Shown: piece after piece, positions 1 through 64,000 of the stretch
How the letters are laid out: every line of letters begins with the position of its first letter
Numbering within the stretch: the first letter of the stretch is position 1
Source: Shinella granuli
GTDB lineage: Bacteria > Pseudomonadota > Alphaproteobacteria > Rhizobiales > Rhizobiaceae
Assembly (NCBI RefSeq): GCF_004341885.1
Contig: NZ_SLVX01000005.1
Coordinates: 248,001-312,000, forward strand
DNA length: 64,000 bases
Direction: 5' to 3'
The notes under the pieces: model-generated
Told to the model about the DNA's origin: nothing
What the model saw: only the letters and a program-made list of their open reading frames with translations
The model's database searches: none
Made by a program: the position numbers and the translations under genes

Positions 1-1
1 G

Positions 2-349
2 GCGGGCATCGTCACGGGCTATCACGCGCGCGTCGCGGTGCGGCGCCTGGCACCGGTCGCCAGCGTCATGATGGAGGTGACACTCGCCAACCACCGGCAG
101 GCCGATTTCGACCGCTTCGAGCGTGCGGTGGCGGCAACGCCGGAGATCGTCGCCTGCTGGTCGGTCGGCGGCGGCGTCGATTACATCCTGAAGATCATGG
201 CCCCCGACATCGACGCCTACCAGCGGCTGGTGGACGACCTGCTCGACCGCGAACTCGGCATCGACCGCTACTTCACCTACATTGTCACCAAGACGGTGAA
301 GGAGGAGACCGCGCTGCCGCTGACGACGCTGCTGCCGGCCCCGGACTGA
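2..349 (+). CDS. Lrp/AsnC family transcriptional regulator, C-terminal part (5' end cut by window)
   Basis: The frame is open from base 2 to the stop at 347-349, giving 115 residues without the N-terminal helix-turn-helix. What remains fits the Lrp/AsnC ligand-binding (RAM) domain: a strand-helix-strand with a VTLANHRQADFDRFE segment, then EIVACWSVGGGVDYILKI, the usual 'G-D-Y-D' effector strand region, and a LGIDRYFTYIVTKTVKE ending. Family members sense amino acids and act as octamers or other even oligomers on DNA. It sits 131 bp upstream of the aldehyde dehydrogenase start in the same direction. This suggests, but does not prove, that it controls the dehydrogenase and aminotransferase genes. 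The family call is firm; the ligand is unknown. Confidence 0.85.
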   Translation, partial: AGIVTGYHARVAVRRLAPVASVMMEVTLANHRQADFDRFERAVAATPEIVACWSVGGGVDYILKIMAPDIDAYQRLVDDLLDRELGIDRYFTYIVTKTVKEETALPLTTLLPAPD

Positions 350-362
350 TATCGACGTAGAG

Positions 363-429
363 AGATTGTCTATGGCCGGCGGCCGGTTTGGCCAAAGTCT
401 CTGCGGCCGAGCCCGGCAATAGACAATCT
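363..429. promoter_or_regulatory. Pair of 11-bp inverted repeats, candidate operator for the aldehyde dehydrogenase promoter
   Basis: AGATTGTCTAT at 363-373 is perfectly matched by ATAGACAATCT at 419-429, 56 bp centre to centre. The pair lies between the Lrp-type regulator and the dehydrogenase start at 481. Widely spaced dyads can suit an oligomeric Lrp-type protein that wraps DNA. That the neighbouring regulator binds here is inference. Confidence 0.45.
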
Positions 430-480
430 GTCGCCGCGCCTCTGGCAGACTCACCGTCGACACAGCCAGAGGAGGCCGAC

Positions 481-1977
481 ATGACCGCCCTATTCGCCCG
501 GACCGTTTTTCACGAAGCGCTCGCCCGCCTGAGCGATCCTCACCTGCTGCGCGAACTCTCCTATGTCGGCGGCCGCTGGGTGGCCGGCCACAACGGTGAC
601 AGCTTCGCCGTGACGGACCCCGCCTCCGGCGCGACGCTCGCCTGGGTCGCCGCGCTCGATGCCGGCCAGACGACGGAAGCGGTCTCGGCCGCCGCGCAGG
701 CCTTTCCCGCCTGGCGGGACCTGCTGCCGCAGCAGCGCGCCGCGATCCTGCGCAAATGGCACGGGCTGATCCTCGAAGCGCGCGAGGATCTCGCGCTGCT
801 GATGACGCTGGAACAGGGCAAGCCGCTCGCCGAATCCCGCGGCGAGATCGACTATGCCGCCTCCTTCATCGAGTGGTATGCCGAGGAGGGCAAGCGCCTC
901 AATGCCGAGAGCGTGACGAGCCACCTGCCCGGCGCCGAGATGATCGTGCGCCGCGAGGCGCTCGGCGTCGTCGGCATCGTGACGCCGTGGAACTTCCCCT
1001 CCGCCATGATTACCCGCAAGGCCGCCGCCGCGCTTGCCGCCGGCTGCACCGTGGTCGCCCATCCCTCCAGCGAAACGCCGCTTTCCGCCCTCGCGCTTGC
1101 CGAACTCGGCGAGCGGGCCGGCCTTCCGGCAGGCGTCTTCAACGTCGTGACGGGCGATGCCGCCACCATCGTCGGCTGCATGAACGCCGACGCCCGCGTG
1201 CGCGCCATGAGCTTCACCGGCTCGACGGAGATCGGCAAGCTGATCGCCGGCCAGTGCGCGCCGACCATGAAGCGCCTCGTCATGGAGCTCGGCGGCCATG
1301 CACCGCTGATCGTCTTTGCCGACGCCGATATCGAGAAGGCGGCCGACATCGCCGTCAACGCCAAGTTCGCCACATCGGGGCAGGATTGCCTTGCCGCCAA
1401 CCGCATCTATGTCGAGCGCCCCGTCCTTGCCGCCTTCACCAAGGCCTTCAAATCGCGCATCGCGACGCTGAAGGTCGGCGCCGGGCTGGACGCGGATGTC
1501 GAGATCGGCCCGCTGATGCACGAGCGCGCCATCGCCAAGGCGGAGGAGCAGGTGGCCGACGCCGTCAAACACGGCGCGAAGGTCCTCACCGGCGGCAGGC
1601 GCCACAAGGCCGGCCCGCTGTTCTACGAACCGACGCTTCTGACCGAGGTTTCCGACGATGCGCTGATCATGCGCGAGGAGACCTTCGGCCCCGTCGCCGC
1701 CGTCACGGCCTTCGACAGCGAGGCGGAGGTGATCGCCCGCGCCAACGACACCGAATACGGCCTCGTCGCCTATGTCGTCACCGAAAACGGCGCACGCCAG
1801 ATGCGGCTTGCCCGCGCGCTGGAATACGGCATGGTGGCGGTCAACCGCGTGAAGATCACCGGCGGGCCGATCCCCTTCGGCGGCTGGAAACAATCTGGCC
1901 TCGGCCGCGAGGGCTCGCGCCACGGCATGGAGGCCTTCACGGAACTGAAATATCTCTGCATCGACACGGCTGCTTGA
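481..1977 (+). CDS. gabD: NAD(P)-dependent aldehyde dehydrogenase, succinate-semialdehyde type
   Basis: 498 residues, the usual length for GabD-like enzymes that oxidise succinate semialdehyde or a similar omega-semialdehyde to the acid. The catalytic glutamate is E269 in MELGGHAP and the nucleophile C303 in SGQDCLAANR; the cofactor-binding TPWNFP and FTGSTEIGK motifs and the C-terminal GGWKQSGLGREG are all intact. The start at 481 is chosen because AGAGGAGG lies just upstream; the frame is open further up to 388 but with no ribosome site. The next gene is a class III aminotransferase, so the likely pathway is amine or omega-amino acid to semialdehyde, then to the acid. The exact aldehyde cannot be read from the sequence; gabD is the best family symbol. 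Confidence 0.85.
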   Translation: MTALFARTVFHEALARLSDPHLLRELSYVGGRWVAGHNGDSFAVTDPASGATLAWVAALDAGQTTEAVSAAAQAFPAWRDLLPQQRAAILRKWHGLILEAREDLALLMTLEQGKPLAESRGEIDYAASFIEWYAEEGKRLNAESVTSHLPGAEMIVRREALGVVGIVTPWNFPSAMITRKAAAALAAGCTVVAHPSSETPLSALALAELGERAGLPAGVFNVVTGDAATIVGCMNADARVRAMSFTGSTEIGKLIAGQCAPTMKRLVMELGGHAPLIVFADADIEKAADIAVNAKFATSGQDCLAANRIYVERPVLAAFTKAFKSRIATLKVGAGLDADVEIGPLMHERAIAKAEEQVADAVKHGAKVLTGGRRHKAGPLFYEPTLLTEVSDDALIMREETFGPVAAVTAFDSEAEVIARANDTEYGLVAYVVTENGARQMRLARALEYGMVAVNRVKITGGPIPFGGWKQSGLGREGSRHGMEAFTELKYLCIDTAA

Positions 1978-1989
1978 GCGCGGCATCAA

Positions 1990-2099
1990 CCTCTCCACCG
2001 TCATCCTCGGGCTTGACCCGAGGATCCACAACCCAGGCGGCACGCCTTGAATTCGTGGCATGGATCCTCGGGTCAAGCCCGAGGATGACGGTGGAGAGG
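1990..2099. repeat. Long palindromic intergenic repeat (39-bp perfect arms)
   Basis: Bases 1990-2028 are an exact reverse complement of 2061-2099, separated by 32 bases. Each arm carries inner symmetry around CCTCGGGCTTGACCCGAGG. Elements with this core are common dispersed repeats in Rhizobiales intergenic DNA. In a transcript it would form a very stable hairpin between the dehydrogenase and aminotransferase genes and could act as a transcript stabiliser or partial terminator. Confidence 0.85.
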
Positions 2100-2181
2100 T
2101 AGGCATCGAGGATCACAACGGGAAGAGTGTACGACCGCGATCCAGAATTCTAAAAACAACCGACTTCGAAAGGAAAAGACC

Positions 2182-3555
2182 ATGCTCGACCGACGCAACG
2201 AACTCACCGCCTGGGACCGCGACCACTTCTTCCATCCCTCCACCCATATGGGCATGCACGCCCGCGGCGAGACGCCGACGCGCGTGATCGGCGGCGGCGA
2301 AGGCGTCTACATCACCGACACGAACGGCAAGACGAGCCTCGACGCCTTTGCCGGCCTCTATTGCGTCAATGTCGGCTACGGCCGCACGAAGATCGCCGAC
2401 GCGATTGCAGAGCAGGCGAAGAACCTCGCCTACTACCACGCCTATGTCGGCCACGGCACGGAAGCCTCGATCACGCTTTCCAAGATGATCATCGACCGCG
2501 CGCCCGAGGGCATGAGCCGCGTCTATTTCGGGCTTTCCGGCTCGGATGCCAACGAGACGAACATCAAGCTCGTCTGGTACTACAACAACATCCTCGGCCG
2601 GCCGGAGAAGAAGAAGATCATCTCGCGCTGGCGCGGCTATCACGGCTCCGGCGTCATGACCGGCTCGCTGACCGGCCTTCACCTCTTCCACAATGCCTTC
2701 GACCTGCCGCGCGCGCCGATCCTGCACACGGAGGCCCCCTACTTCTTCCGTCGTCCGGACCGGTCGATGGACGAGGAACAGTTCGCGCAATATTGCGCCG
2801 ACAAGCTGGAGGAGATGATCCTTGCCGAGGGGCCGGACACCGTCGCCGCCTTCATCGGCGAACCGATCCTCGGCACCGGCGGCATCGTGCCGCCGCCGAA
2901 GGGTTACTGGCAGAAGATCCAGGCCGTGCTCGACAAGTACGACATCCTGCTGATCGCCGACGAGGTCGTCACCGGCTTCGGCCGCCTCGGCACGATGTTC
3001 GGCTCCGACCACTACGGCATGAAGCCCGCCCTCATCACCATCGCCAAGGGCCTCACCTCCGCCTATGCGCCTCTGTCAGGCACCATCGTCTCGGACAAGG
3101 TCTGGGAGGCGCTGGTGAAGGGCTCGGATGAACTCGGCCCCATCGGCCACGGCTGGACCTATTCCTCGCACCCGATCTGCGCCGCCGCCGGCGTCGCCAA
3201 TCTGGAACTCATCGACGAGCTCGGCCTCGTGGAAAATGCCGGCTCCACCGGCGCCTATTTCCGCAGCGAACTCGCCAAGGCCGTCGGCGACCACAAGCAT
3301 GTCGGCGAGGTGCGCGGCGACGGCCTGATGGCGGCGGTCGAATTCGTCGAGGACAAGGACGACCGCGCCTTCTTCGATCCGGGCAGGAAGATCGGCCCGC
3401 AGGTCTCCGCCGCCCTTCTGGAACGCGGCGTCATCGGCCGTGCCATGCCGCAGGGCGATATTCTGGGCTTCGCCCCGCCGCTGTGCCTGACGAGGGAAGA
3501 AGCGGATATCGTCGTGAAGGCGACGGCCGATGCGGTGAAGGCGGTTCTCGGCTGA
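2182..3555 (+). CDS. Class III PLP-dependent aminotransferase (omega-amino acid/polyamine type)
   Basis: 457 residues, a typical length for the subgroup that transfers amino groups from beta-alanine, GABA, putrescine or taurine-like amines to pyruvate. The PLP lysine is K289 in TIAKGLTSAYAPLSG; other fold-type I signatures are GLSGSDANETNIKL (PLP phosphate and substrate contacts), RWRGYHGSG and IADEVVTGFGRLG with the PLP-pyridine aspartate. The start is supported by AAAGGAAAAG a few bases upstream. Downstream of an aldehyde dehydrogenase and separated from it by the palindromic repeat, it probably supplies that enzyme with its semialdehyde. The family call is secure; the substrate is not. Confidence 0.88.
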   Translation: MLDRRNELTAWDRDHFFHPSTHMGMHARGETPTRVIGGGEGVYITDTNGKTSLDAFAGLYCVNVGYGRTKIADAIAEQAKNLAYYHAYVGHGTEASITLSKMIIDRAPEGMSRVYFGLSGSDANETNIKLVWYYNNILGRPEKKKIISRWRGYHGSGVMTGSLTGLHLFHNAFDLPRAPILHTEAPYFFRRPDRSMDEEQFAQYCADKLEEMILAEGPDTVAAFIGEPILGTGGIVPPPKGYWQKIQAVLDKYDILLIADEVVTGFGRLGTMFGSDHYGMKPALITIAKGLTSAYAPLSGTIVSDKVWEALVKGSDELGPIGHGWTYSSHPICAAAGVANLELIDELGLVENAGSTGAYFRSELAKAVGDHKHVGEVRGDGLMAAVEFVEDKDDRAFFDPGRKIGPQVSAALLERGVIGRAMPQGDILGFAPPLCLTREEADIVVKATADAVKAVLG

Positions 3556-3589
3556 GCCGGCCGGCAATCCATATCGGCACGAACCCATC

Positions 3590-3620
3590 GAGGGCGGGTG
3601 GCGCAACGCCGCCCGCCCTC
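3590..3620. terminator. GC-rich hairpin between convergent genes
   Basis: GAGGGCGGGTGGCG (3590-3603) pairs with 3607-3620 with one mismatch in 14, around a CAA loop. It lies between the aminotransferase stop (3555) and the 3' end of the monooxygenase gene on the other strand (3632). A bidirectional terminator is likely, although neither strand has a clear T-run after the stem. Confidence 0.6.
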
Positions 3621-3631
3621 GGCGCGCCGGC

Positions 3632-5431
3632 CTACTTCCGGTGATGCACCGGTTGGAGGGCGTAGACCGGCGTCGGGATGCCTTCCATGCGCGCCTTGAG
3701 CTGCAGGGCGAGATATTGCGAATAGTAGCGCGACTGATGCAGGTTGCCGCCATGGAACCACAGCGCCTCCTGCTGCGTCGGCTTCCACATGTTGCGCTGC
3801 TCACCCTCCCAGGGACCCGGATCCTTCGGCGTATCCGAACCGAGACCCCAGACCTTGCCGACCTTGTCGGCGGTCTCCTGGTCGATGAGATCGGCGACCC
3901 AGCCGTTCATCGAACCGTAGCCCGTCGCATAGACGATGACGTCGGCAGGGATTTCCTTGCCATCGGAAAGCCTGATGGCGTTTTCCGTGATCTCCTCCAC
4001 CTGACCCGCGGCAAGCTTCACCTTGCCGTCGATGATCAGTTGCGAGGCGCCGATGTCGATATAGTAGCCGGAGCCGCGGCGCAGGTACTTCATGAAGAGG
4101 CCCGAGCCGTCCGCGCCCCAGTCGAGCTGGAACCCAGCCTTTTCCAGCGCCGCGTAGAAATCGGCGTCGCGCTCGCGCATCTTGTCGTAGAGCGGGATCT
4201 GGAACTCGTGCATGATCCGGTAGGGCAGCGAGGCGAAGATGAGATCGGCTTTCGCCGTCGTCACGCCGTTCGCCAGCGCCTGCTCCGAATAGAGCGAACC
4301 GAGGCCGATATCCATCAGCGTGTCGGAGCGCACGATATGGGTCGTCGAGCGCTGGATCATGGTGACGTCGACGCCGGCCTCGTAGAGCGCGGCGCAGATG
4401 TCATGCGCCGAATTGTTCGAGCCGATGACCACGACCTTCCTGCCCTTGTAACCGTCCGGACCGGGATGCTGCGAGGAATGGTGCTGCTCGCCCTTGAACC
4501 GCTCGCGACCCTTGAAATCCGGGATGTTCGCCTTGCCGGACATGCCGGTCGCAAAGACCAGTTGCTTCGGCCGCAGCACCACCTCCTCGCCGTCGCGGTC
4601 GACGACGACGGTCCATTCCCTGGCGGCCTCGTCCCATTTGGCGGATTTGGCGGCGGAGCGCGTCCAGTAGTTCAGCTCCATGACCTTGGTGTAGAATTCC
4701 AGCCAGTCGCCGATCTTGTCCTTCGGCGCGAAGACCGGCCAGTTCTTCGGGAAATCGATATAGGGCAGGTGGTCGTACCAGACGGGATCGTGCAGGCAGA
4801 GCGACTTGTAGCGCTTGCGCCAGCTATCGCCGGGCCGGTCGTTCTTTTCCAGGATGATCGTCGGCACGCCGAGCTGGCGCAGCCGCGCGCCGAGCGCGAT
4901 GCCGCCCTGCCCGCCGCCGATGATGACGGTATAGGGCTGCTTCTCATAGCCGAGCGTGCGTTCCTCCTCCTCGCGCTCCTCCTTCCAGGTCTTGGCGCCG
5001 ACATTCTGGCCATGCCTGGCGCCGAGCGGGCGGGTGAAGCCGGATTTCTCCTCGTGGCCCTTCAGTTCGGACAGCACCGTCAGCAGCGTCCAGATAAGGC
5101 CGTTCTTGAAGCGCACGAGGCCATAACCGCGCCCGACCTCCGTCTCGAACGAGATCCAGCTTTCCAGAACGCCATCCGCCTCCGTCGCCTCCTCGCCGTC
5201 GGCGACGCGCCAGTTGGAAGGCCTGGCGGTGGAAAGCTGGGATTGCAGCATGTCGCGCACCTGATCGCGCCCCTCGACGGTCTTGAGGTTCCAGGTGAAG
5301 GCGACGAGGTCGCGCCAGTAGCATTCCTCGGCGAAGAGGGCGACGGCATCGTCGATCCGGCCGGCTTCAAGGGCCGCGCCGAACGTATCGAGAAGCGTCT
5401 GGACGCGGGTGGTGGGGGTTTTGTCGAGCAT
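3632..5431 (-). CDS. Flavin-containing monooxygenase with N-terminal NTF2/SnoaL-like domain (type II FMO-like)
   Basis: 599 residues. Residues 1-140 resemble an NTF2/SnoaL-like fold; a Rossmann FAD site follows with VIIGGGQGG at about 169-177, and a second dinucleotide site VVVIGSNNSAHD at 333-344. Between them, F312-x-G-x-x-x-H318 with a second histidine at H322 matches the FMO/Baeyer-Villiger fingerprint, with His where class A enzymes have Tyr, Phe or Trp. An N-terminal extension plus this variant fingerprint is what is described for type II FMOs, some of which do Baeyer-Villiger oxidation of ketones with NADH or NADPH. The gene is 66 bp downstream of the alcohol dehydrogenase on the same strand and probably shares its sigma-54 promoter. 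Substrate unknown; heteroatom oxygenation is the alternative. Confidence 0.8.
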   Translation of the reverse strand: MLDKTPTTRVQTLLDTFGAALEAGRIDDAVALFAEECYWRDLVAFTWNLKTVEGRDQVRDMLQSQLSTARPSNWRVADGEEATEADGVLESWISFETEVGRGYGLVRFKNGLIWTLLTVLSELKGHEEKSGFTRPLGARHGQNVGAKTWKEEREEEERTLGYEKQPYTVIIGGGQGGIALGARLRQLGVPTIILEKNDRPGDSWRKRYKSLCLHDPVWYDHLPYIDFPKNWPVFAPKDKIGDWLEFYTKVMELNYWTRSAAKSAKWDEAAREWTVVVDRDGEEVVLRPKQLVFATGMSGKANIPDFKGRERFKGEQHHSSQHPGPDGYKGRKVVVIGSNNSAHDICAALYEAGVDVTMIQRSTTHIVRSDTLMDIGLGSLYSEQALANGVTTAKADLIFASLPYRIMHEFQIPLYDKMRERDADFYAALEKAGFQLDWGADGSGLFMKYLRRGSGYYIDIGASQLIIDGKVKLAAGQVEEITENAIRLSDGKEIPADVIVYATGYGSMNGWVADLIDQETADKVGKVWGLGSDTPKDPGPWEGEQRNMWKPTQQEALWFHGGNLHQSRYYSQYLALQLKARMEGIPTPVYALQPVHHRK

Positions 5432-5497
5432 ATGTTTCTCCTCCTGCTCAGGTGAAAGACGGGACGGCTCCTCAACCGACCCGCAAGACGGACCGGC

Positions 5498-6571
5498 CTA
5501 ACGGGAAAGGTCGATCAGGATTTTCAGGTGCTTGCCGGCCGGGTCGAGCAACTGGTCGAACCCTTCCGAAACGGCCTCGCCGAGCGAGACATATTTCGTG
5601 ACGATGCGGCTTGCCGGGATCTGGCCGCTGGCGACCAGCCGGGCGACGCGCGGCCAGTAGTGTGTCGGATAGGCCCAGGAGCCGCGGATATCGATGTCCT
5701 TGAAGGTGACGTCGAACCAGTTCAGCGGGTTCTCGCCGGGGTGAAGCCCGGTCTGCACGACGACGCCCTGCTTGCGCACCGCATCGGCGCAGTTCTTCAG
5801 CGCATGCTCGTTGCCGACGCATTCGATGGCGACATCGCAGCCGACGCCGCCCTCCGTCTCGGCGCGGATGACGTCGCCCACCTTTTCCGTCTTCGGATTG
5901 ATGGTGCGCACCGTGCCCAGCGCCTCGCGCGCCAGCGCCAGCCGCGTATCGTTGAGATCGGAGAGGAAGAGCTGCGAGGCGCCCGCGGCGCGCGCCGCCA
6001 TGGCGACGAGGATGCCGATCGGCCCGGCGCCGGTGACGAGCACGCTGTTGCCGGCCGTCACGCCGCCGCGATCGCAGGCATAGACGGCGACCGCCGTCGG
6101 TTCGATGAGCGCGGCCTCCTCATCGCTCAGGGCGTCCGGAATGGGCTGGACATTGTAGTCGTTGAGAAGGGCGGCCTCGGCCATGCCGCCGGAATGCCAG
6201 GACAAGCCGGCAAGCGCGAGGTTGCCGCTGAGATGAAAGAGGCCGCGATCGGCATAGTAGTCGCCCTGGCGGGGCATGATGAGCGGCTGGATCGACACCC
6301 GGTCTCCGGGCTTCACATGCGCGACGCCCGCGCCGACCGCCTTGACGACGCCGCCGAATTCATGGCCGAGGATCTGCGGCCCGTGCGCGCCGGTGAAGGG
6401 ATGCGGCTCCTTCGGCACGAAGATCGGGCCATAGGCATATTCATGCAGGTCCGTGCCGCAGATGCCGCAGAAGCGGTTCTCGACCAGCACCTCGCCCGGG
6501 CCGGGCGACGGCGGGGCATCGACCCCCTCGATGCGCAGATCCTTGGCGGCGTGAAAGCGCAGAGCTTTCAT
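5498..6571 (-). CDS. Zinc-family medium-chain alcohol dehydrogenase, 2,3-butanediol dehydrogenase-like
   Basis: 357 residues of the GroES-like plus Rossmann MDR fold. C38 in CGICGTDLHEY and H70-E71 in ILGHEFGG provide the catalytic zinc site; VTGAGPIGILVA is the NAD(P) motif. The order CGICGTDLHEY...PHPFTGAHGPQILGHEFGG is characteristic of butanediol/acetoin reductases. The loop that usually carries four structural-zinc cysteines (around residues 95-120, QPLIMPRQGDYYADRG) has none, so only the catalytic zinc is expected. The start at 6571 has AGGAGGAAACACA before it and lies just downstream of a near-consensus sigma-54 promoter. Likely role: oxidation of a secondary alcohol or diol to a ketone, feeding the monooxygenase encoded next. 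Confidence 0.82.
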   Translation of the reverse strand: MKALRFHAAKDLRIEGVDAPPSPGPGEVLVENRFCGICGTDLHEYAYGPIFVPKEPHPFTGAHGPQILGHEFGGVVKAVGAGVAHVKPGDRVSIQPLIMPRQGDYYADRGLFHLSGNLALAGLSWHSGGMAEAALLNDYNVQPIPDALSDEEAALIEPTAVAVYACDRGGVTAGNSVLVTGAGPIGILVAMAARAAGASQLFLSDLNDTRLALAREALGTVRTINPKTEKVGDVIRAETEGGVGCDVAIECVGNEHALKNCADAVRKQGVVVQTGLHPGENPLNWFDVTFKDIDIRGSWAYPTHYWPRVARLVASGQIPASRIVTKYVSLGEAVSEGFDQLLDPAGKHLKILIDLSR

Positions 6572-6607
6572 TGTGTTTCCTCCTGTTGTTCTTGCACAGG
6601 AAGGTCA

Positions 6608-6622
6608 GCAAGCGCCGTGCCA
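6608..6622 (-). promoter_or_regulatory. Sigma-54 (-24/-12) promoter of the alcohol dehydrogenase-monooxygenase operon
   Basis: Read on the minus strand the bases are TGGCACGGCGCTTGC, matching the consensus TGGCACG-N4-TTGC at every fixed position with correct spacing. The predicted start of transcription is near 6596, leaving a short leader of about 25 bases with a strong ribosome site. The adjacent gene upstream encodes a sigma-54 activator. Confidence 0.85.
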
Positions 6623-6694
6623 GAATGGCAGGGCGCCTGATTTCAATGCCTTTTCAAATGATTGCGAGGAAGGGGATTTCGCCGCCGGGCGAAA

Positions 6695-6724
6695 TGCAAC
6701 AGGTGGCGTGCAACAGGTGTTGCA
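6695..6724. promoter_or_regulatory. Upstream activator site with repeated TGCAACA half-sites
   Basis: TGCAACAGGTGTTGCA at 6709-6724 is a perfect 7-2-7 palindrome; a further TGCAACAGGTG at 6695-6705 precedes it in direct orientation. The site is about 100-130 bp upstream of the predicted sigma-54 start and 10 bases past the stop codon of the activator gene, the normal place for an enhancer bound by an activator hexamer. Confidence 0.75.
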
Positions 6725-6733
6725 GGCGCCGCG

Positions 6734-8605
6734 TCAGTTGAGGCGCTTCAGGCGGCGGTGGATGGTGGAGCGGTTGACGCCGAGTTTGCGGGCAAGCGCA
6801 GAGACATTGTTGCCGCAATCGCTGAGCGCCTGGCGCAGTTCGCCGTCATCGTCGGGCGGGGCGGCCACAGGCCCGGCGAAGAGATGGTCCGGCAGGCAGT
6901 CGACATCGATGACGCCGCCCTCGGAGAGCGCCGCGGCGACGCGCAGCGCATTGGAAAGCTCGCGCAGATTGCCCGGCCAGGCATGGGCGAGCAGGGCGGC
7001 CTGCGCCGCCTTGTCGATGCGGTAGGTCTCGCCGTTCTCCTTTTCGATGCGGGCGAGAAGCTGGTCGATCAGCCAGCCGAGGTCCTCCCGCTCGCGCAGG
7101 GCCGGCAGGCTGAGCGTCGCCGCGTTCAGGCGATAATAGAGGTCCTGCCGGAAGCGGCCCTCCTTCACCAGGTCGGCAAGGTCGCGGTGCGAGGCAGAGA
7201 GCACGCGCAGGCGCACCGGGCGCGCCTTCAGCGCGCCGACCGGCTGCACCTCGTTTTCCGAAAGCACGCGCAGCAGCCGGCTTTGCAGCGTAAGCGGCAT
7301 GTCGCCGATCTCGTCGAGGAAGAGCGTTCCGCCATTCGCCTCCTCGATCAGGCCGCGCTTGCCCTTCTGGCTGGCGCCGGTGAAGGCACCGGGCGTGTAA
7401 CCGAACAGTTCGGATTCGATGAGGTGTTCGGGGATCGCCGCGCAATTGACGGCGACGAAATTGCCGCTGCCGCCGCAGCTATCATGGATCGCGCGGGCGA
7501 GGAATTCCTTGCCGCTGCCGGTCTCGCCCTGGATGAGGATCGGGATGTCGCGCGCCGCAAGCTTCGCTGCCCGCGCCTGCACCCGCTCCATCGCCGCGTC
7601 ACCCCGGCTGAGGTCGCGCAACGCCCGCGGCAGGCGCGGCGCCGGCATGTTCGGCGTGCGCAGGCTGACGGCGGGCGCGATGGCGCTGGCAAAGAGCACG
7701 AGGCCGTTTTTCGCGCGCAGCAGGCGTTCACCATTCGGCCGGCCGCGCATGAAACGCGGCAGGTCGTCCACATCCATGTCGAAGACCTCGGATATCCGCA
7801 GGCCAAGGAAATCGCGCGTCGCCAGGCCACGCATGTTCATCGAGCGGGCGAGCGCGCCGAAACCGCCATGGGTCATGCCGGTGATGCGGCCGGACCCGTC
7901 GAGCGCGATGGCGGCGTCCGGATCGACGTCCAGGAACTCCGGCGAACGGGCAAGGCGCAGCACCCAGTCGTTGCGGGTGCGGGTCATGAGGTTGGCAAGC
8001 TCGATGCGCCGCGCGGTGGAGGCGACGAGGTGCAGCGCCAGCTGCTGGCTGGCCTTGGCGGTCGGCGAGCGGAGCTGGGAAATGTCGAGCACCGCGGTGA
8101 GGTCGCCCAGCGTGTCGAAGACCGGCGCGGCCGTGCAGGTCAGCCCGATATGGCTGGCGTCGAAATGATCGTCCTGGTGGATGATGACCGGCTCGCCGGA
8201 GACGATGCAGGCACCGACGGCGCAGGTGCCCGCGCGGTTTTCCGACCATTCCGAGCCGAGATAGAGCCCCGCCTTGCGCAGTTGGTTGTCGAAGGTCGGA
8301 TCGCCCATGAAATCGACGGTGACGCCGCGCGCATCGGACAGCAGCAGCACATAGTTCTGCCCGGCGACCTGGTTGAACAGGCCTTCGAGGCCGGAGCGGC
8401 CGATGCGGATCAGTTCCTCTGCCTGCTCGCGATGCTCGCGCAGCTTCAGTTCGGGAACGATATAGGCTTCCTGCGCGATGGTCGGGTCGAGCTTGTAGTC
8501 GTTGAGGCAGCGCAGCCAGGATTTGACGACGGGCGCATCGCGCGGGCTGACGGCGCCCATGCCGACGCGTTCGATCTCCCGTATGTGCGACAGCGTCGAC
8601 ACCAT
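6734..8605 (-). CDS. Sigma-54-dependent transcriptional activator, AcoR-like
   Basis: 623 residues. An N-terminal GAF-type sensor region (about 60-220) is followed by the AAA+ domain with Walker A GETGSGKE at 360-367, the sigma-54 contact loop GAFTGA at 406-411 and Walker B FLDEIGD at about 429-435, then a Fis-type helix-turn-helix at the C terminus (NNVSALARKLGVNRSTIHRRLKRL). The architecture matches AcoR, MimR and related activators of acetoin, alcohol and ketone catabolism. The start MVSTLSHIRE at 8605 has GGAGGATGCC before it; the frame is open 74 codons further upstream without support. It most likely activates the downstream operon from the TGCAACA palindrome; the inducer is probably an alcohol or ketone (inference). 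Confidence 0.9.
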   Translation of the reverse strand: MVSTLSHIREIERVGMGAVSPRDAPVVKSWLRCLNDYKLDPTIAQEAYIVPELKLREHREQAEELIRIGRSGLEGLFNQVAGQNYVLLLSDARGVTVDFMGDPTFDNQLRKAGLYLGSEWSENRAGTCAVGACIVSGEPVIIHQDDHFDASHIGLTCTAAPVFDTLGDLTAVLDISQLRSPTAKASQQLALHLVASTARRIELANLMTRTRNDWVLRLARSPEFLDVDPDAAIALDGSGRITGMTHGGFGALARSMNMRGLATRDFLGLRISEVFDMDVDDLPRFMRGRPNGERLLRAKNGLVLFASAIAPAVSLRTPNMPAPRLPRALRDLSRGDAAMERVQARAAKLAARDIPILIQGETGSGKEFLARAIHDSCGGSGNFVAVNCAAIPEHLIESELFGYTPGAFTGASQKGKRGLIEEANGGTLFLDEIGDMPLTLQSRLLRVLSENEVQPVGALKARPVRLRVLSASHRDLADLVKEGRFRQDLYYRLNAATLSLPALREREDLGWLIDQLLARIEKENGETYRIDKAAQAALLAHAWPGNLRELSNALRVAAALSEGGVIDVDCLPDHLFAGPVAAPPDDDGELRQALSDCGNNVSALARKLGVNRSTIHRRLKRLN

Positions 8606-8693
8606 AAGGCATCCTCCTGCCCGCATGGTCGCACAGGAGCCGCCGCGGGACAATCGCCCATAGGTCGGATGCGAAACGCCCTTGCGGGCGGCA

Positions 8694-9656
8694 TCAAGCC
8701 GTCGATGCAAGCCGCACGCGATGGCCGGGGGCGATCTCGACCAGCGCGGAGGGCACCGGCGGCTTGAAGACATCCGGCGCCGCGCTGCCATCGGACACGA
8801 AGCGGCGCCCATCGGGCAGGGTCGCATCCGGCGCGAAAGCGGCCGCGACCGGGTTCAGCGCCGCATCCGGATCGGGAATGGCAGCGATCAGCCGGCGGGT
8901 ATAGGGATGGGTCGGCGTCTCGAAGATCTGCCGCCAGCCGCCCTCCTCCACCACCTCGCCGAAGAACATCACCAGCACCCGGTCGCTCATGTGTTCGACG
9001 ACGCTGAGGTCGTGACTGATCATGATGTAGGAGAGGCCAAGCTTTTCCTGCAGGTCGAGCAGCAGGTTGATGATCTGGGCGCGGATCGAGACGTCGAGGG
9101 CGGAGACCGGCTCGTCCAGCACGACGATCTCCGGCTCCAGGATCAGCGCGCGGGCGATGCCGATGCGCTGGCGCTGGCCGCCGGAGAACTCGTGCGGATA
9201 GCGGCGCGCCTGCTCGGGCGTCAGGCCGACATTCTTCAGCATGGCCTCGATCCGGCCCTCGATTTCCGACGCGGCGGTGATGCCGTGCAGCTTCAGCGGC
9301 GCGGCGAGCGAGGTGCGCACGCACTGGCGCGGGTTCAGCGAGGCATAGGGGTCCTGAAAGACCATCTGCACCGCCTTGGCGCGCTGCATGCGCCCCGGCG
9401 CGCCTGGCCCGGCGAGCGGCTGGCCGCGATAACGGATCGTGCCTTCCGTCGGCTCCTGGAGGCCGAGGATGGAGAGCGCCGTCGTGGACTTGCCGCAGCC
9501 CGATTCGCCGACGATCGACAGGCACTCGCCCTTGGCGAGGTCGAAGCTGATACCGTTGACGGCGTGCAGCATGCGCCGCCCCGTGCCGAACAGGCCGCCG
9601 CCGGAAATCGGGAAGCGGACGTGGAGGTCGTCCACCTGCAACAGGGGCGCTGTCAT
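8694..9656 (-). CDS. Oligopeptide/dipeptide ABC transporter ATP-binding protein (DppF/OppF type)
   Basis: 320 residues. Walker A GESGCGKST, Q-loop VFQDPYASLNPR, signature FSGGQRQRIGIARAL, Walker B EIVVLDEP and the switch histidine in MISHDLSVVEHM are intact. The C-terminal stretch after the ABC domain (PTHPYTRRLIAAIP) is the oligopeptide-family extension. The start ATG shares four bases with the stop of the preceding ATPase gene (ATGA), implying translational coupling. The frame is open far upstream but reads through the neighbour. It is the last gene of the amidohydrolase-transporter operon and pairs with the second ATPase. Confidence 0.92.
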   Translation of the reverse strand: MTAPLLQVDDLHVRFPISGGGLFGTGRRMLHAVNGISFDLAKGECLSIVGESGCGKSTTALSILGLQEPTEGTIRYRGQPLAGPGAPGRMQRAKAVQMVFQDPYASLNPRQCVRTSLAAPLKLHGITAASEIEGRIEAMLKNVGLTPEQARRYPHEFSGGQRQRIGIARALILEPEIVVLDEPVSALDVSIRAQIINLLLDLQEKLGLSYIMISHDLSVVEHMSDRVLVMFFGEVVEEGGWRQIFETPTHPYTRRLIAAIPDPDAALNPVAAAFAPDATLPDGRRFVSDGSAAPDVFKPPVPSALVEIAPGHRVRLASTA

Positions 9657-10564
9657 GGCTGGCCCCCTTCCGGCCCGCGCGGCGCGATGAAGCGGGTTTC
9701 CGTCAGCGTCGAGCGGTCGGCGATGATGCTGTCGATATCGACGAGGCGCTGGCGACCGTGCGCGCTGCGGCTGCCGAGACGCGGCAGGGCGCCGAGCAGA
9801 CCGCGCGTATAGGCGTGGCGGGGATTTTCGAAGAGCGCCCGCGTCTCGTTCTCTTCCACGAGGCAGCCGGCATACATGACGCCGACGCGCTGGCAGATGC
9901 TGGCGATGACACCGAGATCGTGGCTGATGAAGAGCACGGCCGTGCCGCGCGCGGCGCAAAGCTCCTTGATCAGCCGCAGCACCTCGGCCTGCACGGTGAC
10001 GTCGAGCGCCGTGGTCGGCTCGTCGGCGATGAGGAGATCCGGGTTGCAGGCGAGCGCCATGGCGATCATCACGCGCTGACGCAGGCCGCCGGACATCTGG
10101 TGCGGATAGTTTTTCGCACGCCGGTCGGGATTGGGCACGCGCACATTGCCCAGCGCCTCGACGGCCAGTCTTTCCGCCTCGCCCCAGCTCCTGCCCTGAT
10201 GCAGCACGAACATTTCGGCGATCTGCCGGCCGACCGTCGAGAGCGGGTTCAGCGCCGTCATCGGCTCCTGGAAGATCATGGCGATGCGGTTGCCGCGCAG
10301 GCGCCGCATCTCGCGCTTCGGCCGGGACAGCAGGTTCTGGCCCTTGAACAGGATCTCGCCACTGGTGACGGCAAGCGGTTTCTTCAGAAGCCCCATGACG
10401 GCGAGCGAGGTTATCGACTTGCCGGAACCGGATTCGCCGACGAGCCCATAGGCCTCTCCCGGCATGATCTGGAAGGTGACGTCCTTCAGAAGCGGATGGT
10501 GGACGGAGCGGCCGAGCGCGACGCCGAGGCGAAGGTTCCGGATGTCGAGAAGCGGCGCGGTCAT
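9653..10564 (-). CDS. Oligopeptide/dipeptide ABC transporter ATP-binding protein (DppD/OppD type)
   Basis: 303 residues. Walker A GESGSGKS, Q-loop IFQEPMTALNPLSTV, signature MSGGLRQRVMIAMAL, Walker B LLIADEPTTALD and switch histidine FISHDLGVIA are present. The ending PRHAYTRGLLGALPRLG is the OppD-type C-terminal extension. The start ATG overlaps the stop of the permease gene by four bases and its own stop overlaps the next ATPase start the same way, so five genes are tightly coupled. Family specificity is for di- or oligopeptides and related compounds; the neighbourhood of D-peptidases points to D-residue peptides or amides. Confidence 0.92.
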   Translation of the reverse strand: MTAPLLDIRNLRLGVALGRSVHHPLLKDVTFQIMPGEAYGLVGESGSGKSITSLAVMGLLKKPLAVTSGEILFKGQNLLSRPKREMRRLRGNRIAMIFQEPMTALNPLSTVGRQIAEMFVLHQGRSWGEAERLAVEALGNVRVPNPDRRAKNYPHQMSGGLRQRVMIAMALACNPDLLIADEPTTALDVTVQAEVLRLIKELCAARGTAVLFISHDLGVIASICQRVGVMYAGCLVEENETRALFENPRHAYTRGLLGALPRLGSRSAHGRQRLVDIDSIIADRSTLTETRFIAPRGPEGGQP

Positions 10565-11382
10565 GGCTTGCGCGTCCTCATATGCGGGTCGAGGCTGTCG
10601 CGCAGGCCATCCCCCAGAAGGTTGAAGCCGAGCACGGAGAGGAAGATGGCAAGGCCCGGGAAGATCGCCACCCAGGGCGCGAGCTGGATGAGCTGGCGCG
10701 CATCCGTCAGCATCGAGCCCCAGCTCGGGAACGGCGGCTGGATGCCGAGGCCGAGGAAGGAGAGCGCGGCCTCGGAGAGGACGGCCGAGCCCATGCCGAG
10801 CGTCGCCATGACGAGGATCGGTCCCATCATGTTGGGCAGGATCTGCGTGAACATGATGCGCAGGTCCCCGTAGCCGAGCGTCTGCGCCGCCTGCACATAG
10901 CCCTGCGATTTCAAGGAGAGCGTCGAGGAGCGGGCGATGCGGCAGGTCCAGCTCCAGTTGGTGAGGCCGAGCGCGACGAGGAGCGACGGCAGGCCGGGGC
11001 CGAGCACGGCCATGACGGCGAGCGCGAAGATCAGCGAGGGGATGGCGAGCATGACGTTGGTGAGGCCGTTGACGAGATCGTCCCACCAGCCGCCCCAATA
11101 GCCGGCGGTCATGCCGAGCGTGACGCCGATCACTGAATTGATGACCTGCGAGACGATGCCGACCGTCAGCGAGATCTGCGCGCCGTAGAGGATGCGGGTA
11201 TAGACGTCACGCCCCTGCCCGTCCGTGCCGAACCAGAAGGTGGCGTCGGGCGGAAGTTCGGAACTCATCAGGTCCGCGTCGAGCACCGGGTCGAAGGGCG
11301 CGATCCACGGCGCCAGCACGCCGGCGAGGATGACCAGCGCCGTCAGGCTGGCGCCGAGCCAGAAGTTGAAGCCGAAGCGCAT
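10561..11382 (-). CDS. Oligopeptide-type ABC transporter permease (DppC/OppC type)
   Basis: 273 residues with about six membrane segments, the FGTDGQGRDVYTRILYGAQISL DppC signature near residue 60-80 (seen in two parts) and the cytoplasmic EAA-like loop RSSTLSLKSQGYVQAAQTLGYG contacting the ATPases. The start MRFGFNFWLG at 11382 gives a normal short N terminus ahead of the first transmembrane helix; the frame is open upstream into the previous permease. It lies 5 bases after the DppB-type gene. Inner-membrane partner of that protein. Confidence 0.9.
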   Translation of the reverse strand: MRFGFNFWLGASLTALVILAGVLAPWIAPFDPVLDADLMSSELPPDATFWFGTDGQGRDVYTRILYGAQISLTVGIVSQVINSVIGVTLGMTAGYWGGWWDDLVNGLTNVMLAIPSLIFALAVMAVLGPGLPSLLVALGLTNWSWTCRIARSSTLSLKSQGYVQAAQTLGYGDLRIMFTQILPNMMGPILVMATLGMGSAVLSEAALSFLGLGIQPPFPSWGSMLTDARQLIQLAPWVAIFPGLAIFLSVLGFNLLGDGLRDSLDPHMRTRKP

Positions 11383-11387
11383 TCCCG

Positions 11388-12323
11388 TCACTCCTGCTTG
11401 ATGCGCGGATCGATCGCGGCATAGATCAGATCGACGGCCGTGTTGATGACGAGGAACCACAGCACGATGACGAGGATCGTACCCTGCACCACGGGAATGT
11501 CGCGGATGGCGACGCTGTCGACCAGCAGCGAGCCGATGCCGGGCCAGGCGAACAGCTTCTCGATGACGACGGCCTGGCCGATCAGCGAGCCGAATTGCAG
11601 GCCGACCGTGGTGACGATCAGCACCAGCGCGTTGCGCGCCACATGCCAGCGCACCACCTTCGCCTCGCTCATGCCCTTGGAATGGGCGGTGCGAATGAAA
11701 TCGGCATTGAGCACGTCGAGCACGCCCGCCCGCGTGGTGCGTGCGAGAAGCGCCAGCGGCGTGACGCCGAGCGTGACGGCGGGCAGGATGAGATTGCGGA
11801 ACGAGCCGTCGCCGTAGCCGAAGCTGGGCAGCCAGTTCAGTTGCAGGGCGAAGAGATACATCATCAACAGGCCCAGCCAGAACTGCGGCATGGACAGGCC
11901 CGAGACCGCACCGATCATCGTCACCGTATCGAGCACCGAGCCGGGCCGTAGCGCCGCGAGGAAGCCGAGCGGCACGCCGACGACGAGGGCGAAGACCATG
12001 GCGGCGATGGCGAGTTGCAGCGAGGCCCCCATGCGGTCGTTGATGAGGTCGATCACCGGCTGGCGGGTGCGGAAACTGGTGCCGAGATCGAACTGCGCGA
12101 GGTCCGTGACATAGGCCACGAAGCGTTCTAGCAGCGGCTTGTTGAGGCCGAACTCCTCGTTGAGGCGGGCGATCATCTGCGGATCGGCGGCGCGCTTGCC
12201 ATCGGCAAAGAGGCTGGCGGCGAAGGTGCCGGGCACGACGGAGAAGATGACGAAGATCAGCAGCGCCACCACGACGACCGTCGGAATGATCTGGAAGATG
12301 CGGCGCAGGGTGAAACGAAGCAT
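11388..12323 (-). CDS. Oligopeptide-type ABC transporter permease (DppB/OppB type)
   Basis: 311 residues with an N-terminal membrane helix (LRRIFQIIPTVVVVALLIFV) and five more segments. The DppB signatures are a periplasmic region with PLLERFVAYVTDLAQFDLGTS and the EAA loop ARTTRAGVLDVLNADFIRTAHSKG. It is the first of the two permease genes after the binding protein gene, the standard order for this family. The start is the first Met of the frame, at the right distance from the membrane helix. Confidence 0.92.
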   Translation of the reverse strand: MLRFTLRRIFQIIPTVVVVALLIFVIFSVVPGTFAASLFADGKRAADPQMIARLNEEFGLNKPLLERFVAYVTDLAQFDLGTSFRTRQPVIDLINDRMGASLQLAIAAMVFALVVGVPLGFLAALRPGSVLDTVTMIGAVSGLSMPQFWLGLLMMYLFALQLNWLPSFGYGDGSFRNLILPAVTLGVTPLALLARTTRAGVLDVLNADFIRTAHSKGMSEAKVVRWHVARNALVLIVTTVGLQFGSLIGQAVVIEKLFAWPGIGSLLVDSVAIRDIPVVQGTILVIVLWFLVINTAVDLIYAAIDPRIKQE

Positions 12324-12407
12324 GAGCGGTTCCGTGTTGGCCGCCCGGACGGGCGCGACAATCGATGCGGGGGCGGCTTTGACGCCGCCCCCGAACCCCT
12401 CAAGGCT

Positions 12408-14000
12408 TTACTTGCGCGAGTCCGGCGCGGTCTCGTCGATCCAGATCTCGTCATAGGGCTGGACCGCCAGTTCCGTCGCGTTCGGAACGAGGCCGTGGAT
12501 CCACGGCTGGTAGGCCATGACCGCCTTGTTGTAGTTGAAGAACCAGACGGGCGCGTCGTCCTGCACGATGTTGTTGGCCTGGCGCAGGAGGTCGTTCTGC
12601 TTGGCGGGGTTACGCTCCTGCTGGGCCGTGTCGTAGAGCTTGTCGAATTCTGGGCTCGCATAGCTCGTATAGTTGCAGGCCGATTGCGCCGTCTTGGAAT
12701 GGTAGCAGCGCAGCGCGTTCAGCGGGTCGGGGCCGGAAAGGTTCGACCAGATGAAGGCCTGGAAGTTGTTGGTCGTTACCGCCTCGCCGAGCGCCGAGCT
12801 TTCCACCGGCTTCGGCTTCACGGTAATGCCGACCTTCTGCAGCATCGGCAGGATGGCCTCGACGATCGGCACGCCCCAGCTTTCGTTCGGGCTCGCCGTC
12901 ACCTCGAATTCGAAGCCGTCGGCATAGCCGGCTTCCGCCAGCAGGGCCTTGGCCTTTTCCGGATCGAAGGCATAGGCCGGCTTGTCCTTGTCGAAGGCCG
13001 GCGAGGAGATCGGCAGCCAGCCGGAGGCCGGATAGGCCTTGTTCTTGACGAGGCGTTCGATGATCAGCGGCGCGTTGATGGCATGGTTGATCGCCTGGCG
13101 CACCCGCTTGTCCTTGAAGGGCTCGAAAGCCGGGTTGAAGCCGATATTGCGGGTATAGACCTCGGCGACTTCCAGCAGGTGATCCTTCAGCGCGTCCTCG
13201 CCCTGATAGGCCTGGTACTGTGTCGGGCCGAGGATGGAGACGTCGATCTCCTTGTTGCGGAAGGCGACGTCGCGCGCGGCGTCCTCGGCCATCAGCACGA
13301 TGTTGATGCGGTCGAGATAGGGCTTGCCCTCCTCGTAATACTTGTCGAACTTCTCGACGACGACCTGCGAGCCCGGCACATGCTCCTTGAAGGTGAAGGC
13401 GCCGAGGCCGACGGGGGACTTGCCGAAGCTCGATTCATCCTCGACATTCGACGGATAGATGACCGTCGTGTTCTGCATCAGCGGGAAGCCGGGATTGATC
13501 GGGCCGGTATAGGTGATCTCCAGCGTGTTGTCGTCGATCTTCCTGAGGCCGGAAATCTCCTCGGCCTTGCCGGCTATATAGTCGTCCGCGCCCTTGATGT
13601 TGGCGATGAAGCTTGCGCCCGGGAAAGCGTTCTTCGGATTGGCGATGCGCTTGTAGCTGTAGATGAAGTCATCCGCCGTCAGCGGCTTGCCGTTGTGGAA
13701 GACGGCGTTCTTGCGCAGGCGATAGGTATGGACCGTGCCGTCCTCGGAAACATCCTCGGAATCCGCCAGTTCCAGCACCGGCTTGTTCTGGATCGAGTCC
13801 CAGCTATAGAGCGCGCGATGGATCGCCTGGGTGATGAACTCTTCCTGCGTGTTGGGGCTCGCCTGCACGTCGAGCGTGGCGAAGCTCGATCCGTAGGGGG
13901 CGGTGAAGACGAGCGTTCCGCCCTGGCGTTCACCCGCGGCGAGCGCCCCGGAAGCCACGCCGAGGCTGAGCATTGCGGCCAGTGTCAGTGTCTTGATCAT
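12408..14000 (-). CDS. Periplasmic peptide-type solute-binding protein (SBP family 5)
   Basis: 530 residues. Residues 1-21 (MIKTLTLAAMLSLGVASGALA) form a Sec signal peptide. The mature part has the family 5 pattern: TLDVQASPNTQEEFITQAIHRAL near the N terminus, YRLRKNAVFHNGKPLTADDFIYSYKR, and KDKRVRQAINHAINAPLIIERL in the middle. This family captures di- and oligopeptides, and sometimes sugars or amines. It lies 56 bp after the amidohydrolase gene and 84 bp before the permease genes, so it belongs to the operon starting at 15682. Ligand unknown; D-residue peptides or amides are suggested only by neighbours. Confidence 0.92.
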   Translation of the reverse strand: MIKTLTLAAMLSLGVASGALAAGERQGGTLVFTAPYGSSFATLDVQASPNTQEEFITQAIHRALYSWDSIQNKPVLELADSEDVSEDGTVHTYRLRKNAVFHNGKPLTADDFIYSYKRIANPKNAFPGASFIANIKGADDYIAGKAEEISGLRKIDDNTLEITYTGPINPGFPLMQNTTVIYPSNVEDESSFGKSPVGLGAFTFKEHVPGSQVVVEKFDKYYEEGKPYLDRINIVLMAEDAARDVAFRNKEIDVSILGPTQYQAYQGEDALKDHLLEVAEVYTRNIGFNPAFEPFKDKRVRQAINHAINAPLIIERLVKNKAYPASGWLPISSPAFDKDKPAYAFDPEKAKALLAEAGYADGFEFEVTASPNESWGVPIVEAILPMLQKVGITVKPKPVESSALGEAVTTNNFQAFIWSNLSGPDPLNALRCYHSKTAQSACNYTSYASPEFDKLYDTAQQERNPAKQNDLLRQANNIVQDDAPVWFFNYNKAVMAYQPWIHGLVPNATELAVQPYDEIWIDETAPDSRK

Positions 14001-14056
14001 GTCGTTCTCCCTCTCGTGCCGTTTTCGGCATCGTTTCAGTTCAGTCCGGCAGGCGT

Positions 14057-15682
14057 TTACCGCGCATCATGCACGACACGGCCTGCAAGCAGGGTCAGCA
14101 GGCAGCGCGTGCCTGAGAGAATGGTTTGCGGCTCCGCCGTAAGAAGATCGTTGTCGAAGACCGCGATATCGGCCCATTGGCCGGGCACGAGCCGCCCCTT
14201 CACGCCCTCGGCCTTCTGGGAATAGGCGCCGTATTCCGTATAGGCCTGCAGCGCCTCTTCCGGGCTCAGCCGTTCGGACGCATCCATCACCGTGCCCTTG
14301 CCGGTCTGGCGCGTGATCATCGCGTAGAGATTCGGGAAGGGATCGGGCGAGCAGACCGGCGAGTCCGAACCGGTCGAGGGGTTGAGGCCCATGCGCATCC
14401 AGGTGCCGATCGGGTAGGACGGCTTGCCGCGTGCCTCCCCGAGCACGGAAATATAGCTGTCGCCGAAATCGTGGATGAAGGCCATCTGCGGCGCGGGCAG
14501 GATGCCGGCGGCCTGCATGCGCGCATGCTGTCCGGGCGTGGAAAAGCCGCAATGCTCGATGCGGTGGCGGCGGTCGGGATCCGGGTTGGCGGCGAGCGCC
14601 TTCTCGTAAGCCGTGATGAGCTGTTCGATCGCCCCGTCGCCGATGGCATGGCAGACCATCTGGTAGCCACGGTCATGGCAATCCTTGACGACCGCCTCGA
14701 CCGTCTCGTCCGGCAGCATCTGCACGCCGATATTGTCGGGTTCGCCCTCATAGGGCTTCGTCATCCAGGCGGTGCGCCCGCCGGCCGAACCGTCGAGGAA
14801 GACCTTCACGCCGCCGACGCGCAGCATGTCGTCGCCGGCACCCGACAGCAGCCCTGCCCGCCAAGCGTCCTCGACGATGGACACGCCGGGATCGCCGAGC
14901 AGCGTCAGCCAGACGCGCACCGGCAGGCGGCCGGACAGTTTTGCCATCTCATAGGCCTGGATCTCGGAGAACCCGGCGACATGGCCGACCGCCGCATCCA
15001 TGCAGCTCGTAATACCGAAGGAAAGCAGATGCCGCCCGGCCCGCTCGATGCCGTCGATCAGCTCCTCGGTGGTCGCCGGCGGCATGACGGCCTTGACGAG
15101 GTTCTGGGCGTTCTCCGCGAGAAAACCGTTGAGCTTCCCGTCGGTGACGCCGATCACGCCGCCATCGGGCACCGGCGTCGCCTCGCTGATGCCGGCAAGT
15201 TCCAGCGCGCGGGAATTGGCGATGGAGACATGGCCGCAGGCGCGCGTCAGCAGGACGGGGTGGTCGGGCGCAGCGCGGTCGAGATCGTCCCGCGTCGGAT
15301 GCCGGCCGGTGTCGAGCTTGACCTGGTCGTAGCCGCGGGCGCGCACCCAGCCGCCCTTCGGCGTCGTAGCCGCGCGCTCGGCAATGCCCTTCATCAGGGC
15401 AGCCAGCGTCGGCGCGGCTGCGGGCGTCGCATCGACGAAGCCCATGGCGATACCGGTCGCGATGAGATGCAGGTGGTTGTCGATGAGGCCTGGCGTCGCA
15501 AAACGCCCCGCAAGATCGATCACCTCGGTCGCCGGCCCCTTCAGGCTCAGCATGTCGGCCGTGCTGCCGGTTGCCAGAACCTTGCCCTGCCAGACGGCCA
15601 GGGCCTCGCTGATGCCCTCCTCCCGGCCCCGCCAGATGCGGCCATTGGTCAGGATAAGATCGGCTTCAATTCCGAATGCCAT
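14057..15682 (-). CDS. Amidohydrolase family 3 protein (YtcJ/N-substituted formamide deformylase-like)
   Basis: 541 residues, the usual size of the metal-dependent amidohydrolase family 3. Metal-site motifs visible are DNHLHL (after PGLI), the KVFLDGSAGGRTAWM strand with the bridging lysine, VCHAIGDGAIEQLI, HRIEHCGF and TGSDSPVC near the C terminus. Members hydrolyse N-substituted formamides and other amides. It is the first gene of the operon with the peptide-type importer and lies divergent from a LysR regulator at 15866. The 32-bp shared element at 15762-15793 is 80-111 bp upstream of its start. It may act on the imported compound. Substrate unknown. Confidence 0.85.
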   Translation of the reverse strand: MAFGIEADLILTNGRIWRGREEGISEALAVWQGKVLATGSTADMLSLKGPATEVIDLAGRFATPGLIDNHLHLIATGIAMGFVDATPAAAPTLAALMKGIAERAATTPKGGWVRARGYDQVKLDTGRHPTRDDLDRAAPDHPVLLTRACGHVSIANSRALELAGISEATPVPDGGVIGVTDGKLNGFLAENAQNLVKAVMPPATTEELIDGIERAGRHLLSFGITSCMDAAVGHVAGFSEIQAYEMAKLSGRLPVRVWLTLLGDPGVSIVEDAWRAGLLSGAGDDMLRVGGVKVFLDGSAGGRTAWMTKPYEGEPDNIGVQMLPDETVEAVVKDCHDRGYQMVCHAIGDGAIEQLITAYEKALAANPDPDRRHRIEHCGFSTPGQHARMQAAGILPAPQMAFIHDFGDSYISVLGEARGKPSYPIGTWMRMGLNPSTGSDSPVCSPDPFPNLYAMITRQTGKGTVMDASERLSPEEALQAYTEYGAYSQKAEGVKGRLVPGQWADIAVFDNDLLTAEPQTILSGTRCLLTLLAGRVVHDAR

Positions 15683-15761
15683 GCACGGCTCCCCCTGTCG
15701 GCACCGGCCAACCGGCGCCCTTTTTCTCCACCCGCAACGTGAAAGGTTGCGGCGGGCTTGG

Positions 15762-15793
15762 CCAATTCGGTTTTGGCACGATCCTATGCGAAA
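15762..15793 (-). promoter_or_regulatory. Shared 32-bp promoter element, copy 1 (LysR target candidate)
   Basis: The 32 bases are 26/32 identical, without gaps and in the same orientation, to 19694-19725. Conserved blocks on the plus strand are CCAATTC, TTT, GGCA, ATCCTATGC and AAA. This copy lies in the divergent gap between the amidohydrolase operon and the lysR gene, 80-111 bp before the amidohydrolase start. Confidence 0.75.
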
Positions 15794-15865
15794 TCGGCAT
15801 ACCCATTTCGATTGAATGACTTATGATCGCCTTCGCCGCGCAGAAGGCACCGGAGGGACGCGCAA

Positions 15866-16837
15866 ATGGAGATCAAGTGGCTGGAGGATTTCGTGACGCT
15901 GGCCGACACGTCCAGCTTTTCGCGCGCCGCCGAATTGCGCAATGTCACCCAGCCGGCTTTCAGCCGCCGGATCAAGCAGCTGGAAGGCTGGCTCGGCGCC
16001 ACGCTGATCAGCCGCGCCACCATGCCGGCCGAATTGACGCCCGCAGGGCGCAATTTCCTGCCCGTCGCGCAGGAGGCGATCCGCACCTTCTATGCGGCGC
16101 GGGAAGCACTGCGCCCCGCGCATGAGCCGGGCCTCATCCGCTTTGCCGCCCTGCACACGCTGACGGTCACCTTCTTCCCGCGCTGGCTAAAGACACTGGA
16201 AGGCGCGGGCGGCGCCTTCAGCACCTCGCTCATTCCCGACCGCGGCGGCATCGAGGCCAATCTCGACGCCCTTGTCGGCGACGAGGCGGATTTCTTCCTC
16301 ACCTATGCCCATCCGGAAGTGCCGTTTCATCTCGACCGCGGCCAATTCGCCTCGCTGACGGTCGGGCGCGACCGGCTGATGCCGCTGGTATCGGCGGAGA
16401 TCGCGGTTTCGGGCCAGTTGCAGCCCGGGCGCAATCTTCTCGACCGCGCCGTCGCGCAGCCGCGGCTTGCCATTCCCTATCTCAGCTACGGCTTCAATTC
16501 GTTCTTCGGCGTCGCGCTGTCGCGCCTCCTCCTGCGCCGCCCGCCCTTTCGCCGGCGCACGACCCATGAAAACACCATCAGCGCCGGGCTGATGAACATG
16601 GCGGTGACGGGCGCGGGCGTCTGCTGGCTGCCGGAGAGCCTTGCGCGCGAAGAGATGGAGGCGGGGCGCCTCGTGCCGGCCTCCGTGGACGAGGGCTGGA
16701 ACCTCAACCTCGAAGTCCGCCTCTACCGCCATGCGGCGAGCCGGACCGGCAAGGTCGAGGATTTCTGGCGCACGGCGCGGCAGCTTCTCGAACGCGCACC
16801 GCCTGGTATCAGACTTTCAGGAAGAGCAGCGCCCTGA
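15866..16837 (+). CDS. LysR-family transcriptional regulator
   Basis: 323 residues. The N-terminal winged helix-turn-helix is clear (LEDFVTLADTSSFSRAAELRNVTQPAFSRRIKQLEGWLG, residues 5-43 in pieces), followed by a periplasmic-binding-like effector domain of about 220 residues. The start has GGAGGGACGCG before it. It is divergent from the amidohydrolase-ABC operon, the classic arrangement for a LysR regulator of its neighbour. The promoter of the DAT-peptidase operon carries the same 32-bp element, so that operon is a likely second target. Its 3' end overlaps the convergent M55 peptidase gene by 29 bp. Inducer unknown. Confidence 0.9.
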   Translation: MEIKWLEDFVTLADTSSFSRAAELRNVTQPAFSRRIKQLEGWLGATLISRATMPAELTPAGRNFLPVAQEAIRTFYAAREALRPAHEPGLIRFAALHTLTVTFFPRWLKTLEGAGGAFSTSLIPDRGGIEANLDALVGDEADFFLTYAHPEVPFHLDRGQFASLTVGRDRLMPLVSAEIAVSGQLQPGRNLLDRAVAQPRLAIPYLSYGFNSFFGVALSRLLLRRPPFRRRTTHENTISAGLMNMAVTGAGVCWLPESLAREEMEAGRLVPASVDEGWNLNLEVRLYRHAASRTGKVEDFWRTARQLLERAPPGIRLSGRAAP

Positions 16838-17609
16838 GGATCTCGGAGAAATCCCTGTGCTCGAAGGCGACGGCGCGGGGACCATGCGCCTTCGCACCGG
16901 GATACCATGCAGCCCGGTAGGCCTCGGTCGGCGTGCTGAACTCGATCACCACCTCGTAGCGATCCGCCTTTGCGGGCAGCGCCTGCGCGAAGTCGCCCGA
17001 CAGCGCCGCCGCCACGCCTTCGCGGATGAGACGGCGGGACCAGGCGGGCGAGATGGATGTCGAGGCGCGGCCCCTGCCATCCAGCGTTTCCACCGTCGCA
17101 AGGCCGGGCACCATGGCCCGCGCCTCCGCGCAGATGCCCACGTCCCCGGCGAGGAAGACCGACGGCACGCCATAGCCGGCCGCGCAGAGCGCGTTGAAGG
17201 TGAACTCGGACGCCACCTCGCCATTCAGCAGGAGCCGCGAGATGCGCAGGTTGGAGGTGTGCGCGAGCGGATTGCCCTCCGTGCCGGCCTTGGAATGGTA
17301 GCCCGTATAGATCGCGGCGGCAAAGCCGGCATCGATGCCGAACATCATCTCGTCCGGATGGCCGGACCAGCCGCGCACGATGCGGGCATAATCGGGCAGA
17401 CGGTCGAGGATGAGATTGCGGCCGCTGTCATGGGCATCCTTGATCACCACTTCCGTGGCGCCGGCGGCGCGCGCGCCCTCGCAGGCGGCGACCACCTCGC
17501 CCGTCATCAGCGCGCGGAACTCGGCCCAGTCCGGGTGGGTGCGCTCGGCCTCGTTCCAATGGGCGATGCCGGCCGTGCCTTCGATGTCGGCGGAGATGAA
17601 GACTTTCAT
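16809..17609 (-). CDS. dppA: Zinc-dependent D-aminopeptidase, DppA family (peptidase M55)
   Basis: 266 residues, close to Bacillus DppA. The metal ligands fall at the family positions: D8 and E10 in FISADIEG, H60 in IKDAHDSG, the GYH histidine at 105, and a glutamate (E131 or E135) in LLLNGEVASEF. Family members form a decameric ring and release N-terminal D-residues, for example from D-Ala-D-Ala. The start MKVFISADIEG at 17609 is fixed by alignment to the family; its ATG overlaps the preceding stop by four bases (ATGA), so it is coupled to the P1 peptidase gene. Last gene of the DAT operon. Role in D-peptide use is supported by three D-amino acid enzymes nearby. Confidence 0.88.
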   Translation of the reverse strand: MKVFISADIEGTAGIAHWNEAERTHPDWAEFRALMTGEVVAACEGARAAGATEVVIKDAHDSGRNLILDRLPDYARIVRGWSGHPDEMMFGIDAGFAAAIYTGYHSKAGTEGNPLAHTSNLRISRLLLNGEVASEFTFNALCAAGYGVPSVFLAGDVGICAEARAMVPGLATVETLDGRGRASTSISPAWSRRLIREGVAAALSGDFAQALPAKADRYEVVIEFSTPTEAYRAAWYPGAKAHGPRAVAFEHRDFSEILRALLFLKV

Positions 17610-18643
17610 GGGATGGGGCTCTCCTTCAGCCAGTCCGTGAGGGCGGGATAGATGCGGCCGCTGCGCGCCGGCGTGGCGGGGGCCGCGCAGAGCCCGTTCA
17701 GCACCGCCTCCTGTGTGGTCTCGGCGGCCGCGCGGAAGGCGATGTCGATATAGCTGTCGGACAGCCGCTGCTGCGTGGCGACGGGCGCAGGCGGATCGTG
17801 CTCGACCGGATCGGCCGTTGTGAAACAAAGGACGACGTCGCCGCTGCCATGGCCCCAGAAGGCGCCGAGCCGGGCAAGCCCCGCACCGCCGCGCCGGGCG
17901 ACGCGCTGCAATTGCCGGTCGCCCAGCGGCAGGTCCGTCGCCATGACGACGATGACCGAACCGCGCTCAGGGCTTGCCGGCACCCGCGGGTCGGGCCGGC
18001 GGCCGTCCGGCAGGACGAGATCGCCCGCCGCGCCGAAATTGGCGAGCACCAGCGTGCCGAGCGTGAAGTCGCGCTTGCCGATGCGCATCAGCCGCGAGGC
18101 GGTGCCGATGCCGGCCTTGAAGCCGAAGGCGGTCATGCCGGATCCGGCACCGACCGCGCCCTGCTCGACCGGTCCCGGATGCGCGGCATCGAGGGCCGCC
18201 TCGGCATCCGCGGGCGTCACGCCGAGCGCCTGGATATCGTTGATGCTGCCGTCGTTGCACTCGAAGACCAGCGCATTGACCGTCGAGGTCTTCCGCCCGA
18301 TCGCCGGATTGGCGGCGATGGCGCGGCGGATCAGGGCCTCGGTGCAGGCGGCGACGCCGAACGTGTTGGTGAGGAGGATGGGCGTCTCGATCGTGCCGAG
18401 CTCGGCCACCTGCATCAGCCCGGCCGACTTGCCGAAGCCGTTGACGACTTCGACCGCCGCCCGCGGCTTGACGCGGAAGAGATCGCCGGGATGCGGCACG
18501 ATGGCCGTCACGCCGGTGAAGAGGCCTTCGCCGCGCAGCGAGCGATGGCCGACGGCAACCCCGGCAACATCGGTAATGGCATTGCCCGGCCCCGGCTCCA
18601 GCCGCCCCTCAGGGATCAGGCCCAGTTCACGCGCCGTCTTCAT
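17606..18643 (-). CDS. P1 family peptidase (DmpA/BapA-type L-aminopeptidase/D-esterase)
   Basis: 345 residues from the chosen start MKTARELGLIPEG, where the family normally begins; GGAAGGGGCGGAC precedes it. Family motifs: NAITDVAGVAVGHRSL at about 21-36, VVNGFGKSAGL at 66-76, and the self-cleavage site ERGSVIVVMATD with G228-S229. In DmpA of Ochrobactrum anthropi a Gly-Ser bond is cut and the new N-terminal Ser is the nucleophile, giving alpha and beta chains. DmpA releases L-residues from peptides and acts on D-Ala esters and amides; BapA acts on beta-peptides. The 35 codons of open frame upstream fall inside a dispersed repeat and are not counted. Operon partner of DAT and DppA. Confidence 0.87.
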   Translation of the reverse strand: MKTARELGLIPEGRLEPGPGNAITDVAGVAVGHRSLRGEGLFTGVTAIVPHPGDLFRVKPRAAVEVVNGFGKSAGLMQVAELGTIETPILLTNTFGVAACTEALIRRAIAANPAIGRKTSTVNALVFECNDGSINDIQALGVTPADAEAALDAAHPGPVEQGAVGAGSGMTAFGFKAGIGTASRLMRIGKRDFTLGTLVLANFGAAGDLVLPDGRRPDPRVPASPERGSVIVVMATDLPLGDRQLQRVARRGGAGLARLGAFWGHGSGDVVLCFTTADPVEHDPPAPVATQQRLSDSYIDIAFRAAAETTQEAVLNGLCAAPATPARSGRIYPALTDWLKESPIP

Positions 18644-18699
18644 GTCCGCCCCTTCCGGCATTCCAATCCTTGAAAAGATGACCTTTTCCGAGCGAGCCG

Positions 18700-18782
18700 C
18701 CTCGCCGGAAATGCTCTGGATTCTTGCTTTTACCGCATTATCCGACACCGAAGCGACTTCGCTTCGGCTGGAAATGCTCTAG
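18700..18782. repeat. Rhizobial-type dispersed intergenic repeat with hairpin
   Basis: Two copies of GGAAATGCTCT (about 18711-18721 and 18770-18780) flank a hairpin, CCGAAGCGA-CT-TCGCTTCGG at 18748-18767. On the minus strand the unit begins TAGAGCATTTCCAG, a widespread intergenic sequence in Rhizobiales. Here it supplies the TAG stop of the aminotransferase gene and fills the gap before the P1 peptidase gene, where the hairpin could tune downstream expression. Exact outer limits are uncertain. Confidence 0.6.
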
Positions 18783-19630
18783 ACCGAAACGCCGGCCGCT
18801 TCCAGATAGAGCGCCTGCAGCGCCCGCGTCCGAGGCCCGGGTTTTCCATCGCCGATCACCCGGTCGCCGATGCGCACGACGGGCGTGACCAGGCTGGAGG
18901 CGGAGGTCTGGAAGGCCTCTGCTGCGCCCTGCGCCTCCTCGGGCGTGAAGGCGCGCTCCTCGATGTGCAGGCCATCGGCGGCGCAGAGCCGCGCAAGGGC
19001 GCGCTGGGTACAGCCCGGCAGCGTGGCCTGCGAGGCGGCGCGGGTGAGGATGCGGCCGTCAGCGGTGATGAGGTGTGCGGTCGAGGAGGCCCCCTCCGTC
19101 ACCAGCCCGCCCTCCACCAGCCAGACATCGTCGAAACCGCGGGCACGCGCCGCCTGCTTGGCCATCACCTGGCCAAGCAGCATGGCGGTCTTGATGTCGC
19201 GCCGCTGCCAGCGCGGATCGGAGGCAAGGTCGACCGCAATGCCGTTCTGCTGCGCCTTGGTGCCGGTGAGGGACTTGGCCTGCGTGAAGCCGACGAGCCG
19301 CGGCGCCAGCGTGGCGGGATAGAAGAAGTCGCGGTCCGCCTCGCCGCGCGAGACCTGCAGATAGACGGTGCCGTCCTGCAGGGCGTTGCGGGCGATCAGT
19401 TCCGTCTGGACGGCCACGATTTCCGGCCGGTCGAGCGCCAGGGGGATGTCCAGCTCCTTCAGCGAACGTTCGAGCCGGGCGAGATGCAGGTCGTTGTCGA
19501 TCATCCGCCCGGCGATCACCGCCGTCACCTCGTAGACGGCATCGCCGAACAGGAAGCCGCGATCGAACAACCCGATCCTGGCTTCCTCCTCCGGCACGAA
19601 TTGACCGTGGACGTAGACGATCCTGCCCAT
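18779..19630 (-). CDS. dat: D-amino-acid transaminase (PLP class IV)
   Basis: 283 residues, matching D-amino acid aminotransferases (about 280). Features: LFDRGFLFGDAVYEV at 21-35, the typical N-terminal turn; R-G-E at 95-97 in QVSRGEADRDFFYP; the PLP lysine K147 in RRDIKTAMLLG; and VEGGLVTEGASSTAHLI, which holds the PLP-contacting glutamate. The start at 19630 has AAGGGGAACAG before it; the frame is open 31 codons further but into promoter sequence. It converts D-amino acids to 2-oxo acids using an acceptor such as 2-oxoglutarate. First gene of an operon followed by two D-peptide hydrolases, so it would process released D-residues. Branched-chain or aminodeoxychorismate enzymes share the fold but fit the motifs less well. 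Confidence 0.87.
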   Translation of the reverse strand: MGRIVYVHGQFVPEEEARIGLFDRGFLFGDAVYEVTAVIAGRMIDNDLHLARLERSLKELDIPLALDRPEIVAVQTELIARNALQDGTVYLQVSRGEADRDFFYPATLAPRLVGFTQAKSLTGTKAQQNGIAVDLASDPRWQRRDIKTAMLLGQVMAKQAARARGFDDVWLVEGGLVTEGASSTAHLITADGRILTRAASQATLPGCTQRALARLCAADGLHIEERAFTPEEAQGAAEAFQTSASSLVTPVVRIGDRVIGDGKPGPRTRALQALYLEAAGVSV

Positions 19631-19693
19631 CTGTTCCCCTTGCTGCGCCTGTGGCTCCTCGCGCCGAACATTGGTGCGACTTGCCGCGGCTGA

Positions 19694-19725
19694 CCAATTC
19701 AATTTGGGCAGAATCCTATGCAAAA
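19694..19725 (-). promoter_or_regulatory. Shared 32-bp promoter element, copy 2
   Basis: Ungapped match to 15762-15793 with 26 of 32 bases identical and same orientation relative to the downstream operon. It ends 64 bp before the D-amino acid transaminase start (copy 1 ends 80 bp before its gene), a similar geometry that supports a common activator binding site overlapping or just above the -35 region. Confidence 0.75.
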
Positions 19726-19753
19726 AACGCCTGAGGCTTTGTTTTGCAATGAT

Positions 19754-21319
19754 TTAGGTGTTGTCATCGCACCGGGCATAGCGGATCCCACGGGCCAGCC
19801 AGCAGCCGAGCGTCAGGTCGGTGATATGTCCGGCCGCATCGCGCTCGGCCACCAGCGTCCAGTCCCCCGGCGCCGGCGCGTCCATCGAGCGGCGCGTCAC
19901 GACGATCCAGATGTCGGGCCCGGCCGGCTGGACGATCTCGGGCCGGCCCGTGCCGAGGAAACCCTCGGCCCAGAGATAGGTCCCGCCGTCGCGGCATTCG
20001 ATGACGATATCCGCCTCCAGCTCGGCGGAGCGGTAGCGGCCCGCAAGGCGCTTATCGCCGGCCGCCGGCACCGGAGCGACCGGCGCCAGCCTCTCGGCGT
20101 AATTTTCCTGCGCGCGCTGCATCAGGAGGTCCTCGCCCGCGCGGGCAACCGTGACGGACGAGGAGGCAAGGCCGCCGTCCGCCGTCTGCGAAAGGCTCTC
20201 CGGCGACGTGCCGAAGCGCAGGGTCGCCGCGTCGAGGCCGGGCTCCAGCCGGGCGAGAAGACCGGTCTCGCGGCTCATCCACTGCCCGCCCCAGCGCTCG
20301 CCGAGCGGCTGCGGGGCGGGGTGCGGCAGGCCGAGCGCGGTGCGCAGCAGCCGGTGTGCCGCGCCATGCGCATCGCCGTGATGGTTGAACATCACCACGA
20401 CCGAGAGCCGCGCTTCGGCCGAATAGGCCCGGTAGGCCCGGAAGCCGCGCAGGGCGCCGCTATGGCCAGTGAAGGCGACATCGCCGACGCGCGAATGCTG
20501 CAGGCCGAAACCATAGGCCGCGGCCGTACCGTCGCGGAAGGTCTGCGGCACCGCGATCTTCCGGTAGAGACTGTCCGGATCCCCGCGCGTGGCATCGATC
20601 CAGCGTTCATAGGCGATCATGTCGTCGAGCGAGGCGGAGATGCCGGCATCGCCCCGCCAGTAGATGCCGTTGTCCGCCGGAAGGTAGCCGGTGGCGTCGT
20701 TGCCCTCGTAGCCGACCACACCGTCTTCCGGCTGGCGGGTATCGGCGGTCAGCACCGCGCCGGCCATGCCGGCCGGCTCCCAGATGTGCCGCGCATAGAG
20801 CGCCTCCAGCGTTTCGGCGGAGAACGCCTCCAGAAGATCGGAGACGAGGCGGAAATTGCCGTTGCTGTAGGAATAGCGCGTGCCGGGCGCAAAGTGCCCG
20901 TTGCGCATGCGCATGAACACCGATGCCGCGTCGTCGCGCGAAAAGGCCTGCTCGGCCCTGGCGCCGTGCAGCACGGTCAGCGCCCAGTAGTCGCGCAGGC
21001 CCGACTGGTTGTTGCAGAGATCGCGCACGCGCGGCAGCGGGCCTTCGAAATTCGGCAGATGCGCGGCAAGCCGGCCATCGAGTGCTTCCGGCGCACCACA
21101 GGCGGCGAGCATGGCCGCGCAGGTGAACTGCTTGGAGACCGAGCAGATCGGCAGCCGCGTCCCCGCCGTCATGGCCCGACGCGTGTCGAGATCGGAGAAA
21201 CCCCAGGCACGAAGGGCGACGACCTGCCCTTCGCTGACCACGCCGGCGACGCCGCCCGGCCCCGGAAACCGCAAGGCAAGCGCATCCATCTCCGCTTCGA
21301 GCCGCTTGTCGTCGATCAT
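19754..21319 (-). CDS. dap: D-stereospecific aminopeptidase, DAP-like (serine peptidase family S12)
   Basis: 521 residues; Ochrobactrum anthropi DAP has 520. The penicillin-recognising motifs are S60-x-x-K63 (CSVSK), Y151-S-N (YSYSN) and H286-S-G, each within about two residues of the known DAP positions. After the catalytic domain come about 180 residues that fit the two extra beta-barrel domains of DAP. The enzyme frees N-terminal D-Ala or similar D-residues from amides and peptides. The start MIDDKRLEAEMDAL agrees with DAP; the frame runs on upstream through the cytochrome gene in another register. No signal peptide, so it is cytoplasmic, as expected if substrates are imported. General esterase EstB-like activity is the alternative. 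Confidence 0.85.
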   Translation of the reverse strand: MIDDKRLEAEMDALALRFPGPGGVAGVVSEGQVVALRAWGFSDLDTRRAMTAGTRLPICSVSKQFTCAAMLAACGAPEALDGRLAAHLPNFEGPLPRVRDLCNNQSGLRDYWALTVLHGARAEQAFSRDDAASVFMRMRNGHFAPGTRYSYSNGNFRLVSDLLEAFSAETLEALYARHIWEPAGMAGAVLTADTRQPEDGVVGYEGNDATGYLPADNGIYWRGDAGISASLDDMIAYERWIDATRGDPDSLYRKIAVPQTFRDGTAAAYGFGLQHSRVGDVAFTGHSGALRGFRAYRAYSAEARLSVVVMFNHHGDAHGAAHRLLRTALGLPHPAPQPLGERWGGQWMSRETGLLARLEPGLDAATLRFGTSPESLSQTADGGLASSSVTVARAGEDLLMQRAQENYAERLAPVAPVPAAGDKRLAGRYRSAELEADIVIECRDGGTYLWAEGFLGTGRPEIVQPAGPDIWIVVTRRSMDAPAPGDWTLVAERDAAGHITDLTLGCWLARGIRYARCDDNT

Positions 21320-21453
21320 GCCCTGCCTGCCTTCCATCCTTGCCCCGCCCGGCGCTTGTCCTGCGGGGATTGCTGCGAATCTCACCGGCGGCCATTGTTG
21401 CCATCCGCGGCGGCTTCGCAACTCGGCAATCTTGCCGGCAGGGCATGCGCCGG

Positions 21454-21963
21454 TCAGTCGATGCCGTTGGCCCGCTGCATCTCGCGCACATAGGCGATGA
21501 CGTTCCGGAGGTCGGCCCGCGTCATCGCCGGCTGGGCCGGCATGTCGCCGAACGTCCAGTGATGCGCCCGCACGCCGTTGACGACGGCCATCTCGAACGC
21601 GTGGTCGCCGTGGTGCGAGGGCTCGTAGATCTCGTGCACCAGCGGTGGCCCGGCCTCGGTTCCCGCGGCATTGGCGCCGTGGCAGGCGGCACAGACGGCG
21701 TTGAACGCCTTCTCCCCCATCTTCGCCGCCTCCGAGAGAGTGGCGGGAAGGGTGACCGTGACCATCACGCCTTTGCCGGCCGCTGCTTCGGTCGCCGGCG
21801 CCTCCCCGCCCCGGTGCGTCCAGGTGGCGGCGGCGGCAATACCCACTGCAACGATGGCGATGACGGCAATCTTCCCCTTGTTCATCCCGCCGGCCGAAGC
21901 CCGCTTTTCCGGTGCGCCGGGCGCATTTTTCGAATGTCCGCGCTGTTGATCGTTTCGTGTCAT
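21454..21963 (-). CDS. Membrane-anchored c-type cytochrome
   Basis: 169 residues. A single N-terminal membrane helix at about 30-48 (KIAVIAIVAVGIAAAATW) is followed by a periplasmic domain with one haem-binding motif C91-A-A-C94-H95 and a later FGDMPAQP segment giving the axial methionine. The start at 21963 has CAGGAACC before it; an internal Met at 21885, right at the membrane helix, is the alternative start. It follows the multicopper oxidase gene by 115 bp and likely passes electrons to or from it or to the respiratory chain. Pairing of a copper oxidase with a monohaem cytochrome is common in copper-resistance islands. Confidence 0.85.
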   Translation of the reverse strand: MTRNDQQRGHSKNAPGAPEKRASAGGMNKGKIAVIAIVAVGIAAAATWTHRGGEAPATEAAAGKGVMVTVTLPATLSEAAKMGEKAFNAVCAACHGANAAGTEAGPPLVHEIYEPSHHGDHAFEMAVVNGVRAHHWTFGDMPAQPAMTRADLRNVIAYVREMQRANGID

Positions 21964-22078
21964 GGTTCCTGTCCTGATAGGAAGCCGGTCGCGGCGGTCG
22001 CCGCCCGGCAAAGAGCTGTTTTCTGACGGGCAGGCCGAGCGGCCACCGTGGCGGCCGCGCCCGCAATGCACGCCGCCT

Positions 22079-23551
22079 TCACGCCTCGACCCGGAACTCG
22101 GTCATCATGCCGGTCGCAAGGTGCGGCATGTGGTGGCAATGCAGCATCCAGCGCGCGGTCTCCCCCGCATCCAGCGCCACCGTGACCATCGACATCGGCG
22201 GCACGTAGACCGTGTCGCGCCGCGCGCCGGCAAAGCGGCGGGCATTGATCCCGACCACCTGGAAGGCATGGCCGTGCAGGTGCATCGGATGGCCCATCAT
22301 CGACATGTTGTGGAAGGCGAGTTCCACCCGCTCGCCGCTTTTTGCGGCGATGGGGCGATGCTGGCCCCAGACCGCCCCGTCGATGGTCCAGGCATAGGGC
22401 CGCATCGCACCGCCCAGCATGATCATGTGGCGGCGCTCGACCGGCCTTTCGGGCAGGGCGTCGATGCCGACAAGGCTCGCCTCCTGCGCAAGGTCGGTAT
22501 CGAAGGCCGGCGCCACCCTTTCGGCGAGGGCGTCGATGATGCCGATCGTCGCGCCGGGCGTGGCAAGGACGATGCCGGTCCGCTCGCGCGCGCCCTCGCG
22601 AAGGGCGAGCACCGGCCATGCACTGCCCTCGTTCGGCAGGTCGATCTCGATGTCGAGGCGCTGCCCCATGGCGACCCCGAAACGGGAACCCGCAAGCGGG
22701 CGCACCGGGTGACCGTCCACCGCGACGAGCTGCCCTTCCACCGTGCCGGTGTCGATCCAGAAGACCGTTGCGGCGGCGGCATTGATGACACGCAGCCGAA
22801 CCCGCCCACCGCGCTCGACCGATACGACCTCGGGATCGGAAAGCGTGCGGTCGTTGGCGAGATAGGCATCCCAGTCGTAGTCGTTGAGGTCCATGGCCAT
22901 GCCGCCCATGGTGCCCATGTCCATCGGCATCGCCATCGATCCCGCGGTTCCGGCACCGCCATGCATGCCGCCGTGGCCCATGCCCTGCATCGCGCCGGAG
23001 GCCGCGGTGCCGTGTCCGCCGGTGATCTCCGCCAGCACCTCTTCCGGCGCCTTGAAGGAGAAATCGTGCAGGAAGAGCACCACCTCCTGCCGGTCGGCGG
23101 CGACGTCCTCCGGCCGGCGCACGATCAGCGGGGCGGCAAGCAACTGCATTTCCTGGATGGGAACGTGGCTGTGCATCCAGTGCGTGCCGGCAAGCGGGGC
23201 GAAATCGAAGCTGCGCGTCTCGCCGGGCGCAAGCAGCGGCTGCGGCATGTCGGGCACGCCGTCCTGCGCGTTCGGCGGGATCTGGCCGTGCCAGTGCACG
23301 ATGGTCGGGACGGGCAGGTCGTTGTCGAGGTCGACCCGGAAGCGCTGGCCGGGATCGAGGACAAGGCCTTGCCCGCCGGGACCGGCAAGGCCGAAGACGG
23401 TGGCGGCGCGGCCGTCGATATCGAGCGTGCGGCGCGTGGCGGCAAGCCGCAGCGGCGCGGCCGCCTGGCCGAAGGCACGGATGGGGAACTGGGTTGCAGC
23501 GAGCGTCGCTGCGCCGGCGGCCAGGAAACCGCGTCGGGAAAAGCATGTCAT
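22079..23551 (-). CDS. Tat-exported multicopper oxidase with Met/His-rich insert (CopA/CueO-like)
   Basis: 490 residues. The N terminus FSRRGFLAAGAATLAA is a twin-arginine signal. Copper ligands sit in four motifs: HWHG, HSH (THWMHSHVP), HPMHLHGHAF and the final HCHxxxHxxxxM (HCHHMPHLATGMM), so T1, T2 and T3 sites are complete. A stretch at about 190-225, rich in Met, His and Gly (MGHGGMHGG, MAMPMDMGTMGGMAM), resembles the substrate Cu(I)-binding insert of CueO-type cuprous oxidases. It probably oxidises Cu(I) in the periplasm. The start has GAGGTGA before it. Neighbours are a small exported Cys-rich protein upstream and a cytochrome c downstream. Confidence 0.9.
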   Translation of the reverse strand: MTCFSRRGFLAAGAATLAATQFPIRAFGQAAAPLRLAATRRTLDIDGRAATVFGLAGPGGQGLVLDPGQRFRVDLDNDLPVPTIVHWHGQIPPNAQDGVPDMPQPLLAPGETRSFDFAPLAGTHWMHSHVPIQEMQLLAAPLIVRRPEDVAADRQEVVLFLHDFSFKAPEEVLAEITGGHGTAASGAMQGMGHGGMHGGAGTAGSMAMPMDMGTMGGMAMDLNDYDWDAYLANDRTLSDPEVVSVERGGRVRLRVINAAAATVFWIDTGTVEGQLVAVDGHPVRPLAGSRFGVAMGQRLDIEIDLPNEGSAWPVLALREGARERTGIVLATPGATIGIIDALAERVAPAFDTDLAQEASLVGIDALPERPVERRHMIMLGGAMRPYAWTIDGAVWGQHRPIAAKSGERVELAFHNMSMMGHPMHLHGHAFQVVGINARRFAGARRDTVYVPPMSMVTVALDAGETARWMLHCHHMPHLATGMMTEFRVEA

Positions 23552-23561
23552 GGCATCACCT

Positions 23562-23577
23562 CGGGACGGACGTCCCG
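23562..23577. other. Small perfect hairpin just before the copper oxidase gene
   Basis: CGGGACG-GA-CGTCCCG forms a 7-bp stem with a two-base centre, ending 11 bases before the oxidase start codon. It may be an operator or an RNA structure near the ribosome site; nothing else supports either role. Confidence 0.3.
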
Positions 23578-23620
23578 CTCAAAAACCTGGGAAATACGGC
23601 AGGCGCGGCCTGCCGCGGCT

Positions 23621-23971
23621 TCAGAGGCGGTGCGCTATGGGAGGTCGGTCGTTAAGGGCCGGCGGTGTCGAGACAAGGGCCGCGTCGGGATGGCGGCGAT
23701 AGGTTTCACGCGGCATGGCAAGGCCTGCCGACATCCGCCCGGCCGGCAGGAACACGCCGACGCCCATGCAGACGAGATCGCACAGGCCGGGATCCATCTT
23801 GCAGGTCCTGTCGTCGGCACAGGACGCCTTTGTCATGGCGCCATGGTCCATCGGCTGCATGCGGCTGGCCAGTTCCGTCGAGACGATCATGCCGGTCTCG
23901 TGCGCCGAGGCCGTGAAGGACACGACCGCGAACAGACACGCCGAAACGATGAGCACCAGATACCGCAGCAT
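23621..23971 (-). CDS. Small exported Met/Cys-containing protein of unknown function, copper-associated
   Basis: 116 residues from MLRYLVLIV. An N-terminal signal peptide (LVLIVSACLFAVVSFTASA) is followed by MQPMDHGAMTKASC and CADDRTCKMDPGLCDLVCMGVG, with five cysteines in about 30 residues plus Met and His. This could bind Cu(I). I do not recognise a named family. It precedes the multicopper oxidase by 69 bp on the same strand, so a role in copper handling is plausible. The start is not backed by a good ribosome site; an in-frame Met 12 codons upstream (MDKAGPG) is possible. Confidence 0.65.
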   Translation of the reverse strand: MLRYLVLIVSACLFAVVSFTASAHETGMIVSTELASRMQPMDHGAMTKASCADDRTCKMDPGLCDLVCMGVGVFLPAGRMSAGLAMPRETYRRHPDAALVSTPPALNDRPPIAHRL

Positions 23972-24210
23972 GACGCGAAAATAGGTGCCCGGCCCGGCTT
24001 TGTCCATCGGCGAGGCCGCGGGCAAAGTGCCGCGCCGCATCCGATCCGTCGACAGGCACTGCGGCGGCCCGGCCACGGCGATGGATTTAAGGGCAAAAGG
24101 CCTTTAATTCTCGCAGGCGACGGCCCGCGGCCGTGCTTTCCGACGACCGGACCTTGCCGCTCGTCCGGATCGAGAACGAACCTATGAGGCCAGGGGCAGG
24201 GAGTGCGCAG

Positions 24211-24585
24211 ATGCTCGTCGGAATTACGATCTTGCTTGTTTTCCAGTTGATCGGCGAAGTGACCGCCTATTTTCTCGGCGGCTTCGTGCCGGGGCCGGTC
24301 ATCGGCATGGCGATGATCGCCGTGGTCCTCACGCTGACCGGCGGCAAGCCGGTGCTCGAACCCGCCCACCGGCAGACGCTCGACACCTCCAGGACGATCC
24401 TCGCCAATCTCGGCATCCTCTTCGTGCCGGCCGGGGTCGGCATCATCCAGCACCTCGACCTCATCCGCGACCGCGGCCTGGCGCTGCTCGCCATCGTGCT
24501 GCTCTCGACCGTCATCACGCTCGCCGTTACCGTCTGGATCTTCATCCTGGTGAAGCGGCTTTCCGGAGGCTATGCGAATGACTGA
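24211..24585 (+). CDS. lrgA: LrgA/CidA family holin-like membrane protein
   Basis: 124 residues with four predicted membrane helices, including ILLVFQLIGEVTAYFLG, VPGPVIGMAMIAVVL (with the family's P-G-x-V-I-G-M motif), ILFVPAGVGIIQHL and LLAIVLLSTVITLAVTVWIFILV. CidA/LrgA proteins modulate autolysis and, with LrgB, export or take up small metabolites such as pyruvate or glycolate. The start at 24211 is favoured by GGGGCAGGGAG before it; an in-frame ATG at 24184 is weaker. It overlaps lrgB. Confidence 0.88.
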   Translation: MLVGITILLVFQLIGEVTAYFLGGFVPGPVIGMAMIAVVLTLTGGKPVLEPAHRQTLDTSRTILANLGILFVPAGVGIIQHLDLIRDRGLALLAIVLLSTVITLAVTVWIFILVKRLSGGYAND

Positions 24586-25276
24586 CGGGCTCTGGGTCTA
24601 TCTCGCCACCTCGCCCCTGCTCTGGCTCGCCGCCACGCTGGTCGTCTGGCTGGCCGCCACCGGCCTTGCCGGGCTCAGCCCGGGAAACCCTTTGCTCAAC
24701 CCGATCCTCTTCTCCATCGCCGCGATCGCGACGGTGCTCTGCGTCACCGGGATCGACTACGCCGCCTATTTCGAGGGCGCCCAGTTCATCCACTTCCTGC
24801 TGGGCCCGGCGACCGTGGCGCTCGGCATCCCGCTCTACGAGAAACTGTCGCTGGTGAAGAGCAACCTCCTGCCGCTGCTTGCCGCCCTCTTCGTCGGCAG
24901 CCTCACGGCGGTCGGCTCGACGGTGTTCTTCAGCCGGCTGTTCGGCTTCACGCCCGAGGTCGTCGCCTCGCTCGCCCCGAAATCCACGACTGCGGCGGTC
25001 GCCATGGCCATTTCGTCGGGCCTTGCGGGGGACCCGGCCCTCACCGCGGCCGTCGTCGTCCTCACCGGCATCTGCGGCGCGATCGTCGTGACGCCGATGA
25101 TGAACGCCATGCGCATCAAGGACTACAGCGCCCGCGGCTTTGCCGTCGGCCTCGCCTCGCACGGCATCGGCACGGCGCGCGCCTATTCCGTGGATCCGGT
25201 CGCAGGCCTGTTTTCGGGGATCGCGATGGGGTTGAACGCGGTGCTCACGTCGCTCATCGTCCATCTCTTCCTGTGA
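24578..25276 (+). CDS. lrgB: LrgB/CidB family membrane protein
   Basis: 232 residues with many hydrophobic helices and the LrgB signatures LLGPATVALGIPLYE, LAPKSTTAAVAMAIS and GLASHGIGTARAYS. The start ATG at 24578 is placed 7 bases after CGGAGGC inside the end of lrgA; an ATG at 24572 lies too close to that site. The overlap with lrgA implies coupled translation. It ends 4 bases before the convergent GreA-like gene, with no space for a terminator. Confidence 0.9.
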   Translation: MTDGLWVYLATSPLLWLAATLVVWLAATGLAGLSPGNPLLNPILFSIAAIATVLCVTGIDYAAYFEGAQFIHFLLGPATVALGIPLYEKLSLVKSNLLPLLAALFVGSLTAVGSTVFFSRLFGFTPEVVASLAPKSTTAAVAMAISSGLAGDPALTAAVVVLTGICGAIVVTPMMNAMRIKDYSARGFAVGLASHGIGTARAYSVDPVAGLFSGIAMGLNAVLTSLIVHLFL

Positions 25277-25280
25277 TCGC

Positions 25281-25763
25281 TCACGCGATGGCGATGATTT
25301 CGAGTTCCTGCGCGCCGACGGTCACGAGGTCACCGACGGCCTTGCCCATGAGGATACGGGCCACCGGCGCCACATAGGAGATCGAGCCGGCCTTGGGGTC
25401 GGCCTCGTCCTCGCCGACGATGCGATAGGTCTGCACCCGTCCGTCGTCGCGGCTGAAGGTAACCGTGCTGCCGAAGGAAACGACATCGTTGGAGGTCGGG
25501 GCGGCAACAAGCTCGGCGGTGCGGACCCGCTCGGCGAGATAGCGCAGGTCCCGCCCCGGACCGGCCGCCTGCCGCCGGCGCTCGTTGACGTCCTCGATGG
25601 CGTTCGCCGCCGCATAGGCCTCGCGGGCCTCCTGGAGTTGCGCCTCCAGCGCCTTCAGCCCGGCCTCCGTCACGAGATTGGGGTGCGGGGAAATCGCCCG
25701 TTCGGGCAGCAGGGTTTCCGCTGCCGTCTCGGCGCTTTCTTCCTTCATGAAGGCAACGCTCAC
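25281..25763 (-). CDS. GreA/GreB family transcription elongation factor paralogue
   Basis: About 160 residues: an N-terminal helical hairpin (LVTEAGLKALEAQLQEAREAYAAANAIEDVNERRR and a return helix) and the C-terminal FKBP-like domain (VVSFGSTVTFS, YRIVGEDEADPKAGSISYVAPVARILMGKAVGDLV). It should bind the RNA polymerase secondary channel and restart backtracked complexes or act as an accessory paralogue. The hairpin tip reads AIEDVNE rather than the GreA D-L-K-E-N. The GTG at 25763 has GGAG seven bases upstream and is preferred; an ATG five codons later is the alternative. It is probably not the main housekeeping GreA, given the diverged tip. Confidence 0.8.
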   Translation of the reverse strand: MSVAFMKEESAETAAETLLPERAISPHPNLVTEAGLKALEAQLQEAREAYAAANAIEDVNERRRQAAGPGRDLRYLAERVRTAELVAAPTSNDVVSFGSTVTFSRDDGRVQTYRIVGEDEADPKAGSISYVAPVARILMGKAVGDLVTVGAQELEIIAIA

Positions 25764-25983
25764 ACTCGAACTCCATCCTGGCGCGGTGGGCTCGCAAGCC
25801 CAGGCGCGCGTCAATTCCTGTTTGCGGGAAGAGGGCTTTCACCCCGGTCCTGCCGCGGGAGCGGTCATGCCTGCCGACCGCCCATGGCTCGGCGGCCTCG
25901 CGCACTGGAATCTACCCATCACCCGGGGACGGGTCAATTCCTCAAGGGGCAAGCCCTGCCCGGGGAGGCCATGCGCGAGAGGA

Positions 25984-27249
25984 TCAGGGATGCGCCGAAT
26001 GCGTCGTCGGATGCGCAATGGCGGATTCGGCGGCCGATATCGCCGGAGGCGACGGTATGAGCATGCGCGCCTTCGCCGCGCTGTCCACCCCCACAATCTC
26101 CACGCGGTTGCGGCCGTTCGACTTGGCACGGTAAAGTGCACTGTCAGCCCGGCGCAGGATGTCGTCGTAGCCTGCATCACCCGCGTGCAGGGAGGCGAGG
26201 CCGGCCGAGATGGTGATGCCGATCCTGCCGCCGTCGACGATGAAATCGCTTTGCTCCACCGCCGCGCGCATCCGTTCGGCAATGGCGAAGGCGTCCACCA
26301 TGGCGAGATGGGGGAACAGCACGACGAACTCCTCGCCACCCGTGCGGGCGATCATGTCGGTCGGGCGGATTTCGCCGCGCAGCCGCTTGGCGACGTGGAC
26401 GAGCGCCCGGTCGCCGGCATCGTGACCGTAGGTGTCGTTGATCGCCTTGAACTTGTCGATGTCGAAGACGGCGACGGCAAGGTCGCTGTTGTCGGCCCTT
26501 GCGGCAAGGAAGGCCGTGGCGCCGAGGCCGGCGAGGCTGCGCCGGTTGGGAAGGCCCGTCAGGTAGTCCGTCGCCGCCGCCCGTTCGAGGCCCCGCCGCA
26601 GCCGGTCGGAACACATCAGGAGGAACGCCGTCGTGCCCATGACGGGCAGCAGCGGCATCAGCATGGCGGACACGACATTCAGCCAGTTCCCGCCCGTCTC
26701 GACGGCGAAATCATCGGGGATGTCCGTGCCCAGATAGAGCACACCACGAACGGCCGAGTAGAGGGAAACGAAAAGGAACATGGCACCGAGGATCGTACGG
26801 GCCAGCGAGGCGTCACCGCGCCGCCTGTCCATGAGCACCCGCACGCACATCAGCATCAGCAAGGTCCACGCGATGGAAACGGCCACGATGCGAACGCGGA
26901 AATCCGGCGTGACGGACGAAAACCACAGCACGCAGAGCGTCGCGACCGTCGCGGGGAGGAAATGCCAGGCCCGGACCTCCAGCCGGTGGAACATGCAGAT
27001 CGCGACATAATAGGCCGTCAGGCCGAAAGCGAAGCCCGCATTGGCGATGGACAGCATGATCGGACGGGGCAGCGGCTGGCCGAAGGCGAAGACGATGCAT
27101 CCAAGAGCGATGAGCAGCGTTCCAAGGCACCATTGGCTGGCAGACCCGCGCAGCCTTGCCGGCAGGTCGCGATGGATGACGGCCAGGATTGCGCCATTGG
27201 CCAGCACCATCACCGATACCGTCGTGAATATGGTTTTCGCATCCATCAT
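25984..27249 (-). CDS. Membrane diguanylate cyclase (GGDEF domain)
   Basis: 421 residues. The first about 210 residues hold six or seven membrane helices without a recognised sensor name. The catalytic domain begins near TDYLTGLPNRRSL and has FDIDKFKAINDTYGHDAGD (metal site) and RTGGEEFVVLFP, an intact GGEEF active site, so c-di-GMP synthesis is expected. The inhibitory RxxD pair is not evident before GGEEF. Starts at 27249 after GGAGGAAGCGCG; a second ATG follows directly. It is a single gene between the GreA-like gene and the next ABC operon. Confidence 0.9.
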   Translation of the reverse strand: MMDAKTIFTTVSVMVLANGAILAVIHRDLPARLRGSASQWCLGTLLIALGCIVFAFGQPLPRPIMLSIANAGFAFGLTAYYVAICMFHRLEVRAWHFLPATVATLCVLWFSSVTPDFRVRIVAVSIAWTLLMLMCVRVLMDRRRGDASLARTILGAMFLFVSLYSAVRGVLYLGTDIPDDFAVETGGNWLNVVSAMLMPLLPVMGTTAFLLMCSDRLRRGLERAAATDYLTGLPNRRSLAGLGATAFLAARADNSDLAVAVFDIDKFKAINDTYGHDAGDRALVHVAKRLRGEIRPTDMIARTGGEEFVVLFPHLAMVDAFAIAERMRAAVEQSDFIVDGGRIGITISAGLASLHAGDAGYDDILRRADSALYRAKSNGRNRVEIVGVDSAAKARMLIPSPPAISAAESAIAHPTTHSAHP

Positions 27250-27439
27250 GAACGCGCTTCCTCCAATCCGGAGATCATTGACCGTCGTCGCAGCAGGCGG
27301 CGCGGACGTTCGGCACACGAGCACCGCACATCGCGCGCACCCTATCCGCGAGGCCCTAAGAGCGCGTTTCGAGACGAGACCAACAGACCGTTAAGATGGC
27401 ACCTCCATTTTACGGCAACTGCCTGTCGCGGATGGATCG

Positions 27440-28192
27440 TCACGCCTCGGCATGCGCGTCCCGCGCCCGGTGGTGGCTCGCCCGGAACAGGGTGCGGGTA
27501 TAGTCGTGGCACATGTCGCCGGCGCGAAGCTGCGCACGCGTCAGCGTTTCCACCGCCCGGGCATTCTGCATCACCATCAGCCGGTCGCACATGTAGGAGA
27601 TGACCGCGAGGTCATGGCTGACGATGACGAAGGTCAGCTTCAGCTCCTGGCGCAACCGGTTGAGCAGGTTGAGGATTTCGGCCTGCACCGAAACATCGAG
27701 CGCCGAGGTCGGCTCGTCGAGCAGCAGCACCCTGGGGGCGAGCGACAGGGCGCGGGCGATCGCCACGCGCTGGCGCTGGCCGCCGGAAAGCTCGTGCGGA
27801 AAGCGGAAGCGATGCGCCGCCGTCAGCCCGATCATCTCCAGGAGCTCGACCGTTCGGGCATCCACGTCGGGCATGCGGTTGATCAGCATCGGCTCGGCGA
27901 TGGCCTGGCCGATCGTGTAGCGCGGATGCAGCGACGCATAGGGATCCTGGAACACCATCTGCGCCACGCGCACGAGGTCCTTCCGCCGCCCCTGGCGCAG
28001 GTCGATGCCGGCGATGCGGATATCGCCGGTCCACTGGCGGTTGAGCCCCATGACGGTGCGCAGCACCGTCGACTTGCCCGAACCGCTTTCCCCGACCAGC
28101 CCGAAGCTCTCGCCGCTCTCCACGGCAAGGCTGACATCCTGCACGGCGACGGCGTTGCCGAAACGGACGCCGAGATTGTCGATGCGGATCAT
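27440..28192 (-). CDS. Peptide-type ABC transporter ATP-binding protein (DppF/OppF type), operon 2
   Basis: 250 residues: Walker A GESGSGKST, Q-loop VFQDPYASLHPR, signature LSGGQRQRVAIARAL, Walker B LLLDEPTSALD, switch histidine VSHDLAVISYM. It lacks most of the C-terminal extension common in OppF (usual length about 320) and ends soon after DYTRTLFRASHH. The start overlaps the previous gene's stop by four bases. Last gene of the operon that begins at 32671. Confidence 0.9.
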   Translation of the reverse strand: MIRIDNLGVRFGNAVAVQDVSLAVESGESFGLVGESGSGKSTVLRTVMGLNRQWTGDIRIAGIDLRQGRRKDLVRVAQMVFQDPYASLHPRYTIGQAIAEPMLINRMPDVDARTVELLEMIGLTAAHRFRFPHELSGGQRQRVAIARALSLAPRVLLLDEPTSALDVSVQAEILNLLNRLRQELKLTFVIVSHDLAVISYMCDRLMVMQNARAVETLTRAQLRAGDMCHDYTRTLFRASHHRARDAHAEA

Positions 28193-29040
28193 GGGCGGGC
28201 CTCTCCCCAGCTTGCCTCGCGCGCAAGGGTCGGCAGCGGCGTCAGCGGTCCGTCGATGGCGGGCAGGCAGGCGAGCAGGCCCCGCGTATAGGGATGCACC
28301 GCCTCGTGCATGCGCCGCGCATCCAGCGTCTCGACGATCCGGCCGGCATACATGACCAGCACCCGGTCGCAGAAGCGCGAGACGAGGTTGAGGTCGTGGC
28401 TGATGAAGACGAGGCCCATGCCGCGGCGCTTGACCAGTTCGTCCATGATCTCCAGCACCTGCGCCTGCACGGTGACGTCGAGGGCGGAGGTGGGTTCGTC
28501 GGCGATCAGCAGTTCCGGCTCGCGCACCACCATCATGGCGATCATCACCCGCTGGCCCATGCCGCCGGAGAGCTCGTGCGGATAGAGATCGTAGACGCGC
28601 TCCGGCCCGCGGATATGCACCGCCTCCAGCACGTCTAACACTTTCCGGCGCACCTTCGCGCGCGGCAGCGAGCGATCGCCGAGCCGGATCGCCTCGGCGA
28701 TCTGCGCGCCGACGCGCATGACGGGGTTGAGCGAGAATTTCGGGTCCTGCAGGATCATGCCCATACGGTTGCCGCGCAGTTGCCGGCGCAGGCGGGGAGA
28801 TGCCGCCAGGAGGTCGATGCCGGCGAAGGACATGGCGTCGGCGGTGACATCGGCATGGCCCGGCAGCACGCCCATCAGCGCGCGGCTGGAAAGGCTCTTG
28901 CCCGAGCCGCTTTCGCCGACGATGCCGAGCTTTTCCCGGCCGACCTCGAAGGAGACACCCTTGACCGCCTCGATCGTCGCGCCGCCCTCGCCGGCAAAGG
29001 CGATGCGCAGGTTCTTCACGGTGACGAGCGGGTCGCTCAT
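28189..29040 (-). CDS. Peptide-type ABC transporter ATP-binding protein (DppD/OppD type), operon 2
   Basis: 283 residues with Walker A GESGSGKS, Q-loop LQDPKFSLNPVMRV, signature LSGGMGQRVMIAMMV, Walker B LLIADEPTSALD and switch histidine FISHDLNLVSRF. The ending VHPYTRGLLACLPAI is the OppD-type extension. The signature has Met-Gly in place of Gln-Arg (GGMGQR), as in many OppD chains. Its ATG overlaps the permease stop by four bases and its own stop overlaps the next ATG, so translation is coupled through the operon. Confidence 0.9.
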   Translation of the reverse strand: MSDPLVTVKNLRIAFAGEGGATIEAVKGVSFEVGREKLGIVGESGSGKSLSSRALMGVLPGHADVTADAMSFAGIDLLAASPRLRRQLRGNRMGMILQDPKFSLNPVMRVGAQIAEAIRLGDRSLPRAKVRRKVLDVLEAVHIRGPERVYDLYPHELSGGMGQRVMIAMMVVREPELLIADEPTSALDVTVQAQVLEIMDELVKRRGMGLVFISHDLNLVSRFCDRVLVMYAGRIVETLDARRMHEAVHPYTRGLLACLPAIDGPLTPLPTLAREASWGEARP

Positions 29041-29939
29041 GCGCGCCTCCTCAGATGCGGGTCGAGCAGGTCGCGCATGGCGTCGCCCAGAAGATTGAAG
29101 CCGAGGCTGACGATGAAGATCGCAAGGCCGGGCATGGTCGCCACCCACCACTGGTCGAAGATGAACTTGCGGCCGGTCGAGATCATCGCGCCCCATTCCG
29201 GCAGCGGCGGCTGGGCGCCGAGGCCGATGAAACCGAGGCCGGCAGCCGTCAGGATGATGCCGGCCATGTCGAGCGTCATGCGCACGATCACCGAGGACAG
29301 GCACATGGGCATGATATGGCGGAAGACGATGCGGAATTCCGAGCCGCCGGCAAGGCGAACGGCATTGACATAGTCGCTGTCGCGCACGATCAGCGCCTCG
29401 GCACGCGCCAGCCGCGCATAGGGCGGCCAGGCGGTGAGCGTGATCGCCAGCGCCGCATTGACGATGCCCGGCCCGAGCGCGGCGACGAAGGCGAGCGCCA
29501 GCAGGAGCTTCGGGACCGCCAGGAAGACATCGGTGATGCGCATGAAGACCGCATCGACCCAGCCGCCCGCCGTTCCCGCCACCGCGCCGACGACGAGGCC
29601 GATCGGCGCCGACGTCGCCACGACCAGCCCGACGATGAGCAGGGTCAGCCGGGCGCCGTGGAGGATGCGGGAGAAGATGTCGCGGCCGAGTTCGTCCGTG
29701 CCGAGCCAGTTCTGCGCGCCCGGCGGCGAGAGGCGGCGCACGAGATCGGGAAGATAGGGATCGTGCGGCGCCAGCAGCGGGGCGAGGATCGCGCACGCCA
29801 GCAGCACGCCCAGGATGGCAAGGCCGATCATGCCGAGCGGGTTGCGGGCAAAGCGGCGGGCGAACCTGCCGAACTCGCCGAGGCGCGCGCGCCGGAGCTG
29901 GCGGCGGCTTTCGGCATGGGTGAGGTTGGCGACGGTCAT
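29037..29939 (-). CDS. Peptide-type ABC transporter permease (DppC/OppC type), operon 2
   Basis: 300 residues. A cytoplasmic N terminus of about 35 residues precedes the first helix; the N-terminal OppC motif is seen as FARNPLGMIGLAILG and WLGTDELGRDIFSRILHGAR. The EAA-like loop is RAEALIVRDSDYVNAVRLAGG. Six membrane segments are expected. Ten bases separate it from the DppB-type gene. It forms the channel with that protein. Confidence 0.9.
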   Translation of the reverse strand: MTVANLTHAESRRQLRRARLGEFGRFARRFARNPLGMIGLAILGVLLACAILAPLLAPHDPYLPDLVRRLSPPGAQNWLGTDELGRDIFSRILHGARLTLLIVGLVVATSAPIGLVVGAVAGTAGGWVDAVFMRITDVFLAVPKLLLALAFVAALGPGIVNAALAITLTAWPPYARLARAEALIVRDSDYVNAVRLAGGSEFRIVFRHIMPMCLSSVIVRMTLDMAGIILTAAGLGFIGLGAQPPLPEWGAMISTGRKFIFDQWWVATMPGLAIFIVSLGFNLLGDAMRDLLDPHLRRRA

Positions 29940-29948
29940 GGCGGCCTC

Positions 29949-30998
29949 CTACCGGCGGCGAAGGTTGGAGCGCGGATCGAGCATCTGGTAGACGACGTCC
30001 GAGACCATGTTGAGCAGGATGAACACGGCGCCGACCAGCACCGTGCCGCCGAGCACGGCATTGATGTCGGCCCGGAAGAGCGAGGAGGCGATGTAGTTGC
30101 CGATGCCCGGCCAGGCGAAGACCGTCTCGACGAGCACCGAGCCTTCCAGCAGGCCGCCATAGGACAGCGCGATGACCGTGACGAGGGGGATCGCGGCATT
30201 GCGCAGGGCATGCAGCATCACCGCCCGGTACTCCGTCGCCCCCTTGAGGCGGGCCGTCAGCACATATTCGCGCGAGAGCTGGTCGAGCATCATGGAGCGC
30301 GTCATGCGCGAGATATAGGCAAGGCTGTAATAGCCGAGCAGCGCGGCCGGCAGCACGATATGGCTGAGGGCGTTGCCGAACACCTCCCCTTCGCCGGCGA
30401 TCAGGGAATCGATCAGCAGCGCCCCCGTCACCGGCGTGACGATGCCCTGGAAGAAGACGTCGATCTGGCCCGGGCCGGAGACCCAGTCGAGCCGGGAATA
30501 GAAGATGAAAAGGCCGACCAGACCGAGCCAGAAGATCGGCACGGAATAACCGATAAGACCGATGAAGCGGATGAGATAGTCCGGCCAGCGGCCATGCCAG
30601 TAGGCGGCCGCGACACCGGCCGGCACGCCGACCAGCGTGCCGATCAGGAGGCCGAGCGTCGCCAGTTCCAGCGTGGCGGGAAAGAAGCCGGCAAGGTCCG
30701 ACAGAACCGGCCGGTTGGTGACGAAGGAGGTGCCGAAATCGCCCTGCACCAGCTTGCCGGCATAGAGCAGGAACTGCTGCCAGAGCGGCTTGTCCAGTCC
30801 CATTTCGAGGAAGACGCGCTGATAGACCTCCTCGCTCGCCTTCTGCCCCACCACAGAGAGCACCGGATCGATCGGCACCAGGCGGCCGATGCAGAAAGTG
30901 AGCGCGACGAGGCCGAGGAGCGTGATGCCCACGGTCAGGAACAGGGTGACGATCCGCCCGGTAAAGCCGAGGACCCTCTGGAAAAGAACTGCCGGCAC
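29949..30998 (-). CDS. Peptide-type ABC transporter permease (DppB/OppB type), operon 2, GTG start
   Basis: 349 residues from a GTG at 30998, chosen because GGAGGGG lies right before it and it leaves a short cytoplasmic tail ahead of the first helix (IVTLFLTVGITLLGLVALTF). There is no ATG in a sensible place; the frame otherwise runs antisense through the binding-protein gene. The periplasmic part has PLWQQFLLYAGKLVQGDFGTS and the EAA-like loop RMTRSMMLDQLSREYVLTARLKG. It follows the binding protein gene by 86 bp. Confidence 0.88.
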   Translation of the reverse strand: MPAVLFQRVLGFTGRIVTLFLTVGITLLGLVALTFCIGRLVPIDPVLSVVGQKASEEVYQRVFLEMGLDKPLWQQFLLYAGKLVQGDFGTSFVTNRPVLSDLAGFFPATLELATLGLLIGTLVGVPAGVAAAYWHGRWPDYLIRFIGLIGYSVPIFWLGLVGLFIFYSRLDWVSGPGQIDVFFQGIVTPVTGALLIDSLIAGEGEVFGNALSHIVLPAALLGYYSLAYISRMTRSMMLDQLSREYVLTARLKGATEYRAVMLHALRNAAIPLVTVIALSYGGLLEGSVLVETVFAWPGIGNYIASSLFRADINAVLGGTVLVGAVFILLNMVSDVVYQMLDPRSNLRRR

Positions 30999-31084
30999 GA
31001 ACCCCTCCGGTTTGCTTGCCCTGGACCTGCCTTCGGCCGCGACCGGACCGAAGCCCCGTCGCGGCCGAAACCTGGACCTTACGC

Positions 31085-32671
31085 CTACTTGCTGACGTTC
31101 CAGTAGCGGTCGTCGGAGAAGGTCTGGCCGAGGACCAGGCCCTTGACGGAACTCTTCACCCCGACCTTGCGCACCTGCTGGAACATGTAGAGGAAGGGCG
31201 AGATATCGGTATGGGTCTTCTGCAGGGCCTCGTACATCGCCCGGCGCTTGTCCGTGTCCTGCTCGCGCACCGCGGCCATCGCGTCCTGCGACAGTTTTCC
31301 GGCATCCCAGCCGAAGCGGTCGGCAAGCCCGGTGGACCCGTCCGGCGCGTCCTTCTGGTTGACGGCGAAGGCCTTGCCGTTGGAATGCGGATCCGGATAA
31401 TCCGGCCCCCACAGGCCGAACCAGATGTCGAGGCTCGCCGAACGGTAGCGCTCCAGCCATTGCTGGCCGTCGACCACTTCCAGGTTCAGCTTGACGCCGG
31501 CCTGCGCCATGGTCGCCTGGATGGCCTGGGCGAAATCCGTATAGGGCGGCGTGTTCCAGACGACGGAATCCAGCGTGAATTCGCCGGAGACGCCGGCCTC
31601 GCCGAGCAGCGCCCTGGCCTTCTCGATGTCGAGCTTGTAGGGCTTGTAGTCGATCGCCCCGAGGAAGCCCTTTGGCACCAGCGTCTGGTGCACCTCCATC
31701 GTGCCGCGCGAGATCGTATCGGCGATGCCCTGGTAGTCGACGAGATATTTCAGCGCCTCGACGACCTTCGGCCTGGCGAGGTACTCGTGCCGCACGTTGA
31801 GGCCCATATAATAGATGGTGCCCGAAACGCCCTCGACGAAGCCGACATCCGGATTGCCTTCCAGCGCCCCGAAATCGTCCGGGCCGAGCTTGTTGGCGAT
31901 GTCGATGTCACCCTTTTCCAGCAGCAGGCGCTGGGCAGCGCTTTCGGGGATGTGCTGGAGGAAGATGCGCTCCAGGCCGCCGCTCTCGCCGGTATAGTTG
32001 GGGTTGCGGGTCAGCATGATCGACTGTTTGGACTCCCAGCGCGTCAGTACATAGGGGCCGGAGCCGGCGGAATTCTCCGCCTTCAGCCAGGCATTGCCGA
32101 AGTCGCCATTCACCTCGTGCGCCTGCACCAGCTTGGAATCGACGATGCCGCCGACATAGGAGGAGAGGCAGTAGTAGAGGAAGGACGGCGCATAGGTGTC
32201 GCCGATTTCGATGACCAGCGTCATGTCGTCGGCCGCCCTGATGCGCTCCTCGACGTTTTCCGGCGAGAAGCCGAACTGGGTTAGAATGAACGCCGAGCGT
32301 GACTTCATCGCGACGACGCGGCGCAGCGAATATTCCGCGTCCTTCGCCGTCACCGGATTGCCGGAGGCGAATTTCAGCCCCGGGCGCATCTTGAACGTAT
32401 AGGTCTTGCCGTCCTCGGAGGCCGTCCAGGTCTCGGCAAGCACGCCGATGATCTTGCTGGAATCGTCGGGCGTCACGCTCACCAGCGGCTGGTAGATCTG
32501 GTTCGCCGCCAGCACGCCGCCCACTTCCGAGACCTCGCCCGGATCCAGCGTGATGATATCATCGATGGCGTCGGCCACGACGAGCGTGTTCTTCGGCGTT
32601 TCGGCAAGAACGCTGGTCGATGCCAGCGCCAGCGCGATCATCGCCCCGCCTATCAGTCTTTCTACGCGCAT
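31085..32671 (-). CDS. Periplasmic peptide-type solute-binding protein (SBP family 5), operon 2
   Basis: 528 residues. Sec signal peptide MRVERLIGGAMIALALASTSVLA, then family 5 motifs: ITLDPGEVSEVGGVLAANQIYQPL, YTFKMRPGLKFASGNPVTAKDAEYSLRR, and KVVEALKYLVDYQGIADTI. Binds peptides or other small organic ligands for the four transporter components encoded downstream. First gene of its operon; the long palindrome at 32815-32859 lies about 145-190 bp upstream. No catabolic enzyme is in the operon, so the ligand cannot be guessed from partners. Confidence 0.92.
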   Translation of the reverse strand: MRVERLIGGAMIALALASTSVLAETPKNTLVVADAIDDIITLDPGEVSEVGGVLAANQIYQPLVSVTPDDSSKIIGVLAETWTASEDGKTYTFKMRPGLKFASGNPVTAKDAEYSLRRVVAMKSRSAFILTQFGFSPENVEERIRAADDMTLVIEIGDTYAPSFLYYCLSSYVGGIVDSKLVQAHEVNGDFGNAWLKAENSAGSGPYVLTRWESKQSIMLTRNPNYTGESGGLERIFLQHIPESAAQRLLLEKGDIDIANKLGPDDFGALEGNPDVGFVEGVSGTIYYMGLNVRHEYLARPKVVEALKYLVDYQGIADTISRGTMEVHQTLVPKGFLGAIDYKPYKLDIEKARALLGEAGVSGEFTLDSVVWNTPPYTDFAQAIQATMAQAGVKLNLEVVDGQQWLERYRSASLDIWFGLWGPDYPDPHSNGKAFAVNQKDAPDGSTGLADRFGWDAGKLSQDAMAAVREQDTDKRRAMYEALQKTHTDISPFLYMFQQVRKVGVKSSVKGLVLGQTFSDDRYWNVSK

Positions 32672-32814
32672 GTTTCCTCCTCCGGCCGGGCAGGATCTCC
32701 TGCTGCCGGCCGCTCCCGCGTTGCCGTTCGTGAAATGCCTCCCGCCCCATGATCCGGTCCGCGCGCCTCGGGCACGGAACCGGCAGGGCGGCCCCAGATC
32801 GAGCGACCTCCACC

Positions 32815-32859
32815 GCGCCCTTCCAGAACTTTAGCTATACTAAAGTTCTGGAAGGGCGC
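32815..32859. promoter_or_regulatory. 45-bp palindrome (20-5-20), operator candidate upstream of ABC operon 2
   Basis: Bases 32815-32834 are the exact reverse complement of 32840-32859, around CTATA. The inner core ACTTTAG-N5-CTAAAGT (32828-32846) is the same, with the same spacing, as the palindrome before the XRE-cupin gene at 33564. It lies between the regulator's 3' end and the binding-protein gene. Operator for the XRE-cupin regulator is the best reading; as RNA it would also make a strong hairpin, but no T-run follows. Confidence 0.75.
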
Positions 32860-32911
32860 TTGTCAATCGGTTTTGCAGGCGCTTCCGACAAACGATCGAA
32901 AGCACCCGCCG

Positions 32912-33529
32912 TCAGCGTTCCGGAATGATGCGCGTCGTGCCGACCCAGAGCTCCCGCGCCTCGACGGTGCCGACATTGCGCGCCCGGTGCGGCAGGGACG
33001 AGGGAAAATGCAGCGTGTCGCCCGCCTTCAGCAGATAGTCCCGGCCGCCGACCTCGTAGAGCATCTCGCCCTCGATGAGATAAAGGAAGTCCTCGCCCTC
33101 GTGGCGCGTCAGTTCCGAGACATAACCGGGCGGCATGTGGGTGATACAGCTATTCAGCCGGGCATCGGGAAAGCCGCGCTGCAGGATCTGGTAGACCCGC
33201 TCCTCGGCGTCGATGCTGCAGCCGCGCCGCTCGCTGGCCCTGGAGACCATGGAATGGGCGGGCTGGGGACCTTGCGGCAGGAAGGCCTCCACGCTGATGC
33301 CGAGCGTGTTGGCGACATTGTAGAGCGAGATCAGCGAGGGCGTGGAGAGTCCGCGCTCGATCTGGCTGATGAAGCCTTCGCTGAGCCCGGCCTCCTGCGC
33401 CACCTCCTTCATCGTCTTGCCGATCGCCTTGCGCCGCTGGCGCAGCGCGCGCCCGAGCGAGGTCGCGGAGGGCGGTTGGGTCGGGGAACCGGCGCCCGCC
33501 ACCCGCGCCTCCCGTTCATCGAAACTCAT
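32912..33529 (-). CDS. XRE-family regulator with C-terminal cupin domain
   Basis: 205 residues. The helix-turn-helix spans about 25-80 (GRALRQRRKAIGKTMKEVAQEAGLSEGFISQIERG in pieces, then LSTPSLISLYNVANTLGIS), the classic XRE repressor fold. The cupin follows at about 120-195 (RHEGEDFLYLIEGEMLYEVGG, DTLHFPSSLPHRARNVG), where a small ligand may bind. This class is often a repressor or dual regulator of transport and catabolic genes. The start MSFDEREARV at 33529 has GGAAAGACGG before it; a GTG 12 codons upstream would run into the operator. It sits just upstream of ABC operon 2 on the same strand. Confidence 0.88.
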   Translation of the reverse strand: MSFDEREARVAGAGSPTQPPSATSLGRALRQRRKAIGKTMKEVAQEAGLSEGFISQIERGLSTPSLISLYNVANTLGISVEAFLPQGPQPAHSMVSRASERRGCSIDAEERVYQILQRGFPDARLNSCITHMPPGYVSELTRHEGEDFLYLIEGEMLYEVGGRDYLLKAGDTLHFPSSLPHRARNVGTVEARELWVGTTRIIPER

Positions 33530-33563
33530 GCCGTCTTTCCGCGCTGTGCTGCCTGACCGGGAC

Positions 33564-33582
33564 ACTTTAGTATTGCTAAAGT
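33564..33582. promoter_or_regulatory. Operator palindrome upstream of the XRE-cupin regulator
   Basis: ACTTTAG-TATTG-CTAAAGT, perfect 7-bp arms with a 5-bp centre, 35-53 bp before the regulator start. Identical arms and spacing occur at 32828-32846 before ABC operon 2. Autoregulation is the natural inference. Confidence 0.75.
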
Positions 33583-33635
33583 TAATTGTGCAAGCGGGAA
33601 AATGACGAAGAAGGTGACCGGAGGGGCGCAGGCCC

Positions 33636-34379
33636 TCAGGGTGCTTCGAACTTCACCATCGTGCCGCCGCCGGTCGCCTGGTCGGTCGGGAAGACCTCGA
33701 CGCGGGCGACATCGACATGGGCGGGCAGCGCGATCACGTCGTGGACGATCTGCGCGATGTTTTCCGGCTGGATGGGGCGGTAGCCGTCATAGAGCACGGC
33801 CTTCGCCTGATCGCCGGGAAGGGAGGTGCGGTAGAGCGCCGTCTGGACGCGGCCGGGCACGATCTCGCTCACCCGCACGCCGGTGCCGAGGAGGTCGCAG
33901 CGCAGGTTGTCGCAAAACAGGCTGAGACCCGCCTTCGAGGCACCATAGGCGCCCATGTTCGGATAGGGCGCCTGGCCGCCGCTCGAGCCGACATAGAGGA
34001 GATGGCCGCGCTTGCGCGCCACCATGCCGGGCAGGAAGACCCGCGTCAGGTGCATCGGCGCCTTGAGATTGACGTCGATCATCGCGTCGATCTCGGCGGG
34101 GTCTATGTCCTGGAAGGCCGCGCGGGTCGACAGGATGCCGGCATTGTTGACGAGGATGTCGACCGCGACGCCCGCCAGCGCCTCGGCGATGCGCGCCGTA
34201 TCGCGCACGTCCGCCTCGACGGGGATCGCCCCGCAGCGTTCCGCCAACCCGGCAAGCGCCGCCGCGTTGCGGCCGACGGCGTAGACCGCCAGTCCCCGCC
34301 CCCGCAGCATCGGCACGATGGCCTCGCCGATGCCGCTGGTCGCCCCCGTGACGACGGCGACGCGGTTTGCGTCAGACAT
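33636..34379 (-). CDS. Short-chain dehydrogenase/reductase (SDR)
   Basis: 247 residues. [10 protein letters not shown] near residue 10 is the NAD(P) glycine motif, NNAG follows at about 75, the catalytic serine lies in YVGSSGGQ and the YxxxK pair in [11 protein letters not shown]. The classical SDR fold reduces or oxidises a carbonyl or alcohol. The start [12 protein letters not shown] at 34379 overlaps the end of the preceding SDR gene by 8 bases, so the two are co-translated. Substrate unknown; the partner SDR and the GntR regulator suggest sugar acid, polyol or similar catabolism. Confidence 0.85.
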
Positions 34380-35121
34380 AGATGTAGCCCCCGCTGACCA
34401 CGACATTCTCGCCCGTCGCATAGGTGTTGCGACTGGAAGCCATCATGACGATCCACTCGGCCATTTCCACCGGCTCAGCCGCGCGGCCGAGCGCGCTTGC
34501 CCTGGCAAGCTCCGGCAGGAAGCCGAGTTCCCTGGCACGGTCGGTGGCAAAGCCGGCCGGCGCGACGGAGTTCACGAGGATCTGGTCCTTGGCGCATTCC
34601 TGGGCGAAGGACTTGGTGAGGCTGACGACCGCGGCCTTGGTGGCGGCATAGTGGGCGTTCTGCGGATGCGCCTTGAAGGCATCGACCGAGGTGACGTTGA
34701 CGATGCGGCCGGTCACCGCCGGCAGGGTCACGAAACGGCGCATGTGGCGCACCGCCGCGACCATCATGTGATAGGTGCCCTTGATGTTGATGGCGTTCTC
34801 CAGGTCCCAGTCCTCGTCCGTGATGTCGAGGATCGGCTTGCGCGGATAGATGGCGGCGCTGTTGACCAGCGCATGGACGCGGCCGAGCTTTTCCGCAACC
34901 GTCGCGAACCCGCCATGGGCCGTCTCGGCCCGGGAAATGTCGGCAACGGCGGTCGCCACCTCGGCGCCCATCGCCGAAAGCGCCGCCGCAGAGGAGGCGA
35001 GCAGCGCTCCGTTGCGGTCGATAAGGCCGATCTTCGCAGCGCCCCGTTCCACCATCAGCCGGGCCGTGACGAGACCGAGCCCCGAAGCGCCGCCGACGAT
35101 GACAACAGACTGGTCCTGCAT
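34372..35121 (-). CDS. Short-chain dehydrogenase/reductase (SDR), second of a pair
   Basis: 249 residues. [14 protein letters not shown] is the cofactor motif, NSAAIY replaces the usual NNAG, the catalytic serine is in [12 protein letters not shown] and the tyrosine-lysine pair in [13 protein letters not shown]. First gene of a two-gene unit that is divergent from a GntR regulator with candidate operators between them. The start at 35121 follows GGAGATGGAGC. Substrate unknown. Confidence 0.85.
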
Positions 35122-35166
35122 GCTCCATCTCCTCCGCGATTTTCGCGGCAACACCATATTGGTATG

Positions 35167-35180
35167 TTATCACTTATATG
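35167..35180. promoter_or_regulatory. GntR-type operator candidate, site 1
   Basis: TTATCACTTATATG, 46-59 bp before the SDR-pair start. It shares TATCACTTAT with the site at 42027 and TTATCAC with the reverse of the site at 35254. Confidence 0.45.
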
Positions 35181-35253
35181 CTAACTTTGCCGAAAAGCAA
35201 GCTGCCCCCCCGAAGGCCGCCCGCTGGCGTCCTTCCTCTGGAGAAGCCGGCTG

Positions 35254-35270
35254 TGTATGATATGTGATAA
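35254..35270. promoter_or_regulatory. GntR-type operator candidate, site 2
   Basis: Read on the minus strand it is TTATCACATATCATACA; 15 of 17 bases match the site at 42027-42043 upstream of the hydantoinase operon. It ends 29 bp before the GntR gene start. Confidence 0.6.
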
Positions 35271-35298
35271 ATGAAAACCCGGGAAAGGCTGGATCGGC

Positions 35299-36030
35299 AT
35301 GTCGATCATCACGCAGCGCGGCAACCTCGCGGAGATCGTCGTCGCCAGGCTCGCCGAGCGGATCGACTCGGGCCTCTATCCACCCGGTGAGAAGATCCCG
35401 TCGAGTGCCCAGCTATGCGAGGAATTCGGCGTCTCACGCACCGTCATCCGCGAGGCGCTGGCCTCGCTCAAGGTGGCCGGCCGCGTCATCGCACGGCAGG
35501 GCGCGGGCGTCTATGTCACGGAGAAGGATGCGCGGGCGCTGAACTTCGAGATCAGCCGCATCGACGACATCCGCTCGGCCATGCAGATCCTCGAACTGCG
35601 GCTCGGCGTCGAAATGCAGGCGGTGGCACTGGCCGCCCAGCGCCGCACCCCGGAAGCCCTCGCCGAGATCGCCCGCGCCTTCGACCATATCGAGACGCTC
35701 GACACGAACAATGCCGAGATCGAGGCGCGCGCCGATTTCGAGTTCCACCTCGCCATTGCCAAGGCGACGCGCAACCCGCATTTCCCGCGCTTCCTCGAAG
35801 CCGTGATGGGCGAGATCAATCTCGACCTGGTTCTCAAGCACCGCCAGTCCGGCCCCGCCTCGAAGGCCTATCTGAAGAAGATCAACCGCGAGCACGCCGC
35901 CATCCTCGCCGCCATCACCCAGGGCGACCCGAAGGCCGCCAAGCAGGCGCTGGCCGCCCATCTGGAGGAAAGCCTCGACCGCTACCGCGCCCTCCTGGAC
36001 GAGCCGGCGGGCAGCGAAGGGGACGATTGA
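35299..36030 (+). CDS. GntR-family regulator, FadR subfamily
   Basis: 243 residues. The N-terminal winged helix-turn-helix is typical (GLYPPGEKIPSSAQLCEEFGVSRTVIREALASLKVAGRV in pieces, residues 20-58) and the all-helical FCD effector domain follows, with the metal-site pattern E-x-R, D-F-x-F-H (ADFEFHLAIAKAT) and a later His (REHAAILAAI). FadR-type members respond to organic or sugar acids. It is divergent from the SDR pair. Start at 35299 follows GAAAGGCTGGAT. Probable targets are the SDR pair, itself, and the hydantoinase operon, which shares the motif. Confidence 0.92.
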   Translation: MSIITQRGNLAEIVVARLAERIDSGLYPPGEKIPSSAQLCEEFGVSRTVIREALASLKVAGRVIARQGAGVYVTEKDARALNFEISRIDDIRSAMQILELRLGVEMQAVALAAQRRTPEALAEIARAFDHIETLDTNNAEIEARADFEFHLAIAKATRNPHFPRFLEAVMGEINLDLVLKHRQSGPASKAYLKKINREHAAILAAITQGDPKAAKQALAAHLEESLDRYRALLDEPAGSEGDD

Positions 36031-36049
36031 GGGTCCGGCGCGCGCATCG

Positions 36050-37246
36050 TCAGATGACGGCGTCCTCAAGGAAGGGTCGGTTTGCGACAACACGCTCGTA
36101 GCCGAAGGGCGAGAGGTCGAGCGTGCGGAAGCCGCCATAGGTGATCAGTTCGCAAAGCCCGCGCCCCATGGCCGGCGACTGCTGCAGGCCGTGGCCGGAA
36201 AAGCCGTTGGCGAAGAGGAAATTCCTCACCTCGGCATGCGGGCCGAGGATGACGTTGTGGTCGAGCGTGCAGTAGTCATAGTGTCCCGCCCAGCTATTGA
36301 CGACCTTGACCGCCTCGAAGGCCGGCACGCGGTTTGCCAGCGTCGGCCAGATCTCCGTCTCGAATTCGTCGTGCATGACGGCAAAATCGGCCGGATCGAC
36401 CTCCGGATCATGCCTGGGAGCGGTGCCCATCAGGTAGAATTTGCCTTCCGGGCGGAAGAAGACGCCGGTCGGGTCGATGGTGAGGCCGACGCCGGGGCCG
36501 AGCGGCGTGCGGCAATCGACGACGAAGATCGAACGGCGACGCGGCTCGACGGGAATGTCGAGGCCCGCCATGCGCGCCATGACCTTGCTGTTGGTGCCCG
36601 ACGTGTTGACCAGCATGCCGCAGGCGATCACCTGTCCGCCCCTGGTCGTCACCGAGACGATGCGGTCGCCTTCGCGATTGATCGCGACGACCTCATCCTC
36701 GATATATTCGACGCCGAGCGAACGCGCCTTCTTGCGGAAACCCTGCAGGAGACCGACGCTGTCGAACCAGCCCTCGCCGCGCTCGCCCTTGCTGCCGAGG
36801 GTGAGACCTTCCGTGTTCAGCCAGGCAAAGCGCTTGCCCAAACCGTCCGGGTCGAGCAGCGAGACATCCGCGCCGCAGGCGACCTGCGTTTCGTGGTTGC
36901 GGCGAAGCACGTCCGCGCCCCGCTCGTCGCCCGCCAGGAAGAGATAGCCGTTCTCGTGGAAGCCGATCTCCGGCGTGTCGGCGTCGACCGCTACATTCTC
37001 CTTGAAATTGCGGATGAATTCCGTTCCGAACTGCGAGATCTTCACATTGATCGCGTTGGAGAACTGGTGGCGGATCGAGCTGGAGGAGAGCGCGGTCGCC
37101 GATCGCTGGTAGGTCCAGTCCTTCTCGATCACCAGCACGGTCCCGGTGAAATCCGGATTGGTCGCCAGGAAATAGGCCGTCGCGCTGCCGACCACCGCGC
37201 CGCCGACGATGACCACATCATAGGATGTCCGCGAAGCCTGCATCAT
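36050..37246 (-). CDS. FAD-dependent oxidoreductase, DadA/DAO family
   Basis: 398 residues. DVVIVGGAVVGSATAYFLA at 9-27 binds the FAD ADP part; the glycine oxidase/D-amino acid dehydrogenase family pattern continues with LVIEKDWTY, a middle substrate domain and the C-terminal NFLFANGFSGHGLQQSPAMGRGL flavin motif. These enzymes oxidise C-N bonds of N-alkyl or D-amino acids (sarcosine, D-amino acids, proline betaine-like compounds). The start overlaps the preceding dehydrogenase stop; a second Met follows directly, so 37243 is equally possible. Last gene of the hydantoinase operon. Confidence 0.85.
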   Translation of the reverse strand: MMQASRTSYDVVIVGGAVVGSATAYFLATNPDFTGTVLVIEKDWTYQRSATALSSSSIRHQFSNAINVKISQFGTEFIRNFKENVAVDADTPEIGFHENGYLFLAGDERGADVLRRNHETQVACGADVSLLDPDGLGKRFAWLNTEGLTLGSKGERGEGWFDSVGLLQGFRKKARSLGVEYIEDEVVAINREGDRIVSVTTRGGQVIACGMLVNTSGTNSKVMARMAGLDIPVEPRRRSIFVVDCRTPLGPGVGLTIDPTGVFFRPEGKFYLMGTAPRHDPEVDPADFAVMHDEFETEIWPTLANRVPAFEAVKVVNSWAGHYDYCTLDHNVILGPHAEVRNFLFANGFSGHGLQQSPAMGRGLCELITYGGFRTLDLSPFGYERVVANRPFLEDAVI

Positions 37247-38049
37247 TTGTCCTCGAAATGGCCGGCCGCGCAGAAGCTGCCGCCCTGGTAGCGCACCGCC
37301 GGATCGTTCGGGTCACCCTGCCTGGTCGCGGCGAAAACCTTGTCCGCGTAGTCGTCGGCGCTGTCTTGCGGCCTGTAGCCGAGCGAGGCTGCCGTGTGGT
37401 TGTCCCAGAAGGCGCGGCTGTTGTTCGACATGCCATAGGCGACCATGAAGCCGACGCGCTCCGCCGACAGGCATTTTTCGACGAGTTGGCGGCAATCGCG
37501 GTAGGAGAGCCAGGTGATGAGATGGCGCCGGTCGGTCGGCTCCGGGAAGCAGGAGCCGATGCGGATGCTGACGCTCTCGATGTCGAACTTGTCGAAATAG
37601 TAGCGGCCGAGATTTTCGACAAAGGTCTTCGAAACGCCGTAGAGGCTGTCCGGCCGCGTTGGCACGTTGCCGTCGATCGTTTCCGTACGCTCGTAATAGC
37701 CGATGGCATGCACGGAGCTGGCATAGACAATGCGCTTGACACCATGGCGGCGTGCGGCTTCGTAGATGTGGTAACCGCCTGAAATGTTGCTGTCGAGGAT
37801 CGTCTTCCATTCGGCCTCGAGCGGCTGGCCGCCGAGATGCACGATGGCATCGCAGCCGTTCACCGCCGCGCAGACCGCATCGAAATCGGCAAGATCGAGC
37901 GTGAAGTCCTCCTCGTGGGAGGCGAGGTTTTCGCAGGGCCGGCGGTCGGAAAGCCGCACGACCTTGCCGAGCCGCGTGCCCGACTGGCGCAGCGCCGTGC
38001 CGACGCTCCCGGCCGCCCCCGTCAACAGAACCCTTTGAAAATGCGACAT
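37243..38049 (-). CDS. NAD-dependent epimerase/dehydratase, uronate dehydrogenase-like
   Basis: 268 residues; Agrobacterium uronate dehydrogenase has 265. VLLTGAAGSVGTALR is the Rossmann motif; IVHLGGQPLE, YASSVHAIGYYERT and YGVSKTFVENLGRYY hold the cofactor site, the catalytic serine and the Y-x-x-x-K pair, in the same order as in Udh. Udh oxidises uronic acids to aldarolactones. The start MSHFQRVLL at 38049 follows AAGGAAAGACC. In this operon, between hydantoinase subunits and a DadA-like oxidoreductase, a true uronic acid substrate is uncertain; a related sugar acid or lactam-derived compound is possible. Confidence 0.78.
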   Translation of the reverse strand: MSHFQRVLLTGAAGSVGTALRQSGTRLGKVVRLSDRRPCENLASHEEDFTLDLADFDAVCAAVNGCDAIVHLGGQPLEAEWKTILDSNISGGYHIYEAARRHGVKRIVYASSVHAIGYYERTETIDGNVPTRPDSLYGVSKTFVENLGRYYFDKFDIESVSIRIGSCFPEPTDRRHLITWLSYRDCRQLVEKCLSAERVGFMVAYGMSNNSRAFWDNHTAASLGYRPQDSADDYADKVFAATRQGDPNDPAVRYQGGSFCAAGHFEDK

Positions 38050-38109
38050 GGTCTTTCCTTCAGCAAAACCGGCCGATCCACAGGCGATGCGCCCGATGGC
38101 CGGCATGAG

Positions 38110-38120
38110 CGTATCATACG
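38110..38120. promoter_or_regulatory. CGTATCATACG palindrome, possible GntR-related site
   Basis: A perfect 5-1-5 palindrome 61-71 bp before the uronate dehydrogenase-like gene. It includes TATCATAC, also present in the operator candidates at 35254 and 42027. It may mark an internal promoter within the hydantoinase operon. Confidence 0.4.
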
Positions 38121-38181
38121 AGGGAGGGGGTGCTTGCAGCCCGCCACCGGACTTCCGCGATTGTCTACGGGACGCATCGTC

Positions 38182-39840
38182 TCATGCTTTCCCTTCCGCC
38201 TTGCCGTAGAGCGCGGCCTGCTCGCCGGTGATATAGCCGTGCCGGACGTCATGGGCGACGGCATCGGCAGGGCGTCTGGACGGATCGCCATAGCCGCCGC
38301 CACCCGGCAGCGAGAGCACGAGGCGGCGCCCCTCCGGCACGAATTGCAGGCCCTTGCCCTTCAGCACCGTGCCGTCGTCCAGCGCGACGCCGCCGGGCGC
38401 GCCGTCAAGGCCGCCGTCACGACCACGGGCGGGATGGCCGAGACGATCGAACATGGCGGAGAAGCGGAAGGAGAAGCCTTCGGCCGCCTCGATCTCGATC
38501 ATCTGGCCGAGGCCGCCGCGCTGCGCACCGGCACCGCCGGACCCCTCGCGCAGTTCTTTGCGCCAGACGATGACCGGGCCGACATTTTCCGTCGCCTCGA
38601 TCGGCATCGTGTGCACGCCGCTCGGGAAGGCCGTGGCATTGAGGCCGTCGAGACTGGCGCGCGCGCCCGAACCGCCGGAATTGAACATCAGGATTTCCGC
38701 ACCCTTGCCGCCGATCTGGTCGGAAACCGGGCGCACGCTCATATGCAGGTTCCACAGCGCGCTCGCCCCTTCCGCCGGCACCTGGCCGGGCAGCGCCTGG
38801 TGCAGCGCGCCGAGCACGAGGTCCGGCACGAAATGGCCGAGCACATGGCGCACGGCGACGGGGGCCGGGCGTTTGGCATTGAGGATGCAGCCTTCCGGCG
38901 CGGTGACGTCGAAGGGCGCGAGCGAGGCGGCATTGTTCGGGATTTCCGGCGCCACCACGCATTTGATGCCGTAGCAGGCATAGGCTTTCGCATAGACCAG
39001 CGGCACGTTGATGCCGAACCGGCTCATGCCCGAGGTGCCATCGAAATCGACCAGCACGTTGTCCGGGCCGATGGTCAGCGTTGCGGCAAGATGCACCGGC
39101 TCGTCATAGCCGTCGAGATCGAGGCTGTAGGACCAGCTTCCGTGCGGCAGGTTTTTGAGACGCTCCAGTGTCGCCTCGCGGCTGTGCTTGAGGATGAAGC
39201 CGCCGATCAGCGACAGGTCTTCCAGGTTGAATTCCGTCAACATGTCGACGAGACGGCGGTGGCCGGTCTCGTTGCAGGCGGCGAGCGCATGGAAATCACC
39301 GACCACCTTGTCGCTCTCGCGCACATTGTTGCGCACGATATGGATGAGCGTGCGGTTCAATTCGCCGCGCTCGAAGAACTTCATGATCGGGATGAAGAGG
39401 CCTTCTTCATAGACCTCGCGCGCATCCGGCCCGAAGCCGCGCCCGCCGATATCGACCACATGGGCGGTGGAGGCGAAATAGCCGACCAGCCTGCCATGAT
39501 GAAAGGAGGGCGTGACGACGGTGATGTCGTGCAGGTGCCCTGTGCCCTTCCACGGGTCGTTGGTGATGTAGACATCGCCTTCAAAGATGTTCTCCGGGCC
39601 GATGTCGCGGATGAAATGGGCGACGGATTCGGCCATGGCGTTGACATGGCCCGGCGTGCCGGTGACGGCCTGCGCCAGCATGCGGCCTTCGAGGTCGAAG
39701 ACCCCGGCGGAGAGATCGCCCGCCTCGCGTACCGAGGTGGAGAAGGCCGTGCGGATCAGCGTCTGCGCCTGCTCCTCGACGACGGAGATCAGGCGGTTCC
39801 ACATGACCTGCATGTGAATATCGATCATCGACTGGTTCAT
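38182..39840 (-). CDS. hyuB: Hydantoinase B/oxoprolinase-family subunit
   Basis: 552 residues, normal for HyuB. Visible landmarks are the N-terminal EEQAQTLIRTAFSTSVREAGDLSAGVFD, TNDPWKGTGHLHDITVVTP (metal-binding T-N-D-P-x-x-G-x-x-H-x-x-D), the central IPNNAASLAPFDVTAPEGCILN and the C-terminal LSLPGGGGYGDP. With HyuA it makes an ATP-dependent amidohydrolase that opens hydantoins, 5-oxoproline or related lactams, or an acetone-carboxylase-like enzyme. It starts 15 bp after hyuA. No third, small carboxylase-type subunit is present, which favours hydantoinase/oxoprolinase over acetone carboxylase. Confidence 0.88.
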   Translation of the reverse strand: MNQSMIDIHMQVMWNRLISVVEEQAQTLIRTAFSTSVREAGDLSAGVFDLEGRMLAQAVTGTPGHVNAMAESVAHFIRDIGPENIFEGDVYITNDPWKGTGHLHDITVVTPSFHHGRLVGYFASTAHVVDIGGRGFGPDAREVYEEGLFIPIMKFFERGELNRTLIHIVRNNVRESDKVVGDFHALAACNETGHRRLVDMLTEFNLEDLSLIGGFILKHSREATLERLKNLPHGSWSYSLDLDGYDEPVHLAATLTIGPDNVLVDFDGTSGMSRFGINVPLVYAKAYACYGIKCVVAPEIPNNAASLAPFDVTAPEGCILNAKRPAPVAVRHVLGHFVPDLVLGALHQALPGQVPAEGASALWNLHMSVRPVSDQIGGKGAEILMFNSGGSGARASLDGLNATAFPSGVHTMPIEATENVGPVIVWRKELREGSGGAGAQRGGLGQMIEIEAAEGFSFRFSAMFDRLGHPARGRDGGLDGAPGGVALDDGTVLKGKGLQFVPEGRRLVLSLPGGGGYGDPSRRPADAVAHDVRHGYITGEQAALYGKAEGKA

Positions 39841-39855
39841 GCCTTCGATCCTCGA

Positions 39856-41940
39856 TCAGGTCCGGGTGACGAGCAGGCAGCCGTCGCTCTGCACGACGGC
39901 CCTGAATGCGGCGGTGAGCACGGTGGAGGTCTCGCGCTCGACGATGACGGCCGGCCCCTTGACGACATCGCCGGGCCTCAGGCTCTCGCGCTCATGGATA
40001 CCGGCGTCGAGGAAAGCGCCTTGGGCGGCTTCGAACAGGCGGCGGGTTTTTACGGGCGTCACCGCCGCGCCTTCCGCGATGGCGGCGACGCGCGCGACCG
40101 GCGGCAGCGGAGAGCTTGCCTTGACCGACCAACTCACGATCTCGATATCCAGCCCCTCGATGGCGCGGCCGAAAAAGCGCTCGTATTCCATTTCGAACAG
40201 CGCGGCGATCTTCTGCGCGCTTCCCGCATCGAAGCGGCTGGCGGCGAGCGGCACGGGAATGTCCCAGCCCTGCCCGGCATAGCGCATGAAGAGCGTGCGT
40301 TCGATGACGGGTTCGCCGGTGTCCAACCCGCCCTCGACGAAGCCGAGCGCCTCCACCTCCATGGATTCCACCAGCCGGTTCGCCTCCGCCACGTCGAAGC
40401 CCGCGAGGCTGAAGACGGCGCTGCGCACGGATTCATACCCGAACGGCGCGCGCAAAAAACCGATGGCGGATCCGACGCCGGCGCCCGGCGGCACCAGGAA
40501 GGTGGAGATGCCCATCTTCTCGCAGAGCCGCGCGGCATGCAGCGGACCGGCGCCGCCGAAGGTGATCATGGTGAAATCGGCGATGTTCTTGCCGTTTTCG
40601 ACCGTGTGGACGCGGCCGGCATTGGCCATGTTCTCGTCCACCATCTCGCAGGTGCCGAAGGCAGCAGCCTCCGGATCGAGGCCGATGACGGCGCCGATAT
40701 CGTCGGCCATGGCCTGGCGGCTGGCCGCGATGGAAAGCGGAATGGCGCCGCCGGCGAAATTGTCGGGGTCGAGCTTGCCGAGGATGAGGTCGGCATCCGT
40801 CACGGTCGGGTTCCTGCCGCCGCGCTGGTAACAGGCGGGACCAGGCTCGGAGGCGGCGGAATGCGGCCCGACGCGGATCTGGCGCATGCAGTCGACCGAG
40901 GCGATGGAGCCGCCGCCGGCGCCGATCTCCACCATCTCGACGACCGGAATGGAGATCGGCATGCCGGAGCCCTTGCGGAACCGGTAGGTGCGGGCGACCT
41001 CGAAGGTCTTGGCGGTCTTCGGCACCTGGTTCTCGATCAGGCAGATTTTTGCCGTCGTGCCGCCCATGTCGAAGGAGAGTACCGTGTCGAGGCCGTGGCG
41101 CCGCGCGATGTCGGCGGCGAAGATCGCCCCGCCCGCAGGGCCGGATTCGACGAGGCGGACGGGGAATTCCGCGGCGCTTTCGACCGAAACGATGCCGCCG
41201 CCGGAATGGATCATGAAGACCGGGCAGGAAACGCCGATCTCCTTCAGCGAGACGACGAGGCGGTCGAGATAGGATTTGATCGCCGGCTTCACATAGGCAT
41301 TGGCTGAGACCGTGTTGAAGCGCTCGAATTCCCGCATCTGCGGCGAGACCTCCGAGGAGATCGACACGGAGACATGCGGCAGGTGTTTCACGATGGCGTC
41401 GCGTACGGCCGCCTCATGCGCGCCATTGGCATAGGCGTGGATGAAGCCGATGGCGACGCTCTCATAACCACCCGCAGCAAGCGCCTCGACGACGGCGGAG
41501 ACCGAGGCCTCGTCGAGCGGCAGCAGAACCTTGCCGGCCGCATTCATGCGCTCGCGCACCACGAAACGATCGGCGCGGGGTATAAGGGCCGGCGGCAGGG
41601 TGATGTTGAGGTCGTATTGTTCGAAACGGTTTTCCGTGCGCATTTCCAGCACGTCGCGAAAGCCTTCCGTCGTGACGAAAGCGGTCTTCGCGCCGCGCCG
41701 CTCGATCAGCGCATTGGTGGCGAGCGTCGTGCCGTGGATCAAGAGATCGATCTCGGAAAGCGCAATGCCGGCAAGGTCCGCGACGGCGGCGACCCCCTTG
41801 AGGATCGCCCGCTCGGGCGCCGCATAATCGGTCAGCACCTTCGTCGAATGGAGGACGCCGTCGATATCGAGCGCGATGTCGGTGAACGTGCCGCCGATAT
41901 CGACGCCGACCCGGCAGTTCCGCGGGCTGTCCTTCACCAT
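39856..41940 (-). CDS. hyuA: Hydantoinase A/oxoprolinase-family subunit (ATP-binding)
   Basis: 694 residues. The sugar-kinase-like ATPase elements are visible: RVGVDIGGTFTDIAL at about 10-24, IHGTTLATNALIERRG, VLSFDMGGTTAKICL and ITFGGAGPLHAARL. These are the phosphate and adenosine motifs of HyuA/OPLAH. It activates the lactam by phosphorylation for HyuB. The start MVKDSPRNCRVGVD at 41940 follows GGAGAATGCG; 16 upstream codons of open frame carry no site. First gene of the operon; the operator-like sequence at 42027-42043 lies 87 bp above. Confidence 0.88.
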   Translation of the reverse strand: MVKDSPRNCRVGVDIGGTFTDIALDIDGVLHSTKVLTDYAAPERAILKGVAAVADLAGIALSEIDLLIHGTTLATNALIERRGAKTAFVTTEGFRDVLEMRTENRFEQYDLNITLPPALIPRADRFVVRERMNAAGKVLLPLDEASVSAVVEALAAGGYESVAIGFIHAYANGAHEAAVRDAIVKHLPHVSVSISSEVSPQMREFERFNTVSANAYVKPAIKSYLDRLVVSLKEIGVSCPVFMIHSGGGIVSVESAAEFPVRLVESGPAGGAIFAADIARRHGLDTVLSFDMGGTTAKICLIENQVPKTAKTFEVARTYRFRKGSGMPISIPVVEMVEIGAGGGSIASVDCMRQIRVGPHSAASEPGPACYQRGGRNPTVTDADLILGKLDPDNFAGGAIPLSIAASRQAMADDIGAVIGLDPEAAAFGTCEMVDENMANAGRVHTVENGKNIADFTMITFGGAGPLHAARLCEKMGISTFLVPPGAGVGSAIGFLRAPFGYESVRSAVFSLAGFDVAEANRLVESMEVEALGFVEGGLDTGEPVIERTLFMRYAGQGWDIPVPLAASRFDAGSAQKIAALFEMEYERFFGRAIEGLDIEIVSWSVKASSPLPPVARVAAIAEGAAVTPVKTRRLFEAAQGAFLDAGIHERESLRPGDVVKGPAVIVERETSTVLTAAFRAVVQSDGCLLVTRT

Positions 41941-42026
41941 CGCATTCTCCACAGCCGATTTCCTCGCTGCGCTCGCCCCTCCGACCATCCGGTCTTATGC
42001 AGGCTCATTCACCGATAAAATCGGAT

Positions 42027-42043
42027 ATATCACTTATCATACA
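42027..42043. promoter_or_regulatory. GntR-type operator candidate upstream of hyuAB
   Basis: ATATCACTTATCATACA matches 15 of 17 bases with the reverse of 35254-35270 in front of the GntR gene. It lies 87-103 bp before the hyuA start. Confidence 0.6.
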
Positions 42044-42330
42044 TGTGTCAACTTGTGCCGCCCTTGCCGCACCGCCTTCCCCACGCAACAACCAGCGCCG
42101 ATACAGGTGCCGGGCCGCACGATGGCAGGCTTTCGTATCGAACACGAGTCGCCGCCGGCAGCAAGCCCTGCCGGTATGCAGCGGGACGTAAGTGCAGCGC
42201 TTCTTGGAAAACGCACAAGGGGCATGGAAAACGAGCCTTATGGCGGCCGTACGGCGATACCGCGCAGATCGAGGCTGACGCCTTGGCGGTATTGCTGTCA
42301 GGGCCTGGTTGCCACAGGTCGCTTCCCCCC

Positions 42331-42365
42331 TCGCCGGGCCTACTTCAGGGCGTCAGGCCCGGCGA
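42331..42365 (-). terminator. Hairpin downstream of the tau operon
   Basis: TCGCCGGGCCT (42331-42341) pairs perfectly with AGGCCCGGCGA (42355-42365) across 13 bases. It begins about 70 bases after the pta stop in the direction of transcription. No T-run follows on the minus strand, so it may be a weak or Rho-assisted terminator or a 3'-end stabiliser. Confidence 0.45.
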
Positions 42366-42433
42366 ACGGAGCAGGCCGCCAGTCCTGCACCGGGGCACCG
42401 GCCGGGCGTCCGCCCCGCGGTCAATACGGGCGG

Positions 42434-43456
42434 TCACCCCTCCCGCAAGGCCTCTTGCGGATTGGCGCCGGCCTGCACCACCGTGACGGCGATCATGTGG
42501 AAGACGTCGTCGGCATTGCAGCCGCGCGAAAGGTCGTTGGCGGGCTTGGCAAGGCCCTGCAGGATCGGGCCGATGGCGGTGGCGCCGCCGATGCGCTGGG
42601 CGATCTTGTAGCCGATATTGGCGGCGTCGAGGTTCGGGAAGACGAAGACATTGGCCGCGCCGTTGAGCGCCGACTGCGGCGCCTTGGCGGCGCTGACGGC
42701 CTCGACGAAGGCAGTATCGAACTGCAACTCGCCGTCGATTACGAGGCCGGGCGCGGCGTCCTGCGCGAGCCGCGTCGCCTCCACCACCTTGGAGACGCGC
42801 TCATGCGCGGCGCTGCCGGCCGTCGAGAAGGAAAGCATCGCCACCTTCGCCGGCTTGCCGGCCAGCGCCTCGAAGGAGCGCGCCGAGGTGACGGCGATAT
42901 CGGCAAGGCCCGCCGCGTCGGGATCGACCACGAGGCCGCAATCGGCAAAGACGAAGGCCCCCTTCTTCACATGGTGCGAGGCGCACAGCATCATCAGGAA
43001 GAAACTCGACACCAGACCGACGCCCGGCGCACGCCCGATGGTCTGGAGCGCGGCACGCACCGTGTCGGCGGTGGTCGCGACCGCCCCGCCCACCGTGCCG
43101 TCCGCCTCCCCCTCGCGCACCATCATGGCGGCGAAGACGAGCGGCGTGCACACCGCCTCGGCCGCCGCGGCCTCGTCGACGCCCTTGCTCCTGCGAAGCG
43201 CATGATAGGCGGCGGCGAGACGCGGCCTTAGCGGAGACGTCGCCGGGTCCCCGATGCGGATCTCCTCCGTCGCAGCACCGGCCGCCGCCAGCCGCTCCTC
43301 GACGGCTTTCCGATTGCCGACGAGCGTGATCGTGGCGATACCCGCACGCACGGCCCGCAAGGCCGCCTCGACGACGCGCGGATCCTCCCCCTCGGCGAGC
43401 ACGATGTGGCGCGGCGCGGCTTTCGCGGCTTCGAGAATGCGGTCGAGCGGTTTCAT
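42434..43456 (-). CDS. pta: Phosphate acetyltransferase of taurine dissimilation
   Basis: 340 residues, the short form of Pta without the N-terminal DRTGG domains. Motifs: IVLAEGEDPRVVEAALRA at the start, KGAFVFADCGLVVDPDA, VAMLSFSTAGSA and the C-terminal NDLSRGCNADDVFHMIAVT. It turns acetyl phosphate, made by Xsc, into acetyl-CoA. The start overlaps the tauZ stop by one base (TGATG). Position as the last gene after xsc and tauZ ties it to sulfonate catabolism rather than to acetate overflow; no acetate kinase gene lies next to it. Confidence 0.92.
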   Translation of the reverse strand: MKPLDRILEAAKAAPRHIVLAEGEDPRVVEAALRAVRAGIATITLVGNRKAVEERLAAAGAATEEIRIGDPATSPLRPRLAAAYHALRRSKGVDEAAAAEAVCTPLVFAAMMVREGEADGTVGGAVATTADTVRAALQTIGRAPGVGLVSSFFLMMLCASHHVKKGAFVFADCGLVVDPDAAGLADIAVTSARSFEALAGKPAKVAMLSFSTAGSAAHERVSKVVEATRLAQDAAPGLVIDGELQFDTAFVEAVSAAKAPQSALNGAANVFVFPNLDAANIGYKIAQRIGGATAIGPILQGLAKPANDLSRGCNADDVFHMIAVTVVQAGANPQEALREG

Positions 43457-44493
43457 CAGGCGTGCCCCAGATAGTGAATGCCGACGAGGATGAAGAGGGC
43501 GATGAAGGCGGTCTCGGCGACGATGAGCGCGACGGCATCGCCGCCGACATCGAGCACCCGGCGCAGCGACGTGCGCATGCCGACCGCCACGATGCCGGCG
43601 AGCAGCGCCCAGCGCGAGGTCTCCATGCCGGCCGCCGCGACCAGTTCAGGCACGAGGCCGAAGGAGTTGAGCGCGGCGAAGACCAGGAAGGCGACGACGA
43701 AGCCGGGCAAGAGCGGCGGACGTTTTCCAGCCTCGCCCTCCGGCTGCGGCACGCTGCGCAGCGAGAGCGAATAGACCAGCACGACCGGCGCCAGCATGGT
43801 GACGCGGATCAGCTTGACCAGGGTCGCGGTCTCCCCCGCTTCCGGCGAGACGGAAAAGCCGGCGCCGACGACCTGCGCCACGTCATGGATGGTGCCGCCG
43901 AAGAAGATGCCGGTCGCCCGCGCATCGAGCCCCATGGTCTGGGCGATGATCGGATAGGCGATCATGGCGAGCGTCGAGAGCACGGTGACGGAGAGCACGG
44001 TGAAGATCAGGTTGCGCTCGGAGAACTCGTTCTTCGGCAGCACGGCGGCAATCGCCATCGCCGCGGAAGCGCCGCAGATCGCGACGGAGCCGCTGGTCAG
44101 CAGCGCCAGCCGCCAACCGCGGCCGAGCAGTTTCGCCGCAAGCAGGCCGAAGCCGATGGTGGCGACGAGCGCCGAGATGAGCAGCAGGATGGTGCCGGCG
44201 CCGAGCCCGATCAGGAGATCGACGCTGATGCGCATGCCGAGCAGCGCGACGCCGATGCGCAGCACATGCTTGGCGCAGAAATCGATACCGGCGACGCATC
44301 GCCCCTCCTCCGAGAGGAAGTGAAAGGCGATGCCGAGCAGGAGCGCCATGAGCATGGCCGGTGCGCCGTAATGGTCGGACAGGAACTGCGCGGCCACGGC
44401 CACGGCGGCGGTGACGGCAAAGCCCGGCCAGTAGGTGGAAAATCCGGCGGGCATGCCGCGGAAACGGTCTTGGACGGAGGCGGCGAAGGTCAT
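43456..44493 (-). CDS. tauZ: TauZ/YeiH-family membrane protein, putative sulfite/sulfate exporter
   Basis: 345 residues with about ten hydrophobic helices, no signal peptide. Family landmarks are AMLMALLLGIAFHFL, VALLGMRIS, SGSVAICGASAAMAI and FFGGTIHDVAQVVGAG, as in the YeiH/PSE family. In bacteria degrading taurine, tauZ next to xsc is proposed to export the sulfite or sulfate released by Xsc. The gene lies between xsc and pta with short gaps, so it is co-transcribed. The transport function is inference from family and context. Confidence 0.85.
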   Translation of the reverse strand: MTFAASVQDRFRGMPAGFSTYWPGFAVTAAVAVAAQFLSDHYGAPAMLMALLLGIAFHFLSEEGRCVAGIDFCAKHVLRIGVALLGMRISVDLLIGLGAGTILLLISALVATIGFGLLAAKLLGRGWRLALLTSGSVAICGASAAMAIAAVLPKNEFSERNLIFTVLSVTVLSTLAMIAYPIIAQTMGLDARATGIFFGGTIHDVAQVVGAGFSVSPEAGETATLVKLIRVTMLAPVVLVYSLSLRSVPQPEGEAGKRPPLLPGFVVAFLVFAALNSFGLVPELVAAAGMETSRWALLAGIVAVGMRTSLRRVLDVGGDAVALIVAETAFIALFILVGIHYLGHA

Positions 44494-44565
44494 GGTGTCG
44501 TTCCGTTCGCTTGCGGAAACCTTGCCCGCCCGGATTTCCCGGGCGGGACATGGATCATGGGGCGA

Positions 44566-46341
44566 TCAGGCCCGCGGCTGGGGACGCATGTCGGCGCGGT
44601 CGATGCCGGCGACCGGCACCGGCTTCTTCATGGCGTCGCGGCGGAAGGGTTCGCCGAGTTCCTGGTTGAGGATGACCTCGACGAAGGTCGTCACGCCCTT
44701 CTTCTGGTCGGCGATGGCATTCGACAGCGCCTCGGTAAGCGCGGCCGGCGTATCGACGGCGACGCCCTTCAGCCCGCAGCCCTCGGCCACCTTGGCGTAG
44801 CTGAGATTGGGGTTGAGCTCCGTGCCGACGAAATTGTTGGCGTACCACAGCGTCGTGTTGCGCTTTTCCGCACCCCACTGGTAATTGCGGAAGATCACCA
44901 TGGTGATCGCCGGCCAGCCCTCGCGGCCGATCGAGCCCATCTCGTTCATCGAGATGCCGAAGGCGCCGTCGCCGGCAAAGCCGACGACCGGCACGTCCGG
45001 GCAGCCGATCTTGGCGCCGACGATCGACGGGAAACCGTAGCCGCAGGGGCCGAACATGCCGGGCGCGAGATACTTCCGGCCCTGTTCGAAGGTCGGGTAG
45101 GCATTGCCGATCGCGCAATTGTTGCCGATGTCGGTGGAGATGATCGCCTCCTTCGGCAGCGCGGCCTGGATCGCCCGCCAGGCCTGGCGCGGCGACATGC
45201 GGTTCGGCTCGCGGTTGCGGGCGCTCTCGTTCCATTCGGTGCCGACATCGTCGTCCTCGTGGTCCATCGAGGAGAGCTGCTGCTGCCAGGCCGAGCGGGT
45301 CTGGTGGATCGCCGCCTTGCGCTCCTCACGGCCGGCATCGCCGGCGGAGGGGGAGAGCTGCTCGAGGATCTGGCCGGCCACCTGTTTCGCGTCGCCGCAG
45401 ATGCCGACCGTCACCTTCTTGGTGAGGCCGATGCGGTCGGCGTTGATGTCGACCTGGATGATCGCGGCATCCTTCGGCCAGTAGTCGATGCCGTAGCCCG
45501 GCAGGGTGGAGAAGGGATTGAGGCGCGTTCCGAGCGCCAGCACGACGTCGGCCCTGGAGATCAGCTCCATCGCCGCCTTGGAGCCATTGTAGCCGAGCGG
45601 GCCGACCGCGAGGCGATGGCTGCCCGGGAAGGCGTCGTTGTGCTGATAGCCGCAGCAGACCGGCGCATCGAGCCGTTCGGCAAGCTTCATGGATGCGCCG
45701 ATCGCCCCGCCGATGACGACGCCGGCCCCGTTGAGGATGACCGGGAACTTCGCCTCCGACAGCAGCTTCGCCGCTTCGGTGATCGCCTGCGGGCCGCCGG
45801 CCGGGCGCTCGAAACGCACGATGGAGGGCAGGTCGACGTCGATCACCTGGGTCCAGTAGTCACGCGGGATGTTGATCTGCGCCGGGGCACAGCCGCGCCA
45901 GGCCTTCTCGATGACGCGGTTCAGCACTTCGGGAATGCGCGAGGGATCGCGCACCTCCTCCTGGTAGCAGACCATCTCCTCGAACATTGCCATCTGGTCG
46001 ACTTCCTGGAAGCCGCCCTGGCCGATCGTCTTGTTGGCGGCCTGGGGCGTCACCATCAGGAGCGGCGTGTGGTTCCAGTAGGCGGTCTTGATCGCCGTGA
46101 TGAAGCCGGTGACGCCGGGGCCGTTCTGGCCGATGGCGATCGACATGGTGCCCGTCGCGCGGCTGAAGCCGTCGGCCATCATGCCGGCATTGGTCTCGTG
46201 CGCGCAGTCCCAGAATGTGATGCCGGCCTTCGGGAAGAGGTCCGACACCGGCATCATGGCCGAGCCGATGATGCCGAAGGCATGTTCGAGCCCATGCATC
46301 TGGAGAACTTTGACGAAGGCTTCCTCGGTGGTCATTTTCAT
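44566..46341 (-). CDS. xsc: Sulfoacetaldehyde acetyltransferase
   Basis: 591 residues, normal Xsc length. ThDP enzyme with the N-terminal pyrimidine domain (FWDCAHETNAGMMADGFSRA holds the E-T-N catalytic region), central domain from about 190, and the C-terminal ThDP motif GDGAFGISMNEM...IFRNYQWGAEKRN. The NYQWGAEKRN ending is characteristic of Xsc. It converts sulfoacetaldehyde and phosphate to acetyl phosphate and sulfite in the cytoplasm, the desulfonation step. The start follows AAAGGAAGCAGCC. It is 36 bp downstream of tauY. Strong call. Confidence 0.96.
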   Translation of the reverse strand: MKMTTEEAFVKVLQMHGLEHAFGIIGSAMMPVSDLFPKAGITFWDCAHETNAGMMADGFSRATGTMSIAIGQNGPGVTGFITAIKTAYWNHTPLLMVTPQAANKTIGQGGFQEVDQMAMFEEMVCYQEEVRDPSRIPEVLNRVIEKAWRGCAPAQINIPRDYWTQVIDVDLPSIVRFERPAGGPQAITEAAKLLSEAKFPVILNGAGVVIGGAIGASMKLAERLDAPVCCGYQHNDAFPGSHRLAVGPLGYNGSKAAMELISRADVVLALGTRLNPFSTLPGYGIDYWPKDAAIIQVDINADRIGLTKKVTVGICGDAKQVAGQILEQLSPSAGDAGREERKAAIHQTRSAWQQQLSSMDHEDDDVGTEWNESARNREPNRMSPRQAWRAIQAALPKEAIISTDIGNNCAIGNAYPTFEQGRKYLAPGMFGPCGYGFPSIVGAKIGCPDVPVVGFAGDGAFGISMNEMGSIGREGWPAITMVIFRNYQWGAEKRNTTLWYANNFVGTELNPNLSYAKVAEGCGLKGVAVDTPAALTEALSNAIADQKKGVTTFVEVILNQELGEPFRRDAMKKPVPVAGIDRADMRPQPRA

Positions 46342-46377
46342 GGCTGCTTCCTTTCCTTCGGAATTGGTTTCAATGGG

Positions 46378-47778
46378 TTAGAGGATTTCGTCGCGCAGGT
46401 AGTACCAGCGGTACATGCCCCACTGGCCGAGCCGGCGGAACGGCGTCAGGAGCCCGTGGCTCGGCAGCGGCGAGGTGAAGATGGGAAGGTCGAGGCCGGC
46501 ACCCTTGCCGGCGACCATCTGCGCCATGCGGCGTCCGGCCTGCGCCGAATACATGACGCCGTTGCCGCCATAGCCCATGGCGTAGAACAGCGTCTGGGAC
46601 GGATCCGGCTGGAAGATGCGGGGCATCATGTCGTGGCTGACATCCACCCAGCCCCACCAGGAGTAATCGATCTCGATGCCGCGCAGGATCGGGAACTTGC
46701 GATAGAGCCCGTCGAGCAGCAGCGCGAGGTGTTTCGGGTTTGCGGCGTCGCGCCCGGTGATGGCGCTGCGGCTGCCGATCTGCACCCGGCCATCCGGCAG
46801 CATGCGATAGTAGTGGCGCAGCGTGCGCGTGTCGGTGAGCGGGATGCGCGCCCTGAAGTTCAGCGCCTGCTGCTCGCTCTCCGTCAGCGGCCGGGTGACG
46901 ACCGAGTTCGACAGGATCGGCATCAGCCGGCGCCGGGTCAGCACGTTCATGCCGGGGGATGTGTAGCCGGCCGTGGCGATGCAGACGGCGCGGGCGCGCA
47001 CCGTGCCGCCGGGCGTGCGGAGATAATGCATGCCGCCCTTCGCCGTGCAGTCGAGCACCGGGCTCGACGTGTGCACCCTCGCGCCGAGCCGCCGCGCCAG
47101 GCGGAGATAGCCGAAGGCCAGCTTTGCGGCGTGGATGCCTATACCATCAGGCTCGTACATGGCGCCGCGCGCCTCCGCATCGCGCACGAAATCGCTGTGG
47201 ATCTCCCCGCGCGAGACCATGCGGGCGCGGTAGCCGAAGGTCTCGTTGAGGACGCGGACCTCGCTTTGCAGCGCCGGCAGCACCTTATCGCGATGGGCGA
47301 TATAGAGATGGCCGCCGTCCTGCGGGTCGCAGTCGATCCCGGGTTCACGGATCAGCGACCGGAACAGGTCGAACCCCTCGGCGATTTCCGCATGCATCCT
47401 GCGCGCGACATCGACGCCCCAGCGGGCGATCCATTGCGAGCGCTTCAGGCGGCCGGCGGAAATCTGCGCCTGCCCGCCATTGCGGGTGCTGCATCCCCAG
47501 GCAACCCCGTTGGCCTCCAGCACCGTCGCCTTGATGCCGTGCTCGCGGGCGAGATGGATGGCGCAGGAAAGGCCCGTATAGCCGGAGCCGATGATCGCGA
47601 CATCGACGTCCATGTCGCGCATGACGGGGCCGTCGTCCTCCGGCTCGGGGCCGGCCGTGCCGATCCAGTAGGTCGGCGCGTAGTCCTTGCCGGTGCCCGG
47701 GGTCGGAGCCGTCTCCGGATCATAGGCGGGATCGAACGGCGCCCTGCCGGTCTTGGGAGGAATGGTGCGCAATTGCAT
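46378..47778 (-). CDS. tauY: Taurine dehydrogenase large subunit (FAD)
   Basis: 466 residues, the size of TauY. Residues 60-75 (DVAIIGSGYTGLSCAIHLA) bind FAD, and the DAO-family pattern GVAWGCSTRNGGQAQISAGRL and the C-terminal FYAMGYGGNGVMYSAQAGRRMA complete the flavin site. With TauX it oxidises taurine to sulfoacetaldehyde and ammonia, passing electrons to cytochrome c. The start MQLRTIPPKTG at 47778 is 17 bases after tauX; the open frame upstream runs through tauX in another register. Context between tauX and xsc makes the specific name likely. Confidence 0.9.
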   Translation of the reverse strand: MQLRTIPPKTGRAPFDPAYDPETAPTPGTGKDYAPTYWIGTAGPEPEDDGPVMRDMDVDVAIIGSGYTGLSCAIHLAREHGIKATVLEANGVAWGCSTRNGGQAQISAGRLKRSQWIARWGVDVARRMHAEIAEGFDLFRSLIREPGIDCDPQDGGHLYIAHRDKVLPALQSEVRVLNETFGYRARMVSRGEIHSDFVRDAEARGAMYEPDGIGIHAAKLAFGYLRLARRLGARVHTSSPVLDCTAKGGMHYLRTPGGTVRARAVCIATAGYTSPGMNVLTRRRLMPILSNSVVTRPLTESEQQALNFRARIPLTDTRTLRHYYRMLPDGRVQIGSRSAITGRDAANPKHLALLLDGLYRKFPILRGIEIDYSWWGWVDVSHDMMPRIFQPDPSQTLFYAMGYGGNGVMYSAQAGRRMAQMVAGKGAGLDLPIFTSPLPSHGLLTPFRRLGQWGMYRWYYLRDEIL

Positions 47779-47795
47779 GGCCGTGCTCCGAGCGT

Positions 47796-48182
47796 TCAGT
47801 ACCGGGGTTGCAGGACCGGCCGGTTCTTCCGGAACGCCTGCTTGCGGACGATCTTGCCGTTCGCGAAGGTGAAGAGGTCGCAGCCTTCCGCCTCGATGCG
47901 GCCGCCGTCGGCCGCCGTGCCGCGGAAGGTCCATTCGGAGACACCCCGGTCGCCGGTCGTAAAATGGCTGTGATCGGCCCATTCGGCATCCGGCATCGCC
48001 GTCCAGACGCCGCTGAAGGCCTCGGCGATCGCCCTGGCGCCCTCGATGCGGTTGCCGTGGACGTCCGGGCCACCGACCGCGTTGAACACGCAGTCCTCGG
48101 CGAAGAAGTGCATGATCCCATCGATGTCATGCCGGTTGAAGGCGTCGAACAGGGTTTTGAGATCGGTTGCGCTGAGTGTCAT
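47796..48182 (-). CDS. tauX: Taurine dehydrogenase small subunit (SnoaL/NTF2-like)
   Basis: 128 residues. An NTF2/SnoaL-like fold is suggested by TDLKTLFDAFNRHDIDGIMHFFAEDCVFN (split in sense), AEAFSGVWTAMPDAEW and the ending DLFTFANGKIVRKQAF. TauX is the small partner of TauY. It is directly upstream of tauY in the same direction. Alone the family would be called nuclear transport factor 2-like; the name rests on position. A gap of 111 bp separates it from tauC, so a second promoter inside the cluster is possible. Confidence 0.85.
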   Translation of the reverse strand: MTLSATDLKTLFDAFNRHDIDGIMHFFAEDCVFNAVGGPDVHGNRIEGARAIAEAFSGVWTAMPDAEWADHSHFTTGDRGVSEWTFRGTAADGGRIEAEGCDLFTFANGKIVRKQAFRKNRPVLQPRY

Positions 48183-48293
48183 CGTTCGGGTCCTCTGGCT
48201 TGTCGCAAGGCATGGCTCCGCCGGAGACGGGAAAGGCCGTCTTGAAGGGCCGCCGGGGCCGGGTCGTTGGAGTGTCGGGCTGTCCGCCGCCGG

Positions 48294-49121
48294 TTAGATG
48301 CGTCCCTTCCAGGGGATCAGCGTCTTTTCGAGGTAGCGGATCAGGAGATCAAAGGCGAAGGCGAAGAGGCCGATGATGAAGATGCCCATGATCACCGTAT
48401 CGCTTTCGAGGTTTTCGGCGGCGTTCAGCACCATGAAGCCGAGGCCGCGGTTGGCGGCGACCATTTCGGCTGCCACCAGCGTCGTCCAGCCGACGCCGAT
48501 GCCGATGCGCATGCCGGTGAAGATCTCCGGCAGGGCCGCCTTCATGATCACCTGGCCGATGACCTGGCCGCGGGTGGCGCCCATCGCATAGGCGGCGTGG
48601 ATCTGCTCCGTCGAGACCGAGCGCACTCCGGCCCTCGCGGCGATCGCCATCGGCGCGAAGATCGCCAGATAGATCAGGAACACCTTCGGGAACTCGCCGA
48701 TGCCGAGCCAGATGATGACGAGCGGCAGGTAGGCGAGCGGCGGCAGCGGGCGGTAGAACTCGATGATGGGATCGAAGAGGCCGCGCACGAAGCGGTTGAC
48801 GCCCATCAGGATGCCGATCGGCACCGCCGTGACGAGGGCCAGCAGGAAGGCGCCGAAGACGCGGCCGATGCTGGCCATCGTGTGCTGCATCAGCGTGGAG
48901 TTCGAGACCCCTTCCGTCATCGCCAGCCAGAACTTCTCCCAGACCGAGAGCGGCGAGGGCAGGAAGAGCGGCTTGACCCAGCCGGATTCCGTCACGAGGA
49001 ACCACAGTGCGACGAGCACGGTCGCCGTCACGAGGCTGATCAGGCCGCTGCTGCCGTCACCGGGAGCCCCGAAGATCTTGCCGGCCTTGGCGGGCTTGGC
49101 GCGTGTCACTCTGTCAAGCAT
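48294..49121 (-). CDS. tauC: Taurine ABC transporter permease
   Basis: 275 residues with six membrane helices, for example ISLVTATVLVALWFLVTES and FGAFLLALVTAVPIGILMGV, and the SsuC/TauC EAA-type loop AAYAMGATRGQVIGQVIMKAALPEIFTGMRIGIGVGW in consecutive parts. The start MLDRVTRAKPA at 49121 follows GGAGGTGG and overlaps the end of tauB by 8 bases. Third gene of tauABC, forming the inner-membrane channel. Confidence 0.92.
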   Translation of the reverse strand: MLDRVTRAKPAKAGKIFGAPGDGSSGLISLVTATVLVALWFLVTESGWVKPLFLPSPLSVWEKFWLAMTEGVSNSTLMQHTMASIGRVFGAFLLALVTAVPIGILMGVNRFVRGLFDPIIEFYRPLPPLAYLPLVIIWLGIGEFPKVFLIYLAIFAPMAIAARAGVRSVSTEQIHAAYAMGATRGQVIGQVIMKAALPEIFTGMRIGIGVGWTTLVAAEMVAANRGLGFMVLNAAENLESDTVIMGIFIIGLFAFAFDLLIRYLEKTLIPWKGRI

Positions 49122-49926
49122 GGGCCACCTCCGGGTTGCCGGACGCACGTTCGTCGCCGTAGATGATGCCGAGCACTTCCTCGCGCATGCGGATGAATTC
49201 CGGGCTCGACTTGATCGCGCGGGCATTGCCTTCGGCAAGGAAGCGGCGGTTGAAGTCGAGGTCGTAGGTATGGGTGATACGGCCGGGGCGCGGCGACATG
49301 ACGATCAGCCGCGAGCCGAGGAACAGCGCCTCCTCGACGCTGTGCGTGATGAAGAAGAACATCTTGTTGGTGAGCTGCCAGACTTCCAGAAGGAGCTCCT
49401 GGATGGTTTCGCGCGTCAGCGCGTCGAGCGCCGCCATCGGCTCATCCATCAGGAGCATGGCGGGGTCGCAGGTCAGCGCCCGCGCGATGCCGACGCGCTG
49501 CTGCATGCCGCCCGAAAGGTGGTAGATCATGTGGCGGTGGAAATCCTGCAGGCCGACGAGGGCGAGGTTCTTCGTGGCGATCTCCCGCCGCGTCGCCTTG
49601 TCGACGCCGCGCAGCTTGAGGCCGAATTCGGTGTTCTCGATGACGTTGAGCCAGGGCAGGAGCGCATGCTTCTGGAAGACCACGCCGCGCTCGGCGCCCG
49701 GCCCGTTGACCCGGTGGTTGCCGAGCGAGATATCGCCTTCCGAGGGGGCCATGAAGCCCGCCATCAGGTTGAGCAGCGTGGTCTTCCCGCAGCCCGAAGC
49801 GCCGAGCGCGACGACGAAATCACCGCTCTTGATGGTAAGGTTGACGCCTTTCAGGGCGATCACCGCCTGGTCCGAATACAAGCCCGGATAGGTCAGACTG
49901 ATGTTCCTGACGCTGAGTGTTTCCAT
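49114..49926 (-). CDS. tauB: Taurine ABC transporter ATP-binding protein
   Basis: 270 residues. Walker A ALGASGCGKTTLL, Q-loop FQKHALLPWLNV, signature LSGGMQQRVGIARAL, Walker B LLMDEPMAALD and switch histidine FITHSVEEALFL, all typical of the nitrate/sulfonate/taurine ATPases. It overlaps tauC by 8 bases and follows tauA by 84 bases. It powers uptake with TauA and TauC. Confidence 0.95.
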   Translation of the reverse strand: METLSVRNISLTYPGLYSDQAVIALKGVNLTIKSGDFVVALGASGCGKTTLLNLMAGFMAPSEGDISLGNHRVNGPGAERGVVFQKHALLPWLNVIENTEFGLKLRGVDKATRREIATKNLALVGLQDFHRHMIYHLSGGMQQRVGIARALTCDPAMLLMDEPMAALDALTRETIQELLLEVWQLTNKMFFFITHSVEEALFLGSRLIVMSPRPGRITHTYDLDFNRRFLAEGNARAIKSSPEFIRMREEVLGIIYGDERASGNPEVAHA

Positions 49927-50010
49927 GAGAAATGCCTCCCTGCACCTCGGTCACGGGTCTGGTGGACGCACCGGCCGCGAAAGGCGGCCGGTGCAAGCAG
50001 CAACAATATG

Positions 50011-51030
50011 CTATTTCGCAGCCGCCTCGGCGAAGCTCGCATTCACGAAGGGCGCATAGTCGTCCAGCGACTTGCCGATCTGCTTCTGCTCGACGAGGAA
50101 TTTCGCGCTCTCGGTAAGCGCACGGGTCGCCCCGCCGCCGAGCCATGTATCGGAGGCCTGCTCGTCCGCGTTCGGGAAGGAGAGCAGTTCCAGCGCCTCC
50201 ACCGTGCTCGGGCCGTCGCCGCCGATGAGCTTGACGATACCCTGCACCTCGGGCGAATCCACCGTCCAGGCGGCCTTGTTGGCATTGTAGTCGGCGTAGG
50301 ATTCGGCGAGAACCCTGGTGAAGGCCTCCATCAGCTTGGGGTTCTCCGCGGCCCAGGCCGTGTCGACCACCAGCCCGTCGAAGGTCGGCACGCTGGCGGC
50401 GCCGATGACCTCGGAATCGGAGATCACCTTGCCGGTCTTCAGGATTTCCGACAGGGCCGGCGGCCAGACATAGGCGGCGTCGATATCGCCGCGCTGCCAG
50501 GCCGCGACGATCTGCGGCGGCTTCAGGTTGAGGATCTCCACCTCACGCGGATCGATGTTCCACACCTTGTTCATGCCAACGAGCAGGTGGAAATGCGAGG
50601 TCGAGACGAAGGGCACGGCGACCTTCTTGCCCTTGAGGTCCGCCGGTGTCTCGATGCCCGAGCCGTCACGGGCGACCAGCGCCTCGGACTTGCCGATATT
50701 GTCGAGGATCCAGAACAGTTGCAGCTCGACGCCGCGGGTCGCGGCGGCCGCCGTGCCGGTCGAGCCGATCACGCCGATCGGCACGTCGCCCGAGGCGAGC
50801 GCCGTCGTGATGTCGCCGGCCGAACTGAACTGGCGCCAGTCGATCGTATAACCGGCCTCCTTGGCGGCCGCGTCGAAGCGGCCATCGGCGATGGCGGCGA
50901 CGAACGGGCCGACGATCTGCTGATAGCCGACGACCAGGCTGGTTTGTGCGTAAGCGGCGCCTGACGCAAGAAGGCCTGCCAGAAGGCCGGCAGTCGTGGC
51001 CAGGCGATTGAAATTCTTGAAAAGCATCAT
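50011..51030 (-). CDS. tauA: Taurine periplasmic binding protein
   Basis: 339 residues. Signal peptide MMLFKNFNRLATTAGLLAGLLASGAAYA, then the TauA-type pattern VVGYQQIVGPFVAAIADGRFD, ASGDVPIGVIGSTGTAAA and GKKVAVPFVSTSHFHLLVGMNKV. The start at 51030 has GAGGAGAACG directly before it; an in-frame ATG four codons earlier lies inside that ribosome site. First gene of the tau operon, divergent from the MocR regulator at 51168. Confidence 0.95.
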   Translation of the reverse strand: MMLFKNFNRLATTAGLLAGLLASGAAYAQTSLVVGYQQIVGPFVAAIADGRFDAAAKEAGYTIDWRQFSSAGDITTALASGDVPIGVIGSTGTAAAATRGVELQLFWILDNIGKSEALVARDGSGIETPADLKGKKVAVPFVSTSHFHLLVGMNKVWNIDPREVEILNLKPPQIVAAWQRGDIDAAYVWPPALSEILKTGKVISDSEVIGAASVPTFDGLVVDTAWAAENPKLMEAFTRVLAESYADYNANKAAWTVDSPEVQGIVKLIGGDGPSTVEALELLSFPNADEQASDTWLGGGATRALTESAKFLVEQKQIGKSLDDYAPFVNASFAEAAAK

Positions 51031-51110
51031 CGTTCTCCTCATCGATTGGTGCTTGAGCCGGTTGCCCCGGTCTTCTTGACAAAAGTGATAAATGCGGTGC
51101 CCCGCTTGCG

Positions 51111-51142
51111 TTATATCCAGTTTGGAAGTTGAATAAATCCAG
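51111..51142. promoter_or_regulatory. Two direct CTGGAT repeats, TauR-type binding sites
   Basis: On the minus strand CTGGATATAA (51111-51120) and CTGGATTTAT (51133-51142) lie 22 bp apart start to start, two helical turns, in the gap between tauA and tauR. Rhodobacter TauR is reported to bind direct repeats of a CTGGAC-type ten-base sequence, which these resemble. Confidence 0.65.
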
Positions 51143-51167
51143 ATTGCGATCACGCGGCCGGAAATCC

Positions 51168-52646
51168 ATGCGCACCAATGTTTCCGAGACCATCTTCTTC
51201 ATCGACCGGGAGAGCGGGCTGGGTTTGCAGGCCCAGTTGCGCGAGACCGTGGTCTCGGCCGTGCTTGCGGGGCGCGTGCAGCCCGGCGCGCACCTGCCCT
51301 CGACGCGCAAGCTCTCGGAATACCTCAATATTTCCCGCATCACGGTGACGCTCGCCTATCAGGAGCTGGTGTCCCAGGGCTATGTGGAGGCGGCCAACCG
51401 CAGCTCCTACCGCATCGCCGGCAATCCGCCCGGCCGGGGCGTGGAAGGCGACCGGCCCGCCGCCGGCGCCACCCCGGTCGACTGGACCGGCAAGATGAAG
51501 ATGCGCTTCGAGGTCGTGCGCCAGATTCCAAAACCGCTCGACTGGCGGCGCTATCCCTATCCGTTCCTCTATGGCCAGATGGACCCCTCGCTGTTCGACC
51601 TCAACGCCTGGCGCGACTGTGCCCGCCGGGCCCTGGCGCGGGAGGATTTCATCCTGATGGCGAGCGACTTCGCTGCCGCCGACGACGTCAGGCTCGTCAA
51701 CTACATCTGTTCGCGTACCCTGCCCCGGCGCGGCATCCATGCGAACCCGGACGAGGTGCTCATCACGGTCGGCGCGCAGAATGCGCTGTGGATCGTCACG
51801 CGGCTCATCCTGGAAAAGGGCTCCAGCGCGGTCTGCGAGAACCCCTGCCACCCGGATATCAGCGCCTCGCTGCTGCTCAGCGGCGCGAAGGTCACGACCG
51901 TCGACGTCGATGGCGAGGGATTGCCGCCCGACGGCCTGCCCGACGATACCGATGCGGTCTTCGTCACGCCCAGCCATCACTCACCGACGGGCGCGACCAT
52001 GCCGATCGACCGGCGCACGCGGCTGTTGCAGGCCGCCGCGGAGAAGGATTTCGTCATCGTCGAGGACGACTACGAATTCGAGATCAGCTATCTCGCACCG
52101 CCTTCCCCGGCGCTGAAGGCCTTCGATTCCACCGGGCGCGTGCTCTATATCGGCAGCTTCTCGAAATCGCTATTTCCCGGCCTTCGCCTCGGCTACCTCG
52201 TCGCCCCCGCGCCCTTCATCCGCGAGGCGCGCGCGCTGCGTTCACTGATGCTGCGCCACCCGCCCGGCCACCTGCAGCGCACCGCCGCCTATTTCCTGGC
52301 GCTCGGCCATTATGACGTGGTGCTGCACCGCATGCGCACGGAGTATCACAAGCGCCACGTCCTCATGGCCGAGGCCCTGCAGCACGAGGGGCTGACGGTC
52401 GCCGGCTCCTCCGCCTTCGGCGGCACGTCCTTCTGGATGGAGGGGCCGCAGGGGCTTGATGCCGACAGGCTGGTCACCGAGCTTCGCCAGGACGGCGTGC
52501 TCGTGGAATCCGGCTCGCCCTTCTTCCCGAGGAACGATGAGCCGTGCCGCTATTTCCGCATGGGCTATTCCTCGATCCCGCGCACCAACATCGTCGAGGG
52601 CGTTTCACGCGTCAGGGCGGGTATCGATCGTCTCATGGACGCGTGA
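51168..52646 (+). CDS. tauR: MocR-type (GntR/aminotransferase) regulator of taurine genes
   Basis: 492 residues. A GntR winged helix at about 18-75 (LPSTRKLSEYLNISRITVTLAYQELVSQGYVEAANRSSYRI in parts) is followed by an aminotransferase-like domain. The PLP lysine stands in YIGSFSKSLFPGLRLGYLV, with VIVEDDYEFEISY carrying the aspartate for PLP. MocR regulators of this kind sense taurine or a PLP adduct and activate tauABC. The ATG at 51168 follows CGGAAATCC; a TTG further up at 51129 would cover the binding repeats and is less likely. Divergent from tauA. Confidence 0.9.
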   Translation: MRTNVSETIFFIDRESGLGLQAQLRETVVSAVLAGRVQPGAHLPSTRKLSEYLNISRITVTLAYQELVSQGYVEAANRSSYRIAGNPPGRGVEGDRPAAGATPVDWTGKMKMRFEVVRQIPKPLDWRRYPYPFLYGQMDPSLFDLNAWRDCARRALAREDFILMASDFAAADDVRLVNYICSRTLPRRGIHANPDEVLITVGAQNALWIVTRLILEKGSSAVCENPCHPDISASLLLSGAKVTTVDVDGEGLPPDGLPDDTDAVFVTPSHHSPTGATMPIDRRTRLLQAAAEKDFVIVEDDYEFEISYLAPPSPALKAFDSTGRVLYIGSFSKSLFPGLRLGYLVAPAPFIREARALRSLMLRHPPGHLQRTAAYFLALGHYDVVLHRMRTEYHKRHVLMAEALQHEGLTVAGSSAFGGTSFWMEGPQGLDADRLVTELRQDGVLVESGSPFFPRNDEPCRYFRMGYSSIPRTNIVEGVSRVRAGIDRLMDA

Positions 52647-52694
52647 TCCGCCCCGCCTTTGCCGGAAGGCGCCGGCCGGTCTGCCCGCCATGCC

Positions 52695-54137
52695 TCAATC
52701 GAGCACGTCGAGATCCCGGCTGTGCCGCCAGAACATGCGCGGTGTTTCCAGCGCATGACGCAAACCCAGCCGGTCGATCATGCGTTCGGCCTCGCGCTGT
52801 GCCGCGTCGAGCACGGCATCCTGATCGACATGGACGGGCGTACGGTCGCGCAGCAGCACCCTGCCGCCGACGAGGACGGTGTGCACGTCATTGCCATTGG
52901 CGAAACAGGTGACGCGGAATTCCGGCATATGGGCGGGGTAGAGGTGCGGGCGGCGCAGGTCGACGAGGATGACATCGGCCTTCTTGCCCGGCTCCAGCGA
53001 GCCGATCTCCGTGTCGAGGCCGAGCACGCGGGCCGCGTCGATGGTGCACATTTCCAGCGCCTTGCCCGGCGGCAGCCAGCTCGGATCGTGAAAATGGGTG
53101 CGGTGGTAGTGCATGCATTGCTGCATGTGGCGGAACATGTCGGCCGAGCGGTCCGGCGCCGTGGCGTCCGAACCGATGGCGACGGTGACGCCGGCATCCA
53201 GCAGTTCCGGCACCGGGCAACGCGCCAGGATGGCAGCGACGGCGCTCGGATTGTGCACGATGGTCGTACCGGTCTCGGCGCAGATCGCGATCTCCCCCGC
53301 ATCGAGGCCCGTGGCGTGCGACAACAGCGTCCTCGGGCCGAGAAGGCCGATCTCATGGGCGATGCGCACGCTGCCGCTGGTGTGGCCGTCCTGGGTGAAG
53401 ACGAGGCCGCGCTCCTCGGCATAGCGCTTGACGGTGCGCGACTGGGCGACGGCGTCCTGTGCCCCGGCAGCCTCCCGATACCCCTGATGCAGCGTCGGCG
53501 TCAGCAAGGCGAGGTGCAGGCGGCCGCCATTGCTGCCGTGCCAACGGTCGATGAGCGCCTTGCAGGTGGAAAACTGCTGGTCGAAGGAAACGGGGTAGTC
53601 GGTGCGCGTCTCGCCGTTCCAGCGGGCATAGGTCAAGGGATGGGGCGGGCGCGTCGTGCCCACGGCCACCACCGAGCGCGTGCCGATGCCGAGCACGCCT
53701 TCCATATGGGCATCGCCGTATTGCGGCTCGTCGGTGCGCATGACGGAATCACCGCCGCCGAGCAGCGAGACGCCGGTCGTGACGCCGAAGCGCAGGCGCT
53801 CCAGCGCGGCGAGTTGCGCTTCGGCATACCAGAAGTCCGGCGTCGAGCCGACGGTATAGGCGCCGCGGCAGGCCTGATACCACGGGTCGCTCCTGCCGCC
53901 GCCGAGCGTCTTGATCAGGCCGTGGCCGGCATGGGCGTGGGCGTCGACGAGGCCCGGCATGATCGCCATGCCGCGCGCATCGATGACCTCGCGGGCCGGA
54001 TGGGCGGCTTCCACCGCCTCCGTCGGGCCGACGGCGACGATGCGGTCGCCGACGATCGCCACCGCCCCGTCGGGGATGATCCGGCGATCCGGGTCGATGG
54101 CGATGACGACGCCGTTCTTGATGAGGATATCGGCCAT
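52695..54137 (-). CDS. ATZ/TRZ-type amidohydrolase (deaminase/chlorohydrolase-like), copy A
   Basis: 480 residues. Metal-site motifs: LVDAHAHAGH near residue 60, SHATGLDAGEI, VHNPSAVAAILARCP and AIGSDATAPDRSADM with the catalytic aspartate. C-terminal LGLDTEIGSLEPGKKADVILVDL is typical of the ATZ/TRZ and guanine deaminase-like clan. Where most ATZ/TRZ enzymes have His-x-x-x-Glu, this has QDGHTSGSVRIAHE. It is the last gene of the ABC operon starting at 59545, 22 bp after the ATPase gene. About half its motifs are word-for-word shared with the divergent gene at 59705, so the two are paralogues. Substrate unknown. Confidence 0.85.
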   Translation of the reverse strand: MADILIKNGVVIAIDPDRRIIPDGAVAIVGDRIVAVGPTEAVEAAHPAREVIDARGMAIMPGLVDAHAHAGHGLIKTLGGGRSDPWYQACRGAYTVGSTPDFWYAEAQLAALERLRFGVTTGVSLLGGGDSVMRTDEPQYGDAHMEGVLGIGTRSVVAVGTTRPPHPLTYARWNGETRTDYPVSFDQQFSTCKALIDRWHGSNGGRLHLALLTPTLHQGYREAAGAQDAVAQSRTVKRYAEERGLVFTQDGHTSGSVRIAHEIGLLGPRTLLSHATGLDAGEIAICAETGTTIVHNPSAVAAILARCPVPELLDAGVTVAIGSDATAPDRSADMFRHMQQCMHYHRTHFHDPSWLPPGKALEMCTIDAARVLGLDTEIGSLEPGKKADVILVDLRRPHLYPAHMPEFRVTCFANGNDVHTVLVGGRVLLRDRTPVHVDQDAVLDAAQREAERMIDRLGLRHALETPRMFWRHSRDLDVLD

Positions 54138-54159
54138 GGCTGGTCTCCTGTCCTTCAGA

Positions 54160-55887
54160 TCACTCCGCGGCCTGCCGCGAAAGGATGCGATCGAGCGAGG
54201 GCGCCAGGCGCAGCAGTTCCCTGGTGTAGTCGTGCTTCGGCGCGGTGAACAGCGTCTCGGTCTCCGCCAGCTCGACGATCTCGCCCGACTTCATCACCGC
54301 GATGCGGTCGCACATCTGGCGGATCACCGCGAGATCGTGGCTGATGAACAGCATGGAAAGGCCGGCAAGGTCGCGCAGGTCCTTCAGGAGGTTGAGGAGC
54401 TGCGCCTGGACGGAGACGTCGAGCGCGGAGGTCGGCTCGTCGCAGATGAGCAGCGACGGGCGCGGCCCGAGCGCGCGGGCAATGGCGATGCGCTGGCGCT
54501 GGCCACCGGAAAAGGCATGCGAGAAACGGCCGCCGGCGTCGGCGGGCAGCCCCACCGCTTCAAGCAGCGTCCTTGCGTCCTGCCGGGCCTCCTCGGCATT
54601 GGACGCGAGCTTGTAGAACAGGATCGGCTCGGCAATGGCGGAATTGATGCGCAGGCGCGGATTGAGTGCCGAATAGGGGTCCTGGAACACCATCTGCAGC
54701 GACTTGCGGACGGACTTTTCGCGTTTCGCGCCCAGCGCCGTGCCCTCGAAGTCTATGCTGCCGGCGCTTTGGGCGACGAGCCCGGCAATGGTGTTGGCGA
54801 CGGTGGTCTTGCCGCAGCCGGATTCGCCGACGAGCCCGAAGATCTCGCCGCGACGGACATCGAAGGAAACGCCCTTCACCGCCTTGAAGACACTCGCCTT
54901 GCGCCCGGGGATCAGCGAACGGCCGCCATATTCCACCGCAAGGTCGCGCACGGACAGCACCACGTCATCGCGGCTGCCCGTCCCGCTCCCCGTGCTCTTG
55001 CTGCGCACGGCAGCGCGGGCATCGAGCGTCACCTGCGTTTCCTCGCTCGGCACCGGCAGACGGTCGAGCCGGACTTCGATCGGCGGTACGGCAGCGATCA
55101 GCGTGCGGGCATAGGGCGCCTTCGGCGCGGTCAGCACCGCACGCGCCGAGCCGCTTTCCACGACAGCGCCGTTCTGCATGATGGTGACGCGGTCGGCGAT
55201 CTCGGCGACGACGCCCATATTGTGCGTGACGAGCAGCACGCCGACGCCGCGCTGGTCCGCGAGGTCGCGGATCAGTTTCAGGATCTGCGCCTGCACGGAC
55301 ACGTCGAGCGCGGTCGTCGGCTCGTCGGCGACGATGAGCTGAGGGCCGCAGGCAAGCGCCGTGGCGATGACCACGCGCTGGCGCTGGCCGCCGGAAAGCT
55401 GGTGCGGATAGGAGCCGAGCCGGCGTTCGGGCTCGGGAATGCCGACCGCCTTCATCAGGTCCAGCGCACGGGCCTTCGCCTCGGCGCGGGAAAGCTTCAG
55501 ATGCGTCAGCATGCCCTCGCAAAGCTGGCTTTCCACGGTGAAGAGCGGATTGAGGCTCGTCATCGGATCCTGGAAGATCGCGCCGACATCGCGGCCGGGC
55601 ACGATGCCCTCGGTGCGGCCGGTGCGCAGGTCGATCGGCTTGCCGGCGATGGCGATGGAGCCGGAAACGATCTTGCCCGGCGCCTGCAGGAGGCCCATCA
55701 GCGCATTGCCGACGGTGGTTTTGCCCGCGCCGGATTCGCCGACGAGGGCATGGATCTCGCCGGGGCGGATGAGGAGGTCGATGTCCTTGACGGCGACGAG
55801 CGTGTCGCCATTGGCCAGCGGATATTCGACGCGCAGCTTGCGGATGTCGAGGACGGGGGTTTTCGCGGCAAGTGTCTCGTTGGGCAT
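54160..55887 (-). CDS. Peptide-type ABC transporter, two ATP-binding domains in one chain (GsiA/YejF-like), operon 3
   Basis: 575 residues, a fusion of DppD- and DppF-like ATPases. First domain: Walker A GESGAGKTT, signature LSGGQRQRVVIATAL, Walker B LIVADEPTTALD. Second domain from about 310: Walker A GESGCGKTT, Q-loop VFQDPYSALNPR, signature FSGGQRQRIAIARAL, Walker B LLICDEPTSALD. About 45 linker residues join them. The fused form contrasts with the separate ATPases of the other two peptide-type operons in this window, so the three transporters are not recent copies of each other. Confidence 0.93.
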   Translation of the reverse strand: MPNETLAAKTPVLDIRKLRVEYPLANGDTLVAVKDIDLLIRPGEIHALVGESGAGKTTVGNALMGLLQAPGKIVSGSIAIAGKPIDLRTGRTEGIVPGRDVGAIFQDPMTSLNPLFTVESQLCEGMLTHLKLSRAEAKARALDLMKAVGIPEPERRLGSYPHQLSGGQRQRVVIATALACGPQLIVADEPTTALDVSVQAQILKLIRDLADQRGVGVLLVTHNMGVVAEIADRVTIMQNGAVVESGSARAVLTAPKAPYARTLIAAVPPIEVRLDRLPVPSEETQVTLDARAAVRSKSTGSGTGSRDDVVLSVRDLAVEYGGRSLIPGRKASVFKAVKGVSFDVRRGEIFGLVGESGCGKTTVANTIAGLVAQSAGSIDFEGTALGAKREKSVRKSLQMVFQDPYSALNPRLRINSAIAEPILFYKLASNAEEARQDARTLLEAVGLPADAGGRFSHAFSGGQRQRIAIARALGPRPSLLICDEPTSALDVSVQAQLLNLLKDLRDLAGLSMLFISHDLAVIRQMCDRIAVMKSGEIVELAETETLFTAPKHDYTRELLRLAPSLDRILSRQAAE

Positions 55888-55888
55888 C

Positions 55889-56785
55889 TCAGCGGGCCAT
55901 CAGTTTCGGGTTGAAGCGGTCGCGCAGATAGTCGCCGATCACGTTGACGGCGAGCACGAGGATGACGAGAACCGCCGCCGGCATCACGGCGATCCACCAG
56001 AGGCCGGAGAACAGGAACTGGTTGCCGATGCGGATCAGCGTGCCGAGCGAGGGATAGGTCGGCGGCATGCCGGCGCCGAGGAAGGAGAGCGTCGCCTCCG
56101 TCAGGATCGCCCCGGCAAGGTTGATCGTGGCGATGACCATGACCGAGCTCATGACGTTCGGCAGGATGTGCCGGCCCATGATGCGGCCGGCGGGCAGGCC
56201 GATGACCTTGGCGGCACGCACGTAATCGCGGGCGACTTCCACCATGGTGGAGGCGCGCACCGTGCGGGCATATTGCACCCATTCGTTGACGGCGATCGAG
56301 AAGATCAGCACCAGCGGCGCCCACGCGAGCATCGTGTCGGCGCTGAGCTGGGCGCGGGCAATGCCGCTGATGAGCAGCGCGACGAGGATGGTCGGGAAAC
56401 TCACCAGCACGTCGGCGATGCGCATGACGATGCCGTCCACCAGGCCGCCGAAGAAGCCGGCGACGAGGCCGAGCACCACACCGAGCGCGGCGGCGAACAG
56501 CACCGCACCGAGGCCGATGACGACCGAGATGCGCAGCCCGAACAGGATGACCGAGACGAGGTCGCGGCCCTGGTTGTCGGTCCCCAGCAGGAAGCGCGGG
56601 TCGCCGCCGTCCATGAAGGCGGGCGGGATCTCCATGTCGATCAGCGAATAGGAGGAGACATCGCGCGGATCCATCGGCGCGATCAGCGGGGCGAAGAGGA
56701 CGAGCACCAGCATGACGGCAAGCACCAGGCCGGCGATCATCACGGAAACCGGCGGCAGCCGGCGCATCAGGGTTTGCGTGGCCAT
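55889..56785 (-). CDS. Peptide-type ABC transporter permease (DppC type), operon 3
   Basis: 298 residues with six membrane segments. OppC signatures: RFLLGTDNQGRDLVSVILFGLR and the EAA-like loop RTVRASTMVEVARDYVRAAKVIGLPAG in consecutive parts. ATG at 56785 shares its first base with the preceding TAA (TAATG). One base separates its end from the ATPase start, so it is translationally coupled. Confidence 0.9.
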   Translation of the reverse strand: MATQTLMRRLPPVSVMIAGLVLAVMLVLVLFAPLIAPMDPRDVSSYSLIDMEIPPAFMDGGDPRFLLGTDNQGRDLVSVILFGLRISVVIGLGAVLFAAALGVVLGLVAGFFGGLVDGIVMRIADVLVSFPTILVALLISGIARAQLSADTMLAWAPLVLIFSIAVNEWVQYARTVRASTMVEVARDYVRAAKVIGLPAGRIMGRHILPNVMSSVMVIATINLAGAILTEATLSFLGAGMPPTYPSLGTLIRIGNQFLFSGLWWIAVMPAAVLVILVLAVNVIGDYLRDRFNPKLMAR

Positions 56786-57750
56786 TATCGTGTCCTCAGG
56801 CGCGGATCGATGAAGGTGTAGAGAATGTCGACCGCCATGTTGATCATGACGAAGAGGAAGCCGACGAAGAGCAGGTAGGCGGCAAGGACCGGCACATCGG
56901 GATAACCGACGGCATTCGTGAAGAGCAGGCCCATGCCCGGCCACTGGAACACCGTCTCGGTGACGATGGCAAAGGCGATGAGCTGGCCGATCTGCAGGCC
57001 CGTCACGGTGACAACAGGCATCAGCGCGTTGCGCAGCGCCAGGCGTCCGTAGATATGGGCGCGCGGCAGGCCGCGGGCGAAGGCGAAACGGATATAGTCG
57101 GACGATAGGACGTCGATCATCTCCGACCGCACCAGCCGCATGATCAGCGTGAGCTGGAAGAGCGCCAGCGTGATCGACGGCAGGATCAAGGATTTCAATC
57201 CGGAAAGGCTGAGGAACCCCGTCTGCCAGAAGCCGAGATCGACGAGATCGCCGCGGCCGGAGGATGGCAGCCAGCGCAGGTTGACGGCGAAGACCAGGAT
57301 CAGCAGCAGGCCGGTGACGAAGGTGGGCATGGAAATGCCGACCAGCGTCGTCGCCTGGGTGAGCCGGGAGAACACGGAATTCGGCTTCAGCGCGCAGAGC
57401 ACGCCGAGCGGAATGCCGACGGCGAGCGCGAGGACGGTCGCGACGATCACCAGTTCCAGCGTCGCCGGCAGGCGGCTCATCAGAAGGCTCACCACGGGTT
57501 GCTGGTAGCGGAAACTCGTGCCGAGATCGCCGGTCAGCACCTGGCCGACGAAATCGACGAACTGCGTGAGGATCGGCTTGTCGAGGCCGAGCGCCATGCG
57601 CAGCGCCTCCTTCTCCGCCTGGGTCGCGCCTTCGCGCACCATGGCGGCGACGGGATCGCCGACGAAGCGGAACATGACGAAGGCGATGGCAGTGACGGCG
57701 ACCATTACCAGGATCGCCTGGAAGAGCCGCACCGAAAGAAGTCTGAGCAT
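56785..57750 (-). CDS. Peptide-type ABC transporter permease (DppB type), operon 3
   Basis: 321 residues. First membrane helix FQAILVMVAVTAIAFVMF, periplasmic region with PILTQFVDFVGQVLTGDLGTSF, EAA-like loop RLVRSEMIDVLSSDYIRFAFARG. The start MLRLLSVRLF at 57750 has AAGGAT 7 bases upstream; ATG at 57759 and TTG at 57780 are poorer options. It follows the binding protein gene by 220 bp. Confidence 0.9.
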   Translation of the reverse strand: MLRLLSVRLFQAILVMVAVTAIAFVMFRFVGDPVAAMVREGATQAEKEALRMALGLDKPILTQFVDFVGQVLTGDLGTSFRYQQPVVSLLMSRLPATLELVIVATVLALAVGIPLGVLCALKPNSVFSRLTQATTLVGISMPTFVTGLLLILVFAVNLRWLPSSGRGDLVDLGFWQTGFLSLSGLKSLILPSITLALFQLTLIMRLVRSEMIDVLSSDYIRFAFARGLPRAHIYGRLALRNALMPVVTVTGLQIGQLIAFAIVTETVFQWPGMGLLFTNAVGYPDVPVLAAYLLFVGFLFVMINMAVDILYTFIDPRLRTR

Positions 57751-57970
57751 CGTAATCATCCTTGCGGGGGGAGCGCTCAAGCCCGAGAGCCATTCCGGCA
57801 GACGCGCGGGACACGCCCTCTGCGCTGGAACTGCATCAAACAGAGCCTGCGAAAAAACCGGGCCGTTCGCTCCATCGTCCCCGCGCCGTCGGCTGCGGAG
57901 AGTCGGCCGGATTCTACGCGTGGTCCCGGCCGGTCGCAGCCTGCCGGGACCACGTCTCGGGAGAAACCCG

Positions 57971-59545
57971 TTACTTCTTCACCTGCGCGAACCACGGGCG
58001 CACATATTCGTCCGGGAACTGCGGGATATCGACCTTGTCGCTCATGGCCCAGGCGACCGGCTGCTGGTGCAGCGGAATGAACAGCGCCTCGTCATGGGTG
58101 ATGCGGAAGGCTTCCTTCAGCATGTCGACGCGCTTGGCCTCGTCGAGTTCGATCGCCGCCGAACGGGCGAGTGCATCGATGCGCGGATCGGACAGACCGT
58201 TCGGGTTGCTGCCGCCATAGGTGCCGTCATTGGTGGCGAGCAGTGCCTGGAGCACGCTGAAACCATCCATCGGCGGCAGCGAGGCCCAGCCGAGCATGTA
58301 GACGTCGAGCTCGCCATTATCCATGCGCGGGAAATAGGTCGTCTTGCTCTCGACGCTGAGATCGACCTGAACGCCGATCTTCGCCCACATGGAGGAGATG
58401 GCAAGGCAGATCTGCTCGTCGGCGATATAGCGATCGTTCGAGCAGGAAAGGCCGGTCTTGAAACCGTCGGGATAGCCGGCTTCCGCCAGCAGCGCCTTCG
58501 CCTTGTCGATATCGTAGTCCAGCGGCACGTCGATCGCCTCGTCATGGCCGGTGACGGCGGGGGCGACGAGCATGGCGGCGACGCGCGATTTGCCGCGCAT
58601 CAGGCGCTTCTGGATCGTGTTGAGGTCGATGGCGTGCCAGAGCGCCTGGCGCACCTTGACGTCAAGCATCGGGTTGGCGACGCCGGGCGCGGCGTGCAGC
58701 TCCTTCTTGAAGTTCAGCGCCAGCATGATGGTGCGCAGCGACGGGTTCTCCACCACCTTCAGCCCGTCGGTCGCGGCAATGCGGTCGACGTCCTGAAGCG
58801 GAACCGGCACGACCATGTCGACTTCGCCCGACAGCAGCGCCGCCACGCGCGTGGCGTCGGAGGCGATGGGGCGGAACTCCACTTCCGTCAGGTTATGCTC
58901 GGGCTTGTCCCACCAGTCCTTGTTCACTTCGAAGACCGAACGGGAATCCGGCTCGTAGCTCTTCAGCTTGAAGGCACCGGTGCCATTGGCGTGGTTGCTC
59001 GCATAGGTGACGACGCCCGTCGCGGTGTTGCCCGGCTTCAGCGCGTCGTGCTCTTCCATCCACGGCTTGCTCAGGATGTAGATGGCGGCAAGGTCGTTGA
59101 GCAGCAGCGGATAGGGGCCACGCAGGATGAGGTCGACCGTATGGTCGTCCACCTTCTCGACGCCGGTGACGGCGGAGAGGTTTTCGCGGTTGCGCGCGCC
59201 GGGGTCGATCTGGCGCTCTATCGTCGCGACCACGTCGTCGGCATTGAAGGGCTGGCCCTCATGGAACGTCACGCCCTCACGCAGCTTGAAACGCCAGCGG
59301 GTCGGCTCGATGATTTCCCAGGAGGTGGCGAGCGCCGGCTCCAGTTTCAGCTCCTTGTTGCGGCGGACCAGCGGATCGAACACGATGTGCTGCACGCTCT
59401 GGGTAAAACTGTCGACCTGCGCATTCGGATCGTAGGAAATGACATCGCCGGACGCGGCCCAGCGCAGCGTCTCGGCAAAGGCGGGGGCGGAAAGCGGCGC
59501 CAGCACGGCAAGCCCCGCCAACAGGGTCTTCATATAGGTCTTCAC
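57971..59545 (-). CDS. Periplasmic peptide-type solute-binding protein (SBP family 5), operon 3
   Basis: 524 residues from the GTG at 59545, which has GGGAG 7 bases upstream; the ATG four codons later is the other choice. Signal peptide KTLLAGLAVLAPLSAPAFA, then SYDPNAQVDSFTQSVQHIVFDPL, FKLREGVTFHEGQPFNADDVVATI and KVRQALWHAIDLNTIQKRL, the family 5 landmarks. First gene of the operon and divergent from the amidohydrolase at 59705. Ligand unknown. Confidence 0.92.
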   Translation of the reverse strand: MKTYMKTLLAGLAVLAPLSAPAFAETLRWAASGDVISYDPNAQVDSFTQSVQHIVFDPLVRRNKELKLEPALATSWEIIEPTRWRFKLREGVTFHEGQPFNADDVVATIERQIDPGARNRENLSAVTGVEKVDDHTVDLILRGPYPLLLNDLAAIYILSKPWMEEHDALKPGNTATGVVTYASNHANGTGAFKLKSYEPDSRSVFEVNKDWWDKPEHNLTEVEFRPIASDATRVAALLSGEVDMVVPVPLQDVDRIAATDGLKVVENPSLRTIMLALNFKKELHAAPGVANPMLDVKVRQALWHAIDLNTIQKRLMRGKSRVAAMLVAPAVTGHDEAIDVPLDYDIDKAKALLAEAGYPDGFKTGLSCSNDRYIADEQICLAISSMWAKIGVQVDLSVESKTTYFPRMDNGELDVYMLGWASLPPMDGFSVLQALLATNDGTYGGSNPNGLSDPRIDALARSAAIELDEAKRVDMLKEAFRITHDEALFIPLHQQPVAWAMSDKVDIPQFPDEYVRPWFAQVKK

Positions 59546-59563
59546 ACGGGCTCTCCCAGATTT

Positions 59564-59592
59564 GTATGCATATGTCGGAAAATTTTGCATAC
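59564..59592. promoter_or_regulatory. Inverted GTATGCA/TGCATAC repeats in the divergent promoter region
   Basis: GTATGCA (59564-59570) and TGCATAC (59586-59592) are 22 bp apart centre to centre in the AT-rich gap between the SBP gene and the divergent amidohydrolase. Candidate operator; the binding protein is unknown. Confidence 0.4.
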
Positions 59593-59662
59593 GATCACTC
59601 CGGATATGACTGTACATAATGAAAATGTAATATCAAGATACCAGAACTAGAATTTGCACACA

Positions 59663-59678
59663 CAATTTGCAAAAATTG
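59663..59678. promoter_or_regulatory. CAATTT-GCAA-AAATTG palindrome before the second amidohydrolase
   Basis: Perfect 6-4-6 inverted repeat, 27-42 bp before the start at 59705. It overlaps the likely promoter, so it could be a repressor site. Part of an AT-rich strip unlike the surrounding GC-rich DNA. Confidence 0.4.
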
Positions 59679-59704
59679 TATCCAATAATTGCGGGAGAGT
59701 TGGA

Positions 59705-61072
59705 ATGACCACGACAATGCTGATCGAGAACGGCGTGATCCTCACCATGGATGCCGGCCGGAGGGTGCTGGATGGGGCGTCGGTGCTGGTGCACGACGGG
59801 CGGATCGCCGCCATCGGTACGGAGGCGCCGGGCGCTTCGCCCGAAACGCTGCGCATCGACGCCACCGGCATGGTCGTCATGCCGGGGCTGATCGACACCC
59901 ATGCCCATGCCGGACATACGCTGACCAAGGGCCTGGGCGGGGATTCGGAAGACTGGATGACGATCACCGGCCGGATCTATGCCGAGGCAACGGATCCGGA
60001 ATTCTGGGCGGCGGAAGCCGCGCTTTCGGCCGCCGAACGCATCAGATGCGGCACCACCACTGCAGCGCTGCTCTTCGGCGGCGGGCCGGATATCATGCGC
60101 ACCGAGGCGCCGGAGGCCGCCGAGGCCCATCTTGCCGCCATCGCCGAAATGGGGCTGCGCGAGGTGCTTGCGGTCGGCCCCAACCGGCCGTCGGCCAACA
60201 GCGTGTACCGCAGGCACCGGGGTGGATCGTATGACGAAACAGCCGTATCACCGGATACACAAATGGCCGTCTGCGCCGCGCTGATCGACGCATGGGCCGG
60301 CCGCGACGACCGCTTGCAGCTCGCCCTCTCCCTTCCCGTCTTCAATACCGGCGAACTGGAAGACGAGACGGTGCTCGCCCTTTCGCGCCGGGCGCGGGAC
60401 CTTGCGCGGGAAAAGGGCGTGCTCCTGGTGCAGGACGGCCATCGCGACGGCTCGATCGCCGCCAACGACGCCCGGCTTGGCCTGTTCGACGGGCGCTCGC
60501 TGCTCGCCCACTGCATCGACCTCACTGCGGAAGATCGCGCCGTGCTGAGGCGCACCGGCGCCAATGTGGCGCACAATCCGAGCGCGCTGATGTCCGTCTA
60601 CGGGCGCTGCCCCGCACCGGAACTGATGAAGGACGGCGTCACCGTCTCGCTCGGCACGGATGCCGCCGCGCCCGACCGCTCCTTCGACATGTTCCGCAAC
60701 ATGTTCCAGGCGCACCGCTACCATGCCCGGCATTTTTGCGACGATGCCGTGCTGCCGCCGCTCCAGCTTCTCGAAATGGCGACGATCGCGGGCGCCCGCG
60801 CGCTTTGCATGGAAGAGGAGATCGGCTCGCTGGAGGTCGGCAAGCGCGCCGATATCCTGCTCGTCGACATGCGCCAGCCGCATCTGTGGCCGCCGGCCGA
60901 TCCGGTACAGCGCCTCGCGCGCTTCGCCAACGGGGCGGATGTGGACACGACCATCGTCGGCGGCCGGGTGCTGATGCGCGGGCGAAAACTGGTGCATGCC
61001 GACGAGGGTGCCATTCTCGACCGCGCGGAAAAGGCCTTCCGCCTCGCAATGCGCCGCGCCGGCCTCGCCTGA
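59705..61072 (+). CDS. ATZ/TRZ-type amidohydrolase, copy B
   Basis: 455 residues. Motifs in order: LIDTHAHAGH, QDGHRDGSIAAND, AHCIDLTAEDRAVL, AHNPSALMSVYGRCP, LGTDAAAPDRSFDM, MEEEIGSLEVGKRADILLVDM. The same layout as the gene at 52695, including D-T-H-A-H-A-G-H and the T-D-A-A-A-P-D-R-S active-site aspartate segment, shows they are paralogues. Start at 59705 after GGGAGAGTTGG. It is divergent from the ABC operon and followed after 19 bp by another amidohydrolase, so the two likely act in one pathway. Substrate unknown; deamination or dechlorination-type hydrolysis of a heterocycle is the family range. Confidence 0.86.
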   Translation: MTTTMLIENGVILTMDAGRRVLDGASVLVHDGRIAAIGTEAPGASPETLRIDATGMVVMPGLIDTHAHAGHTLTKGLGGDSEDWMTITGRIYAEATDPEFWAAEAALSAAERIRCGTTTAALLFGGGPDIMRTEAPEAAEAHLAAIAEMGLREVLAVGPNRPSANSVYRRHRGGSYDETAVSPDTQMAVCAALIDAWAGRDDRLQLALSLPVFNTGELEDETVLALSRRARDLAREKGVLLVQDGHRDGSIAANDARLGLFDGRSLLAHCIDLTAEDRAVLRRTGANVAHNPSALMSVYGRCPAPELMKDGVTVSLGTDAAAPDRSFDMFRNMFQAHRYHARHFCDDAVLPPLQLLEMATIAGARALCMEEEIGSLEVGKRADILLVDMRQPHLWPPADPVQRLARFANGADVDTTIVGGRVLMRGRKLVHADEGAILDRAEKAFRLAMRRAGLA

Positions 61073-61091
61073 CGCCAAAATGGAGATTGCC

Positions 61092-62288
61092 ATGACCAAG
61101 GACCTTCTCATCCGCAACGCCCGCCCCTTCGGCGGCGAAGCGGTGAACCTCGTCATCCGCGGCGGCCGTTTCAGTGCAGCGGGCGGCGAACCGCCGGCAG
61201 AGGCGATCGATGCGGCGGGCCATATCGCGCTGCCCGGCCTCGTCGAGGCGCATACCCATCTCGACAAGACGCTGATCGGCATGGACTGGTTCGAGAACGG
61301 CATCGGCCCGACCCGCAACGAACGCATCCTCGCCGACCGCAAGGCCAAGCGCGACCTCGGCATCGACGCCCGCCGCCAATCCGCCCGCCAGATTGCCCAG
61401 ACGCTGAAACATGGCGTGCTGCACATCCGCAGCCATGTCGATGTCGACACCGAGATCGGCCTTGCCAATATCGAGGGCGTGATCGAGACCCGCGCGGCGC
61501 TGCGCGACCTCGTGGACGTGCAGGTCGTCGCCTTTCCCCAGAGCGGCATGCTGCCGCGCGCAGGCACGCTGGAACTGATGGATGCGGCGATGAAGGCCGG
61601 GGCCGATATCGTCGGCGGCATCGATCCCGCCACGATCGAGCGCGATCCGGTGCGCCATCTCGACGCGATCTTCGCGCTCGCCGACCGCCACGCCAAGCCC
61701 ATCGACATCCACCTGCACGAACTCGGCGATCTCGGCGCCTTCTGCCTCGAACTGATCGTCGAGCGCACCCGCGCCCTCGCCTTGCAGGGCCGCGTCATGG
61801 TCAGCCACGCCTATTGCCTCGGCATGCTGGACCCGGCCCGCCAGCGCGCGCTGATCGAGGCGCTGGCGGCGGAGCGCATTTCGGTGATGACGGTCGGCAG
61901 TCCCGCCGTCCCGGCCCTGCCGCTCCGCCTGATACGCGAATGCGGCCTCGTCGTCGCCTCCGGGTCGGACGGCATCCAGGGCACCTGGGAGCCCTGGGGC
62001 AATGGCGACATGCTGGAGCGGGCGAAATATCTCGCCCAGCGCAACGGCATGACCAACGATGCCGACCTTGCCGAGACCGCGCGCATCTGCACGTTCGGCG
62101 GCGCGGAAGGCCTCGGCCTTTCCGGCTACGGTTTTGCCGAGGGCGATTTCGGCGATCTCGTGCTGGTGCCGGCCCGCACGCTCGCCGAGGCCGTGGCGCT
62201 GACACCGCAAAAGCGCACCGTCATCCGCCGCGGCCGCGTGCTCGTGCACGACGGTGTGCCGGCGGCAGATCTTCCCTCCATAGAATGA
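61092..62288 (+). CDS. Cytosine deaminase-like amidohydrolase
   Basis: 398 residues. EAHTHLDKTLIG (metal site and following L-D-K), HLHELGD with the catalytic H-x-x-E, MVSHAYCLGML, and VVASGSDGIQGTWEPWGNGDML. The H-T-H-L-D-K and S-D-x-x-x-x-x-W-x-P motifs place it with the cytosine/creatinine/isoguanine deaminase group (amidohydrolase family, CodA-like). Start MTKDLLIRNARP at 61092 follows GGAGATTGCC. It follows the ATZ/TRZ gene closely, so they are an operon. Cytosine itself is not assured as the substrate. Confidence 0.82.
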   Translation: MTKDLLIRNARPFGGEAVNLVIRGGRFSAAGGEPPAEAIDAAGHIALPGLVEAHTHLDKTLIGMDWFENGIGPTRNERILADRKAKRDLGIDARRQSARQIAQTLKHGVLHIRSHVDVDTEIGLANIEGVIETRAALRDLVDVQVVAFPQSGMLPRAGTLELMDAAMKAGADIVGGIDPATIERDPVRHLDAIFALADRHAKPIDIHLHELGDLGAFCLELIVERTRALALQGRVMVSHAYCLGMLDPARQRALIEALAAERISVMTVGSPAVPALPLRLIRECGLVVASGSDGIQGTWEPWGNGDMLERAKYLAQRNGMTNDADLAETARICTFGGAEGLGLSGYGFAEGDFGDLVLVPARTLAEAVALTPQKRTVIRRGRVLVHDGVPAADLPSIE

Positions 62289-62321
62289 TCGTTCGGAAAG
62301 GTCGACCCGACACGTTTCGCT

Positions 62322-63305
62322 CTATGACAGCACAGGCCCTGCACCATCCCGCTGGCCGGCGCGGACCTTCTCACGGAATTCGCCCGGCGGCATGCCGAAC
62401 TCGGCCTTGAAGACGCGGGAGAACTGCGTCTGGTCGCCGAAACCCCAGCGATAGGCGATCTCCGCCGCCGTCTGGAAATTGCCGGGATCTTCGAGCGCCT
62501 CCCGGCAGGCCATCAGCCGCTGGTCGCGGATCCAGCTCCGGACCGTCTGGCCCGTATCGCGGAACAGTTCGTGCAGGTATCGGGTGGAGATGCCGCAGGC
62601 CCGGGCGATGCGCTCCGGATCGAGCCGGAAATCCTGGAGATTGGCGCGCATATAGGCCTCGATGCGGGCGAGATGGGCGCCACGCACGGTGGAATTGCCC
62701 GAGGTCAGCACCCGGTCGTCCGCCTTGATCGCCAGCACGAGCAGGTCGACGAGCTGGCGGCCGACAGTCACGCGCGCCTCCTGCGTCATGCCGTCGAACC
62801 GGGCGGGCAGGAGATGCAGCATGTCGGTGAAGAGGCCGCCCGCCCCGTTGTTCGCCTCGAATTGCAGGGTGCAGAAGCGGTCGGGCGCGCGCATGCGGCC
62901 GGCGAGCGCATCGGCCTCCACCTTCAGCACCCACATGTCCGCCGGCTCGGCATGGCTGAACTGGTAGGGCTCGCTGCTGCGCTCCAGGAAGAAGCCGCCG
63001 GGCGGGCACTTGATGTCCTTGCCGCACTGGGAAAAGAACACTTCCGCCTTGGCCGGCACCGTGACCAGGAATTCCTCTTCGCGCGCGGCGCGGAAGTGAT
63101 GCGGCAGGCGGTGATATTGCAAGGCGTCTGACGTGAGGCGCGAGATCGACACGTCGCCGAACTGCCAGGTCGTCAGGTCGCCGGAAAACCGGTCGGCGTC
63201 GCGAAAGCGCAGGTCGAGCGGAAAATAGGCCGAGGCGATGGCCTCGTGCCAGTGGCGGCTGCGGTCCGGCGCGCGTGTCGCGCTTGTGGTGATGCTCGTC
63301 TTCAT
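62322..63305 (-). CDS. AraC-family transcriptional regulator
   Basis: 327 residues. The N-terminal half resembles the AraC-binding-like domain of FeaR/NphR-type regulators (FSGDLTTWQFGDVSISRLTSD, FFLERSSEPYQFSH). The C-terminal double helix-turn-helix is clear: LDPERIARACGISTRYLHELFRDTGQTVRSW and AAEIAYRWGFGDQTQFSRVFKAEFGMPPGEFR in segments. Start MKTSITTSATRA at 63305 follows GAGGGGAAGCCGC. Divergent from the hydantoinase B gene at 63548 and convergent with the deaminase gene. Likely activates one of these. Confidence 0.9.
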   Translation of the reverse strand: MKTSITTSATRAPDRSRHWHEAIASAYFPLDLRFRDADRFSGDLTTWQFGDVSISRLTSDALQYHRLPHHFRAAREEEFLVTVPAKAEVFFSQCGKDIKCPPGGFFLERSSEPYQFSHAEPADMWVLKVEADALAGRMRAPDRFCTLQFEANNGAGGLFTDMLHLLPARFDGMTQEARVTVGRQLVDLLVLAIKADDRVLTSGNSTVRGAHLARIEAYMRANLQDFRLDPERIARACGISTRYLHELFRDTGQTVRSWIRDQRLMACREALEDPGNFQTAAEIAYRWGFGDQTQFSRVFKAEFGMPPGEFREKVRAGQRDGAGPVLS

Positions 63306-63547
63306 GCGGCTTCCCCTCTTCGAACAAAGGTACGCACATGATTTTCGCCAGGCAACGAAAATGACAGCTTGTGCGCCCGCGCGCAATTCGTCGTTCCCGC
63401 GCTGCAAAGACCGGAGCGGAAAACTCTGCCTAGATTGACCCCGGCTTCAACGGTGCGACAGATACCGGCGGCTCAAGGGAACAGTCACATCAGCACCTCC
63501 AACGGTTTCCAGGCCGTCGGTTCTCGCCCTCAACCAGCGTGAACACG

Positions 63548-64000
63548 ATGAACCATACCCAGACTTCAAAGGTCGACCCGATCACCCTTTCGGTCGTGCG
63601 CGGCATGCTCGAGACCACCCAGCGCGAAATGACGCTCGCGCTCGAAAAGACGGCGCGCTCGTCGGTCTTCAACCTGGCGCACGACTATTCGACGGCGCTG
63701 TTCAACGCCCGGCCGGAGATGATCCTGCAGGGCCAGGACATCCCGATCCATCTCGGCTCGCTCATTCCCGCCATGAAGGCGGTCGCCGCCTTCTTCGGCG
63801 ACGATATCCACGAGGGCGACCTGTTCCTGCACAACGACCCGGCCTTCGGCGGCAGCCACGCCATCGACACCTGCATGTACAAGCCGGTCTTCTACAAGGG
63901 CGAACTCGTCTACTGGACCGTCTGCAAGGGCCATCTTACCGACATCGGCGGTCCCGTTCCCGCCGGCTACAACCCCAACGCCACCGAGATCTACGCCGAG
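63548..64000 (+). CDS. Hydantoinase B/oxoprolinase-family protein, N-terminal part (cut by window end)
   Basis: 151 residues are visible with no stop. MNHTQTSKVDPITLSVVRGMLE is the typical HyuB start; LHNDPAFGGSHAIDTCMYKPVF at about 97-118 corresponds to the metal-binding N-D-P-x-x-G-x-x-H-x-x-D of the family. It differs from the HyuB at 38182, so it is a second, distinct system. The start lies 242 bp from the divergent araC. A hyuA partner, if present, is outside the window. Confidence 0.85.
   Translation, partial: MNHTQTSKVDPITLSVVRGMLETTQREMTLALEKTARSSVFNLAHDYSTALFNARPEMILQGQDIPIHLGSLIPAMKAVAAFFGDDIHEGDLFLHNDPAFGGSHAIDTCMYKPVFYKGELVYWTVCKGHLTDIGGPVPAGYNPNATEIYAE

Follow-up and report, generated by a model that had tools for sequence, protein, structure and literature searches.

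A LysR-linked cluster of peptide import, S58-M55 peptidase and D-amino acid transaminase genes in Shinella granuli, with a D-aminopeptidase gene as neighbour

In Shinella granuli and its relatives, genes for peptide import, for peptidases of the S58 and M55 families and for a D-amino acid transaminase recur together, with putative operators placed before two operons. Profile searches of a 64,000-nucleotide stretch of S. granuli DNA (the whole of it is called the window below) find on the minus strand a D-aminopeptidase of family S12 (DAP), a D-amino acid transaminase (DAAT), a DmpA-like S58 peptidase, an M55 peptidase, an Amidohydro_3 enzyme and a five-part peptide-type importer; a LysR regulator gene occupies the plus strand between the two minus-strand operons. 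The clustering exceeds chance: S58-M55 adjacency, a DAAT close to S58 and the block of importer genes all recur in related genomes. The cluster is not one uniform pathway. We consider it reasonably probable that it includes a salvage regulon under LysR control, acting on peptides that are poor substrates of ordinary peptidases (D-residues or iso/beta links).

Data sets and counting

The profile scan covered 19 ORFs at 3.6-27 kb of the window, a region that holds further ORFs outside the scan. The named set consists of the best 80 of 529 relatives' loci, and the phylum sample of 20 Pseudomonadota loci with 21 M55 matches, the sub-threshold M55 matches G218 and G485:C3 being left out. The genomes in all counts are kin, and the counts are not numbers of independent events; in the operator and overlap counts, some genomes enter twice, as sample loci and as named loci. 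Near-identical loci were removed in two cases only: for the comparison of distances, which kept 47 of 66, and for training the operator matrix, which used 24 distinct sites out of 32. The operator matrix spans 46 bp and was trained on the 24 distinct amidohydrolase-side sites only. A gene was scored as having an upstream operator at a score of at least 14 bits within 300 bp before it, near-identical loci included; for S58 and M55 the counts are restricted to genes best matched by the window protein.

Gene content of the cluster

The genes named in a sequence-only reading of this DNA lie, all on the minus strand, at the coordinates given here and below, and their profile scores make them good family matches. 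The importer comprises a peptide-type substrate-binding protein (SBP_bac_5; 12408..14000; PF00496, 305 bits), permease B (11388..12323; PF00528 and PF19300), permease C (10561..11382; PF00528), an OppD/DppD-type ATPase 1 (9653..10564) and an OppF/DppF-type ATPase 2 (8694..9656), the last gene being kept as atpF in relatives. Both ATPases match PF00005 and PF08352 on the longest ORF, and their starts, as well as that of permease C, follow the HZN7 annotated length. The top NCBIfam match of permease C is Opp4C, at 283 bits, below the Opp4C cut-off. Judged by eye, the binding protein has a signal-like N-terminus, and its top solved chains include several that are named as binding proteins for peptides or dipeptides.

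The Amidohydro_3 enzyme (14057..15682, minus strand; PF07969, 441 bits) belongs to an uncharacterised branch, and sequence and fold searches give 3icj and 3igh, both uncharacterised, as its closest solved structures. Its identification as a D-aminoacylase was rejected on the matches obtained: no solved D-aminoacylase is found among its 9 sequence matches (E 0.001) or named among the 50 listed of 1326 fold matches.

Among the best 80 of 529 relatives' loci, 15 combine LysR, S58, DAAT, the amidohydrolase and a window-type importer, while in 8 a polar-amino-acid-type importer replaces the window type beside LysR, DAAT and S58. The importer type is thus exchanged around the same core in relatives. 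In close relatives the cluster is located on a megaplasmid.

A LysR regulator and two putative operators

The LysR-family gene (15866..16837, plus strand; PF00126 and PF03466) is divergent from the importer operon and convergent with the M55 gene, and a close relative of it is present in 30 loci of the best 80 of 529. Neither this gene nor the operators appeared in the gene list of the sequence-only reading.

Predicted operator 1 (15756..15801, minus strand; matrix score 78.2) is situated in the LysR/amidohydrolase intergenic region and consists of TATGC-N7-GCATA plus GCCAAAACCGAATTGGCCA; its strict pattern is found in 32 of 35 loci that have the divergent LysR/amidohydrolase pair, the window counted in. 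One other strong matrix site exists in the window, predicted operator 2 (19688..19733, minus strand), before DAAT and downstream of DAP, where the TATGC/GCATA dyad is kept in part only; its score is 22.7, whereas none of 40 single-base shuffled versions of the window exceeds -4.2. A whole-genome scan matches the exact core pattern at the two cluster sites only, and allowing 3 mismatches yields four matches in the genome. As a matrix site precedes DAAT and the exact core is confined to this pair of positions, both the importer operon and DAAT-S58-M55 are probably under LysR control.

The upstream test agrees with this arrangement across relatives. Scores of at least 14 bits precede 34 of 44 DAAT genes (the remaining 10 fall under the threshold, four of them at 5.4-6.5), 1 of 58 S58 genes, in a Gemmobacter locus without DAAT, and 2 of 109 M55 genes, both from Ensifer; none of 33 DAP genes has such a site. 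One weak site before DAP (6.8, locus L076) was left uncounted because the scanned loci (3.27 Mb) contain other unexplained sites, at 7.7-9.7. A conserved putative dyad operator, as a LysR regulon would have, is seen before both operons, and its conservation suggests an operator function.

The S58-M55 pair

The M55 aminopeptidase (16809..17609, minus strand; PF04951, 280 bits, above the cut-off of that model) is DppA-like and, aligned with 1hi9, keeps columns D8, E10, H60, H105 and E135, which we presume to be metal ligands; against the DppA equivalog NF058634 it scores 140.8 bits, far under the cut-off of 430. Overlapping it by 4 bp is the gene of the DmpA-like S58 Ntn peptidase (17606..18643, minus strand; PF03576, 342 bits), which scores better against 2drh than against 1b65. 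Alignment with both shows the Gly-Ser self-cleavage site to be kept, as ERGSVIVV versus ERGSIIVV of 1b65.

S58 adjoins M55 for 14 of the 21 M55 matches of the phylum sample (20 Pseudomonadota loci, with locus L204, where S58 is split in two BLAST pieces, entered as lacking S58); in the family set, 7 of 14 M55 matches have S58 next to them. S58 and M55 are thus a recurrent pair. M55 also occurs without S58, which is absent from 45 loci of the best 80 of 529, short contigs among them. Of 65 same-strand pairs, most of them alphaproteobacterial and some from genomes entered twice, 50 have the 4-bp overlap. It is chiefly in alphaproteobacteria that the two genes are tightly coupled, since only 4 of 13 same-strand pairs of the phylum sample alone overlap in this way. 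An ATGA at the M55 start (60 of 65) was discarded as a junction measure, ATG followed by A being uninformative on the S58 stop. M55 and S58 distances correlate with r 0.95 (47 of 66 loci, after removal of near-identical ones), for which plain co-inheritance suffices as an explanation.

A non-canonical D-amino acid transaminase

The class IV DAAT (18779..19630, minus strand; PF01063) exceeds the cut-off of NF005209 (335.3 bits against 320) and stays below that of the canonical Bacillus-type model TIGR01121 (203 against 277). It shares with Bacillus D-AAT (1daa) the class IV fold and an Arg that we take to form the carboxylate trap, but aligned with 1daa its motif reads R-D-F in place of R-A-H. 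Of 46 aligned rows, 45 carry Phe or Tyr at the His position. The genome has another DAAT-like gene, on contig C12, with R-D-H; it too is under the TIGR01121 cut-off, at 246 bits.

DAP as a neighbour

DAP (19754..21319, minus strand) has the S12 and DAP_B domains (PF00144 and PF07930), reaches 690 bits with NF009622 (cut-off 443) and 500 bits against 1ei5; its best upstream operator score is -41.5. Of 11 Shinella genomes with both genes, 7 have it no more than 3 kb from M55 and 4 have it elsewhere. In the named set (best 80 of 529 relatives), 4 of 82 M55 matches have a DAP gene within 6 kb. The neighbour census had no DAP score floor, and the phylum locus recorded as 'S58+DAP' (L203) contains no DAP but a weak S12 match of 72 bits.

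The sequence-only reading had joined DAP to the other genes in a single route of import, cleavage and transamination. The import, hydrolysis and transamination genes do form a recurring unit, in which a shared putative operator links the importer operon with DAAT-S58-M55, but DAP stands outside it, as a lineage-specific neighbour of the predicted, operator-defined regulon. That DAP is co-induced as part of the same pathway seems doubtful to us, even though DAP genes of one subclade are neighbours of the cluster in Rhizobium sp. Root1334 and Gemmobacter as well as in Shinella, of M55 on plasmid XES5, without S58, and of the amidohydrolase at locus L235, without M55. In all 10 DAP-linked loci with a site (window counted, some genomes twice) the operator sits between DAP and the next gene, and the 33 DAP genes without a site at threshold and the 4 of 11 Shinella genomes with DAP remote from M55 also speak against co-induction. 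DAP as a regulated member of one pathway was consequently rejected.

Discussion

Gene content, recurring order, the two putative operators, S58-M55 pairing and importer exchange are the computational observations from which we propose a salvage model, in which substrate, expression and LysR binding are predictions. Short peptides would be brought in by the binding protein and the importer, and cytoplasmic S58 and M55 would alternately remove N-terminal residues differing in stereochemistry or linkage. The dedicated DAAT would convert released D-amino acids to 2-oxo acids and D-glutamate, and the amidohydrolase perhaps strips an N-acyl or similar block. LysR would sense the imported substrate and act at two operators, one per operon. 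DAP, which some Shinella, one Rhizobium and one Gemmobacter have beside the predicted regulon, may be an accessory D-aminopeptidase, probably with its own expression. Disposal of the D-glutamate by a DUF1611 enzyme of the same genome was considered and rejected (0 DUF1611 matches); we assume that this enzyme is linked with DgcN/DgcA D-glutamate disposal, a link on which a literature search returned nothing.

The nearest named locus is B. subtilis dpp/ykf, whose logic is close, so that the earlier statement that no named pathway with this set is known is not supported as it stands. Both have an M55 enzyme (dppA, which we take to be M55, the 1hi9 entry being named DppA), a peptide ABC importer and cytoplasmic breakdown; S58, DAAT, LysR and Amidohydro_3 set the window apart, and its 19 ORFs scanned at 3.6-27 kb contain no YkfA/B/C-type gene. 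An alphaproteobacterial counterpart that scavenges murein peptides would import stem peptides (L-Ala, gamma-D-Glu, meso-DAP, D-Ala) and use S58 for L residues, M55 for D residues and DAAT for D-Ala. The shared M55 gene and importer are consistent with this, as is a YcjG-type epimerase near M55 on a Klebsiella plasmid and for 5 of 21 phylum-sample M55 matches, and a passage of the YkfC paper (PMC2954226) has ykfA-D adjoining dppB-E. We nonetheless regard it as rather unlikely: epimerase, LD-carboxypeptidase and NlpC/P60 domain are all absent from the 19 scanned ORFs (3.6-27 kb), the genome has no DUF1611, and the murein-peptide-binding protein 3o9p is only a lower match of the binding protein (105 bits).

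In another alternative, S58 would serve as a beta-peptidyl aminopeptidase in the salvage of peptides that are iso-linked, beta-linked or aged (isoaspartyl, D-aspartyl or beta-alanyl). This draws on an isoaspartyl-peptidase-like gene within 9 kb of 12 of 21 phylum-sample M55 matches, mostly in the order isoaspartyl peptidase-importer-S58-M55. The S58 family includes beta-peptidases, and DmpA itself is reportedly slower on alpha-peptides than on beta-peptides, according to a passage of PMC4456602 citing Heck et al. 2006, which makes the earlier label of three D-peptide hydrolases too strong. We judge this alternative unlikely, the scanned window ORFs (19, 3.6-27 kb) having no isoaspartyl peptidase and the DAAT and DAP families suggesting D-amino acids. 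Detoxification of D-residue peptide antibiotics, as opposed to nutrition, would suit the plasmid location of relatives' clusters and the several hydrolases from different families. It is very improbable, however: the importer would carry the toxin inward, the ORFs scanned at 3.6-27 kb include no exporter or target-protection gene, and the core is widely recurrent and tied to transamination.

Isoaspartyl peptidase-GsiABCD-type importer-S58-M55 loci of other Pseudomonadota, for which we know of no pathway name, have the same adjacent S58-M55 pair beside a peptide importer, but with fused ATPase halves, an isoaspartyl peptidase and the 4-bp overlap in part only, whereas the window has LysR, Amidohydro_3 and DAAT. 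Tentatively, S58-M55 might be the core of a widespread unnamed Pseudomonadota salvage system for D-, iso- and beta-linked peptides, a closely spaced two-peptidase unit (usually overlapping in alphaproteobacteria) with varied importers and end enzymes (isoaspartyl peptidase, epimerase, DAAT, DAP), which in Shinella and relatives would form a LysR regulon complete in itself, including a dedicated DAAT of non-canonical type.

DmpA (1b65) and DAP (1ei5), which we take to be from Ochrobactrum anthropi, are near full-length homologues of the window S58 and DAP, with catalytic motifs kept; to our knowledge, they are not described as one locus in that species. A literature search on D-aminopeptidase with DmpA/S58, DppA/M55, DAAT or ABC transporter returned no such pathway, nor is one described in passages of PMC6456654.

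Little is clear about what DmpA/BapA-type S58 enzymes, and many M55 enzymes, do in nature. Where the S58-M55 pair recurs beside an importer, a transaminase and its own predicted regulator, the substrate can be approached through the LysR inducer; the system would also give soil bacteria a route for recycling D-/iso-peptides from cell walls, aged proteins or antibiotics. What is new is the two-operator pattern of putative 46-bp sites, which would tie the importer operon to DAAT-S58-M55.

Gene content and catalytic residues

The gene positions in the sequence-only reading were correct, and Pfam and NCBIfam matches back the families: M55 (DppA-like), S58 (DmpA-like), class IV D-amino acid transaminase (DAAT), D-aminopeptidase (DAP; S12 and DAP_B), Amidohydro_3, and an importer with two permeases and two ATPases besides its SBP_bac_5 binding protein. 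The LysR gene (15866-16837, plus strand) sits between two minus-strand operons and is transcribed away from the amidohydrolase-importer operon and towards M55. The genes found by profile scan in the upstream flank (multicopper oxidase) and the downstream flank (sigma-54 regulator, ADH, flavin monooxygenase) look unrelated to the cluster; in the annotation of Shinella sp. HZN7, a cytochrome c gene lies immediately upstream of DAP.

Aligned with DppA (1hi9), M55 keeps the D-x-E, H60, H105, H117 and E135 columns, which we take to be metal ligands. S58 retains the Gly-Ser site of DmpA (1b65) within a near-identical stretch, and DAP retains the S-x-x-K, Y-x-N and H-x-G of 1ei5 (500 bits), presumably the functional motifs of this family. 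Of the Arg and His assumed to form the carboxylate trap of the Bacillus transaminase, DAAT retains the Arg and has Phe in place of the His. Because this column reads Phe in 44 of 46 aligned rows, window included (Tyr in 1; His in 1, from Azospirillum), and a second DAAT-like gene in the same genome carries the motif R-D-H, the DAAT of the cluster appears to be a dedicated paralogue. For the amidohydrolase (AF2 model, pLDDT 92.7), none of the solved structures listed by sequence and fold searches was a characterised close relative.

A predicted operator shared by two operons

Between LysR and the amidohydrolase gene lies a conserved bipartite element; a strict pattern for it is present in 32 of 35 gaps of this kind. 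A 46-column matrix, trained on 24 distinct sites from these gaps only, scored 78.2 in the window's gap (15756-15801) and 22.7 before DAAT (19688-19733); the next non-overlapping match in the window scored -11.5, and the maximum over 40 single-base window shuffles was -4.2. Counting scores of at least 14 no more than 300 bp before a gene, an operator is predicted in the fetched loci before 34/44 DAAT genes (the 10 below threshold include four scoring 5.4-6.5), 1/58 S58 genes (Gemmobacter, without DAAT there), 2/109 M55 genes (both Ensifer), 0/33 DAP genes and 0/42 binding-protein genes. At the Ensifer loci L099 and L177, the site before M55 lies downstream of S12-aminotransferase genes. Over the 6.59 Mb genome, a 31-base pattern gave exact matches at both cluster sites and 3-mismatch hits at four further positions, and the control, the same pattern read backwards, gave zero matches.

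Since a predicted operator precedes both, the importer operon and DAAT-S58-M55 most likely constitute one local regulon. The DAAT-S58 gap measures 21-40 bp in 18 of 30 measured loci, as expected for a single transcript; the window's gap is 135 bp long and contains an intergenic repeat (18644-18778; AGAGCATTTCC twice and a hairpin-like stretch), probably a later insertion because only 2 of 30 other loci have it in this gap.

Conservation of the S58-M55 pair

The window M55 protein is 99% identical to its counterparts in Shinella sp. SUS2 and HZN7, and the 620-kb plasmid pShin-01 of the latter bears the entire cluster, gene order unchanged. Among 151 genomes of the family, DAP_B occurs in 13, M55 in 14 and S58 in 139; among 398 of the phylum, M55 occurs in 22, of which 21 exceed the cut-off. 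S58 adjoins M55 for 7 of 14 fetched M55 hits in the family set, window excluded. In the phylum set (21 M55 hits in 20 fetched loci), S58 lies within 600 bp of M55 for 14 hits and an importer permease within 9 kb for 18, while 12 are accompanied by an isoaspartyl-peptidase-like gene and 5 by a YcjG-type epimerase. As most family-sample genomes have 1 to 4 S58 copies, we estimate chance adjacency to be near 0.1%. Of 65 adjacent S58-M55 pairs on one strand, the window's among them, 50 have a 4-bp overlap between the S58 stop and the M55 start; 1 of the others has M55 first, and the rest show a 1-bp overlap or gaps of up to 107 bp. In the phylum sample, 4 of the 13 comparable pairs have the 4-bp overlap; tight coupling is thus most pronounced in the alphaproteobacterial relatives.

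Plasmid records with an M55 match number 20 in Klebsiella and 12 in Pantoea. On one Klebsiella pneumoniae plasmid (L172), the partners of S58-M55 are a DUF1611 gene, a YcjG-type epimerase and an importer of the glutathione type. Near DAAT-importer-S58-M55 on a plasmid of Azospirillum lie RidA, an annotated D-aminoacylase and a gene with an alanine-racemase fold and a D-serine-dehydratase-like domain (L173:18576-20789).

Among the best 80 of 529 named relatives by M55, 35 loci have any S58, 26 DAAT and 30 a LysR relative. LysR, S58, DAAT, amidohydrolase and a window-type importer occur together in 15 (three also with DAP), and LysR, DAAT and S58 with a polar-amino-acid-type importer instead in 8. 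Another 20 have an S12 enzyme other than DAP, without S58 or window-type partners, ordered SBP-permeases-S12-Aminotran_1_2-M55 where inspected; beyond these, L099 and L131 hold parts of both sets. A further 19 have none of the listed partners, some of them on short contigs. Given these differing partner sets, the logic of peptidase, M55, PLP enzyme and importer seems to have been assembled in more than one way. Loci L177, L067, L070 and L218 show a parallel design without S58, with M55, an S12 serine hydrolase, an Aminotran_1_2-like enzyme and their own importer.

DAP as a loose companion

The expectation that the enzymes co-occur held for S58 beside M55 but less so for DAP, which, judged from genomic context, is a recurrent yet loose companion of the cluster, because a predicted operator separates it from the next gene and its linkage varies among genomes. 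Besides the window, L088, L089, L090, L107, L168 and L222-L225 have a predicted site at this position; the matrix scan found none at the DAP-linked loci L221 and L226/L169. Across 21 Shinella genomes, M55 and DAP occur in 13 each and together in 11; by coordinates, no more than 3 kb separates the two genes in 7 of these, and in the other 4 DAP lies elsewhere. M55-linked DAPs are at least 63% identical to the window's; the nearest unlinked ones are those of L235 (80%, adjoined by an amidohydrolase) and L174 (60%), the rest reaching 43-52%. Of 13 other DAP loci in the family sample, 4 have a peptide-type permease no more than 8 kb away.

A second DAP lies on another contig of the same genome (C57, locus L078), and in HZN7 a DAP is carried by pShin-11, where an ABC importer and a proline-iminopeptidase-like gene lie close to it. 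This second module, with its S33 gene, recurs across several Rhizobiaceae (L078, L175, L236, L239, L241). In L235, a stretch without M55, Amidohydro_3 is split over two overlapping ORFs (10469-12095) beside the window-type DAP.

Substrates and nearest known system

By eye, a signal-like N-terminus is visible in the binding protein but not in M55, S58, DAAT, DAP or the amidohydrolase, so import probably precedes hydrolysis. The proposal of three D-peptide hydrolases stands in part: the M55 and DAP families, like that of DAAT, argue for D-residues, but S58 is ambiguous, since passages on DmpA report slower cleavage of alpha- than of beta-peptides (PMC4456602) and degradation of carnosine (PMC9235088). 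At other loci, isoaspartyl-peptidase or epimerase genes accompany S58-M55; the common denominator would be peptides of non-canonical stereochemistry or linkage.

The remark that no named pathway with this set is known needs qualifying: the nearest named locus, B. subtilis dpp/ykf, is close in logic and includes the M55 D-aminopeptidase gene dppA. There, ykfA-D is described as adjoining dppB-E (PMC2954226). No YkfA/B/C-type gene was found among the scanned window ORFs, and S58, DAAT, LysR and the amidohydrolase set the window apart from the B. subtilis locus.
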